Shown: positions 1-37,449 of the stretch, piece after piece
How positions within the stretch are numbered: position 1 is the stretch's first letter
How the letters are laid out: each line of letters starts with the position of its first letter
Assembly: GCA_005116775.1 (NCBI GenBank)
Contig: SWDN01000003.1
Coordinates: 182,742 to 220,190, forward strand
Source of the DNA: Nitrospira sp.
GTDB lineage: Bacteria > Nitrospirota > Nitrospiria > Nitrospirales > Nitrospiraceae
DNA length: 37,449 bases
Direction of reading: 5' to 3'
Position numbers and translations under genes: made by a program
Notes under the pieces: model-generated
The model's input: the letters and a program-made list of their open reading frames with translations, nothing else
The model's database searches: none
What the model was told of the DNA's origin: nothing

Positions 1-30
1 GGCTCAACCTGCCGGCTCAGCCTAAGTCGT

Positions 31-36
31 TATAAT
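31..36 (+). promoter_or_regulatory. possible -10 box just ahead of recN
   Basis: A perfect TATAAT lies 11 bases before the recN ATG. If used as a -10 box, transcription would begin almost at the start codon, giving a nearly leaderless mRNA. No convincing -35 hexamer is visible 16-18 bases upstream, and the window begins too close to judge the context. Confidence 0.25.
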
Positions 37-47
37 TACCTGCCGCA

Positions 48-1739
48 ATGCTCACCGAGCTGCGCATTGTCAATTTCGCGCTTATCGAGCAGCTCAGTAT
101 TCAATTCCAGCCCGGGTTTACTGTCCTGACAGGGGAAACCGGGGCTGGCAAATCTCTCCTCATTGATGCGATTGCCTTGTTGGTCGGCGGACGAGCCTCG
201 ACCGACCAGATCCGCTCCGGAGAAGACGAAGCCCAGCTTGAAGCCGCCTTTGTTCTTTCGGACACCCATCCACTCCTTCAACGCTTTCGGCTACAGGACA
301 TCATCGGTCAAAACGAGTCTGAACTGATTCTTCGGCGCGTGTTATCCCGATCGGGTCGCCACAGGGTATACGTCAATGGAAGCCTCTGCCCCTTGCGTGT
401 GTTGGAAGAATTTGGGGGCACCCTCGTCGATATCCATGGCCAGCATGAACAGCAGTCGCTGTTGGCTATGGCCAAACAATTAGATGCTCTTGATGGGTTC
501 GGACGACTCTATGAGCTACGCGGGATGTACGAACAAGCCTACCAGAGATGGAAGGAGCTGCATCGGCAGCTGGATGACCTGCAACGCGATACCGCCGACC
601 GGATGAAACGTGAAGATATGTTGCGGTTTCAGGCGCAGGAAATTGACCAAGCCGCTCTGTTGTCCGATGAAGAAGAGCGGCTCCGTAGCGAACGACAGCA
701 ATTGGTCCATGCGCATCAGCTCAGGGAATTGGCGCATGAAGCGTATGACGAGTTGCAAGCGGACGAGCAGGCCGTCCTGACTAGGTTGGGGCGGATTGGG
801 CGGACTCTCGCAGCGTTGGCCCAGACCGATCCAACGATGAGCGATTGTGAGCAGGTTGCTGCGGAGTCGGCAATCCAACTCAAAGAGCTTGCCGGGCAGT
901 TGCGTGACTATACAGAGCAGTTAGAGGCAGATCCGGCCAGACAATCTGTTGTAGAGGACCGGCTTGACCTGATCCAACGATTGAAGAAAAAATATGGAGG
1001 GTCGATTGAAGCAATAATCGAGACCGGCAGGCAAGTGCAAGAGGAGCTTCGGTCATTGGACAATCATCAAGAGAGAACTGCTGAGCTGACCACGCAACTC
1101 GCAGAAGAGGATCATCGTCTCCGTACGCTGGCACAACAATTATCCAAAAAGCGAACTGAGGCGGCCAAGCGGATGACCATGTCGGTCGGAGCGGAGCTGG
1201 CCGCGTTAAAGATGGAGCAGGCGATCTTTCAGGTTATGGTCTCAGTCGATGAATCGCCAGAGGGGCTCGGATCGACTGGGCGTGACCGAGTAGAGTTCCT
1301 TCTCTCAAGCAATCCCGGTGAGCCGCCTAGATCTCTTGGCCGGGTAGCGTCCGGTGGCGAGCTTTCGCGCATCATGTTGGCGCTTAAGACGGTGCTGGCC
1401 GAGATGGATCAGGTTCCAGTGCTGGTCTTTGACGAAATCGATACGGGAGTCGGTGGGGCAGTTGCTGCTGCTATGGGGACGAGACTGCGAAAGCTCGGAT
1501 CGTTTCATCAAGTGTTCTGTATCACGCATCTTCCTCAAGTCGCATCCCAGGCCGAGCATCATCTGCTCGTGGAGAAGGGGTTGGAGAGTCAACGGACATC
1601 CACGTCGGTCAGGGCTCTCAAGGGGATCGGGCGAGAAGAGGAAATCGCGAGAATGTTGAGCGGTTCGACCATTACGAAAAAAGTGCGTGAAACGGCAGCG
1701 GAGCTTATCGCGGGGGCGAAAGGGAAGCGGCCTGAATAA
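48..1739 (+). CDS. recN: DNA repair protein RecN
   Basis: RecN is an SMC-like ATPase that acts on chromosomal double-strand breaks during recombinational repair. The 563-residue product has the family's usual length and layout. It has an N-terminal ATPase half with Walker A GETGAGKS at residues 29-36, a long Gln/Glu/Arg-rich coiled-coil middle (about 150-360), and a C-terminal half with the ABC signature ASGGELSR followed by Walker B LVFDEIDTGVGG. It starts with ATG; no strong ribosome site is visible, and a TATAAT lies very close upstream. It converges on the HD-GYP regulator gene, with a hairpin between them. The family assignment is secure. Confidence 0.97.
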   Translation: MLTELRIVNFALIEQLSIQFQPGFTVLTGETGAGKSLLIDAIALLVGGRASTDQIRSGEDEAQLEAAFVLSDTHPLLQRFRLQDIIGQNESELILRRVLSRSGRHRVYVNGSLCPLRVLEEFGGTLVDIHGQHEQQSLLAMAKQLDALDGFGRLYELRGMYEQAYQRWKELHRQLDDLQRDTADRMKREDMLRFQAQEIDQAALLSDEEERLRSERQQLVHAHQLRELAHEAYDELQADEQAVLTRLGRIGRTLAALAQTDPTMSDCEQVAAESAIQLKELAGQLRDYTEQLEADPARQSVVEDRLDLIQRLKKKYGGSIEAIIETGRQVQEELRSLDNHQERTAELTTQLAEEDHRLRTLAQQLSKKRTEAAKRMTMSVGAELAALKMEQAIFQVMVSVDESPEGLGSTGRDRVEFLLSSNPGEPPRSLGRVASGGELSRIMLALKTVLAEMDQVPVLVFDEIDTGVGGAVAAAMGTRLRKLGSFHQVFCITHLPQVASQAEHHLLVEKGLESQRTSTSVRALKGIGREEEIARMLSGSTITKKVRETAAELIAGAKGKRPE

Positions 1740-1742
1740 CCC

Positions 1743-1769
1743 GGTTTGTTTGGTCTAACCAAATAAACC
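1743..1769. terminator. stem-loop between convergent recN and HD-GYP genes
   Basis: GGTTTGTTTGG (1743-1753) can pair with CCAAATAAACC (1759-1769) around a 5-base loop, an 11-bp stem with one G-T pair. It begins just after the recN stop and lies before the convergent gene's stop, so it could end transcription from both sides. No clear T tract follows on either strand, so the terminator role is inferred from position. Confidence 0.5.
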
Positions 1770-1798
1770 AGACAAGTCAATAAACGAGACAGGCTGGC
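1743..1798. repeat. 9-bp-period iterated repeat, copy 1
   Basis: The whole recN/HD-GYP spacer can be read as 9-base units: GGTTTGTTT, GGTCTAACC, AAATAAACC, AGACAAGTC, AATAAACGA, GACAGGCTG. The same type of unit (ACCAGACAG and its complement) makes up a larger palindrome at about 34132-34255. The units are degenerate, but the period is kept. Confidence 0.55.
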
Positions 1799-1801
1799 AG
1801 G

Positions 1802-2953
1802 CTAAGAGTTGGATCGGTCGGTTGGAGTAGTCGCCATTGCCATGGCAGGAAGAGACGCCTTGCATTCCTGGACCATGTGCGAAAAGAGTTCGGTCAAATT
1901 CTTCTCGAAGTGGGTGCCTGCATATTTCAGCATCTCTCGACAAGCATCATCGATCGAGAGGGGGGTCCGACCGGGACGTTCAGCAGTGAGATGGTCAAAC
2001 GTTTGAGCCAGACAGACAATGCGGGCGAGTTGAGGAATTCCCTCTTCCTTAAGTCCAAATGGGTACCCTGCTCCATCCCATCGTTCATGATGATAGGCAA
2101 TGATCTGCCCCACCTCAGCCGAAAGTTTTAACGGTAATACGAGTTTCGAGCCCTGCTCCGGGTGGTTCCGATTGCCGACAGCCTCTCCGGTTACCGTGAT
2201 TTCATCATCGGCAAATTGATAGGGTTCTGGCCCGATTTTGCCGATGTCATGGAGGAACGCTCCCAATGCCAGCGATTTCTGCTCCGCGAGGGTTAAGTCG
2301 ATGCGGTTACCCAAGAGGGTGGCGTAGAAACTGACTCGGCTGCAGTGGTTGAGCAGTTGGCGGTCTTTCGCTTCGAGCAGGTCCGAGAACAGAGGAAGTA
2401 GATCTGGAAGGGAATCTGACTTTCCCTCATGGCCTAACGTCGATTTTCCGATCGCGTGATAGCCTGCAATCAGTTCACTCCAAGCTTGCGCGCATTCTGT
2501 TTCTGAGCCCCAGAGACCAGTCGATGTCCCAATAAAATGTCTCAGGAAATCGAGCCGCTGCTTTTTCTCAAGCGTCTGGTTGACGAGGGAAAGCAATTCC
2601 GTGACATTGAAGGGTTTGAGTAGGTAGCCAGCGGCGCCATGGCGTATGCCTTCCATGGCAGATTTCAAGCTGCCGTATCCGGTGATGATGATGACCTCGA
2701 CATCGGCATGGTGATGCTTGATGTCCTGAAGGAGATCAAGACCCTGACGATCTGGCAGTTTCTGGTCGAGTGTGATGAGATCAATGTGGCGTGAATTGAG
2801 CACATCAATCGCTGCGCTGGCTGATTCTGCCGCCTGGATATTGAAAAATGGGCGGAGAATCACTTTCAGAGCATCACGAGGTCCTGCTTCGTCATCAACG
2901 ACAAGCAAGGTTGGCTTATGCTTCACCGGCTCAGAAGTTACGGGTACATTCAT
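1802..2953 (-). CDS. response regulator with HD-GYP phosphodiesterase domain
   Basis: This is a two-domain response regulator predicted to hydrolyse cyclic di-GMP under phosphorelay control. Residues 14-130 form a receiver with the acidic pair D20-D21, phospho-acceptor D63 (in TLDQKLPD) and the lysine of LKPF at 113. Residues about 195-345 form an HD-GYP domain with H203, the HD pair H235-D236 in FLHDIGKIG, and the diagnostic HHERWDGAGYP at 288-298, so catalysis should be intact. The ATG at 2953 is preferred to a TTG 36 bases upstream because AGAGGA sits just ahead of it; this gives 383 residues. It is the last gene of the minus-strand signalling block, about 200 bp after the sigma-54 regulator gene. 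Its PilZ-bearing neighbour suggests a shared c-di-GMP circuit, which is inference. Confidence 0.92.
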   Translation of the reverse strand: MNVPVTSEPVKHKPTLLVVDDEAGPRDALKVILRPFFNIQAAESASAAIDVLNSRHIDLITLDQKLPDRQGLDLLQDIKHHHADVEVIIITGYGSLKSAMEGIRHGAAGYLLKPFNVTELLSLVNQTLEKKQRLDFLRHFIGTSTGLWGSETECAQAWSELIAGYHAIGKSTLGHEGKSDSLPDLLPLFSDLLEAKDRQLLNHCSRVSFYATLLGNRIDLTLAEQKSLALGAFLHDIGKIGPEPYQFADDEITVTGEAVGNRNHPEQGSKLVLPLKLSAEVGQIIAYHHERWDGAGYPFGLKEEGIPQLARIVCLAQTFDHLTAERPGRTPLSIDDACREMLKYAGTHFEKNLTELFSHMVQECKASLPAMAMATTPTDRSNS

Positions 2954-3154
2954 CGGGTGTCCTCTACCGCTAACTACGTACACTGGCAAGCAATTCTTAT
3001 TCCATTTCAGCTGGTTAGCTCAGTCTGTCAATGGAGAGTAGTGTGTGTGTGTTGAAGCCCATATGTAGTTTTATTGAACGAAACACTACGTATAGCGACA
3101 GGGTTTTCACACACTAAACTGTGCAGAAATGACGCAGTGAAGGGCGTTGTTGTG

Positions 3155-4582
3155 CTATTCCTGCACTATAGCTGGAGGCTCGGTACTGACTTCCTGATCG
3201 GGTCGGCCGATTCCCAATGTGTCCATACGATATTTGAGCATGCGGCGGCTGATTCCCAGGAGGTTAGCGGCATGGGTTTGGATGTAGTTCGTTCGTTTGA
3301 GGGCATCCAAGATGATCTCTCGTTCGAATTCCATGACAGCTTTTTCGAGCGACAGCCTCCCCGCGAGGGTGTCGTCGCGGAGTGAAGAGGAGCGGGAGTC
3401 GTTCTTAAGAATGTTCGGCAGGTGTTCGGGGGTAATGGCGTCCGATCCCTTCGACCAAATAAACGCCTGTTCAATGATGTTCTCCATTTCTCGCACATTG
3501 CCAGGCCAGGGATAGCGAGAGAGAAGATCAACCGCGTCTTTGGAGAATTCCTGTGGTGGACGGCTCTCTTCTTCGATTCGTTTAGCCAGAAAATGCTTGG
3601 CAAGGAGAGGAACGTCTTCGCCTCGCTCGCGAAGTGGAGGCAAGTACAGCGCGATGACGTTAATGCGGTAGTAGAGGTCTTCACGGAATTGCCCTTTGCG
3701 AACGAGTTCTTCGAGATTTTTGTTCGTTGCCGCGACGATACGCACATCCACCTTGATAGATTGCACCCCACCGACTCTGGTAAATTCTCGCTCCTGCAAG
3801 ATGCGCAGGAGTTTAGCTTGCGTCATTGCGCTGAGGTCGCCGATTTCGTCAAGGAACAACGTGCCGTTATTGGCGAGCTCGAATTGCCCGACTCGTCGAG
3901 CTGTGGCATCGGTGAATGAGCCTTTTTCATGGCCGAATAGCTCACTCTCTATGAGAGTTTCAGGAATAGCTGCGCAGTTCAGCGCGATGAAAGGGCGTTC
4001 GCGCCTGCCGCTGTTGAAGTGAAGGGCTTTGGCAACCAGTTCCTTCCCTGTTCCGCTCTCGCCGGTGATCAGGACAGTCGTGCGACTGTCGGCGACCTGT
4101 TCGATCTTGTTATAAATATCCTGCATCGACGGGCTCTTGCCGATGAGGTTGTGAAAGGCGTAACGCCGAACGACCTGCGCACGGAGTTGTTTCACCTCTC
4201 GTTGGAGTTCCTGGTTTTTGAGTGCCTGTTCGACGATGATGCGAAGCTCTTCCACGTCGAAGGGTTTCGACAGATAGTCGGCCGCGCCGAACTTCATCGC
4301 ATCGACGGCGGTTTTGACGGATTTCGTTCCGGTCAGCATAATGACCGGCGTTGTGCGGTCTTCGACTCGAAGGGTTTGGAGGACTGAAAGCCCGTCGGTG
4401 CCGGGCAAAATCACGTCTAAAAGGACCAGATGGGGGGCTTCTTTCTTAAACAGCTCAAGGCCTTCCTCCGCATCAGCTGCTTGGATCGTTTCGTAGGTCG
4501 GTTCCAGCACTGCCTTCAAGGAGGCTCGAACCCGGGCCTCATCGTCGATCAGCAGCACTCGTTTTTTCATACTGTTGTCCAT
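3155..4582 (-). CDS. NtrC-family sigma-54 response regulator
   Basis: This is a bacterial enhancer-binding protein that activates sigma-54 RNA polymerase. It has a receiver at residues 7-125 (phospho-site D56, lysine in SKPF at 106), a AAA+ domain at about 145-375 with Walker A GESGTGKE (174-181) and Walker B LFLDEIGD (242-249), and a C-terminal Fis-type helix-turn-helix (HAANLLGISRRMLKYR). The sigma-54 contact loop, normally GAFTGA, reads GSFTDA (221-226). The Phe-Thr core is kept and two positions differ. The start chosen is the ATG at 4582, 13 bp after the kinase stop; a second ATG four codons later is also possible. Tight spacing to the histidine kinase gene marks them as a cognate pair. 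No sigma-54 promoter was recognised nearby, so its targets are unknown. Confidence 0.95.
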   Translation of the reverse strand: MDNSMKKRVLLIDDEARVRASLKAVLEPTYETIQAADAEEGLELFKKEAPHLVLLDVILPGTDGLSVLQTLRVEDRTTPVIMLTGTKSVKTAVDAMKFGAADYLSKPFDVEELRIIVEQALKNQELQREVKQLRAQVVRRYAFHNLIGKSPSMQDIYNKIEQVADSRTTVLITGESGTGKELVAKALHFNSGRRERPFIALNCAAIPETLIESELFGHEKGSFTDATARRVGQFELANNGTLFLDEIGDLSAMTQAKLLRILQEREFTRVGGVQSIKVDVRIVAATNKNLEELVRKGQFREDLYYRINVIALYLPPLRERGEDVPLLAKHFLAKRIEEESRPPQEFSKDAVDLLSRYPWPGNVREMENIIEQAFIWSKGSDAITPEHLPNILKNDSRSSSLRDDTLAGRLSLEKAVMEFEREIILDALKRTNYIQTHAANLLGISRRMLKYRMDTLGIGRPDQEVSTEPPAIVQE

Positions 4583-4595
4583 AGGGTGTTGGTGG

Positions 4596-5918
4596 TTATG
4601 CAGGTAATGCGGGCAGATCGACGAAAAATGTGGTGCCGACACCCACTGAGCTCTTGACCCGGATTTCTCCGTGATGCTCTTGAATGATTTGATGCACGAT
4701 TGTCAGGCCGAGTCCCGTTCCTTCGTGTTCCCCGCTCTCGTGTTTTGTCGTGAAAAATGGGTCGAAAATGTGTTCGAGATTCGCCTCCTGAATTCCCGTA
4801 CCCGAATCCTCGATTTCGATGTGAGCGAAGACATTGCCTCTCGATTTTTCCAGCCTGCAGGTCTGAACGCGTAAACGTCCGCCAGATCCTATCATCGAGT
4901 CCACGGCATTGAGGAGGAGATTGAGCAGGACTTGCTTGATTTGCTGCCGGTCCAACATGACACGAGGGAGGTCTTCCGCCAACTCTTTTTCAATCTTGAT
5001 CCCATGGCTGCCCGCCTTGACATCGATGAAGTATAAGCATGAGGCAACAATGTCGTTGAGGTCTTCGTCTGTCAACTTGGGTTCCATGTATCGGGCGTAG
5101 TCGAGAATTTCTTGAATCAGCCGTTCGATTCGATACACATCGTCGAGCACCACTTTGCTGAACTCCTGAATAAACTGAGGATCGTCTTTTCGTTGAGGCG
5201 CTAATTGAATAAAGGTTTTAATCGAGGTGAGGGGGTTTCTGATTTCATGGGCGAAACCGCCGGCGATCGTCTCAAGAGATTTCAGCCGATCCGTGCGTTT
5301 GATGAGCGTGTGGGAGCGCCGGAGGTCCTCGTTCAGCACAATGGTATCGAGTGCATTCGCGGAGACTTGTGCCAGAGCGGCAAGTACGGACCTGGTTAAG
5401 ACCGTATCTCCAGCGATAGACATCGCTCCGCCGAGGATTGAAAACGCGATGAGACGGCCTTGAATGAGGTGTGGTACGAGTTGTGTCGCCTGCATCGCTT
5501 TCATGGCCGCGCGTGCGCCGGTTTCAGAGTCAATTTCCTGGAGGTCTTCAGTCGAGTCGATGTCCATCATGATTCGGTTGGTTGCAAGGAGATGGTGGGG
5601 CAGAGGATGGTTCATGGTCAATGTGGGCGGAGTACAGGTCGAGGCGATCAGACCAACCATGCTGACTCGGCGATAGCATTCGTGCTCACGGTCCAGCAGG
5701 AACAGCGCCCCATGAGTGGCCGAGGCTGCGCGACAGAGTTCCTGGAGAATGCGATCTCCGAGCGTCGGCAGGTCGGTCATTGCCCCCAGGTCGATTGTAA
5801 ACTGTGTGACGATGTTCAATAGCTCGCTGGAGGAAGGCGCCAAGAAATCAGTGTTCGTTGGATGTGATGGCATAACAAACAGGGCGTCGCGGGGGCCTTG
5901 TGGCACTTCCGCGGACAT
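4596..5918 (-). CDS. cytosolic sensor histidine kinase (GAF-HisKA-HATPase)
   Basis: The product (440 residues) is a histidine kinase with no transmembrane segment, so it should sense a cytoplasmic signal. Residues about 35-200 look like a GAF domain. The dimerisation helix carries phospho-accepting H224 in FAHEIRNPLTS. The ATPase has the N box around LLNLLLNAVD (331-340), G1 DSGTGI (371-376), the F box FDPFFTTK and G2 GTGLGL (400-405). All motifs needed for activity are present. The ATG at 5918 has a weak GAGAA site ahead; an ATG 15 codons later is an alternative. It lies between the giant PilZ protein gene (68 bp upstream) and the NtrC-type regulator it probably phosphorylates. The ligand cannot be read from sequence. 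Confidence 0.94.
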   Translation of the reverse strand: MSAEVPQGPRDALFVMPSHPTNTDFLAPSSSELLNIVTQFTIDLGAMTDLPTLGDRILQELCRAASATHGALFLLDREHECYRRVSMVGLIASTCTPPTLTMNHPLPHHLLATNRIMMDIDSTEDLQEIDSETGARAAMKAMQATQLVPHLIQGRLIAFSILGGAMSIAGDTVLTRSVLAALAQVSANALDTIVLNEDLRRSHTLIKRTDRLKSLETIAGGFAHEIRNPLTSIKTFIQLAPQRKDDPQFIQEFSKVVLDDVYRIERLIQEILDYARYMEPKLTDEDLNDIVASCLYFIDVKAGSHGIKIEKELAEDLPRVMLDRQQIKQVLLNLLLNAVDSMIGSGGRLRVQTCRLEKSRGNVFAHIEIEDSGTGIQEANLEHIFDPFFTTKHESGEHEGTGLGLTIVHQIIQEHHGEIRVKSSVGVGTTFFVDLPALPA

Positions 5919-5986
5919 GCCGGTTCTCGTGAAATGTTTATGTGTTCAAAGATGTACGGGGGGAAGTATACACGGGATGGCCACGT

Positions 5987-8900
5987 TCAGCCAGCGGATT
6001 TGCTTTTTTCAATGACGGCAATGAAAGCATGCCCATCAAGTGCCGGAAGGATGCGCGGTGTGAGGATGCCGGCTTGCTGGAACAGCGACGTCAGCATAGG
6101 TTGGCTGAAGGTGTGCAGTAATCCATGTCGGATCGACTCCCGGAGTCGTCCCAGGTAGTGCAGGACGATGTGCGCGTGCGGGCTAAATTCATCCTGACTC
6201 GCTTTGCGCAGATGTTTTCGATAGAGCACCGACAAATCGGTATCTGGATGGAAAACTGTAAGGATGAGACGACCCTGTGGATGGAGTATGCGGTACAGGT
6301 CCCGAATCGTGACGAGTGGAGAAGGGACGAACGGAAGCGCCAGATTGCAGACGATGCGATGGATAGAGTGGTCCTTGAAGGGAAGTCGCTGCGTCCAATC
6401 AGCCTGCACCCATTCGGTGGTCATGGGAGGATAGCTTGCGAGGGCGCCTGCGAAGTCGTTGTCGATCTCTCGATGCAAAGCACGAAGACTTTGCCGAGCG
6501 TGCGTCAGCGCGTCGTATGAACTCTCCAGTCCGACCGCATGAACGGGACGCTCCGGGCTCCATCCATGCTGTCGTGTGCGGTATGCCAGGTTGACCATTG
6601 TGGCTCGGAGTAAATCGCCGTGGCCGACTCCCACGTCTACGAGCACCGAGTCTGGTTCGAGAGGGCTGAGCAGCCGGTAGAGATCGTCCAAGAGCTTCCA
6701 GTACTCATGCAGGTTCCCCAATTGAGGAACCTGCTGTAGGTGCGCGAATCTCATAGCCTCACGCGTGAACTGCGAGAGATTGTGGCGAAGACGGGTACGC
6801 TCCATTTCGTTGCGTTGTTGACGGGCGAGCAGGTGACGGGTCTGGGCGTGGAATTGAGCGGGAATCGTCGGCAGCAGAACAGTTGAGGCGATCTGTCCCA
6901 GGATTTGCCGGAAGGCCTGCGGGTGTGTCTCGTCGAGCGGGAGTTCCTGGCCGATCAACGGCGCGGGGACAGTTGCCAAACTGGTATGGGTTCCCAGCGC
7001 AGTGAGAAATGCCTGAGGAAGATCTGCGGGGGGCCATGGCCCGAGGGGGCTATTGGGAATCGTAAGAATGGCAGTCGGAGCGTGAAGAAGGCGTAAGTCT
7101 ACGAGTGTGGACGTCAGATCGGTCAATTGGCCTGCGACGAGGTCCCCGAGAAAACGATCGACGTTGACAATGAGCCCGAGCAGATTGGCGATGCCGAAAC
7201 GGAGACCGAATCGGTGGTCGGCCACGAGGTCGTGGCCATGGATCGTTGTGAGCAAGGCCTGAATATCGACGACGGGATTGATGAGGAGTAGCAAGTCGAG
7301 GGGGCGTGAGTGCACAGCCATTTTGATGGCGACGCGCGCAGTCAGGTCGCTTGCCATGACGATGAGGGGAGCGGTTGGCCATGTATCGTGCACAAACTCC
7401 ACAACTTTCGTAAGGTCCGCTTGCATACTCCGTAAGGTCGTCTGCTCAACCTCGCCGTCACTCAACCCTACATGGTTGCTATGGTCGTATCGTAAGATAC
7501 GGAGCCGATGCTGAGCGAGATAGTACGACAGCACACTGGCATCCAACGCAGTTTGGCCATAGCCAGGAGCGATGATGACGACCGGCGTGTTCGGTGCGAG
7601 CGATTGGCGAAGATGATCGTCCGTAATGACGATTGTCTGGCCGCGTGGATTGCGACATTCTCGCGGGATACTGACGATCGATGTCTGCTGTAAGGAGCCC
7701 TCAGATTCATCCGTGGACGTCAGATATTGTTGGATGATACGGCTCACTTCGCGCTCTGCATAGGGCGTGAGGCCATGAAAACTAAGGCCGATTTGAATTT
7801 CTGGATCAAGGTCTTGGTCTCGAAATTTTCTTGCCGCTGTGGGGTTCGGAGCCGACCAGACGATCTGGGCAGCGAGTACGGAATCCGGCGCGCCCGGTTC
7901 ATGGGTTCCAGGATGTTTCTGAGTTTGTGTGGTAGTGAAATGCAGCATGGCGATACCGCTCAGGAGTTCGAGGCGAGCATCGAGGTGAAGACAGGCGCCA
8001 CCGCGACTGAGGTTCACGATACGCGCGTCGAAGCGATGCCTGTTTCCGGCAGGATCTGTGATGTCGAGTCGAACTGGAAGTTGCAAATCCACACGGACGG
8101 ATTCACGGGGGTCGTATTCTTTCTGTTCGCGTACAAGGGGAGGCGTGATCGTAGCCGGCTCGATGTGCGGTTCTGCTGCCAGCAGTATCTCAATGGAAAA
8201 AGACAAGTCCTGCTCCTGTGCAGCCTGCACGAACGAAGCGAGGACGGCAGCTTCTTCTTGCTTGGGTTGAACGAATATCACAACGAGATGGGAGGCCGGC
8301 TTCCAGGTTCCGACAGGGAACGAGATGGGTCGATCCTGTGCCGTGCCTTGCAGCTCCAGTATTCCCACGGCAGTTTTCATCACAACATAGGTGTCTTGTG
8401 GCACTAGCGTAGGGAAGTTATTGGGCAGTGTAATGCAGGCGCCTCCTAGACTGAGGTTTGTAATGGCGCCATCCCACGTTGTTGAACCGACGGTGATCGT
8501 GGCGGGCAGGGTGGTGAGCACTCGATGCGAATGGCGTCGTTCCGATTGCGGTCTGCCAGACATGGTTGAGGAAATAGAGGTCGTCGTGTCGATCTTGGAT
8601 GCAGGAGTCGGTGTGAGCGAGGTATCAGAGGGAGCAAGAGGTTGCGAACGTATCTCTGTCAGACTCCGAGAAGAGACCGGCAGACGGAGGGTTATACGAA
8701 GGGGGCCTTGCATCGGCGCCGACACATCTAACGCTCCTCCCAGTTGACGGACGATCTGGTAGGACTTGATGAGATCAGTAGACTGGAATGCAGTCGCTGG
8801 AGGTTCTGACAACCTCTCCTTATCTGATTCCAGTAGCTCGATTTCGACTTCGGTGGGCGGGTCAAGTAGAAAAAGCACAGGGTCATCTGCTGAGACAGAA

Positions 8901-10180
8901 GGAGATCCCACTGCGCGGGTGCTCACGATGAGTCGATGCGCGCGGCCGACTGTCAGTAAATGGGTCTGCGCATAGTTCAGGAGTTGCTGAATGAGCTTCG
9001 TGACCTGTTCGTGATCTCCAATGAGAGGAGGAAGAGTTGAAGAGAGCTGCCGAATAATGCCGGCCGCCTCCATAATGCTCGGAGAATAGGATGTGAGTAC
9101 GGCGTCGAGGATGTCGTTGATTGTGCGTCCCGTGGCAGCACGTTCTTTTTCCTGGAGAGCCTGCGCCAGTTGTTCTCCGAGTTTCGTCGCTTCTGCGGCG
9201 TAGCCGGCGAGTGTTTCGGTTTGACGCTCCAGATGTGCGTCGCGAATCGTGGTGAGGAGTTGCTGAGACTGTGTCAACAGTGAGGCCAATGGATCGCAGA
9301 GCTGTTGGGACAATAGCGTGACTCGTTGGGGCATCGCATGAAGCTCATCTGTGCGACGGAGTTGCTGATGCAGTTGAAGGATCGTGGTGTCTTGCTGTTT
9401 GGATTGGGAAAGGTCTCGAATGAGTCCTACTGTGCCGAGAAATCGCCGAACGGTGTCATAGAGGCCTCTGGCGCTGACCTCTGCCACGATCGTCAGCGGC
9501 TGATTGGCCTGCCGGAGCTTCCCTCGTAAGGTCAATTCAATGCGGCTGGCGCTCCGTGCTCCTGAACGGCGTTCGTTGAGGCAAAATCGCGCCGCTGTTT
9601 CCTGGCCGGGTGGAACGAGGGTGGTATAGGGCAGTCCGATCAGTTCATCCGACGAATAACCCAATAGCGTGGCGATGCCGGAGCTGACTGTGACGAAGCA
9701 GCCGTCGGCATCCAGTTCGTAGACGATGTCGCTGAGTAATTCAACGAGCCGATGGTGGCGTTCACGTTCCTGGTTCAGGGAGGCTCTCAGCTGGCAGGTG
9801 TCGATGGTTTGCCTGGCACAGAACAGGAGCTCCGTGAGAAAGGCCGGAGATCGCGTTGAGAGGAAAAAATCCACGTCGGCTTGGAGTGCGTCAATCGCCG
9901 CAGCTGAATCGGTGCGATCGCTGAGAAGAATAATTCCCGCATAAGGCGCGCGTTGTTTGAGTTCGTCGGGGAGGGAGGTACGGTCTTCAGCGAGGCACTG
10001 TTCGTCGATGAGGATCATGGTCCACTCATGCGGCGACGACCATGCACGGGCTTCTTCGGTTGAATAGGCCACGTCGACGCGGCAGCCCGAAAAGAATCCG
10101 CGCAAGCTGAGGGTGATGAGTTTAATGGATTCAGCGTGTTCGCTGATAATCAGGATCGTGACTGGCTCACTCCGCGGCAT
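5987..10180 (-). CDS. receiver-PAS-kinase-like-PilZ-PilZ-LuxD-like-methyltransferase fusion
   Basis: This is a single 1397-residue reading frame without breaks. Domains in order: receiver-like (7-128; aspartate D59 present, usual acidic pair and lysine missing); PAS (about 138-256); a histidine-kinase-like region (265-500) lacking a phospho-accepting H box and the G1/G2 ATP motifs; Ser/Thr-rich linker; PilZ 1 (548-665) with RxxxR at 549-553 and NLSLGG at 575-580; PilZ 2 (690-820) with RxxxR at 692-696 and NLSRGG at 723-728; an alpha/beta-hydrolase resembling bioluminescence acyl-transferase LuxD (838-1105; RYD...HVGLSDGE at 897-910); and a class I SAM-methyltransferase (1160-1390) with motif I VDVGVGHGD at 1181-1189. 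Both PilZ domains keep their c-di-GMP motifs. The LuxD nucleophile position appears to be Asp945. It heads the block containing the kinase and regulator genes. No function is assigned; the architecture suggests a c-di-GMP-controlled acyl or methyl chemistry. Confidence 0.88.
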   Translation of the reverse strand: MPRSEPVTILIISEHAESIKLITLSLRGFFSGCRVDVAYSTEEARAWSSPHEWTMILIDEQCLAEDRTSLPDELKQRAPYAGIILLSDRTDSAAAIDALQADVDFFLSTRSPAFLTELLFCARQTIDTCQLRASLNQERERHHRLVELLSDIVYELDADGCFVTVSSGIATLLGYSSDELIGLPYTTLVPPGQETAARFCLNERRSGARSASRIELTLRGKLRQANQPLTIVAEVSARGLYDTVRRFLGTVGLIRDLSQSKQQDTTILQLHQQLRRTDELHAMPQRVTLLSQQLCDPLASLLTQSQQLLTTIRDAHLERQTETLAGYAAEATKLGEQLAQALQEKERAATGRTINDILDAVLTSYSPSIMEAAGIIRQLSSTLPPLIGDHEQVTKLIQQLLNYAQTHLLTVGRAHRLIVSTRAVGSPSVSADDPVLFLLDPPTEVEIELLESDKERLSEPPATAFQSTDLIKSYQIVRQLGGALDVSAPMQGPLRITLRLPVSSRSLTEIRSQPLAPSDTSLTPTPASKIDTTTSISSTMSGRPQSERRHSHRVLTTLPATITVGSTTWDGAITNLSLGGACITLPNNFPTLVPQDTYVVMKTAVGILELQGTAQDRPISFPVGTWKPASHLVVIFVQPKQEEAAVLASFVQAAQEQDLSFSIEILLAAEPHIEPATITPPLVREQKEYDPRESVRVDLQLPVRLDITDPAGNRHRFDARIVNLSRGGACLHLDARLELLSGIAMLHFTTTQTQKHPGTHEPGAPDSVLAAQIVWSAPNPTAARKFRDQDLDPEIQIGLSFHGLTPYAEREVSRIIQQYLTSTDESEGSLQQTSIVSIPRECRNPRGQTIVITDDHLRQSLAPNTPVVIIAPGYGQTALDASVLSYYLAQHRLRILRYDHSNHVGLSDGEVEQTTLRSMQADLTKVVEFVHDTWPTAPLIVMASDLTARVAIKMAVHSRPLDLLLLINPVVDIQALLTTIHGHDLVADHRFGLRFGIANLLGLIVNVDRFLGDLVAGQLTDLTSTLVDLRLLHAPTAILTIPNSPLGPWPPADLPQAFLTALGTHTSLATVPAPLIGQELPLDETHPQAFRQILGQIASTVLLPTIPAQFHAQTRHLLARQQRNEMERTRLRHNLSQFTREAMRFAHLQQVPQLGNLHEYWKLLDDLYRLLSPLEPDSVLVDVGVGHGDLLRATMVNLAYRTRQHGWSPERPVHAVGLESSYDALTHARQSLRALHREIDNDFAGALASYPPMTTEWVQADWTQRLPFKDHSIHRIVCNLALPFVPSPLVTIRDLYRILHPQGRLILTVFHPDTDLSVLYRKHLRKASQDEFSPHAHIVLHYLGRLRESIRHGLLHTFSQPMLTSLFQQAGILTPRILPALDGHAFIAVIEKSKSAG

Positions 10181-10519
10181 CTAGATGTCCCCGTGGTTCC
10201 TGGGAATCCGAGCAAGCTCAGCGTCAGAGCAACAGGACGACATTCATTCAACATGTAACCCGAGATACACCGATCCGCACTCGGCTACTGCATATGAATC
10301 GAGAAGCTCGGCTGAGAATATAGATGTGAATAACACAGGCGGAGGTGAGAAACCCAGACTGCTGGCTGAGAAACACGCTCCTTCTTTGGTAGGGGTAGCA
10401 ATCTCGATCGTCGGCGACGAACAAAATTGAACGGGACTAAAGACGTATAGGTCTAGTTTGCGAAGGTGCTGTGGTACCCACGTAGACTGTGCGGGTGGGT
10501 ACCGTAGCGTGGATGGTTT
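10181..10519. other. intergenic region upstream of the fusion gene
   Basis: These 339 bases separate two minus-strand transcription units. They must contain the promoter of the 1397-residue fusion gene, but I recognise no clear sigma-70 or sigma-54 site. A GGGGA stands nine bases before the fusion ATG as a possible ribosome site. The part next to 10520 holds a hairpin, listed separately. The short open frames here show no protein-like composition. Confidence 0.5.
10473..10503 (-). terminator. hairpin after the PHM-like gene
   Basis: GGTACCCAC (10473-10481) and GTGGGTACC (10495-10503) form a perfect 9-bp inverted repeat with a 13-base loop, 16 bases beyond the stop of the minus-strand gene. 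No T run follows, so it may stabilise the mRNA 3' end or act as a weak terminator. Confidence 0.5.
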
Positions 10520-11524
10520 CTACTTGAGCGCAACCGGTGAAGGAGATGTTGCTGGACAGGCGCCAGGAGTCATGTACAGCAAGTAGTTTCCCATCCCATG
10601 TTGGGCTTCCTTTTTCTGTAAGGGATGGTGGTGGACCATGACCATTTCATAGTCATCCGCTTTCGTTACAGGAAATCCTTGACCGTCTTGATAGACCTGG
10701 TGTGGTTGAAACTGAAGAAAGGTGCCGTCCTGATCGACATCCGGAACCGTCCGTAGCAAAGTCTGGTTCTTGGTTTTATTGTCCAGCGCGACCATTAACA
10801 GTTCGTCATGCCCATGGGGGTAGGCGAATTTGACACAGCCATCCATTGAGAACTTGAGCGGCTCCCGGTGGACCTGGACGCCTGAGTTGATCTCGATCCC
10901 TTCATCCGTTTGGTTTGAGCCTCGCTGGGCGAACTTGCTGAAGCACACAATGTTGACGCCGACCTGGTACACGTCCATTTCTTTGACGGGCGTACCCTCC
11001 GGCGCCATGTACATGGTGAAGGTGGCCATGACATCTTTGGTGACCGGCGCCTTATGGTAAAACGCGACGATCGACATGAGGTGGTCGCTCTTGGCGAGCT
11101 TCACTCCATAGCCTGCCGGGAAACGTGTCTCGGTCATTTCCAGACCGGCTCCTGCAAAGAACAGCGGCTCTCCATCACATGAGACGCTGGGCTTGCTGTT
11201 GTTGAGCATGAGAATGTGATGGAGATAGTTTTTAGGGAGGGGTTTTCCTTCCTTGGTGAAAACCGCAGTCTTGTATCCCACCATGTACATATCTTTGGGA
11301 AGTTGAAAACTATGTTTGGGCATTGAGGCGGCCAGGTCTCCCTCGTGAGCAGCAGGGAGGTCGATGGGGCCGAATGTCAGGGTCACGATATTGTCTTGAA
11401 ATGTGACCGAGGTGGCCGTTTGATTCTTGAGCGAGGGGACTGCATGGTGATCGTGACCGCCGTCTGCCAAGGCAGGTGTGACCAGACCGATGCTGGCGAG
11501 CAGAACGAGGAATAGCTGGCGCAT
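10520..11524 (-). CDS. exported protein with PHM/DBH-like copper monooxygenase pattern
   Basis: The ATG at 11524 follows a strong GGGAGG site and gives 334 residues with a signal peptide (cleavage likely after ALA at 18-20) and then a His-rich DGGHDHH mature end. The rest is beta-rich. It carries, in order and spacing, residues matching the two copper sites of peptidylglycine and dopamine beta-monooxygenases: a His-His pair (H102-H103 in YLHHILML), a later single His (H157), an H-x-H (H237, H239 in YPHGHDEL) and a C-terminal Met (M311 in HGMGNYLLYM, resembling the EMCxxY segment of those enzymes). A periplasmic or secreted type II copper enzyme is therefore suggested; the substrate is unknown. 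This rests on motif reading from memory. It follows the SnoaL-like gene by 77 bp, so they are probably one operon. It could instead be a non-catalytic copper-binding protein. Confidence 0.6.
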   Translation of the reverse strand: MRQLFLVLLASIGLVTPALADGGHDHHAVPSLKNQTATSVTFQDNIVTLTFGPIDLPAAHEGDLAASMPKHSFQLPKDMYMVGYKTAVFTKEGKPLPKNYLHHILMLNNSKPSVSCDGEPLFFAGAGLEMTETRFPAGYGVKLAKSDHLMSIVAFYHKAPVTKDVMATFTMYMAPEGTPVKEMDVYQVGVNIVCFSKFAQRGSNQTDEGIEINSGVQVHREPLKFSMDGCVKFAYPHGHDELLMVALDNKTKNQTLLRTVPDVDQDGTFLQFQPHQVYQDGQGFPVTKADDYEMVMVHHHPLQKKEAQHGMGNYLLYMTPGACPATSPSPVALK

Positions 11525-11601
11525 AGAACCTCCCAAAGATAAATATCGGTCACGCGAGTCATTGGATCGCTGATCGTATAGGTCTGTGTGATATGCAGCT
11601 G

Positions 11602-12483
11602 TCATCGTGTAGATGGCGGGGGGGGCAACCGTTTCCAGAGATAGGTTCCGCCATGCTCTCGAGGAGGAATATTCTTTTGGCTGCCGACGCGTGAGTACCA
11701 CCACACGCCTTTAGCCTGAGCGCCATCCTCGGAGAGGAGGAGTTCGAATCCTCCTTCGCGATCATTACCTGGCTGTTGCCAGGTGCCTTGCCAGAGGCGG
11801 TCGGCGAACTTCGTCGTCACGAACCGTCCGCCGTGCTGGGTATAGGGGCCGTTGCCGGCTTTGTCGAGGGTCGCCTTGTAGCTCTTGTCGTCTTCAACTT
11901 CGAGAATGTCCCATTCCCCGCTCAGGTCTGTGGTAGTCGGCAACTGTGCATTGCCAACCAAGTGTTGCGGAGAGACAGTTGTGGGGCGTTGAGCCACAGG
12001 GGCTCCGAGCTGCATGTTCCTGAGTGACTCATGCCAAGACAGCAGAACCCATCGCCCTTCGCGTTGTTCCAGCACACCGCTTTCCCTTAGCGGTAGCACC
12101 ATTTTTCGTTGATTCGGTCCTTCTCCCACATAACGGATGTAGTCCAGCTCCATCGTAAACCAGGCCACCGGTCCTTTCGTCCAGACCTTGAGCTCGGTAA
12201 TAGGTATCTCAAGTTTGGCCACGGAGGAAAACTCCTCCTGCATGTCATGCTCGAACTCAGGCCACCCCACATACTTTCGTCCCCCGATGGTGTAGCTAGT
12301 GATATCGGCGTCATGCGCCATGAAACGAGAAATGGTCGGCATGTCTAACTCGGCGTTGGCACGAACCAGAGTGCGGATCACGGCCTCAGGACCGGCCGAT
12401 TCATGAGCGAAACCAACGGCCGCATGGTTGGTCATCGAGAGCAATACGGCAGCGAACAGGGCACCGCGAACAATGCCAAGCAT
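11602..12483 (-). CDS. exported SnoaL/NTF2-like protein
   Basis: This 293-residue protein has an N-terminal signal peptide (about residues 1-26) and then an NTF2/SnoaL-type alpha-beta cone (about 30-155), recognisable from the helix-rich start (GPEAVIRTLVRANAELDMPTI) followed by strands with WFTMELDYIRYVG and the W-x-LLSWHES ending. A second beta-rich part (about 185-290, starting DLSGEWDILEVEDDKS) looks like a lipocalin-like sandwich of unknown family. SnoaL-type folds bind small hydrophobic molecules or add to enzymes, so no activity can be given. ATG at 12483 has GAGG at good distance. A TTGACA box upstream marks it as first gene of the unit with the PHM-like gene. Confidence 0.75.
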   Translation of the reverse strand: MLGIVRGALFAAVLLSMTNHAAVGFAHESAGPEAVIRTLVRANAELDMPTISRFMAHDADITSYTIGGRKYVGWPEFEHDMQEEFSSVAKLEIPITELKVWTKGPVAWFTMELDYIRYVGEGPNQRKMVLPLRESGVLEQREGRWVLLSWHESLRNMQLGAPVAQRPTTVSPQHLVGNAQLPTTTDLSGEWDILEVEDDKSYKATLDKAGNGPYTQHGGRFVTTKFADRLWQGTWQQPGNDREGGFELLLSEDGAQAKGVWWYSRVGSQKNIPPREHGGTYLWKRLPPPPSTR

Positions 12484-12545
12484 GAGAACCTCGTTAGCCT
12501 CGTAGCCTCCTCTGCGGTAGGAGAGGAGGAAGTGGTTAGAAATGC

Positions 12546-12574
12546 AGGCTACACAGCCAGGCTTGTCTTGTCAA
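12546..12574 (-). promoter_or_regulatory. sigma-70-type promoter for the SnoaL-like/PHM-like unit
   Basis: On the minus strand, TTGACA (12574-12569) is followed after exactly 17 bases by TAGCCT (12551-12546). The -35 box is perfect and the -10 box matches at three of six positions, including the first two and the last. The leader downstream contains an 8-bp inverted repeat (CCTCCTCT/AGAGGAGG, about 12507-12530) that could fold in the mRNA. Confidence 0.5.
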
Positions 12575-12594
12575 CGACAAAGCAAGGGATCAGT

Positions 12595-13356
12595 TTAACG
12601 ATGATAGGCGACGACGATCACGGTCACGTTGTCTTCTCCCCCTCTGCTTAGAGCCTGCGCGATCAGATCATTACAAGCCCGGTCAGGATCGCCGTATGCA
12701 CGCGAAAGGGTCGAGGCGATGGCGGTGTCCTCTAACATTTTTGTCAGCCCGTCGCTGCACAATAGAATGAGGTCATGAGGGGTCACCGGGACTGAGGTGA
12801 GTTCGGGTTGCATATCGATGCCCATTCCCAGGCCTTTGATCAAGACGTGACGCTCAGGATGTGTGAGCGCCGTAGCCGCATCGATCAGGCCTCGCTGCAC
12901 CCATTTCTCGACGAGGGTATGGTCGCGCGTCAATTGTGTGAGTTGCCCTTCCCGATAGAGATAGGCGCGGCTATCTCCCAAGTGGGCAATATGAGCGGCC
13001 GGTGTCGATGTCGTCGTGATGGCCAAGGCGACGAAGGTTGTGCCCATCCCTTTCAAGTAGGGTTTTTCCTGCATGAGGTCATGGAGTTTCCGGTTGGCGC
13101 TTGTCACGAGGTCTGTCATGAAATCAGCGGCGGCGCTTGGGTGTTCGCGGAGCCAGGATGCTCGTTCTTGTGCCGTCTGCTCAGCCACGGCTACAGCGGT
13201 TTGGGCTGCGATATCTCCTGCCGGGTGCCCGCTCATCCCGTCTGCCACGATCCAGACGCCGCAGTCATTCAGGAGGGCCAGCGCATCCTGGTTCGACTTG
13301 CGAACATACCCGATCTCGGTGCGACCGACTCCGGTCCATTGCAGGGATTGTGTCAC
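12595..13356 (-). CDS. PP2C-family serine/threonine phosphatase
   Basis: This 253-residue protein is a stand-alone PPM/PP2C protein phosphatase that removes phosphate from Ser/Thr residues in the cytoplasm. Metal-binding motifs are all visible: NQDALAL near residue 18, VADGMSGHPAG near 37-47, GTTFVALAI, AHLGDSRAYLYREG, LLCSDGLTKMLED and the C-terminal EDNVTVIVV. It starts at GTG 13356, and that codon overlaps the stop of the upstream exonuclease gene (GTGA), so translation is probably coupled. No Ser/Thr kinase gene is in the window, so its partner is unknown. Confidence 0.95.
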   Translation of the reverse strand: MTQSLQWTGVGRTEIGYVRKSNQDALALLNDCGVWIVADGMSGHPAGDIAAQTAVAVAEQTAQERASWLREHPSAAADFMTDLVTSANRKLHDLMQEKPYLKGMGTTFVALAITTTSTPAAHIAHLGDSRAYLYREGQLTQLTRDHTLVEKWVQRGLIDAATALTHPERHVLIKGLGMGIDMQPELTSVPVTPHDLILLCSDGLTKMLEDTAIASTLSRAYGDPDRACNDLIAQALSRGGEDNVTVIVVAYHR

Positions 13357-14159
13357 AGCGCAACCTCAGATGGTTCTCGGCGGCGGGCTGGTGGAAATCC
13401 CACAGACGATGGGCCGAACCGGGCAACCATCTGATCGTAAATCAACGATGCGAGCGGTTCGAGATTTCTGGTATCAGCTTCGTTGTATTTCAGCAACAGA
13501 GTGCGTGCTGCCTCATCTCCCGCGCGCCACTGGCGCCAGAGGCGAACGGCTTCCCAGCCGTCGAGCCCCATCACGTCGGTCTCTCGTGCAATCTGGACTT
13601 GCCGTTCGATGGACTTCAGCCCGCCCTGCATGCCGAGTCTGCGCGCCGCAAAGCAGAGATCGAAGTGAGGTTTCTTGAAATTGAGCCGAGGGAACTTCGC
13701 CTGCAAGTAGGGAATATCGAACCCGCTTCCGAAGAATGTAATGAGGATATCGGTCTGTTCCAATTCTGCGTGCAACCGGTCTTCCGTCAGGGTTTCTCCT
13801 CGGACCAGGCTCATCATATGACCGTTTCGATAGAGTCCGACGACCGTCACATGTCCTTCTTGGGCAGACATGCCTGTCGTCTCGATATCCAGATAGAGCG
13901 CGCGAGGGCGAAACGATTCGAAGAGACGCCAGTGCTCTCGGCTTTTCAGACAGGTGCTGAAGAAGCGCGCGTCGCCTTTTTCCAGGTGCGATTGGGCAAC
14001 GGCGAGTTCCTGGTCATACCATTCTTTTCTGGCTGAGGAGATGCCTGGTAGGGTCGGAGATCGGAGGAATGAGGCCCAATCGAGAATGCCTTCCTGCCAT
14101 AGGCGGCGTTCAGAACTTTGGCCGATGCCTTTGAGCAGGACGAAGGATGACGCGAGCAT
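13353..14159 (-). CDS. YprB-like RNase H-fold 3'-5' exonuclease
   Basis: This 268-residue protein starts with a helix-hairpin-helix-like segment (LLKGIGQSSERRLWQEGI, about 8-25) and then a DEDD-type exonuclease domain of the RNase_H_2/YprB group. Likely metal ligands are D91 and E93 (LYLDIETTG), D148 (GSGFDIPYL) and D229 (YNEADTRNL). Such proteins are predicted nucleases; the substrate here is not known. The ATG at 14159 is favoured over a GTG ten codons upstream because it begins right at the conserved fold, though neither has a strong ribosome site. Its stop overlaps the PP2C start by 4 bp. Confidence 0.85.
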   Translation of the reverse strand: MLASSFVLLKGIGQSSERRLWQEGILDWASFLRSPTLPGISSARKEWYDQELAVAQSHLEKGDARFFSTCLKSREHWRLFESFRPRALYLDIETTGMSAQEGHVTVVGLYRNGHMMSLVRGETLTEDRLHAELEQTDILITFFGSGFDIPYLQAKFPRLNFKKPHFDLCFAARRLGMQGGLKSIERQVQIARETDVMGLDGWEAVRLWRQWRAGDEAARTLLLKYNEADTRNLEPLASLIYDQMVARFGPSSVGFPPARRREPSEVAL

Positions 14160-14262
14160 ATGATTGCGGGATTGTAGCCTTGATTTCACTGAATAAACAA
14201 GCTAAAGTCCGCGTCCTGAGCGGGGTTTCATCTGATCGCCACCTGAAGGCCGAACGGAAGCA

Positions 14263-14646
14263 ATGGCTGACCTCCCCAACAAAATTCGCATCACGGTCGG
14301 ATCGGTGCAGCTCGACGCGGAGCTCAAGTCGACGAAAACAGCGCAGGAAGTGTATGCCGCATTACCAGTCGAGAGTCCAGTCAACCTATGGGGTGAAGAG
14401 TTTTATTTTAAGTTGGCCGGGGTGAAGGACTATCGAGAGACGGCGACCAACCAGGTCAAAGTCGGCGATGTCGCATTCTGGGGAGCGGGTCAGGTGGTCG
14501 CCATTTTCTTCGGGCGCACACCGATGAGCATGGGGCAGGACCCTGTCCCGGCTGACCGAGTCAATGTCATCGGCCGCATTATCGGAGATGCGTCGATGTT
14601 GCGGCGTGCGATGGATGCGCCAACGATTCGCATCGATCGGATCTAA
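14263..14646 (+). CDS. cyclophilin-like fold protein (TM1367 type)
   Basis: This 127-residue protein matches the small 'cyclophilin-like' family (TM1367/DUF369 type), with the characteristic features KIRITVGSVQLDAEL at the start, LPVESPVNLWGEEFYF in the middle, and VGDVAFWGAGQVVAIFFGRTP followed by RVNVIGRI. Members share the beta-barrel of cyclophilins but not the proline-isomerase active site. The role is unknown. It is the first plus-strand gene of a run and lies 2 bp before a DUF507 gene, so they are co-transcribed. Confidence 0.85.
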   Translation: MADLPNKIRITVGSVQLDAELKSTKTAQEVYAALPVESPVNLWGEEFYFKLAGVKDYRETATNQVKVGDVAFWGAGQVVAIFFGRTPMSMGQDPVPADRVNVIGRIIGDASMLRRAMDAPTIRIDRI

Positions 14647-14648
14647 CC

Positions 14649-14930
14649 ATGCGGCTGTCGAGAGAACGTGTTCACCACATCGCAGAGTCGCTTGCCACCA
14701 AGCTACAACAAGAAGGGCACGTGGCGATCGTCGGGGACCGGAAAGCCTTTGTGGGGCAGATGGATCATGCCATTACCGACGAACTCTCGGTCGAAGACCG
14801 CCTGAACGTTGAAGTGAGGCAGATGTTGAAAGCCTACGAGCAAGATATCGAGCGCGGTCAGGTGGATTTTCAACGGATGTTCACGATGGTGAAGACCAAG
14901 TTGGCACGGGAGCGGGGTATTATCTTGTGA
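14649..14930 (+). CDS. DUF507 family protein (first of two)
   Basis: This 93-residue, highly charged helical protein has the DUF507 pattern: MRLSRERVHHIAESL at the start, a central LSVEDRLNVEVRQMLKAYEQDI, and a C-terminal MVKTKLARERGIIL. DUF507 is common in deep-branching and delta-proteobacterial genomes and has no known function. It is placed 2 bp after the cyclophilin-like gene. A second, diverged DUF507 gene follows after a palindromic repeat, indicating an old tandem duplication. Confidence 0.9.
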   Translation: MRLSRERVHHIAESLATKLQQEGHVAIVGDRKAFVGQMDHAITDELSVEDRLNVEVRQMLKAYEQDIERGQVDFQRMFTMVKTKLARERGIIL

Positions 14931-15011
14931 TGGGTGATCTGTGATGCGTGATGCGACGATGAAGGAGAAGCGCTTGTTGGGCTCATCACTGATGACTCAT
15001 CACCCATCACA
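14926..15011. repeat. 7-bp-period palindromic repeat between DUF507 genes
   Basis: TGTGATGGGTGAT (14926-14938) and ATCACCCATCACA (14999-15011) are perfect 13-bp inverted arms. The left side reads as heptamers (TGATGGG, TGATCTG, TGATGCG, TGATGCG), and the right side, on the other strand, as TGATGGG, TGATGAG, TCATCAG, TGATGAG. The left arm overlaps the last codons and stop of the first DUF507 gene. A related copy is at 24983-25071. Confidence 0.8.
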
Positions 15012-15020
15012 GGCTGCCTT

Positions 15021-15296
15021 ATGTTGAGCGAAGATAAAATCAGCCATCTGTCTCATGTTATTCTTCAGGCGGTCAAGAACAGTCCGTTCGTGAAGGTGCA
15101 GGCCGACGAAGGGCGGGTGTTGAAAGAGATCAAGCGGGTGCTTGCATCCGAGTTGGCGCAAGAGGAAGACATCAATCAAAAGGTCAAGGAGAAGTTGGCG
15201 TCTTATTCCAGAGGGATTGTCGAGGGCAGCGCGGAGTGGGACGTGTTGTATCGGAAAGCGTTCGAAGAAGAGATGAGAAAACATGCAAAGGCGTGA
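15021..15296 (+). CDS. DUF507 family protein (second of two)
   Basis: This 91-residue protein is related to the preceding DUF507 product: same start pattern (LSEDKISHLSHVILQAV), central acidic LAQEEDINQKVKEKLASYSRGI and the short C-terminal helix. It keeps an acidic-basic helical character, and the two are clearly diverged. The function is unknown. The next gene, a lipoprotein, starts only 7 bp after its stop, so it belongs to the same unit. Confidence 0.88.
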   Translation: MLSEDKISHLSHVILQAVKNSPFVKVQADEGRVLKEIKRVLASELAQEEDINQKVKEKLASYSRGIVEGSAEWDVLYRKAFEEEMRKHAKA

Positions 15297-15303
15297 TGAG
15301 GCA

Positions 15304-15768
15304 ATGGAACGTGGCGGCATCGTGAAATGTCTGGCTCTGCTCGGAGCGATCGTCGTATTCCTTGGGGCAACTGCCTGCGCATTCACGAAGAAGGAGCAGC
15401 CGTGGGTTCCGTTGGCGCTTGAGCCTGGGGTGAAGCCGCAAGTCATGACGCTGACCGAACAGGGGACGCAGGCCTATCATGGGAAGCAGTTCAACGAGGC
15501 GAAAAGTTATTTTTCCAAGGCGATGGCCGAAGTTCCTCAATCCGGTCCCGCGCATTATAACTACGCGCTGGCCTTATATGCCTTAGGGGACGAGGAGCAA
15601 GCGCGCCAACAGTTCATGGAAGCGGCGAATTTGGCTCCAGGAGACAAAGTGATCTGGGATTCGCCCGCGCTTCGCCCCTACGGCGATCCACAGTCTCCGA
15701 AAAAGAAACAGCTCGGTCCACCGGGGGCCACCTCCAACAGGTCTGGTTTGGGTGGCGGGTCGCGATAA
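15304..15768 (+). CDS. TPR-containing lipoprotein
   Basis: The ATG at 15304 follows TGAGG and gives 154 residues. An earlier in-frame ATG inside the upstream gene lacks a site. Residues 1-25 form a lipoprotein signal: a short charged start, hydrophobic CLALLGAIVVFLGATA and Cys25 as lipidation site. The mature part has two tetratricopeptide-type helical pairs (about 60-125: QAYHGKQFNEAKSYFSKAM, then ALALYALGDEEQARQQFMEA), followed by a Pro/Gly-rich tail. It is likely an outer-membrane-anchored adaptor; the partner is unknown. Confidence 0.85.
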   Translation: MERGGIVKCLALLGAIVVFLGATACAFTKKEQPWVPLALEPGVKPQVMTLTEQGTQAYHGKQFNEAKSYFSKAMAEVPQSGPAHYNYALALYALGDEEQARQQFMEAANLAPGDKVIWDSPALRPYGDPQSPKKKQLGPPGATSNRSGLGGGSR

Positions 15769-15787
15769 ACAGAAAAGGAATACGCTC

Positions 15788-16255
15788 ATGGCAAAGGAAC
15801 TCACGGTCGGCGATAAAGCTCCCGTTCTGTCGCTTCCCGATCAATCGGGAGAACCGGTCAGCTTGAAAGATTTTTCAGGCAAGCAGGTCGTGCTCTATTT
15901 TTATCCCAAAGATGACACGCCGGGCTGTACGACGGAATCGTGCGATTTTCGGGATGCCGCGACACCGATCAAGAAGGCAGGTGCCGTCATTCTCGGTGTG
16001 AGTCTCGACGGCAAGGAATCTCACCAGAAGTTCATCAAGAAGTTCGACCTGCCTTTTCCCCTGCTCAGTGATGAAGAAGCCGCCGTCTCGAAGGCCTACG
16101 GCTGTTACAAAGAGAAAAATATGTATGGCAGAAAATATTGGGGCATCGAACGCAGCACGTTTGTAATCGACCAGGCCGGCAAGTTGAAGGCGATCTTCCG
16201 CAAGGTCAAGGTCGGCGGGCACGTGGATGAAGTGATGGAATCCCTGAAGGCGTAA
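15788..16255 (+). CDS. bcp: thioredoxin-dependent peroxiredoxin, PrxQ/Bcp type
   Basis: This peroxiredoxin reduces hydrogen and organic peroxides using a cysteine pair recycled by thioredoxin. The 155-residue protein has the peroxidatic Cys47 and resolving Cys52 five residues apart (TPGCTTESC), the hallmark of the atypical two-Cys PrxQ group, after YFYPKDD. The ATG at 15788 has AAAGGAA ahead; longer frames reach back into the lipoprotein gene. It lies 19 bp after that gene, probably the last gene of this run, because a long palindrome follows its stop at once. Confidence 0.96.
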   Translation: MAKELTVGDKAPVLSLPDQSGEPVSLKDFSGKQVVLYFYPKDDTPGCTTESCDFRDAATPIKKAGAVILGVSLDGKESHQKFIKKFDLPFPLLSDEEAAVSKAYGCYKEKNMYGRKYWGIERSTFVIDQAGKLKAIFRKVKVGGHVDEVMESLKA

Positions 16256-16260
16256 CCTTG

Positions 16261-16387
16261 GCAGGATGCTGAAAAAGCCCGCCAGCTTCGTTCTCGACTC
16301 ATCGAAATCCTCAACGTACCCCAGAGGGTACGCCTCCGGTTTCGACTCGTCTGCGGCCTTGCTGAACGGTCTTTTTGAGCATCCTGC
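16261..16387. repeat. MITE/REP-like palindrome, copy A
   Basis: Terminal inverted repeats GCAGGATGCTGAAAAAG (16261-16277) and CTTTTTGAGCATCCTGC (16371-16387) match at 16 of 17 positions. The centre has its own perfect hairpin CGTACCC-caga-GGGTACG (16315-16332). The element starts 5 bp after the peroxiredoxin stop and contains no gene. The same ends, and the right-hand 40 bases, recur at 19623-19790. It could also serve as a terminator. Confidence 0.85.
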
Positions 16388-16410
16388 TTGGTGTGTTCCT
16401 ATTGTCCTAG

Positions 16411-17298
16411 ATGTGCAGGGGATTGAATCCCACCGTGCGCGATAGTTTTTTCCGCAGAGCCAGTCTTCTCATCCTTCTTTTGACTGTGCCTTCAATCCTC
16501 TTCGCGGCAGATAAGCCTGCCGGGACCTTGACGGTTCACGATAGCCTCACTGCACCCAATCAACCGGCGACCATTGAAGCGACGCTCATACAGAAAGGCC
16601 TTCTGACGGAGGCCGGTCTGGGAGGAGAACAGATCGAGCTTCTCGTCGCCGGCAAGGTTGTCGCGACTGCAATGACCGGTGGCGATGGCCGAGCTAGCTT
16701 GTCGTATACCGCGAAGGCCAAGGGGATCGTCCCATTCACCGTGCGTGTCGGGGCTACATCAAAAACCACAGTAGCGGAGGCTGGCGCGAACCTGGCTGTG
16801 TGGGAACGTCGAACGCCGATCCTTGCGGTAGAAATGGCAGCGCTGGTGGAAGACACTGTTGCACCGGGGCCGGCTGTGACTGCTCTTGGGAAGGACGAGG
16901 AAGCTAGGCGTCCGATGCCCGATGCAGCGGAAGAACTTGGGAAGCTCACGCAGTTCTATTATAACGTGATCTATATGGTGACAGAGGATAGGGCGCTGGA
17001 CGCCAACGATCAGGTAAGCGCGCAAGCCAGACACTGGCTCAAGGAGCATGAGTTCCCGGTCGGACATATTATCGTGCTGTCATCCAGCCCGGAGGCGTGG
17101 GGAACGAAACTCGATGAATTGCATGCTGCCGGCTGGAAGACACTTAAAATAGGTGTAGGGCGCACAAAGGCCTTTGCCGAAGCGTTTCTCCAGCGGCGTC
17201 TCGATGCCGTGATGGTGCCGGAACCGGCCAAAGGGGAAGCGCCGCGGAGGGCGAAGGTGGCGAAAGAGTGGAAGGATGTGCGGAAGAAGATGATGTAG
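16411..17298 (+). CDS. exported protein with Ig-like and HAD/LNS2-like parts
   Basis: This 295-residue protein has a signal peptide (hydrophobic LLILLLTVPSILFA, cleavage near residue 33). The ATG at 16411 lacks a ribosome site, and a GTG at 16435 giving a shorter signal peptide is a serious alternative. Residues about 35-130 look like a bacterial Ig-like sandwich (LTVHDSLTAPNQPATIEATL ... GGDGRASLSYTA). Residues 165-270 (DQVSAQARHWLKEHEFPVGHIIVLSSS ... GWKTLKIGVGRTK) recall the later half of HAD-like LNS2/APP1 phosphatases, but I see no catalytic DxDxT, so activity is doubtful. The end is strongly basic. It stands alone between two palindromic regions. Confidence 0.65.
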   Translation: MCRGLNPTVRDSFFRRASLLILLLTVPSILFAADKPAGTLTVHDSLTAPNQPATIEATLIQKGLLTEAGLGGEQIELLVAGKVVATAMTGGDGRASLSYTAKAKGIVPFTVRVGATSKTTVAEAGANLAVWERRTPILAVEMAALVEDTVAPGPAVTALGKDEEARRPMPDAAEELGKLTQFYYNVIYMVTEDRALDANDQVSAQARHWLKEHEFPVGHIIVLSSSPEAWGTKLDELHAAGWKTLKIGVGRTKAFAEAFLQRRLDAVMVPEPAKGEAPRRAKVAKEWKDVRKKMM

Positions 17299-17699
17299 CG
17301 GGTGACTGGACCATCCTTCTTGCTCGCAGAACGCGCGCCTCAGAAGGATATGAAGGGGAGCAACCGGACCATTCTTCTTGCTCGCTGAGGCCCCACGATA
17401 AAACGGTGGTCCCTCAATGCGCGCAGTGAAGAACAGTCCGGCTGCTCCCCTTAAGGAGTGACAGTTCAAGCTCTTTTCCGACGCGCGCAGTCAGGAGGAC
17501 CACAGCCATCCACGTCCTTCACTAGAGGATAGAGGGATGAGAGAAGAAGAAGAGCTGAGCTCCACTGGACAGGCAGTATACAATTGAATGCAAAGGGGCT
17601 CACAGACCTTCGACAAGAAACCCCAAGGCGTGGTTTACGGACAGAAAGCCAGAACTCCGCATCTTATGCGGATGAGTCTAATTATTGTTAGAGAGCAAA
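17299..17699. other. gene-free spacer with a long palindrome
   Basis: These 401 bases carry no convincing gene. The left half is a palindromic element (17353-17452, listed separately) flanked on the left by a partial copy of the same core (CTTGCTCGCAGAACGCGC at about 17319-17336). The right half (17470-17699) is less structured and leads to the DUF2283 gene. A possible TATACAAT at 17576-17583 could be a -10 region, without a clear -35. Confidence 0.6.
17353..17452. repeat. palindromic repeat, copy B
   Basis: Two 25-base arms (17353-17377, starting AAGGGGAGCAACCGGACC, and 17428-17452, ending GGCTGCTCCCCTT) are inverted copies with three mismatches. The loop contains TTGCTCGC and CAATGCGCGCAGT, which are the core segments shared with the elements near 19660, 20700 and 35980. 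Confidence 0.8.
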
Positions 17700-18035
17700 A
17701 TGCAAACACTCGCACTTACAGTGCCAGGCCTTGTCGCCGAAGTTAAGGCCGCATTAACTGCGGAAGGCCGGACCGCGCTTGTTCCACAGCTCGCCTCCGC
17801 AAACATTGAGTCCTGTACATACGACGAAGAAGCGGATGCAGGCTATATCTACTTGGCACGTCCTACTCCAAGTCCACACTTTGCGAACCTTGCGGCCCCG
17901 GTTGCAGAAACAATCGCATTCTTTGGGGAGCACGGGTTCTTTGTCGATGTCGATCATGATGGCCATCTTTTTGGAATTGAATTACTGAGCCGACCTGACG
18001 TTATCACCAAGCTAAAGGAAAGCAATGCGCTCTAA
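17700..18035 (+). CDS. DUF2283 family protein
   Basis: This 111-residue protein has the short DUF2283 core, visible as SCTYDEEADAGYIYL (about 42-56) and FFVDVDHDGHLFGIELL (about 82-98). The family consists of small proteins of unknown function, often linked to toxin-antitoxin-like or mobile regions. The N-terminal 35 residues (LALTVPGLVAEVKAALTAEG) are outside the usual domain. ATG at 17700 follows GAGAG; an upstream TTG is unlikely. It is isolated between repeat-rich spacers, which would suit recent acquisition, though this is inference. Confidence 0.75.
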   Translation: MQTLALTVPGLVAEVKAALTAEGRTALVPQLASANIESCTYDEEADAGYIYLARPTPSPHFANLAAPVAETIAFFGEHGFFVDVDHDGHLFGIELLSRPDVITKLKESNAL

Positions 18036-18258
18036 CTTCGTGTTCGAGGTGGACGTGGTGATGCGGCGCACCGCTTCTACATTCAGAGTCAGGTCTTGTA
18101 ATCGTACATCTCGTTTTTCGGTCGAACGATTCCTTTCCGTGCTCTCCCCGTTCCTTTCTCAGCAGGGTGAGCAGATTGCCCTCGTCCGCGCCTTTCCTTT
18201 CGCGATCTTTTTCCATTAAGATGGGTCTCAGACTTCTTTCTTATTGAGGCTCTCCTGA

Positions 18259-19623
18259 ATGAAGGCGAAGACGAGTTTTTCCTGCCAGGCTTGCGGCCAC
18301 CAGTCGCCTCGATGGCTGGGCCGCTGTCCCGATTGCGGCGGCTGGAACACCATGAAAGAGGAACGGCAGGCGCCAACTGGGAAGGGGCGGCCTGCTGCGA
18401 TGAAGATGGCGCAGCAGGCGAAAGCCACGCCGATTGCCGAGATTGAAGTGGTCGGTGAGGATCGGCGGCTGACGCAGATCGGCGAATTCGACCGAGTGTT
18501 AGGTGGGGGAGTCATTCCTGGCTCAGTGATTCTGATCGGCGGCGATCCGGGGATTGGTAAGACAACCCTGTTGCTCCAAGCGCTTCCGCGTCTGTCTTCA
18601 AAGAAAGAGCCGGTTCTGTATGTGTCTGGAGAAGAATCTCCGAGGCAGATCAAGATGCGAGGGCAACGGCTCGGCATCGAGCATCCGAATCTCTTAATCC
18701 TGGCAGAAACCTCCCTCGAACAGATTCTCAAAGCAGCCCAGGAAATTCAGCCAGCTGCGATGGTTGTCGATTCGATTCAAACGGTCTACACGGAACAGAT
18801 TACCTCCGCGCCGGGCAGCATCAGCCAGGTGCAGGAAGTAGCCGGTCAATTGATGTGGTACGCGAAACGCAGCAGCGTGCCGGTCTTCATTATCGGGCAC
18901 GTCACCAAAGAAGGGGCGATTGCCGGCCCTCGACTGCTGGAACATATTGTCGATACGGTGCTCTATTTTGAAGGCGACAAGGGGCATAGTTTCCGTATTC
19001 TCCGTGCGGTGAAGAATCGCTTTGGCTCGACCAACGAGATCGGCGTGTTCGAAATGAAAGACTCCGGGCTGGAGGAAGTGAGCAACCCATCAGAGTTGTT
19101 TTTGGCGGAACGGTCTCAGCGCACGACGGGATCGGTCGTGGTCTCCAGCCTCGAAGGATCGCGGCCGATTCTCGTCGAGCTACAAGCCTTGGTCTCATCC
19201 ACGAGTTATGCCATGCCGAAGCGAATGGCCAACGGCGTGGAACAGAATCGTGTGTCGCTGTTGCTTGCGGTGATGGAGAAGCGGCTGGGCATGCATTTGT
19301 CCGGGCAGGATGTCTATGTGAATGTCGTCGGCGGGATGCACATCGACGAACCGGCCATCGATCTGGGCATTGTGGCGGCTGTCACATCGAGTTTGCGTGA
19401 AGTGCCGATTGAGCCTGGACTGTTGGTGTTGGGCGAGGTGGGGCTCGGCGGTGAAGTGCGCGCAATCAGTCAGGCTGAAATGCGGATTCGTGAAGCGGCA
19501 AAGATGGGATTCAAGCGCTGTCTGTTGCCGGAGCGGAATTTGGCCAAGCTCGATCCCATCGATGGCATCGAATTGGTCGGGATACGGGAAGTGGGAGAGG
19601 CGTTGGATGTCGTTCTGGCCTAG
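18259..19623 (+). CDS. radA: DNA repair ATPase RadA
   Basis: RadA is a RecA-related, DnaB-type helicase that drives branch migration during recombinational repair. The 454-residue protein has the expected order: an N-terminal zinc finger (C9, C12, C23, C26), a RecA-like ATPase with Walker A GDPGIGKT (95-102), the RadA-specific KNRFG motif near residue 250, and a C-terminal Lon-protease-like domain. A GAGG site precedes the ATG. The TAG stop's last base is also the first base of a palindromic element. With recN in the same window, two repair genes are present, though not in one operon. Confidence 0.97.
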   Translation: MKAKTSFSCQACGHQSPRWLGRCPDCGGWNTMKEERQAPTGKGRPAAMKMAQQAKATPIAEIEVVGEDRRLTQIGEFDRVLGGGVIPGSVILIGGDPGIGKTTLLLQALPRLSSKKEPVLYVSGEESPRQIKMRGQRLGIEHPNLLILAETSLEQILKAAQEIQPAAMVVDSIQTVYTEQITSAPGSISQVQEVAGQLMWYAKRSSVPVFIIGHVTKEGAIAGPRLLEHIVDTVLYFEGDKGHSFRILRAVKNRFGSTNEIGVFEMKDSGLEEVSNPSELFLAERSQRTTGSVVVSSLEGSRPILVELQALVSSTSYAMPKRMANGVEQNRVSLLLAVMEKRLGMHLSGQDVYVNVVGGMHIDEPAIDLGIVAAVTSSLREVPIEPGLLVLGEVGLGGEVRAISQAEMRIREAAKMGFKRCLLPERNLAKLDPIDGIELVGIREVGEALDVVLA

Positions 19624-19790
19624 CAGGATGCTGAAAAAGGGGCGGGGTAGCTGGGACGATCCCTGTGCTCGCGCAACGCGCGGCCTCAGAAGGCCCTCGT
19701 TGGACGCGCGCAGTTGGGATCATCCCAGCCACCCCTTAAAAAGTGATAGCTCGCTGCGGCCTTGCTGGACGAACTTTTTGAGCATCCTGC
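19623..19790. repeat. composite MITE/REP-like palindrome, copy C
   Basis: The ends GCAGGATGCTGAAAAAG (19623-19639) and CTTTTTGAGCATCCTGC (19774-19790) are identical to those of copy A, and the right flank (CTGCGGCCTTGCTG) is shared too. Inside sits another hairpin: AAGGGG...CTGGGACGATCCC against GGGATCATCCCAGCCACCCCTT, with a core that includes GGCCT-caga-AGGCC. The element therefore looks like one palindrome nested inside another. It starts on the last base of the radA stop. Confidence 0.85.
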
Positions 19791-19852
19791 GTAGCAGTGT
19801 CAACTTGTCTAGGGCAGACGCAGTGGAGGCTCATCCACTTGTCTCTTCCGAT

Positions 19853-20668
19853 GTGATTGGTGGTGGGAGAAAAGAGAAGTCGAGGACTTCCCTTGTCAGC
19901 ACTGTCGTCTTCAGTATGCTGACCCTTACTCTCTTGTCCGGTTGTGCGCTGTTTGCGCCGCATGAGGAAGTTCAGCTCAAGAAAGCGACGGTGGAGGAAC
20001 TGACGGCGTTGTTGAGCCAGCGGGAGGCGGCGATTCAAACGATGAAAGGTCTCTTCAGCGCGAAGGTGCGGGGAGGGATTATTCCTATTGCGTCACGGGT
20101 GGAGGGGTCGTTGTATTATCGCCGTCCGAGCGCCATGCGCCTGCGTGGGTTTACCGCGGTCGGCGGCGAACTTTTTGAGTTTGTCCAGGCGGGCGATCAG
20201 TTCCGGTTGCGATTGCCGACGATGGGCCGTGTCCTGTCCGGCAATCCCTCCGACATGAGCGAGATGGGTAAGCTCGCTCGGCCGTTTCAACTGAGTGTGT
20301 GGGCGATGGGTGGCCTGTTGGGGACGGGCAAGATTACGAAAGAGGAAACGGTTGTGCTTGTAGAAGAGGGAGATCGATACCGGCTGGAGGTCTTCGGTCC
20401 GTCCCCAAATGGGGCACCGTCGATGCGCCGGCAGCTATGGTTCGAGCGGCAGGCATTGCATGTCGTTCGGGAAAATCGACTCACGGAGTCAGGCGCTGTG
20501 GAAGCCACCATTCAGTACGAGGACTTCCGTGCGATCGGCGATGGGCACCTGCTGAGGCCGTTTCAAATCCTGTTGGAAGATGGAAAGGGGCAGGGAAGCG
20601 TGCAGGTGACGTTTCACGAAATGATCCCTAACCAGCCGCTGACCGCCACCGACCTCGCACAGCTCTAG
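19853..20668 (+). CDS. LolB-like/DUF4292 outer-membrane lipoprotein
   Basis: The product is a lipoprotein with a lipobox in LTLLSGC, followed by a LolB-like half-barrel (DUF4292 type): TMKGLFSAKVRGG, GSLYYRRPSAMRLRGFTAVGGELFEFVQAGDQFRLRLP, and later RRQLWFERQALHVVRENRL. LolB-fold proteins bind lipid or lipoprotein chains at the inner face of the outer membrane, and a role in envelope assembly is likely. The start is uncertain. GTG 19853 gives a normal signal with a basic n-region (GGGRKEKSR); GTG 19823 has AGGG ahead but a long signal; ATG 19916 would leave too short a signal. Its TAG stop overlaps the next palindromic element. Confidence 0.8.
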   Translation: MIGGGRKEKSRTSLVSTVVFSMLTLTLLSGCALFAPHEEVQLKKATVEELTALLSQREAAIQTMKGLFSAKVRGGIIPIASRVEGSLYYRRPSAMRLRGFTAVGGELFEFVQAGDQFRLRLPTMGRVLSGNPSDMSEMGKLARPFQLSVWAMGGLLGTGKITKEETVVLVEEGDRYRLEVFGPSPNGAPSMRRQLWFERQALHVVRENRLTESGAVEATIQYEDFRAIGDGHLLRPFQILLEDGKGQGSVQVTFHEMIPNQPLTATDLAQL

Positions 20669-20774
20669 CAGGATGAAGGGAGGAGTGGCCAGGTGCCCTC
20701 CTTGCTCGCAGAACGCGCACGGTGAAACTGTGCTCGTTCGATGCGCGCAGTTGAGGGCAGCCTTGGCTACTCCT
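20668..20774. repeat. palindromic repeat, copy D
   Basis: Like copy C, it begins with GCAGGATG at the last base of a TAG stop. The arms AGGAGTGGCCAGGTGCCCTC (20681-20700) and the strand opposite GAGGGCAGCC...CTACTCCT (20753-20774) pair with a few mismatches. The centre carries TTGCTCGCAGAACGCGC and GATGCGCGCAGTT, the core shared with copies B, C and E. It lacks the GAAAAAG end of copies A and C. Confidence 0.78.
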
Positions 20775-20838
20775 CTAGGGGGAGGTATGGGAAACGAGAT
20801 GGTGCCAACGTAGTTTTTTATAGAGTTAGGTAGAAGCG

Positions 20839-21669
20839 ATGAAAGTATTGGCAGTTGAGACGGCAACTTCGTGGCAGAGTGTGGCGATTCTCGATGGATC
20901 GCGTGTCCTTGCCCGTCACGACCAGGATGCAGCCGGGTCGCATGCCAAGCTGTTGTTGCCGACGATCGATCGGTTGTTTCGGGAGACGGGTCTGACCGTC
21001 AAGCAGTTGGATGGCCTCGCTGTGTCAATCGGTCCTGGGTCTTTTACGGGACTTCGTGTCGGCCTGGCCACGCTTCTGGGGTTCCGGACGGTCAGTCAAC
21101 TTCCCTTGGTCGTGGTGCCGACACTGGAGGGTATGGCATGGAATCTTAAGGGGGCTTCGACACTTCTCTGTCCCATCCTCAACAGCCGACGCGGAGAACT
21201 CTACTGGGCGTTGTTTCGCTGGACCGGCGACGATCGGCTGGAGCGAGTCGCATCGGAACAGGTTGGCACTCCCGTTATGCTAGGGAACAGTCTCACAGAA
21301 TCGGTTCTCGTACTCGGTGAAGGTTGGACGGTCGAAGAGTCAGCCATCCGTGCATCGATATCTCCATCTGTCACGGTGACCAAGGCCCCTGATTCTTCCC
21401 AAAAACCCTCGGCAGTCTCGATCGGGTTGGCGGGACTTGAGCGGCTCAGGCGCGGTGAACATGCAGGAATCGGCATCAGCCCATTGTATGTGCAGCGCAC
21501 CGCAGCAGAACTGAAGTACGAGGAGTCCGGCGGTATTTCTCCTGTCGTTTTGCGTCAGGAGCGGGTTGCGCGAAAGGTGAAAGCACGTATGGCTGCGGCA
21601 CGGACTCCAATGGCACAGGTTCAAGCCAATCGAAGGAGAGCGACGGGCAGGACGCGCGACGGGGCATGA
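20839..21669 (+). CDS. tsaB: tRNA N6-threonylcarbamoyladenosine synthesis protein TsaB
   Basis: TsaB is the non-catalytic ASKHA-fold partner of TsaD in making t6A37 on ANN-decoding tRNAs. Recognisable are the N-terminal MKVLAVETATSWQSVAILDG, the HAKLLLPTIDRLF helix, and IGPGSFTGLRVGLATLLGF, which is diagnostic. At 276 residues it is about 45 longer than most TsaB proteins. After the normal end (SPLYVQRTAAELKYEE) it has a basic Arg/Lys/Ala tail of about 40 residues. Start ATG at 20839; rimI follows closely, the usual pairing. Confidence 0.95.
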   Translation: MKVLAVETATSWQSVAILDGSRVLARHDQDAAGSHAKLLLPTIDRLFRETGLTVKQLDGLAVSIGPGSFTGLRVGLATLLGFRTVSQLPLVVVPTLEGMAWNLKGASTLLCPILNSRRGELYWALFRWTGDDRLERVASEQVGTPVMLGNSLTESVLVLGEGWTVEESAIRASISPSVTVTKAPDSSQKPSAVSIGLAGLERLRRGEHAGIGISPLYVQRTAAELKYEESGGISPVVLRQERVARKVKARMAAARTPMAQVQANRRRATGRTRDGA

Positions 21670-21697
21670 CGACTTGGTCGAGTCATGGAGAGAAGCA

Positions 21698-22237
21698 ATG
21701 ATGGGCGAGTGGGTTATAGAACCGGCGACCGTCGGGGAACTGCCGGACATTCTACAGATCGAAGAAGCTTGCTTCTCAGCCCCCTGGACGCGCAAGATGT
21801 TGGAGGCGGAACTGAGCGGCAATCCTTTTGCTCATTTCCTATTGGCCAAGCAGGGATCGCCAGACACAGGTGGTTCCATCTCGATTGTCGGGTATTTGTG
21901 TTTCTGGGTCGTCTTCGAGGAAGTACGGCTGATGAACCTGGCGGTGATCGAGTCGATGAGGCGCAGGGGTATCGCGGGGGCCTTGGTGAGCCGGGCCTTG
22001 AAGGTTGGGTCGGCCCAATCGGCGAGGTGCGCCGTGCTCGAATTGCGAGCGTCGAACCATGCCGCGCACGACCTCTACCGTCGGCTGGGTTTTCGTGATG
22101 TGACGACTCGGTCGCTGTACTACACCAATCCCACAGAAGATGCGTTACTAATGGAGCTGGACCCGATTGTGTCGGAGTCCGATCTCTTGATACAGGAAGT
22201 CGGTCATGAGGGAGGACGTATCACACCGTTGCAGTAA
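21698..22237 (+). CDS. rimI: ribosomal-protein-alanine N-acetyltransferase RimI
   Basis: This GNAT-family acetyltransferase is expected to acetylate the N-terminus of ribosomal protein S18. Motifs present: IEEACFSAPWTRKMLEAEL near the start, LMNLAVIESMRRRGIAGALV (acetyl-CoA loop RRRGIA) in the middle, and LELRASNHAAHDLYRRLGFRDVTTRSLYY near the end. The ATG at 21698 follows GGAGAGAAG; an ATG one codon later and a TTG eight codons earlier are less likely. It lies 28 bp after tsaB. The C-terminal 30 residues beyond the GNAT core are not recognised. Confidence 0.94.
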   Translation: MMGEWVIEPATVGELPDILQIEEACFSAPWTRKMLEAELSGNPFAHFLLAKQGSPDTGGSISIVGYLCFWVVFEEVRLMNLAVIESMRRRGIAGALVSRALKVGSAQSARCAVLELRASNHAAHDLYRRLGFRDVTTRSLYYTNPTEDALLMELDPIVSESDLLIQEVGHEGGRITPLQ

Positions 22238-22259
22238 TCTCACAACCAGGAGGTGCGAC

Positions 22260-22511
22260 ATGCTGACAGACAGTATGATTGCGGCGATTACAGAGCGACT
22301 GCGAGAATCCAGCCACGAATTTCGTGTATTGGAAGACGCGCACCATCGACTGGACCTCGAATTGATTCAATTGCAGAAGCGTCATGTGCTGACTCCAGCC
22401 GAAGAGTTGTCTATGAAGGGGTTACACAAAGAGAAGTTGGCAAAGAAAGACAAGATGGCCGAGCTGATTCGCGCCCATCGGGACCACGAATTGCAGGCCG
22501 CTCCGCGGTGA
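22260..22511 (+). CDS. DUF465/YdcH-like small helical protein
   Basis: This 83-residue, highly charged helical hairpin protein has the DUF465 (YdcH) pattern: HEFRVLEDAHHRLDLELIQLQKRHVLTPAEELSMKGLHKEKLAKKDKM. The family is widespread and its function is unknown. A perfect AGGAGG sits 7 bases before the ATG at 22260, indicating strong translation. It is placed 22 bp after rimI and 48 bp before tatC, so it probably shares their transcript. Confidence 0.9.
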   Translation: MLTDSMIAAITERLRESSHEFRVLEDAHHRLDLELIQLQKRHVLTPAEELSMKGLHKEKLAKKDKMAELIRAHRDHELQAAPR

Positions 22512-22559
22512 AGAGCCTCGCCGTGGGGCCGGCGTCAACCAGCAGCAGGGACCGGAGTC

Positions 22560-23333
22560 ATGGCACAGATTCTCAATCCTCTTGCCGCGCATATTCAGAC
22601 CGTCAAGAAACGTTTGATCATCATCGGGGCCACGATTCTGGTGGCCCTGATGGTGGCGTTCGCTTTTTCCGGTGAGATGGTCGCGTGGCTGAATCGTCCA
22701 TTCCCCAACCCGCTGGTGTTTTACGGACCGACGGAAGCGTTATTCGCCTCGATCAAAGTCTCCTTGCTTGCGGCGGTTCTGGCGAGTTTGCCGATCATCT
22801 TCTACCAGTGTTGGAAGTGCATTGAGCCGGCGCTGCTTCCGAAGGAGCAACGCTGGGGCGTTCCGCTGTTTTTGTTGGCAGGAGCGCTCTTTGCCTTCGG
22901 TTTGATCTTTTGCAATCTCGTCATTCTCCCGCTGGTCATCGATTTCTTCGTCAGCTTCGGCATGGATCACGATGTCACTCCGGAACTGAGTGTCGGCACC
23001 TATATCGACTTCAATGTCAAATTTCTCCTGATATTCGGCTGCGCGTTTGAATTGCCGCTCATCCTCACCATCTTGGCCAGGGTCGGCGTCGTATCGGCCA
23101 AGGTGTTGGCGAAGTATCGCAAACATGCGATTCTGGCTGCGTTGATTTTATCGGCCGTCGTGACCCCCGATGCGACCCTCTTTACCATGCTCTTGATGGC
23201 GATACCCTTGATGGTGTTGTATGAGATCGGCATTATCGGCGCGCGGATTTTCGGACGGGAAACTCCGACGGAAGTCAGTGTGCCGCTTGATCCGGATTTG
23301 CCGATAGGGCCGGCGGGACAACGAGTTCGCTAG
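22560..23333 (+). CDS. tatC: Sec-independent protein translocase TatC
   Basis: TatC is the inner-membrane receptor of the twin-arginine pathway, which exports folded, cofactor-bearing proteins. The 257-residue protein has the typical six membrane helices, the periplasmic FYGPTEALFASIKVSLLAA segment, the FYQCWKCIEPALLPKEQRW loop, and the conserved helix IFGCAFELPLILTILARVGVV. GGGACCGGAG precedes the ATG. No tatA or tatB gene is next to it in this window. The C-terminal end after the last helix is short and polar. Confidence 0.96.
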   Translation: MAQILNPLAAHIQTVKKRLIIIGATILVALMVAFAFSGEMVAWLNRPFPNPLVFYGPTEALFASIKVSLLAAVLASLPIIFYQCWKCIEPALLPKEQRWGVPLFLLAGALFAFGLIFCNLVILPLVIDFFVSFGMDHDVTPELSVGTYIDFNVKFLLIFGCAFELPLILTILARVGVVSAKVLAKYRKHAILAALILSAVVTPDATLFTMLLMAIPLMVLYEIGIIGARIFGRETPTEVSVPLDPDLPIGPAGQRVR

Positions 23334-23358
23334 CCGCGGTAAGGGGACAGAGGGATAG

Positions 23359-24444
23359 ATGAAAACTTGGGTTCGGATTGTTCTTCTAGCAACGTTTGCG
23401 CTGAGTATGTGGAGTGCGGGCGGGATATTGTGGGCTGCCACTCAGGCGCCTTCGCCGGTCCCACCGTCTCCGCAGCCAGCCCCCGGTCATGGCGAAAGCC
23501 AATCTCAATACGATTCGTATGGTCAGCAGGCGACGAGTATTCAGGCACTGACGTCCGTTGGGGACGATCTCGTATATGCCGGTTCGTTCGGCCTTGGGCT
23601 CTTTCGCAGCGAGGATCGCGGCGTCAACTGGATGAAATCCGGTCAGGGGGTGACCGATCCGTTCATTCTGACGCTCACCACAGGGAAAGACGGGGCTATC
23701 TATGCCGGAACATTCCGTGGGGGAGTCTTTCGTTCACGTGATCAGGGGAAGAGCTGGCAGGCGATAAACAACGGGCTCAAGCGCCTGGAAATTAAAGCGT
23801 TGCTTGCCCTCAGTAATGGAGTGTATGCAGGCACAAGTGACGGAGTGTATCGACTCGCTGCGGATCGCTGGTCTGTGGTCACAACCGGTCTGGACGATAT
23901 CCTGGTCCATGCGTTGGCCTTCTCCTCTGACGGGACCCTGTTTGCGGGCACGTCCGGGAAAGGCATCTTGCGATTTAAGTCGCAATCGACCGGCTGGGTG
24001 CGTGAGCGGCAAGGACTCAAAGACCATGAAGGCATGGTCGAAAATTTCATCCGTGTCCTGACAATCGATTCAGAGGGTAGTATCTATGCCGGCACCTTCG
24101 ATGGAGGCGTCTTTTGCAGCGTAGATGGGGGAGTCACCTGGCGGCCTATCAGTCGGGCGCTTCCGAACGATTCGATCCGAAGCATTCTCTTCAACAGCCG
24201 GGGACTGTTCGTGGCGACAGGGCACGGGATTTTTAAAACGACCGACAAGGGACGTCAGTGGGTGCCGTTGAATAAGGGGCTGACGAGTATGGCCATCCAA
24301 GTCTTGATCGAATCCGGCGCCGGAGTGTTCTATGCTGGCACGAGCGACGGGGCATTTCGAAGCGACGATGATGGCCGTACGTGGAGTCCGATCAATCAGG
24401 GGCTTGAGGGAGCGGACGCTCCCGCGCCATTCAAATTTCACTAA
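23359..24444 (+). CDS. exported seven-bladed beta-propeller (YCF48/BNR-like)
   Basis: This 361-residue protein begins with a signal peptide (about residues 1-30) and a Pro/Gln-rich linker, followed by seven repeats of the form Y/F-AGT-x-GG-V-F-R-S-x-D-x-G-x-x-W (for example VYAGSFGLGLFRSEDRG, IYAGTFDGGVFCSVDGG and FYAGTSDGAFRSDDDG). This is the pattern of YCF48/BNR-type seven-bladed propellers, which act as assembly factors or binding scaffolds. A periplasmic role is expected; the ligand is unknown. GAGGGA precedes the ATG. It follows tatC by 25 bp and precedes a cyclophilin by 17 bp. Confidence 0.88.
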   Translation: MKTWVRIVLLATFALSMWSAGGILWAATQAPSPVPPSPQPAPGHGESQSQYDSYGQQATSIQALTSVGDDLVYAGSFGLGLFRSEDRGVNWMKSGQGVTDPFILTLTTGKDGAIYAGTFRGGVFRSRDQGKSWQAINNGLKRLEIKALLALSNGVYAGTSDGVYRLAADRWSVVTTGLDDILVHALAFSSDGTLFAGTSGKGILRFKSQSTGWVRERQGLKDHEGMVENFIRVLTIDSEGSIYAGTFDGGVFCSVDGGVTWRPISRALPNDSIRSILFNSRGLFVATGHGIFKTTDKGRQWVPLNKGLTSMAIQVLIESGAGVFYAGTSDGAFRSDDDGRTWSPINQGLEGADAPAPFKFH

Positions 24445-24461
24445 GCACGAAAGGATAGAGG

Positions 24462-24974
24462 ATGATGTCAGCGCCGACAGAGAATACACGAGCCACGATT
24501 TCCATCAGCAGCAAAGGGACGCAGTTGGGCGAAATCGTCCTGAGGTTTTTTCACGATGTGGCGCCCGGGCATGTGAAAAATTTCACGAAACTTGCGCAAG
24601 AAGGTTTCTATAACGGCACGACGTTTCATCGAGTCATTCCTGGATTCATGATTCAGGGCGGCGACCCCAACAGCAAGAATCCTGACCGTGCGTCGCATGG
24701 GATGGGGGGGCCGGGTCATAAAGTGAAGGCCGAGTTCAATAGCAAGCCGCACAAGCGAGGGGTGCTTTCCATGGCTCGCTCGAACGATCCGGATAGCGCC
24801 GGCTCACAGTTTTTCATCTGTGTCGCAGACGCGAATTTTCTCGATTGGCAGTATACGGCATTCGGCGAAGTCGTCAGTGGGATGGACGTGGCGGATAAGG
24901 TGGTCGGCATGAAGCGCGACGGTCGGGACAATCCGCTCGAGCGTGTCGAGATGACGGTCACGATTACGGACTAA
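24462..24974 (+). CDS. peptidyl-prolyl cis-trans isomerase, cyclophilin type
   Basis: Cyclophilins catalyse proline isomerisation in protein folding. This 170-residue protein contains the catalytic FHRVIPGFMIQGGDP, MARSNDPDSAGSQFFICVAD and the LDWQYTAFGEVVSGMDVAD segment. No signal peptide is visible, so it is probably cytoplasmic, like PpiB. Either ATG of a tandem pair (24462 or 24465) may start it, with GGATAGAGG ahead. It may form an operon with the propeller gene. The stop is followed closely by a 7-bp-period repeat. Confidence 0.96.
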   Translation: MMSAPTENTRATISISSKGTQLGEIVLRFFHDVAPGHVKNFTKLAQEGFYNGTTFHRVIPGFMIQGGDPNSKNPDRASHGMGGPGHKVKAEFNSKPHKRGVLSMARSNDPDSAGSQFFICVADANFLDWQYTAFGEVVSGMDVADKVVGMKRDGRDNPLERVEMTVTITD

Positions 24975-24982
24975 TAAAAACT

Positions 24983-25071
24983 ATGATGGGCGATGTGTGA
25001 GGGTGATGAGTTGTTGAAGACGACGTTATTTTCATGGATTTGCCGATCACGCATCACGCATCATGCATCAC
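24983..25071. repeat. 7-bp-period palindromic repeat overlapping a lipoprotein start
   Basis: The left arm (24983-25010: TGATGGG, CGATGTG, then TGAGGG and TGATGAG) and the right arm (25045-25071; on the opposite strand TGATGCA, TGATGCG, TGATGCG, TGATCGG) form an imperfect inverted repeat of the same family as 14926-15011. The right arm lies inside the next gene's signal-peptide coding region. Confidence 0.72.
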
Positions 25072-25736
25072 TTCTTTGTGCAGTTTTTGCCCTGTCCGGT
25101 TGCGCCATTCCGATGGTCCCGTATCGTTCGATCTATGAAGATCCCGTGAACTACGTTCGGCTGGAAGTGGATGATTCTGTCCTGCCGGAGTGGCCTCCCA
25201 GCGCCCATGCTCATCCGAAGGCGATAGGCGTTGAGGATCTGTCTCGCATCCTCGGCAGCATCTCGGTGAAAGAACACCAGATCTGGTTACAGAAAAAATT
25301 GCAAGGCGAGGCGCCGCTGGTTCCGGCGTTTCGCCCGGAGGAACTCACGCTTTTATCTCGGCAGATTGCAGAGGCACTCGCCGCAGCCAAACCGGGCGAG
25401 CGTGTCACGTTTTATCTGAGCCAACCGCAAACGTCTGTCAAACGTGTCGTGACGACGGGTGGATTATACGTTCATGGCACCGAACTGCATTTTATTTTAG
25501 GGAATTGGCAGGTCGTCTATGGCATCCCGGCCTATGGGATGATCTACGATCGACGCTATCCCATGCGACCGACGGCGGCCAAAGGATTTTACTTGTACTT
25601 CTACCCAGCCGACGCAACCGTCACACAGCACCACAATAGTCTCTGGGATACGTTGCTGGCCAACGCCACTGACGAACTCGTGATCGATCTGACGAAAACT
25701 GTTCCTTCCCTCTCGGAGCCCTCCCAGGAACCATGA
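25011..25736 (+). CDS. lipoprotein of unknown function
   Basis: This gene encodes a lipoprotein with lipobox ALSGC and a mature part of about 210 residues, beginning AIPMVPYRSIYEDPVNYVRLEV, with VTFYLSQPQ, ELHFILGNWQVVYGIPAYGMIYDRRYP and FYLYFYPADATV. I do not recognise a family. The start is uncertain: TTG 25011 is preferred because GAGG lies 8 bases upstream, while ATG 24993 lacks a site. Either way, the first 20 codons run through one arm of the palindromic repeat, giving an odd n-region (RSRITHHASLL). It probably lies in the outer membrane. Confidence 0.65.
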   Translation: MLKTTLFSWICRSRITHHASLLCAVFALSGCAIPMVPYRSIYEDPVNYVRLEVDDSVLPEWPPSAHAHPKAIGVEDLSRILGSISVKEHQIWLQKKLQGEAPLVPAFRPEELTLLSRQIAEALAAAKPGERVTFYLSQPQTSVKRVVTTGGLYVHGTELHFILGNWQVVYGIPAYGMIYDRRYPMRPTAAKGFYLYFYPADATVTQHHNSLWDTLLANATDELVIDLTKTVPSLSEPSQEP

Positions 25737-25917
25737 AGCGTTCGGCGTGAGCCGAGGGTGTGCTCCATTCTTCTGAATGGTGAATGTGCGAACCTCATGA
25801 TTTCCTATCGCACACGATACTGACTTCATAGATTTCATCCCAGTGATTCGGTAAGATGCCTCACTCGCAGAAATGAGGCGAGTGTACCCACCAGGACGAT
25901 CGACCCAGGGAGCAGGA

Positions 25918-28900
25918 GTGGTCCGAACTCGTGTCGCTGTCGCGCTGATTATTATTCTGCTGATCGGCGGCGGCGCGTTTTTTACGTTCTCGACCTATTT
26001 GACCGGGGACGATTACGTTAAAGACTTTTTCCTCCAACAGTTGGAACAGGGTATCGGGCGCAAGATCGATGTCCATCGCGTCAAGCTGGTCCTGTTTCCT
26101 CGCATCCGATTGGAACTGACACAGGTTGCCATTCACGATCGGCATTCTGACCACGTTGTGCTGTCGGCCAAAAAACTGGACCTGGTCTTGCGGTTTCTTC
26201 CGCTGTTGCGCAAACAGGTGGTCGGGAAGCGGTTGCTCATTGAAGAGCCGACCTTAACCGTTCGGCGTGATCGTAACGGACATTGGAATCTTCTCGATCA
26301 GGTCGCTCAGGGAGGAGAGGTCGATCAGGATGCCATCCAGACGATCGGCCGCATTTTCAGGATCCGTGAAGCGACGCTGGTCAACGGGAAGTTGGTGGTC
26401 ATCGACGACTCGCGCGAAGACGGGAGCCGATCGATCACATTCGAGTCGGTCGAGGCCTCTCTGGTCATTCAAGCGGAACGGGGACTGGCAGATGTGAGGG
26501 TCTCCGCAGGCCATGCCGGCGGCAAGGGGTCTTCTGTCATTTCCCTAGCCGGAGCCATCAGCACCGTTCAGCCTCAGGCATTGGCGAACGACGATTCCCC
26601 TGATTCATCGATCCCCCTCCAATTCGACGGCACATTCGAAGCGGCCAATTTCAATCTTCGGGAAGCCGCAGATTTTTTGGCGTCTCACCCGGTTCCCGAT
26701 CAATTGCAAGGTGTCGTGAATGCGCGCAGTCACATTCGGGCTGCACCTGGAGTCGCAGGGTATGATGTCGTACTTTCCGATCTATCCGCGAGCCTCGATC
26801 CGTTGAGTGTGACAGGCCAAGCAAGCCTCTCAGGGCTTCTCACCCCTCAACCTACATTTGCGTTGACTGTCGCGGCGCCCCCGATCCAGATGAGCCAGTT
26901 GCTCAAGATCGTACCGGCCGAGTGGCTGCATCCGCAGTTGCCGACAATGATGAAGGATCGTGAGATCGATGGAACGGTGGAAGTGGTCTCTGCGACGGTT
27001 ACAGGGGCGACGACGGGAGGAGCGCAGGTATCGCTGACGGGAGAGTTTCGTGTGGAACAGGGACAAGCTCTGGTCGGTGAGGGTCGTACGCTTGCCAAGG
27101 ACTTGGCGGCGACCATATCGGTCGAAGCCGGACGTCTCAAGGTGTCGAAACTGACCGGCCTCTACGGCGCGATTCGCATGACTGAGAGCAAGGCGGTGAT
27201 CTCCTTTTTGGAAGCAGGGCCTTGGCTTGAATGGGATATTGTCGGGGCGATGACTGCTACAGATCTGGTGCAGCATCTTGTGAAAACCGTCAAGTCCGAG
27301 CAGTTGTCGCATGCGTTGGCCGCCTCGCGCGATGTCGAAGGCGATGCGGCTCTCACGTTTCGCTTGGTTGGGCCGCTCAATCAGCCAGGGGGCGTTACCT
27401 TTGCCGGGGGAGAGGTGACCGTTCAGCGGGTCAGTCTGACCAATCCTTCGTTGCCGGAGCGGCTGACGGCGCTGCAGGGCCGGTTTGTGTTGTCGGAAGG
27501 TGGAACGCAGTTCGATCAGGTGACGGGACATATGGGCGATCTGGCCTTGCAGATCAGTGGAGGCATTACCGGGGGCAGTGACAGCGTATTCCAGGACTTT
27601 CTCATTCGAGTCAAGGGAGGGGCGGATCATGTGGCCAAGTTACTCCCCGCGCACACAATTCCTGCCGGCGGGCTCGAAGGCATAGTGAACGGCGCCGTCG
27701 TCTTAACTGGGCCGACCGTTTCACCGAATCTGCGAGGCGAGATTGTCCTGACTGAGTCGAAAGTGACGCTGCCAGACTTGATTGAAAAACCGATCGGCGC
27801 CGAAGCGGCGGTGGAATTCAATGGCATGATCCCCAAGGGGGGTGGGGTGTTGCTCGACAGGATAGAGCTGATCGTGCCGCCGATCCGATTGCCGGTAAAA
27901 GGCAAGATTCAGTTAGGCGAACGATTTGCCATCGATGCGGCGCTTTCGACCGGCACGCTTTCATTGTCTCGTGTGCCGGAATGGATTGCGAAGGGAGGGT
28001 TTGAAGCGGGGAATGTCGAATTGTCTCTCGATATGAAGGGGAAGGGGCTCGATTGGAAAGCCTGGAAGACCACCGGGTGGCTCGCATTGACCAACGGGTT
28101 GATGAATGCCAAGGGGGCAGAGGGACCCATCCAGGACCTGTATCTGCGGGTTCAATTTGTGAAGAACGGCGCAGACATCAAGCGGTTGTCGTTTCGATTG
28201 CTCGACAGCGATGTGTCAATCGACGGGACGATTCGCAACTGGGCGGTGAAACCCCTGATCACCGCCAAGATCGAATCGAATCAGATGGATATCGACCTCC
28301 TTATCCCGAAAGGCCAACGGTCTCCGATCCGAGACTTTCTGGAAACCCTCGCCGCCACCAGCAAGGTGCAAGCAAGCCTATCGATGGCGCGCGGCCGGTA
28401 CAAACATCTGAAGTTTGGGAGTCTCTCCGCCCGAGCCACGATTCAAGACGGTGTGTTGGATTTGGATCGCGTGTCAGGCCAATCGACTCAAGGAGAAGTC
28501 GCAGGCCGAATCGTGGTGCAGCTGCCCCGTCTGCAGCCGGCCGACGCTGAGCTTTCGGTTCGAGCGACGGGCGTATTGGTGGAGGATGTGTTGAAATTAT
28601 TGGGCCCGAAAGCGAGTTTCATTACAGGTGAAGCGCGATTGACAGGGACGATCCGCGGCCATGGGAGGAATCCGCACGGACTGTATCCTACGTTGGACGG
28701 AAAGATGGAAGTCCTGCTTGAGAACGGACGCATCTTTAAATCCGAAGAACGAGCGATCTGGAAAATCATCAGCATTTTGAATCTGCCGGCGGTGCTGCAG
28801 GGAAAGGTGGATCTTGAGAAAGATGGGTTGCCCTATAATAAAGTATCGGCGACGGTCCTTGCGCAGAACGGGCTCTTAGAGACCGAGAACATGATCATCG

Positions 28901-29283
28901 ATAGCCCCATCGTCAAAATTACCGCAGCCGGCAACTACGATCTGCCGACGGATCAAATCGACATGGTCTGGGCGGTCAGCCCGTTCGGGTCCTATTCGCA
29001 ATTTCTCAAAACGATTCCACTCTTCGGGCGGCTTTTCGCCGGCGATCGCAAAGGCCTTGCGACCGCCCTGTTTTCCGTCAAAGGGTCGATTTCTGATCCA
29101 GAGGTCACGTACCTGCCGATGAAGTCATTCGCCACCGGCCTGACCGGTCTGGCGCAATTGGCGTTCGATATTTTGAAGAACACGGTGATGCTGCCGATCG
29201 ATCTGATCACGCCGGACGACAATCAAAGCGCCGGCAAGGACACCATCGTGCCCGCGCCTGAACCGGTTCCATCCGCGCCTTGA
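25918..29283 (+). CDS. AsmA-family envelope protein
   Basis: AsmA-family proteins are large inner-membrane-anchored, periplasmic beta-rich bridges thought to carry phospholipids to the outer membrane. The N-terminal membrane anchor (VALIIILLIGGGAFFTF) is followed by the AsmA entry motif: QQLEQGIGRKIDVHRVKLVLFPRIRLELTQVAIHD. A very long repetitive beta region follows, and the C-terminus has the AsmA-C pattern (DQIDMVWAVSPFGSYSQFLKTIPLFGRLFAGD). GTG 25918 is chosen because GGGAG lies just upstream and it begins right at the anchor, giving 1121 residues; ATG 25873 would add 15 residues without a site. No intact neighbour suggests its partner. Confidence 0.9.
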   Translation: MVRTRVAVALIIILLIGGGAFFTFSTYLTGDDYVKDFFLQQLEQGIGRKIDVHRVKLVLFPRIRLELTQVAIHDRHSDHVVLSAKKLDLVLRFLPLLRKQVVGKRLLIEEPTLTVRRDRNGHWNLLDQVAQGGEVDQDAIQTIGRIFRIREATLVNGKLVVIDDSREDGSRSITFESVEASLVIQAERGLADVRVSAGHAGGKGSSVISLAGAISTVQPQALANDDSPDSSIPLQFDGTFEAANFNLREAADFLASHPVPDQLQGVVNARSHIRAAPGVAGYDVVLSDLSASLDPLSVTGQASLSGLLTPQPTFALTVAAPPIQMSQLLKIVPAEWLHPQLPTMMKDREIDGTVEVVSATVTGATTGGAQVSLTGEFRVEQGQALVGEGRTLAKDLAATISVEAGRLKVSKLTGLYGAIRMTESKAVISFLEAGPWLEWDIVGAMTATDLVQHLVKTVKSEQLSHALAASRDVEGDAALTFRLVGPLNQPGGVTFAGGEVTVQRVSLTNPSLPERLTALQGRFVLSEGGTQFDQVTGHMGDLALQISGGITGGSDSVFQDFLIRVKGGADHVAKLLPAHTIPAGGLEGIVNGAVVLTGPTVSPNLRGEIVLTESKVTLPDLIEKPIGAEAAVEFNGMIPKGGGVLLDRIELIVPPIRLPVKGKIQLGERFAIDAALSTGTLSLSRVPEWIAKGGFEAGNVELSLDMKGKGLDWKAWKTTGWLALTNGLMNAKGAEGPIQDLYLRVQFVKNGADIKRLSFRLLDSDVSIDGTIRNWAVKPLITAKIESNQMDIDLLIPKGQRSPIRDFLETLAATSKVQASLSMARGRYKHLKFGSLSARATIQDGVLDLDRVSGQSTQGEVAGRIVVQLPRLQPADAELSVRATGVLVEDVLKLLGPKASFITGEARLTGTIRGHGRNPHGLYPTLDGKMEVLLENGRIFKSEERAIWKIISILNLPAVLQGKVDLEKDGLPYNKVSATVLAQNGLLETENMIIDSPIVKITAAGNYDLPTDQIDMVWAVSPFGSYSQFLKTIPLFGRLFAGDRKGLATALFSVKGSISDPEVTYLPMKSFATGLTGLAQLAFDILKNTVMLPIDLITPDDNQSAGKDTIVPAPEPVPSAP

Positions 29284-29324
29284 CCGACCTTTTCCCCCGT
29301 GTTAGATTTCTACCAGCATTCACT

Positions 29325-30470
29325 ATGGCGTCATCCACTCCACATTCTCAACGTGCCACCGTATTCATCGCCGCCAGCGAATTAGACTCCAATCTCTATT
29401 ACGCCACGAAATTTATTGCGCCGGACCCCTTTATCTATTTGGAGATCAAGGGAGAGCGGATTTTGGTGATGAGCGATCTCGAAATGGATCGCGCGAAGAG
29501 CCAATCGTCCGTCGATCGGGTGCTCTCGTATTCGGAGGTCGAAGGACGCGCCAAGACACAAGGCATTGCCGAGCCGGGCACGGTCGAGGTCGTCCATATT
29601 CTCCTGCGAGAAGCCGGGATCACGCAGATTCTGGTTCCAGCCAACTTTCCTTTCGGCCACGCCATCAAGTTTCAGTCCCTGGGGTATCAGCTCTCTCCGA
29701 AACGAGATCCCTTCTATGAAGAGCGGGTGGTGAAGACTGCCGAAGAGGTACGCTATATCGAAGCGGCTCAGCGCGCGACCGAACAGGCGGTTTTGGTCGC
29801 CCACGATCTGCTGAGGGAGGCCTCGATCGAGAAGGACCAACTGTGGTTCAGTGGGAAGCCTTTGACGTCGGAGCGGGTGAAGAAGCTGATCAATGTGACA
29901 TTGATGAAGTGCGATTGTGTTGCCCAGCATACCATCGTCGCTGGCGGGGAGCAGGCTTGCGATCCACACAACGAAGGCAACGGACCGTTGCCGGCCCACC
30001 GCAGCATTATCTTCGACGTGTTTCCCCGGTCTGCCACCAACCGGTATTTCGCCGATATGTCCAGAACGGTGGTACGGGGGACTCCGAGCCCTGAACTGAA
30101 GCGGCTCTATCAGACGGTGTTGGATGCCCAGGAAGAGGCCATCACGAAGATCAAAGACGGAGCGGACGGAAAGAGGATTCATCAGGGAATCCTGAACAGA
30201 TTTGAGAAAGCCGGTTACCAGACAGGTCTGGTGAATGGGCGCATGCAGGGCTACTTTCACGGCACGGGCCATGGAGTTGGACTCGATATTCATGAAATGC
30301 CACGCATCAGCCGCACCGGGTCGCTACTCCAAGAAGGCCATGTCGTCACCGTTGAGCCAGGTCTCTACTATCCTGGTCTTGGCGCCGTACGCATCGAAGA
30401 CATGGTACTTGTCACCAAAGACGGGTGCCGCAACTTGACGAACTTTCCCAAGACGTTCGAGTTGGACTGA
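29325..30470 (+). CDS. M24-family Xaa-Pro aminopeptidase-like metallopeptidase
   Basis: This protein should cleave N-terminal residues ahead of proline in peptides. The 381-residue form has an N-terminal creatinase-like domain (about 1-140) and a pita-bread catalytic domain. All five metal ligands are present: D231 and D244 (FDVFPRS...FADMSRT), H316 (GTGHGVG), E344 (VEPGLYYPG) and E358 (VRIED). The ATG at 29325 is preferred; a TTG at 29280 overlaps the AsmA stop and would add 15 residues. Cytoplasmic. A 7-bp-period palindrome follows the stop at once. Confidence 0.92.
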   Translation: MASSTPHSQRATVFIAASELDSNLYYATKFIAPDPFIYLEIKGERILVMSDLEMDRAKSQSSVDRVLSYSEVEGRAKTQGIAEPGTVEVVHILLREAGITQILVPANFPFGHAIKFQSLGYQLSPKRDPFYEERVVKTAEEVRYIEAAQRATEQAVLVAHDLLREASIEKDQLWFSGKPLTSERVKKLINVTLMKCDCVAQHTIVAGGEQACDPHNEGNGPLPAHRSIIFDVFPRSATNRYFADMSRTVVRGTPSPELKRLYQTVLDAQEEAITKIKDGADGKRIHQGILNRFEKAGYQTGLVNGRMQGYFHGTGHGVGLDIHEMPRISRTGSLLQEGHVVTVEPGLYYPGLGAVRIEDMVLVTKDGCRNLTNFPKTFELD

Positions 30471-30474
30471 CATG

Positions 30475-30537
30475 AGCTATCAGCTCTCAGCGATCAGCTT
30501 TCAGCTCGCTGATGGCTGACTGCTGAAGGCTGAACGC
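30475..30537. repeat. nine tandem heptamers forming a palindrome
   Basis: Nine exact 7-base steps: AGCTATC, AGCTCTC, AGCGATC, AGCTTTC, AGCTCGC, TGATGGC, TGACTGC, TGAAGGC, TGAACGC. The first four units are the complement of the last four in their fixed positions (AGC against GCTGA), so the strip folds as a hairpin. It fills the gap between the M24 peptidase gene and sdhB. Confidence 0.9.
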
Positions 30538-30542
30538 CGCCC

Positions 30543-31517
30543 ATGCGCCTGACCTTCACCATTCAACGATTCAATCCTGAAGTCGATTCCACCCCCTATC
30601 CTCAAGAGGTTCGTCTCGACGTCGGACGCGGGACGACCGTGCTCGACGCGTTGATTCGCATTAAGAACGAGTGCGATGGAAGTTTGGCGTTGCGCTATTC
30701 CTGCCGCTCTGCGATCTGCGGTTCCTGTGCGATGACGATCAACGGCAGCGAAAAACTGGCATGCCGCACCTCCCTCCGCAAGGAACTTGAACGGCATGGG
30801 CACATCGCGGTCGCGCCATTGCGCAATTTGCCGGTGATCAAGGATCTGGTCGTGGATATGGCGTCGTTCTGGAAGAAAATTCGCGACGTGCATCCCTGGC
30901 TGGCCTCGAAGGCTCGGCCCTCTCATGAGGACGTGCCTGCTCAGATGAAAGCGCAGGACCATGGGCATCCACAGTTTCACAATGTGGACGCCTGCATTAT
31001 GTGCGGCGCCTGTGTGGCAGCCTGTACCGTGCATGAGGTCTCGAAGGGTTTTGTCGGTCCTGCCGCTTTGGCGAAGGCCGATCGGTTTCTTTCCGACCCG
31101 CGCGAGTCGAATGCGTCGATACGCGCCCGGCTTTCGGCACTTCAAGACGAAGATGGGATGTGGGACTGCACACGATGCAATTTCTGCGTGGAGGTCTGTC
31201 CGAAAGATGTCAAGCCGATGGAAGCGATCGTCCGGTTGCGGCGGGCCTCGCTCGAACGAGGATTGACGATGGCCGGCGGCGCGCGGCACATCCTTGGATT
31301 TACCGAGCTGGTCGAGCAGCATGGGCGTTTGAACGAAGCGATCATGCCGCTGAAAGTGGTCGGGTTTGCGCCGCGCAGGCTGCGGGACATCCTGCCTCTA
31401 GCTATCAACATGTTGCTCAAAGGAAAGATCCCCAATCCCTTTGGGCATGCGCTCCCCGGACTCAGCCATCTCCACGCCCTCATCCAGCGAGTGCGGCGCG
31501 CCACACCGCCGGGCTAA
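30543..31517 (+). CDS. sdhB: succinate dehydrogenase/fumarate reductase iron-sulfur subunit
   Basis: SdhB carries electrons from the flavoprotein to the quinone or thiol partner. The 324-residue protein has a plant-type 2Fe-2S domain (C54, C59, C62, C74 in CRSAICGSC...ACRT), a first 4Fe-4S motif (C151, C154, C157, C161) and a third motif C209-x2-C212-x2-C215-x3-C219. Classical SdhB has three cysteines in that last motif. The fourth (C212) predicts a second 4Fe-4S in place of the 3Fe-4S cluster, as in archaeal and type-E enzymes. It is also longer than usual (about 240), with a 90-residue C-terminal extension. No flavoprotein SdhA is in the window; an SdhE/HdrB-like protein lies 3 kb downstream. 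Confidence 0.92.
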   Translation: MRLTFTIQRFNPEVDSTPYPQEVRLDVGRGTTVLDALIRIKNECDGSLALRYSCRSAICGSCAMTINGSEKLACRTSLRKELERHGHIAVAPLRNLPVIKDLVVDMASFWKKIRDVHPWLASKARPSHEDVPAQMKAQDHGHPQFHNVDACIMCGACVAACTVHEVSKGFVGPAALAKADRFLSDPRESNASIRARLSALQDEDGMWDCTRCNFCVEVCPKDVKPMEAIVRLRRASLERGLTMAGGARHILGFTELVEQHGRLNEAIMPLKVVGFAPRRLRDILPLAINMLLKGKIPNPFGHALPGLSHLHALIQRVRRATPPG

Positions 31518-31521
31518 CCCC

Positions 31522-31956
31522 ATGGCTTGGACTTTTCGATTTCTCGAAGAGATTGCTCTGGCCGATATGGCATTCGAGGTCGAAGGAGAGTCTGTCGAAG
31601 AGGTGTTTCGTGGCGCGACACAGGCGCTTCTTGAGAGCATGGCAAACCCTTCCACAGTGTCGGGGGGATGGGAACATGCGATTGAACGGAGCGATACGGA
31701 CCTGTCGGCGCTGTTGTTCGAATGGTTGTCGGAGATCGTCTACTGGAAGGATGCGGCGGGGGTGGTCTATCAAGAGGCGCCGCTCACTCTGACGCAGGAA
31801 GGTGAACGGTGGCTGTTGCGCGCCCGTCTCATCGGCGCTCCGGTGGATCATCAGACGCAAGAGCTCCATACTGATGTGAAAGGGGTGACGAAACATCTCT
31901 ATGAGCTCACGCAGCTAGGCAACCGCTGGAAGGCACGAGTGGTGCTCGATGTCTGA
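31522..31956 (+). CDS. archease
   Basis: Archease is a small metal-binding chaperone-like protein that speeds guanylation and turnover of the RNA ligase RtcB. The 144-residue protein has the family pattern: WTFRFLEEIALADMAFEVEG at the start (with Asp15) and ELHTDVKGVTKHLYEL near the end. The ATG at 31522 starts 4 bp after sdhB; a weak site only. rtcB follows about 110 bp downstream, beyond a palindromic repeat. Together they make a standard RtcB/archease pair. Confidence 0.93.
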   Translation: MAWTFRFLEEIALADMAFEVEGESVEEVFRGATQALLESMANPSTVSGGWEHAIERSDTDLSALLFEWLSEIVYWKDAAGVVYQEAPLTLTQEGERWLLRARLIGAPVDHQTQELHTDVKGVTKHLYELTQLGNRWKARVVLDV

Positions 31957-31960
31957 CACT

Positions 31961-32058
31961 GCGAGACATGCGGGACGAGCGAGAAATGCTCGACGTGTGT
32001 GAGATAGGGCAGCAGTCTTATGCCCGTCACGCGTGTCTCGCCGGTCCCGCGAGTCGCG
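31961..32058. repeat. 7-bp-period palindromic repeat between archease and rtcB
   Basis: The left arm (31961-31983; GCGAGAC, ATGCGGG, ACGAGCG) and right arm (32032-32058; on the opposite strand GCGACTC, GCGGGAC, CGGCGAG, ACACG) are degenerate inverted copies in 7-base steps. It shares the design, but not the base sequence, of the elements at 14926, 24983 and 30475. Confidence 0.6.
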
Positions 32059-32067
32059 CCACTTGAT

Positions 32068-33519
32068 ATGAAGTTGAACACCGACATGACGGTTCACCGG
32101 ATTACGGACGAGATCTGGGAAATCCCTGCGTCTGAAAAGCCCGGCATGCTGGTGCCTGCCAGGATTTATGCGACCAAAGAGATTCTTCAGGATATGGACT
32201 CCGGGGTTTTCGATCAGGTGACCAATGTCGCCTGTCTACCCGGCATCAGCCGGTATGCGCTCTGTATGCCGGATGGACATTGGGGCTACGGATTTCCGAT
32301 CGGAGGTGTTGCCGCGTTCGACGTGCAGGAGGGCGTCATTTCTCCCGGCGGTGTGGGCTACGACATCAACTGCGGCATGCGGTTGATTCGGACGGACTTG
32401 ACGCTGGCGGACGTGCAGCCTCGCTTGGAACCGCTCATGACCGAACTGTTTCGGAGAGTGCCGGCCGGCGTTGGAGCCGGCGGATTCGTCCGACTCTCGG
32501 GAGAGGAGTTTGGCCGTGTGATGACCGACGGAGCCAAGTGGTGTGTGGAACGAGGGTATGGCTGGCATCGGGATCTCCTCCGCATGGAAGAAGGCGGTTG
32601 TATCACGGGGGCCGATCCGTCGAGCGTGACCGATCACGCGATCAAACGAGGCATCAATCAGTTGGGGACATTGGGATCGGGCAATCACTATCTGGAAGTT
32701 CAGGTCGTCTCGAACGAGCGGATATTCGATCCGGTCACGGCTGCGGCGTTCGGTATTACCGGTAACGAGCAAATCGTGGTGATGGTGCATTGTGGCTCAC
32801 GGGGATTCGGCCATCAGGTGGCGAGCGATTATCTCAAGGTGTTCGAGAAGTCCATGCGCCGTTACGGCATCACAGTGAAGGATCAACAGTTGGCCTGCGC
32901 GCCGTTTCGCTCTCCCGAAGGGCAGGAGTATTTTTCCGCCATGAATTGCGCCGCGAACACAGCCTTTGCCAATCGCCAAGTCATCACGCATCAGATTCGC
33001 GAAGCATTTGCGACGGTGTTCGGCCAGCCCGCCGAAACGATGGGGATGGAGTTGGTCTATGATGTGGCGCATAACGTCGCCAAGGTCGAACGGTATCCGG
33101 AAGGGGAATTGCTGGTGCATCGCAAAGGCGCGACCAGGGCCTTTGGACCTGGCAGCCCGGAGTTGCCGGACATATTCCGGCAGACAGGTCAACCGGTGAT
33201 CTGCGGCGGTTCGATGGAGACAGGCTCGTACTTGTTGGTGGGAACCGATCACGCGGTGCGCGACACGTTCGGATCGACGATGCACGGGGCAGGGCGAACG
33301 ATGTCCCGCGCACAAGCGAAGCGAACGGTTCGCGGCGCGGAATTGCAGCAGCAGATGAAACAACGCGGGATTCTGGTCAAGGCTGTATCGATGTCCGGTC
33401 TTGCGGAAGAAGCCGGCCTGGCCTACAAAAATATTTCTGACGTGGTGGAGTCGGTCGATCGCGCGGGAATTACAAAAAAGGTGGCGGAATTTCGTCCGAT
33501 CGGCAATATAAAGGGGTAG
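32068..33519 (+). CDS. rtcB: RNA-splicing ligase RtcB
   Basis: RtcB joins RNA ends bearing 2',3'-cyclic phosphate or 3'-phosphate to 5'-OH using GTP and Mn2+. The 483-residue form matches the family in length and motifs: ALCMPDGHWGYGFPIGG, Mn ligands around D99 and C102 (GYDINCGM), GSGNHYLE, HCGSRGFGHQ, and the guanylated histidine H406 in STMHGAGRTMSR. The ATG at 32068 is preferred to one at 32020, which lies inside the palindromic repeat. With archease next door, a repair or tRNA-processing role is likely. Confidence 0.96.
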   Translation: MKLNTDMTVHRITDEIWEIPASEKPGMLVPARIYATKEILQDMDSGVFDQVTNVACLPGISRYALCMPDGHWGYGFPIGGVAAFDVQEGVISPGGVGYDINCGMRLIRTDLTLADVQPRLEPLMTELFRRVPAGVGAGGFVRLSGEEFGRVMTDGAKWCVERGYGWHRDLLRMEEGGCITGADPSSVTDHAIKRGINQLGTLGSGNHYLEVQVVSNERIFDPVTAAAFGITGNEQIVVMVHCGSRGFGHQVASDYLKVFEKSMRRYGITVKDQQLACAPFRSPEGQEYFSAMNCAANTAFANRQVITHQIREAFATVFGQPAETMGMELVYDVAHNVAKVERYPEGELLVHRKGATRAFGPGSPELPDIFRQTGQPVICGGSMETGSYLLVGTDHAVRDTFGSTMHGAGRTMSRAQAKRTVRGAELQQQMKQRGILVKAVSMSGLAEEAGLAYKNISDVVESVDRAGITKKVAEFRPIGNIKG

Positions 33520-33545
33520 CCAGACAGCAGTTATGAGGTGTGATG

Positions 33546-33890
33546 ATGGAACACCGAAAAAGCCTCCGGTTTCCCGTTAGGTTTCGCAGTTCATTTTCTT
33601 CTCTCACCATGGTCGGAGGAGAGGGCAGCCTGATCGATCTCTCCATCAGGGGTTGCCGCATCGAAAGTTCTATCGATGTTCAACCTGGGGCCGCTCTGGA
33701 ACTCCGTATCGACGTGATAAAGGATGAGCATCCAATTCAAATTCAGGCAGCGGTCGTCCGATGGTGCCGAGAGCACGAGTTCGGCCTCGAGTTTGAAGTG
33801 ATTACTCCGACAGAATGGACACACCTTCAGAACATCGTGAAGCAGATCGAACTGGAGCCCTACCAGCGAACTCAAGGACAGGCCGAATAA
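33546..33890 (+). CDS. single-domain PilZ protein
   Basis: This 114-residue protein is a lone PilZ domain that should bind cyclic di-GMP and act as an adaptor. Both ligand motifs are present: RKSLR (R4-x3-R8) and DLSIRG (D-x-S-x2-G) near residue 35. TGAGG lies just ahead of the ATG at 33546. It follows rtcB by 26 bp. The large fusion protein at the other end of the window has two PilZ domains of similar motif quality. Confidence 0.9.
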   Translation: MEHRKSLRFPVRFRSSFSSLTMVGGEGSLIDLSIRGCRIESSIDVQPGAALELRIDVIKDEHPIQIQAAVVRWCREHEFGLEFEVITPTEWTHLQNIVKQIELEPYQRTQGQAE

Positions 33891-34266
33891 GACATCTCTG
33901 TTCTCAGTAATCCAATCCCGACAGCTCTTGTAGCCGCCCGCGCTGACTTTTCCAAGACAGTCTCGTTGTCCAGGCACGCGCCTGTTGTCACGCGGTGTTG
34001 GCGCATCATCCGAAGAAACCAATCAGGTCGGAGCGATCGGTCGTTTGTCGTCTGGCAGGCTCTCAGGCCATCGACGGTGACTTTTCAAAAGGCGAAAGTT
34101 ATACTTCAATCCTTGCAGGCTGAAGACAAGTCCGGTCTATCCGGTCTGTCTAGTCTGTCCGGTCTGTCTCGTGTGTTTGGTTGAACGAAACTAACCAGAT
34201 GAACCAGACAGACCAGATAGACCAGACAAATCGAACAGACCAAATGAACAAGACTGGACGGAGGCG
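33891..34266. other. gene-free spacer ahead of the coiled-coil gene
   Basis: This 376-bp stretch shows no protein-like frame. The left part (33891-34130) is unstructured. The right part is filled by the 9-bp-period palindrome at 34132-34255. A promoter for the coiled-coil gene is expected here, but I cannot point to a good -35/-10 pair. Confidence 0.5.
34132..34255. repeat. 9-bp-period palindrome, copy 2
   Basis: The left arm reads in 9-base steps CGGTCTATC, CGGTCTGTC, TAGTCTGTC, CGGTCTGTC, TCGTGTGTT, TGGTTGAAC. The right arm, after a short loop near 34183-34191, reads ACCAGATGA, ACCAGACAG, ACCAGATAG, ACCAGACAA, ATCGAACAG, ACCAAATGA. The arms are inverted copies that match at roughly two thirds of positions over some 53 bp, so a long imperfect hairpin can form. 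Confidence 0.85.
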
Positions 34267-34704
34267 ATGTCTATGAAGAGTTATGTCGGACTGTTATGGG
34301 GGATCGTGGGGATTGGGCTTCTCGCCGGAGCGGTAGAAGCGTCGGAGAAGTCGGTAACCGGCGACAGGGTTATCCGGGAAACGCAGGAAGCGGTGACGGC
34401 CACCAAGGACTATACGATTCAGCAGAAAGACGCGTTCCAGCGAAAAATACAAACAGAACTGGAAGAGATTCAAGTGCACATCACGAAGCTCCATGGACAG
34501 GCCACGCATGCGTCGGCTGAGGCACAAACAGATATCAAGAAGGCGATCGTGGAATTAGAAAAGAAAAAAGATCTGGCTAATAAAAAAGCGCAGGAGATTC
34601 ATTCCGCAACAGCCTCTTCCTGGGAACAGGTGAAGTCAAAAACATCTGCTGCGATGGATGATCTCCGAGAGTCTTTCAATCGGGCCAAGTCTCATCTCCC
34701 GTGA
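34267..34704 (+). CDS. exported coiled-coil protein
   Basis: This 145-residue protein has a signal peptide (SYVGLLWGIVGIGLLAGAVEA, cleavage near residue 25) and a Lys/Glu/Ala-rich helical body with heptad spacing (DAFQRKIQTELEEIQVHITKL, then KKAIVELEKKKDLANKKAQ), resembling small periplasmic stress or apolipoprotein-like proteins. The function is unknown. GGACGGAGG precedes the ATG at 34267; a second ATG two codons later is possible. It lies beyond the 9-bp-period palindrome, so it probably starts its own transcript, with the HdrB-like gene following 10 bp later. Confidence 0.82.
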   Translation: MSMKSYVGLLWGIVGIGLLAGAVEASEKSVTGDRVIRETQEAVTATKDYTIQQKDAFQRKIQTELEEIQVHITKLHGQATHASAEAQTDIKKAIVELEKKKDLANKKAQEIHSATASSWEQVKSKTSAAMDDLRESFNRAKSHLP

Positions 34705-34714
34705 CGGTCAATCA

Positions 34715-35614
34715 ATGAAATATGCGCTCTATCCCGGTTGCGCGGCCCAAGGCGCAACACCGGAACTCTATCAATCGACAAGGGCGATCATCGGACGATT
34801 GGGGATTGAGGTCGTCGAGCTTACGGCTGCGGCCTGTTGCGGCGCTGGGGTCGTGACTGAGGCGAACCCCGATCTGGCGTTGGCGTTTAATGCCAGAACC
34901 TTTGCGCAAGCGGAGGCACTCGGGCTGGACGTGATGACGATCTGCGGCACCTGCCAAGGGGTGATGAGTGCAGCCAATCGACGATTGAAGACAGAGCCAG
35001 GGCTTCTGGATCGCATGAACGCGCTCCTGGAACCGGAAGGGCTGGCCTACCACGGAAAAGTTCAAATCAAACATCTGCTGTGGATTGTGGTGCGAGACAT
35101 TGGGCTGGCTCGCTTGGCTTCGCTGACTTCCGTGCCGATGAACAATTTTCACATCGCGCCGTTTTATGGGTGCTACATCCTGCGTCCGTCGTGGGACCTA
35201 GGATTCGACGATCCTGAGAATCCGCAGTCCCTTGAGCGGCTCATTACCGCGGTCGGTGGTGAACCGGTGGCCTATGAAGGAAGAACCAAGTGCTGTGGGT
35301 TTCCCATCATCCTCGAAAAGGAAGCCATTGCGGTGGCCATGTCAGGGATGCACATGAACGAGGCCAAGGAGCGGGGAGCCGATTTTATGGTGACGCCCTG
35401 TCCACTCTGTCATATGAGTTTAGATATTTATCAGGAACGGGCCGGTCGCGCGGTGAACCGCGAACTTCATTTGCCGATCTTGCATGTACCGCAGTTACTC
35501 GGTCTGGCGATGGGGCTTCCGGCCAAGGACTTGGGGCTCTCGCATCATGTGATCTCAGTCGATTCTATTCTGGCAACCCTTGAACGGAGTCGAACGCAGC
35601 AACAATCTTCCTGA
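34715..35614 (+). CDS. HdrB/SdhE-like CCG-domain protein
   Basis: This 299-residue protein has two complete CCG motifs (C-x31-39-CC-x34-CxxC): C9, C41-C42, C77-C80, and C153, C193-C194, C229-C232. Such double-CCG subunits bind noncubane 4Fe-4S clusters in heterodisulfide reductase subunit B, and in type-E succinate dehydrogenases they replace the membrane cytochrome. The ATG at 34715 lies 10 bp after the coiled-coil gene. With an extended SdhB in the same window, the SdhE role is preferred, though a free HdrB-like or glycolate/lactate oxidase partner is possible. Confidence 0.85.
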   Translation: MKYALYPGCAAQGATPELYQSTRAIIGRLGIEVVELTAAACCGAGVVTEANPDLALAFNARTFAQAEALGLDVMTICGTCQGVMSAANRRLKTEPGLLDRMNALLEPEGLAYHGKVQIKHLLWIVVRDIGLARLASLTSVPMNNFHIAPFYGCYILRPSWDLGFDDPENPQSLERLITAVGGEPVAYEGRTKCCGFPIILEKEAIAVAMSGMHMNEAKERGADFMVTPCPLCHMSLDIYQERAGRAVNRELHLPILHVPQLLGLAMGLPAKDLGLSHHVISVDSILATLERSRTQQQSS

Positions 35615-35626
35615 AGGAGTTGGCGT

Positions 35627-35947
35627 ATGAAGGTGCTGAATCTCTCGGACTATCAGCAGTTTAGTAGTGAGAAGATGAAGAAGAACAATCTGTTTCAGAC
35701 GCCGAGATTCTTCTGCGACATCTACTGTTTTGAGCCAGGGCAGGAACAGAAGGGGCATATCCATGGCGAGCAGGATAAGGTCTATCTCGTGCTTGAGGGA
35801 CAGGGCACATTTCAGGTCGGTTCAGAGAAACAGGTACTGGGACCAGGGCAGGGGACGATGGCTCCGGCCGGGGAAGAACACGGCGTGAAGAATCACACAG
35901 GCCAGCGTCTCAAAGTCCTCGTGTTCGTGGCGCCGAATGCGGCGTAA
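35627..35947 (+). CDS. cupin-domain protein
   Basis: This 106-residue, single-domain cupin keeps the metal-site motifs: motif 1 GQEQKGHIHGEQDKVYLVLEGQG (His-x-His then Glu) and motif 2 with PAGEEHGVKNH. It could be a small metal-dependent dioxygenase or isomerase or a sensor; function cannot be named. A strong AGGAG site precedes the ATG, 12 bp after the HdrB-like gene, so they are co-transcribed. Its last 126 bp overlap the extended end of the convergent DUF5069 frame. Confidence 0.9.
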   Translation: MKVLNLSDYQQFSSEKMKKNNLFQTPRFFCDIYCFEPGQEQKGHIHGEQDKVYLVLEGQGTFQVGSEKQVLGPGQGTMAPAGEEHGVKNHTGQRLKVLVFVAPNAA

Positions 35948-36313
35948 AAATGAAAGCGGGATGAAGGCTGATGATCTTCTGTGCTCGCGCAACGCGCGGT
36001 CGCGGACTCCCCTCGTTGGGCTCAGCATCATCCGGTTCCATGATTCCAGCTCGGCTGGAGAATGGGCCTTCGCCGTCAGGGTAAGCCATTTCGCCACGGT
36101 GTCGTCTGACGGATTGGCTTTGACGGCTGCGGTGAACTGATCGGACGTGATGCCTGAGAACTCCATGAGTCGGTCGTCCATGGGACAGGGGTAGATGTAT
36201 TCTCCCTCGGTTTTGGCTAACACGGCGCGGCACTTATCGATCATGCGCGCGAGATGGACAAAGCCTGCCATCTTCACGCGCATGCTGCGAGGAACGTCTT
36301 TCCGTAAGTCCAT
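35822..36313 (-). CDS. DUF5069 protein with repeat-derived C-terminus
   Basis: The ATG at 36313 is 2 bp after the stop of the upstream DUF3386 gene, so translation is coupled. Residues 1 to about 105 match DUF5069 (MDLRKDVPRSMRVKMAGFVHLARMIDKCRA, then YPCPMDDRLMEFSGI, KAHSPAELESWN). The function of that family is unknown. After the normal end, the frame runs on through a palindromic element and into the antisense of the cupin gene before reaching a stop, adding a basic, unlike-protein tail of about 60 residues. The total is 163 residues. Either the native stop was lost to the repeat or expression simply ends with this tail. Confidence 0.75.
   Translation of the reverse strand: MDLRKDVPRSMRVKMAGFVHLARMIDKCRAVLAKTEGEYIYPCPMDDRLMEFSGITSDQFTAAVKANPSDDTVAKWLTLTAKAHSPAELESWNRMMLSPTRGVRDRALREHRRSSAFIPLSFLRRIRRHEHEDFETLACVILHAVFFPGRSHRPLPWSQYLFL
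35961..36032. repeat. palindromic repeat, copy E, inside the DUF5069 frame
   Basis: This is a shortened copy of the same family. It contains a 21-base segment (35979-35999, starting CTGTGCTCGCGCAACGCG) identical to 19663-19683 in copy C, then CCCTCGTTGG, and is flanked by imperfect inverted GATGAAGGCTGATGATC and GCTCAGCATCATCC. It forms part of the coding frame of the DUF5069 tail. Confidence 0.75.
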
Positions 36314-36315
36314 TG

Positions 36316-36990
36316 TTAGATCAATTTGTGATTCGTGAACGTCAGGTTCTTTACGACGACTTGGCCGTTTTCGTAAGTAATGATCCTGCGGGTGGCAGGC
36401 AGATCCGACGATCCGACGCGGAGGTGACTGTCGGTGAAGCATTCTACGTTGTTCAGCTTCCCGTCGGTCTGTGAATAGTAGTACACGCTGTACTTCGTCG
36501 TGAGATTTTTCTGGTCTTGGGTCACGGCGCTTTCTTCCACGTTGATCGTAAAAGCGAAGGGGGTCATGCCTGGGTGTGCCATGGTGCGATTGATCTGGGT
36601 GATGCGATGGTCTTTGACGCGATAAAACGAGTTCGACCCGTGGATGATCAGTTTCGTGCCGAACGGGTGCCCGTCCTCTTCCATGGTCAATGAGTATTTG
36701 CCATCTGACTCCTCGAAGGTTCTCGGGCCACGGTGTACCGCGATCATGCCGAGCTGTTCTTGCGCCCACTTCTGCACGTCGGCCTCTCCCAATTGGACCG
36801 ATACTTCACGAGGGCCTTTCACCATCACGGGTCCGCTGGTTTCTTTCCCGTTCATATTCACGGTGAGGTCGGCTGTGAATCCCGTAAAATCTTTTTGCCA
36901 GCGTGAGGTCTTTTCGAATGCTTGGCGGAGTATCTCGCGGGCTTTCGGATCGTCGGCGACGGTGGGCTGATTCGGTTTCTGATGTTCCAT
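36316..36990 (-). CDS. DUF3386-like protein
   Basis: This 224-residue protein resembles DUF3386, a family of unknown function known mainly from cyanobacteria and some other bacteria. Recognisable stretches are REILRQAFEKTSRWQKDFTGFTADLTVNMNGKE, then AVHRGPRTFEESDGKYSLTMEEDG and HPGMTPFAFTINVEES. No signal peptide. The ATG at 36990 has a strong AAAGGAG site. A promoter with a perfect -10 box lies upstream. It is the first gene of a two-gene unit with DUF5069. Confidence 0.7.
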   Translation of the reverse strand: MEHQKPNQPTVADDPKAREILRQAFEKTSRWQKDFTGFTADLTVNMNGKETSGPVMVKGPREVSVQLGEADVQKWAQEQLGMIAVHRGPRTFEESDGKYSLTMEEDGHPFGTKLIIHGSNSFYRVKDHRITQINRTMAHPGMTPFAFTINVEESAVTQDQKNLTTKYSVYYYSQTDGKLNNVECFTDSHLRVGSSDLPATRRIITYENGQVVVKNLTFTNHKLI

Positions 36991-37025
36991 ATGATGATCT
37001 CCTTTGTGATTCAAATGCGTGGTGC

Positions 37026-37055
37026 ATTATACGCGTGGGGTGAAACGTGCAACAA
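37026..37055 (-). promoter_or_regulatory. promoter for the DUF3386/DUF5069 unit
   Basis: On the minus strand, TATAAT (37031-37026) is perfect, with TTGTTG (37055-37050) 18 bases upstream as a partial -35 box. It lies 35 bases before the DUF3386 ATG at 36990, in the divergent gap with the basic-tailed gene. Confidence 0.5.
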
Positions 37056-37168
37056 GCGCTGAGATGGGGGTGGCGCAGTGAAGCATATAGGCCATAGAAA
37101 GCATTGATTCTTTCGAGTATACTGCGTCACGCGAGGGGTGTTATACCCCATAGAACGAAAGGACGGAC

Positions 37169-37449
37169 ATGGAACGACGGGCTGCTTCCCATACAGAAGA
37201 AGAAGAGATGAATCATCGCCGCCGGTTGCTGAACGCTGCGAAGAAAGGCGACCAGAAGGCCATTGGCAAGCTCTTAGAGCTGTATCAAGTGCGGATCTAC
37301 AGCGGCGATATGGTGACGAAAATGAATAAGACGTCTGCGACACACAAACTTCAGGCTCAGCTCGCGGAAGGAAAGCCTGTGAAGGGTGGGTCGGGGAGTC
37401 ATGGCAAGAAGACCGCGCCTGGAAAGCCTGCTTCAGCGAAACGCCCGCC
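37169..37449 (+). CDS. unknown protein with basic tail, cut by window edge
   Basis: ATG at 37169 follows AAGGA, and the frame stays open for 93 codons to the window's end, so the gene is incomplete. The N-terminal part is helical and charged (ASHTEEEEMNHRRRLLNAAK, then KAIGKLLELYQVRIYSG). The C-terminal part is rich in Lys, Gly, Pro and Ala (KGGSGSHGKKTAPGKPA), like the tails of histone-H1-type or other nucleic-acid-binding proteins. I do not recognise a family. Confidence 0.6.
   Translation, partial: MERRAASHTEEEEMNHRRRLLNAAKKGDQKAIGKLLELYQVRIYSGDMVTKMNKTSATHKLQAQLAEGKPVKGGSGSHGKKTAPGKPASAKRP

Follow-up and report, generated by a model that had tools for sequence, protein, structure and literature searches.

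The window, i.e. the whole stretch of 37,449 nucleotides of Nitrospira sp. DNA that was analysed, contained a large fusion gene, whose ATG on the minus strand opens 1397 uninterrupted codons (from position 10180 to position 5987), together with genes coding for a histidine kinase and two response regulators. The following features were retrieved:

1802..2989, minus strand: REC-HD-GYP response regulator, a predicted c-di-GMP phosphodiesterase
3155..4642, minus strand: NtrC/AtoC-type sigma-54 response regulator (profile scores)
4596..5918, minus strand: soluble GAF-type histidine kinase (H-box and HATPase present)
5987..10180, minus strand: fusion gene coding for a protein of 1397 amino acids (aa), REC-PAS-HKlike-PilZ-PilZ-LuxDlike-methyltransferase
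6005..6733, minus strand: class I SAM methyltransferase domain, aa 1150-1392, motif I DVGVGHG kept (Pfam, alignment, fold)
6851..7678, minus strand: LuxD-type alpha/beta hydrolase domain, aa 835-1110, catalytic triad lost (Pfam, alignment, fold)
7346..7348, minus strand: codon of Asp945, at the site of the LuxD nucleophile Ser114 (alignment to 1THT)
7721..8122, minus strand: second PilZ domain, aa 687-820 (Pfam; R692-R696, N723-S725-G728)
8231..8545, minus strand: first PilZ domain, aa 546-650 (Pfam; RxxxR at 549-553, NxSxxG)
8636..9343, minus strand: histidine kinase-like region, aa 280-515 (alignment, fold)
9395..9763, minus strand: PAS domain, aa 140-262 (Pfam, fold)
9806..10159, minus strand: degenerate receiver, aa 8-125 (weak Pfam match, alignments)

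The plus strand contained many stop codons over positions 5987..10180. An orthologue of the fusion gene, 58-73% identical and with no internal stops, was present in 19 of 24 other genomes of the same genus (14 complete genes; the other five are truncated or divided in draft contigs), and its neighbouring genes kept their order among relatives, indicating that the frame is neither due to chance nor an assembly artefact. In addition, full-length, stop-free orthologues with the same domain order were found beyond the genus, complete genomes among them. The predicted giant protein is genuine, and bacteria of the Nitrospira type conserve it, as expected from the single uninterrupted polypeptide that a first-pass annotation, naming no strand, had proposed. 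The frameshift or assembly error that it had considered as a refutation did not come true; although some modules occur separately at two loci (L041 and L145), a joining of separate genes by error is already refuted by the orthologues, which span the genus and beyond.

Domain searches with Pfam and structure prediction supported both the fusion and its architecture. The PAS domain (E 8.7e-9), the two PilZ stretches (E 6.5e-16), the LuxD-like domain (Acyl_transf_2, PF02273; E 1.5e-11) and the methyltransferase (Methyltransf_23/11; E about 3e-7) were all above the Pfam cutoff, whereas the annotated receiver (E 1.9e-5) fell under it and the kinase-like stretch matched neither HisKA nor HATPase in Pfam. 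In the receiver, the acidic pair was reduced to S13-E14 and Lys109 was replaced by Thr; Asp59 was kept. The kinase-like region, with a predicted fold like that of PAS-HK, is the counterpart of a recognisable kinase inside L059; the phospho-acceptor His of its H-box was absent, with Gln, Arg or Glu at this position in aligned orthologues. Overall confidence in the N-terminal structure model was low (pTM 0.31). A literature search found no paper describing this architecture, in line with the earlier statement that no protein with this domain order had been described.

Both PilZ copies contained the c-di-GMP motifs RxxxR and NxSxxG, as had been annotated, so that they are predicted to bind c-di-GMP. 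Residues R692, R696, N723, S725 and G728 of the second copy were invariant in the alignment of 18 long members; the motif Ser of the first copy was Gly in L019/L022. YcgR-type PilZ effector proteins similarly join these motifs to other domains, but the window protein is not flagellar and links its PilZ domains to enzyme-derived and two-component modules.

The LuxD-type domain was the most conserved part of the protein, with the lowest dN/dS of all domains (0.13). A structure model of the LuxD-methyltransferase core (pLDDT 88.6; pTM 0.88) had as its best solved match in the PDB the myristoyl-ACP thioesterase/acyltransferase LuxD (1THT; E 1e-12), indicating an alpha/beta hydrolase in both sequence and fold. 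Yet the Ser-Asp-His triad was lost, as the nucleophile Ser was replaced by Asp945 and the positions of the acid and His were lost as well, throughout the members of about 1400 aa. Shorter relatives possess the triad in LuxD-like motifs. Against the NCBIfam LuxD equivalog (cutoff 420 bits), the window protein scored 43.2 bits and an active-form relative (L140) 106.9 bits; unlike in LuxD itself, the domain is joined to methyltransferase and PilZ domains, and lux genes are absent nearby. Judged by its missing catalytic residues, the acyl-enzyme part is a dead LuxD domain, and the idea that this protein couples c-di-GMP directly to acyl chemistry was not supported.

The LuxD-methyltransferase core represents a family found almost only in Nitrospirota. 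In a pattern scan of a genome collection, strong core matches occurred only in this phylum and in one bin labelled Nitrospinota; 299 genomes from the phylum of L106 (Phenylobacterium) contained only two LuxD-like single-domain matches. The possibility that orthologues encode the last two domains as separate genes was not borne out, as none of the core homologues examined had them apart; L145 contained the methyltransferase without a LuxD-like domain, and in L041 a REC-PAS-PilZ protein (450 aa) was separate from a PilZ-LuxD-methyltransferase protein (1062 aa). The shorter, earlier-branching members had Ser-Asp-His, the minimal form (L140) being a 547-aa LuxD-methyltransferase without PilZ that adjoins a seven-transmembrane (7TM) kinase. 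A first tree grouped 36 long members into one clade (support 100). In a rooted tree, the homologues with an intact triad formed the outgroup and a grade, in which the loss of the triad was nested, a single loss being sufficient (support 93). The core was fused with a 7TM kinase in L043 and, in N. moscoviensis (L084), with the portion of NtrC comprising the sigma-54 and HTH regions, which ties the family to two-component signalling.

Among loci with a readable kinase partner, those with an intact triad contained an adjacent 7TM (PF16927) kinase in 48 of 50 cases (one fused, L043), whereas the partner lacked the 7TM part and was soluble in all 40 long-form loci. The soluble kinase of the window is the counterpart of the 7TM kinases minus their membrane part. 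Hence, an intact putative synthase adjoining a membrane receptor kinase, as in quorum-sensing pairs, was found in the shorter relatives and not in the window, where the triad is lost and the kinase is soluble. The losses of triad and 7TM part represent a single independent contrast on the tree, so that a claim of statistical coupling was dropped. As for the remaining loci, L069 had an intact triad and no adjacent kinase, and the kinases of the distant, intact-triad loci L141 and L142 had no PF16927 match, although their hydropathy suggests several membrane helices. In L025/L052, the nucleophile was lost and the 7TM kinase kept; here, a gene coding for a PilZ-ketosynthase III (KAS III) protein with intact Cys-His-Asn lay between core and kinase. 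A PilZ-KAS III gene also immediately preceded the 7TM kinase in L145, L158 and L159; a KAS III match in L041 was discarded as mere PilZ similarity. The window genome (70% complete) contained no PF16927 protein.

Taken as a whole, the window protein is somewhat more probably than otherwise a pseudoenzyme-type signal integrator, derived from an acyl/methyl signal synthase that was encoded beside a receptor kinase. The ancestor would have been a two-domain acyl-processing enzyme, consisting of a LuxD-type acyltransferase/thioesterase and a SAM methyltransferase, encoded directly upstream of a 7TM receptor histidine kinase gene. Its product was probably a small signal, acylated or a methyl ester, that this kinase received, as with PhcB/PhcS or RpfF/RpfC, and PilZ domains, where present, may have placed the enzyme under c-di-GMP gating. 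Within the Nitrospira lineage, the enzyme would then have lost its acyl triad and the kinase its 7TM receptor, while the REC-PAS-HK modules were added. The present protein most likely senses c-di-GMP via its PilZ pair and controls the adjacent soluble kinase, the NtrC-type sigma-54 regulator and the REC-HD-GYP protein; its retained LuxD pocket may in addition hold an acyl-type ligand. This reading builds on the architecture, conservation, triad loss, partner-kinase change and gene order, as read from the sequence, and adds to them a presumed signal chemistry, c-di-GMP binding and kinase control. In DSF signalling, the genes of an acyl-chain enzyme (RpfF), a sensor kinase (RpfC) and a c-di-GMP phosphodiesterase of the REC-HD-GYP type (RpfG) are likewise grouped; however, RpfF is a crotonase, the membrane part of the Rpf kinase is of another type, and the window differs in having a sigma-54 NtrC-type regulator in between. 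In the quorum sensing of 3-OH MAME/PAME, the methyltransferase gene phcB adjoins that of the sensor histidine kinase PhcS in an operon of regulators (PMC8578825), a likeness of gene arrangement; no LuxD or PilZ fusion has been described for PhcB, and the Phc output is PhcA instead of NtrC/HD-GYP.

Part of the window protein might still be an enzyme. Since its methyltransferase combines a Rossmann fold with an intact DxGxGxG motif I, it may not be wholly dead, and the methyl chemistry proposed by the first-pass annotation is possible in the window, although the motifs erode elsewhere in the clade. A c-di-GMP-gated SAM methyltransferase, whose hydrolase domain merely holds the substrate, would also agree with the dN/dS of 0.14 for this domain and with the match of the core model to methyltransferases such as SAM-bound Coq5. 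It is nevertheless doubtful: many orthologues have Gly in place of the motif II acid, and damage to motif I is seen in L019/L064 as well as in an N. defluvii-like clade, where its third Gly has become His and Arg replaces the post-motif acid, so that conservation in the clade does not seem to centre on catalysis. A novel hydrolase activity with Asp945 as the nucleophile, as in haloalkane dehalogenases and epoxide hydrolases, is very unlikely, because such enzymes need a catalytic His and acid, and both sites are lost or variable, even though this Asp is kept in long members down to about 30% identity in the best conserved domain.

Alternatively, the operon may be a Nitrospirota branch of PrsK/PrsR, which control PEP-CTERM/exopolysaccharide genes, with the LuxD-methyltransferase protein modifying an intermediate, either a lipid or a polysaccharide one, without any diffusible signal being involved. 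PrsK is a named membrane kinase that matches the 7TM kinases of the family beyond the catalytic part (TIGR02916; 131 bits for the L028 kinase), both systems have a sigma-54 response regulator (TIGR02915 PrsR; 437 bits for that of the window), and the PrsK stimulus has been called obscure (PMC1569441). This origin appears unlikely, as neither score reaches its family cutoff (300 and 502 bits, respectively), AtoC outscores PrsR for the window regulator (520), and no exosortase or PEP-CTERM gene was seen adjoining the operon in its immediate surroundings. Sigma-54 promoter matches in the window were not above chance (11 found versus 17.7 expected). Adjacency and co-loss could also stem from another enzyme-kinase relationship.

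Under the favoured reading of a synthase-derived integrator, the intact-triad relatives beside 7TM kinases resemble a signal maker next to its receptor; this suggests a lipid-type signalling system under c-di-GMP control that has not been described before. More tentatively, Nitrospirota could possess a form of cell-cell signalling in which c-di-GMP-gated LuxD-methyltransferase or PilZ-KAS III synthases supply dedicated 7TM receptor kinases with a signal, either an acyl compound or a fatty-acid methyl ester; in Nitrospira, the synthase would have become a pseudoenzyme that serves inside the cell as a receptor, integrating c-di-GMP with an acyl ligand. Members of Nitrospira, which form flocs and biofilms, are the principal nitrite oxidisers of soil, water and wastewater. 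The shorter relatives would open a lipid-type signalling pathway of this group to testing, one whose enzyme has c-di-GMP control of its own, and clues to what is sensed by the PF16927 7TM kinases of the Nitrospira group would also follow. The window protein, in turn, would exemplify the conversion of a signal synthase into a pseudoenzyme regulator, with the partner kinase shedding its membrane receptor.

The single continuous frame of the first-pass annotation, joining receiver, PAS, kinase-like, two PilZ, LuxD-like, and methyltransferase domains, is genuine and not an artefact, as a stop-free orthologue was present in 19 of the 24 other genomes of the genus. Fourteen of these orthologues were complete (BLAST, 57-73% identity), the remaining five being cut or split in draft contigs. 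The gene is located as follows:

10180 to 5987, minus strand: fusion gene, 1397 codons, ATG start

Pfam analysis of the fusion protein retrieved PAS (residues 143-256), two PilZ stretches, a LuxD-type Acyl_transf_2 match (residues 865-984), and a class I methyltransferase match (residues 1163-1371), the receiver scoring below the cutoff. Residues 833-1397 were modelled confidently by AlphaFold (pLDDT 88.6, pTM 0.88), the closest solved structure being 1THT, the LuxD thioesterase of Vibrio harveyi, with lipases, esterases, and SAM methyltransferases next in rank. The model of the N-terminal 832 residues shows the receiver, PAS, and kinase-like folds and a pair of PilZ folds, their arrangement being uncertain (pLDDT 73, pTM 0.31). 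Many loci keep the gene order RNaseH-like - PP2C - two conserved genes - fusion - kinase - NtrC-type regulator - REC-HD-GYP - recN. In the window, the fusion and kinase genes are 68 bases apart and the kinase and regulator genes overlap. The two minus-strand genes upstream of the fusion gene (10520-11704 and 11602-12483) hold their place across many loci; the first has no Pfam match (62-93% identity across loci) and the second is SnoaL-like.

The position of LuxD Ser114 is occupied by Asp945 in the fusion (HMMER), and the acid and histidine positions of the triad by variable residues, a combined loss that is consistent among the members of about 1400 amino acids (long forms). Locus L059 and the related 1196-amino-acid member at L144 have glycine at the nucleophile position and lost the triad too. 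Within the genus, this catalytically dead domain is the best conserved (identity 0.79, dN/dS 0.13), dN/dS being 0.14 for the methyltransferase; the sensory and PilZ domains reach 0.21-0.27 and a linker 0.83. Such loss of catalytic residues under strong purifying selection indicates that the LuxD domain has kept a non-catalytic role. The motif residues of the second PilZ domain are invariant across 18 long members, methyltransferase motif I is intact in the window and damaged in some orthologues, and the kinase-like region has an H-box without histidine in the aligned orthologues. The long form at L059 (3508-7812) has the same architecture with a recognisable internal kinase and the H-box histidine kept; a separate kinase gene is absent there, as well as in L144, L160, and L084.

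With a shorter relative as query, a search of 396 genomes of the phylum detected the LuxD-methyltransferase core in 93, and a pattern scan across the full genome collection limited strong matches to Nitrospirota and one Nitrospinota-labelled bin. A core homologue in a Nitrospinota-labelled bin (L033) is 69% identical to a Nitrospirae one, which is likely a case of mislabelling or transfer. The relatives compared come largely from metagenome-assembled genomes. Shorter members (547 to 1280 amino acids) retain the complete Ser-Asp-His triad and vary in PilZ content from none to several domains; one genus (g11) possesses an active member alongside a long one. In a tree with the most distant of the intact homologues as root, the long forms made up one group (support 80, one branch being very long), nested in a grade of intact-triad members, a single triad loss being sufficient (support 93).

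Among the intact-triad loci, the kinase partner was readable in 50, and in 48 of these it carried a seven-membrane-helix (7TM) N-terminus, assigned to PF16927 for the kinases run through Pfam. These kinases are encoded by the next gene, except at L043, where a 1641-amino-acid protein (5887-10809) combines PilZ-PilZ-LuxD-methyltransferase with a 7TM-GAF histidine kinase. The remaining two loci, L141 and L142, belong to very distant relatives, and membrane helices of another kind are predicted for their kinases; intact-triad locus L069 has no adjacent kinase. Among the long-form loci, the partner was readable in 40, and none of these kinases had the 7TM part. The association of triad and 7TM part rests on a single independent contrast on the tree. 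Two of these 40, L089 and L095, show weak internal kinase similarity in the protein, followed by a soluble kinase gene. The window kinase aligns with the 7TM kinases over their GAF-HisKA-HATPase portion, and no 7TM kinase was found in the window genome, provisionally, as this genome is 70% complete. In Nitrospira moscoviensis (L084:3439-8547; NZ_CP011801), a 1703-amino-acid fusion continues as the sigma-54 AAA+ and HTH domains of the neighbouring NtrC-type regulator, 87.7% identical to that of the window, the kinase gene and the NtrC-type receiver domain both being absent.

Loci L025 and L052 have asparagine as nucleophile and keep the 7TM kinase, with a PilZ-ketosynthase III (KAS III) gene, retaining the active-site Cys, His, and Asn, between core and kinase. 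Similarly, a FabH-like PilZ-KAS III gene directly precedes the 7TM kinase in L145, L158, and L159, as it does in L025:

L145, 5936-7498: PilZ-KAS III gene, active-site Cys-His-Asn present
L025, 5162-6757: PilZ-KAS III gene, active-site Cys-His-Asn present
L158, 154-1749: PilZ-KAS III gene, active-site Cys-His-Asn present
L159, 8622-10160: PilZ-KAS III gene, active-site Cys-His-Asn present

With either intact-triad cores or PilZ-KAS III beside them, the 7TM kinases seen here thus have an acyl-chain enzyme next to them, its catalytic residues intact.

The ancestral module may have consisted of a signal synthase and a receptor kinase, with putative signal chemistry. This pair can be likened to RpfF/RpfC/RpfG, the output of which is likewise a REC-HD-GYP protein. 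A likeness to PhcB/PhcS is proposed as well, a synthase paired with a sensing kinase, in which the methyltransferase product methyl 3-hydroxymyristate is sensed by PhcS (PMC8578825). A LuxD-type thioesterase reaction would fit as the first step before methylation, LuxD being a myristoyl-ACP thioesterase (title of structure 1THT).

Alternatively, the operon may control exopolysaccharide or PEP-CTERM genes, a live rival because the kinase and regulator resemble PrsK/PrsR of the PEP-CTERM regulatory system, with scores below the family cutoffs. As to the fusion itself, the triad and the 7TM part were lost in the window clade. Still present are the LuxD fold, the PilZ motifs, and the accompanying genes for the kinase, the sigma-54 regulator, and the HD-GYP protein. 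From this combination of losses and retentions, the fusion most likely regulates the soluble kinase in response to c-di-GMP, forming a loop with the HD-GYP phosphodiesterase.
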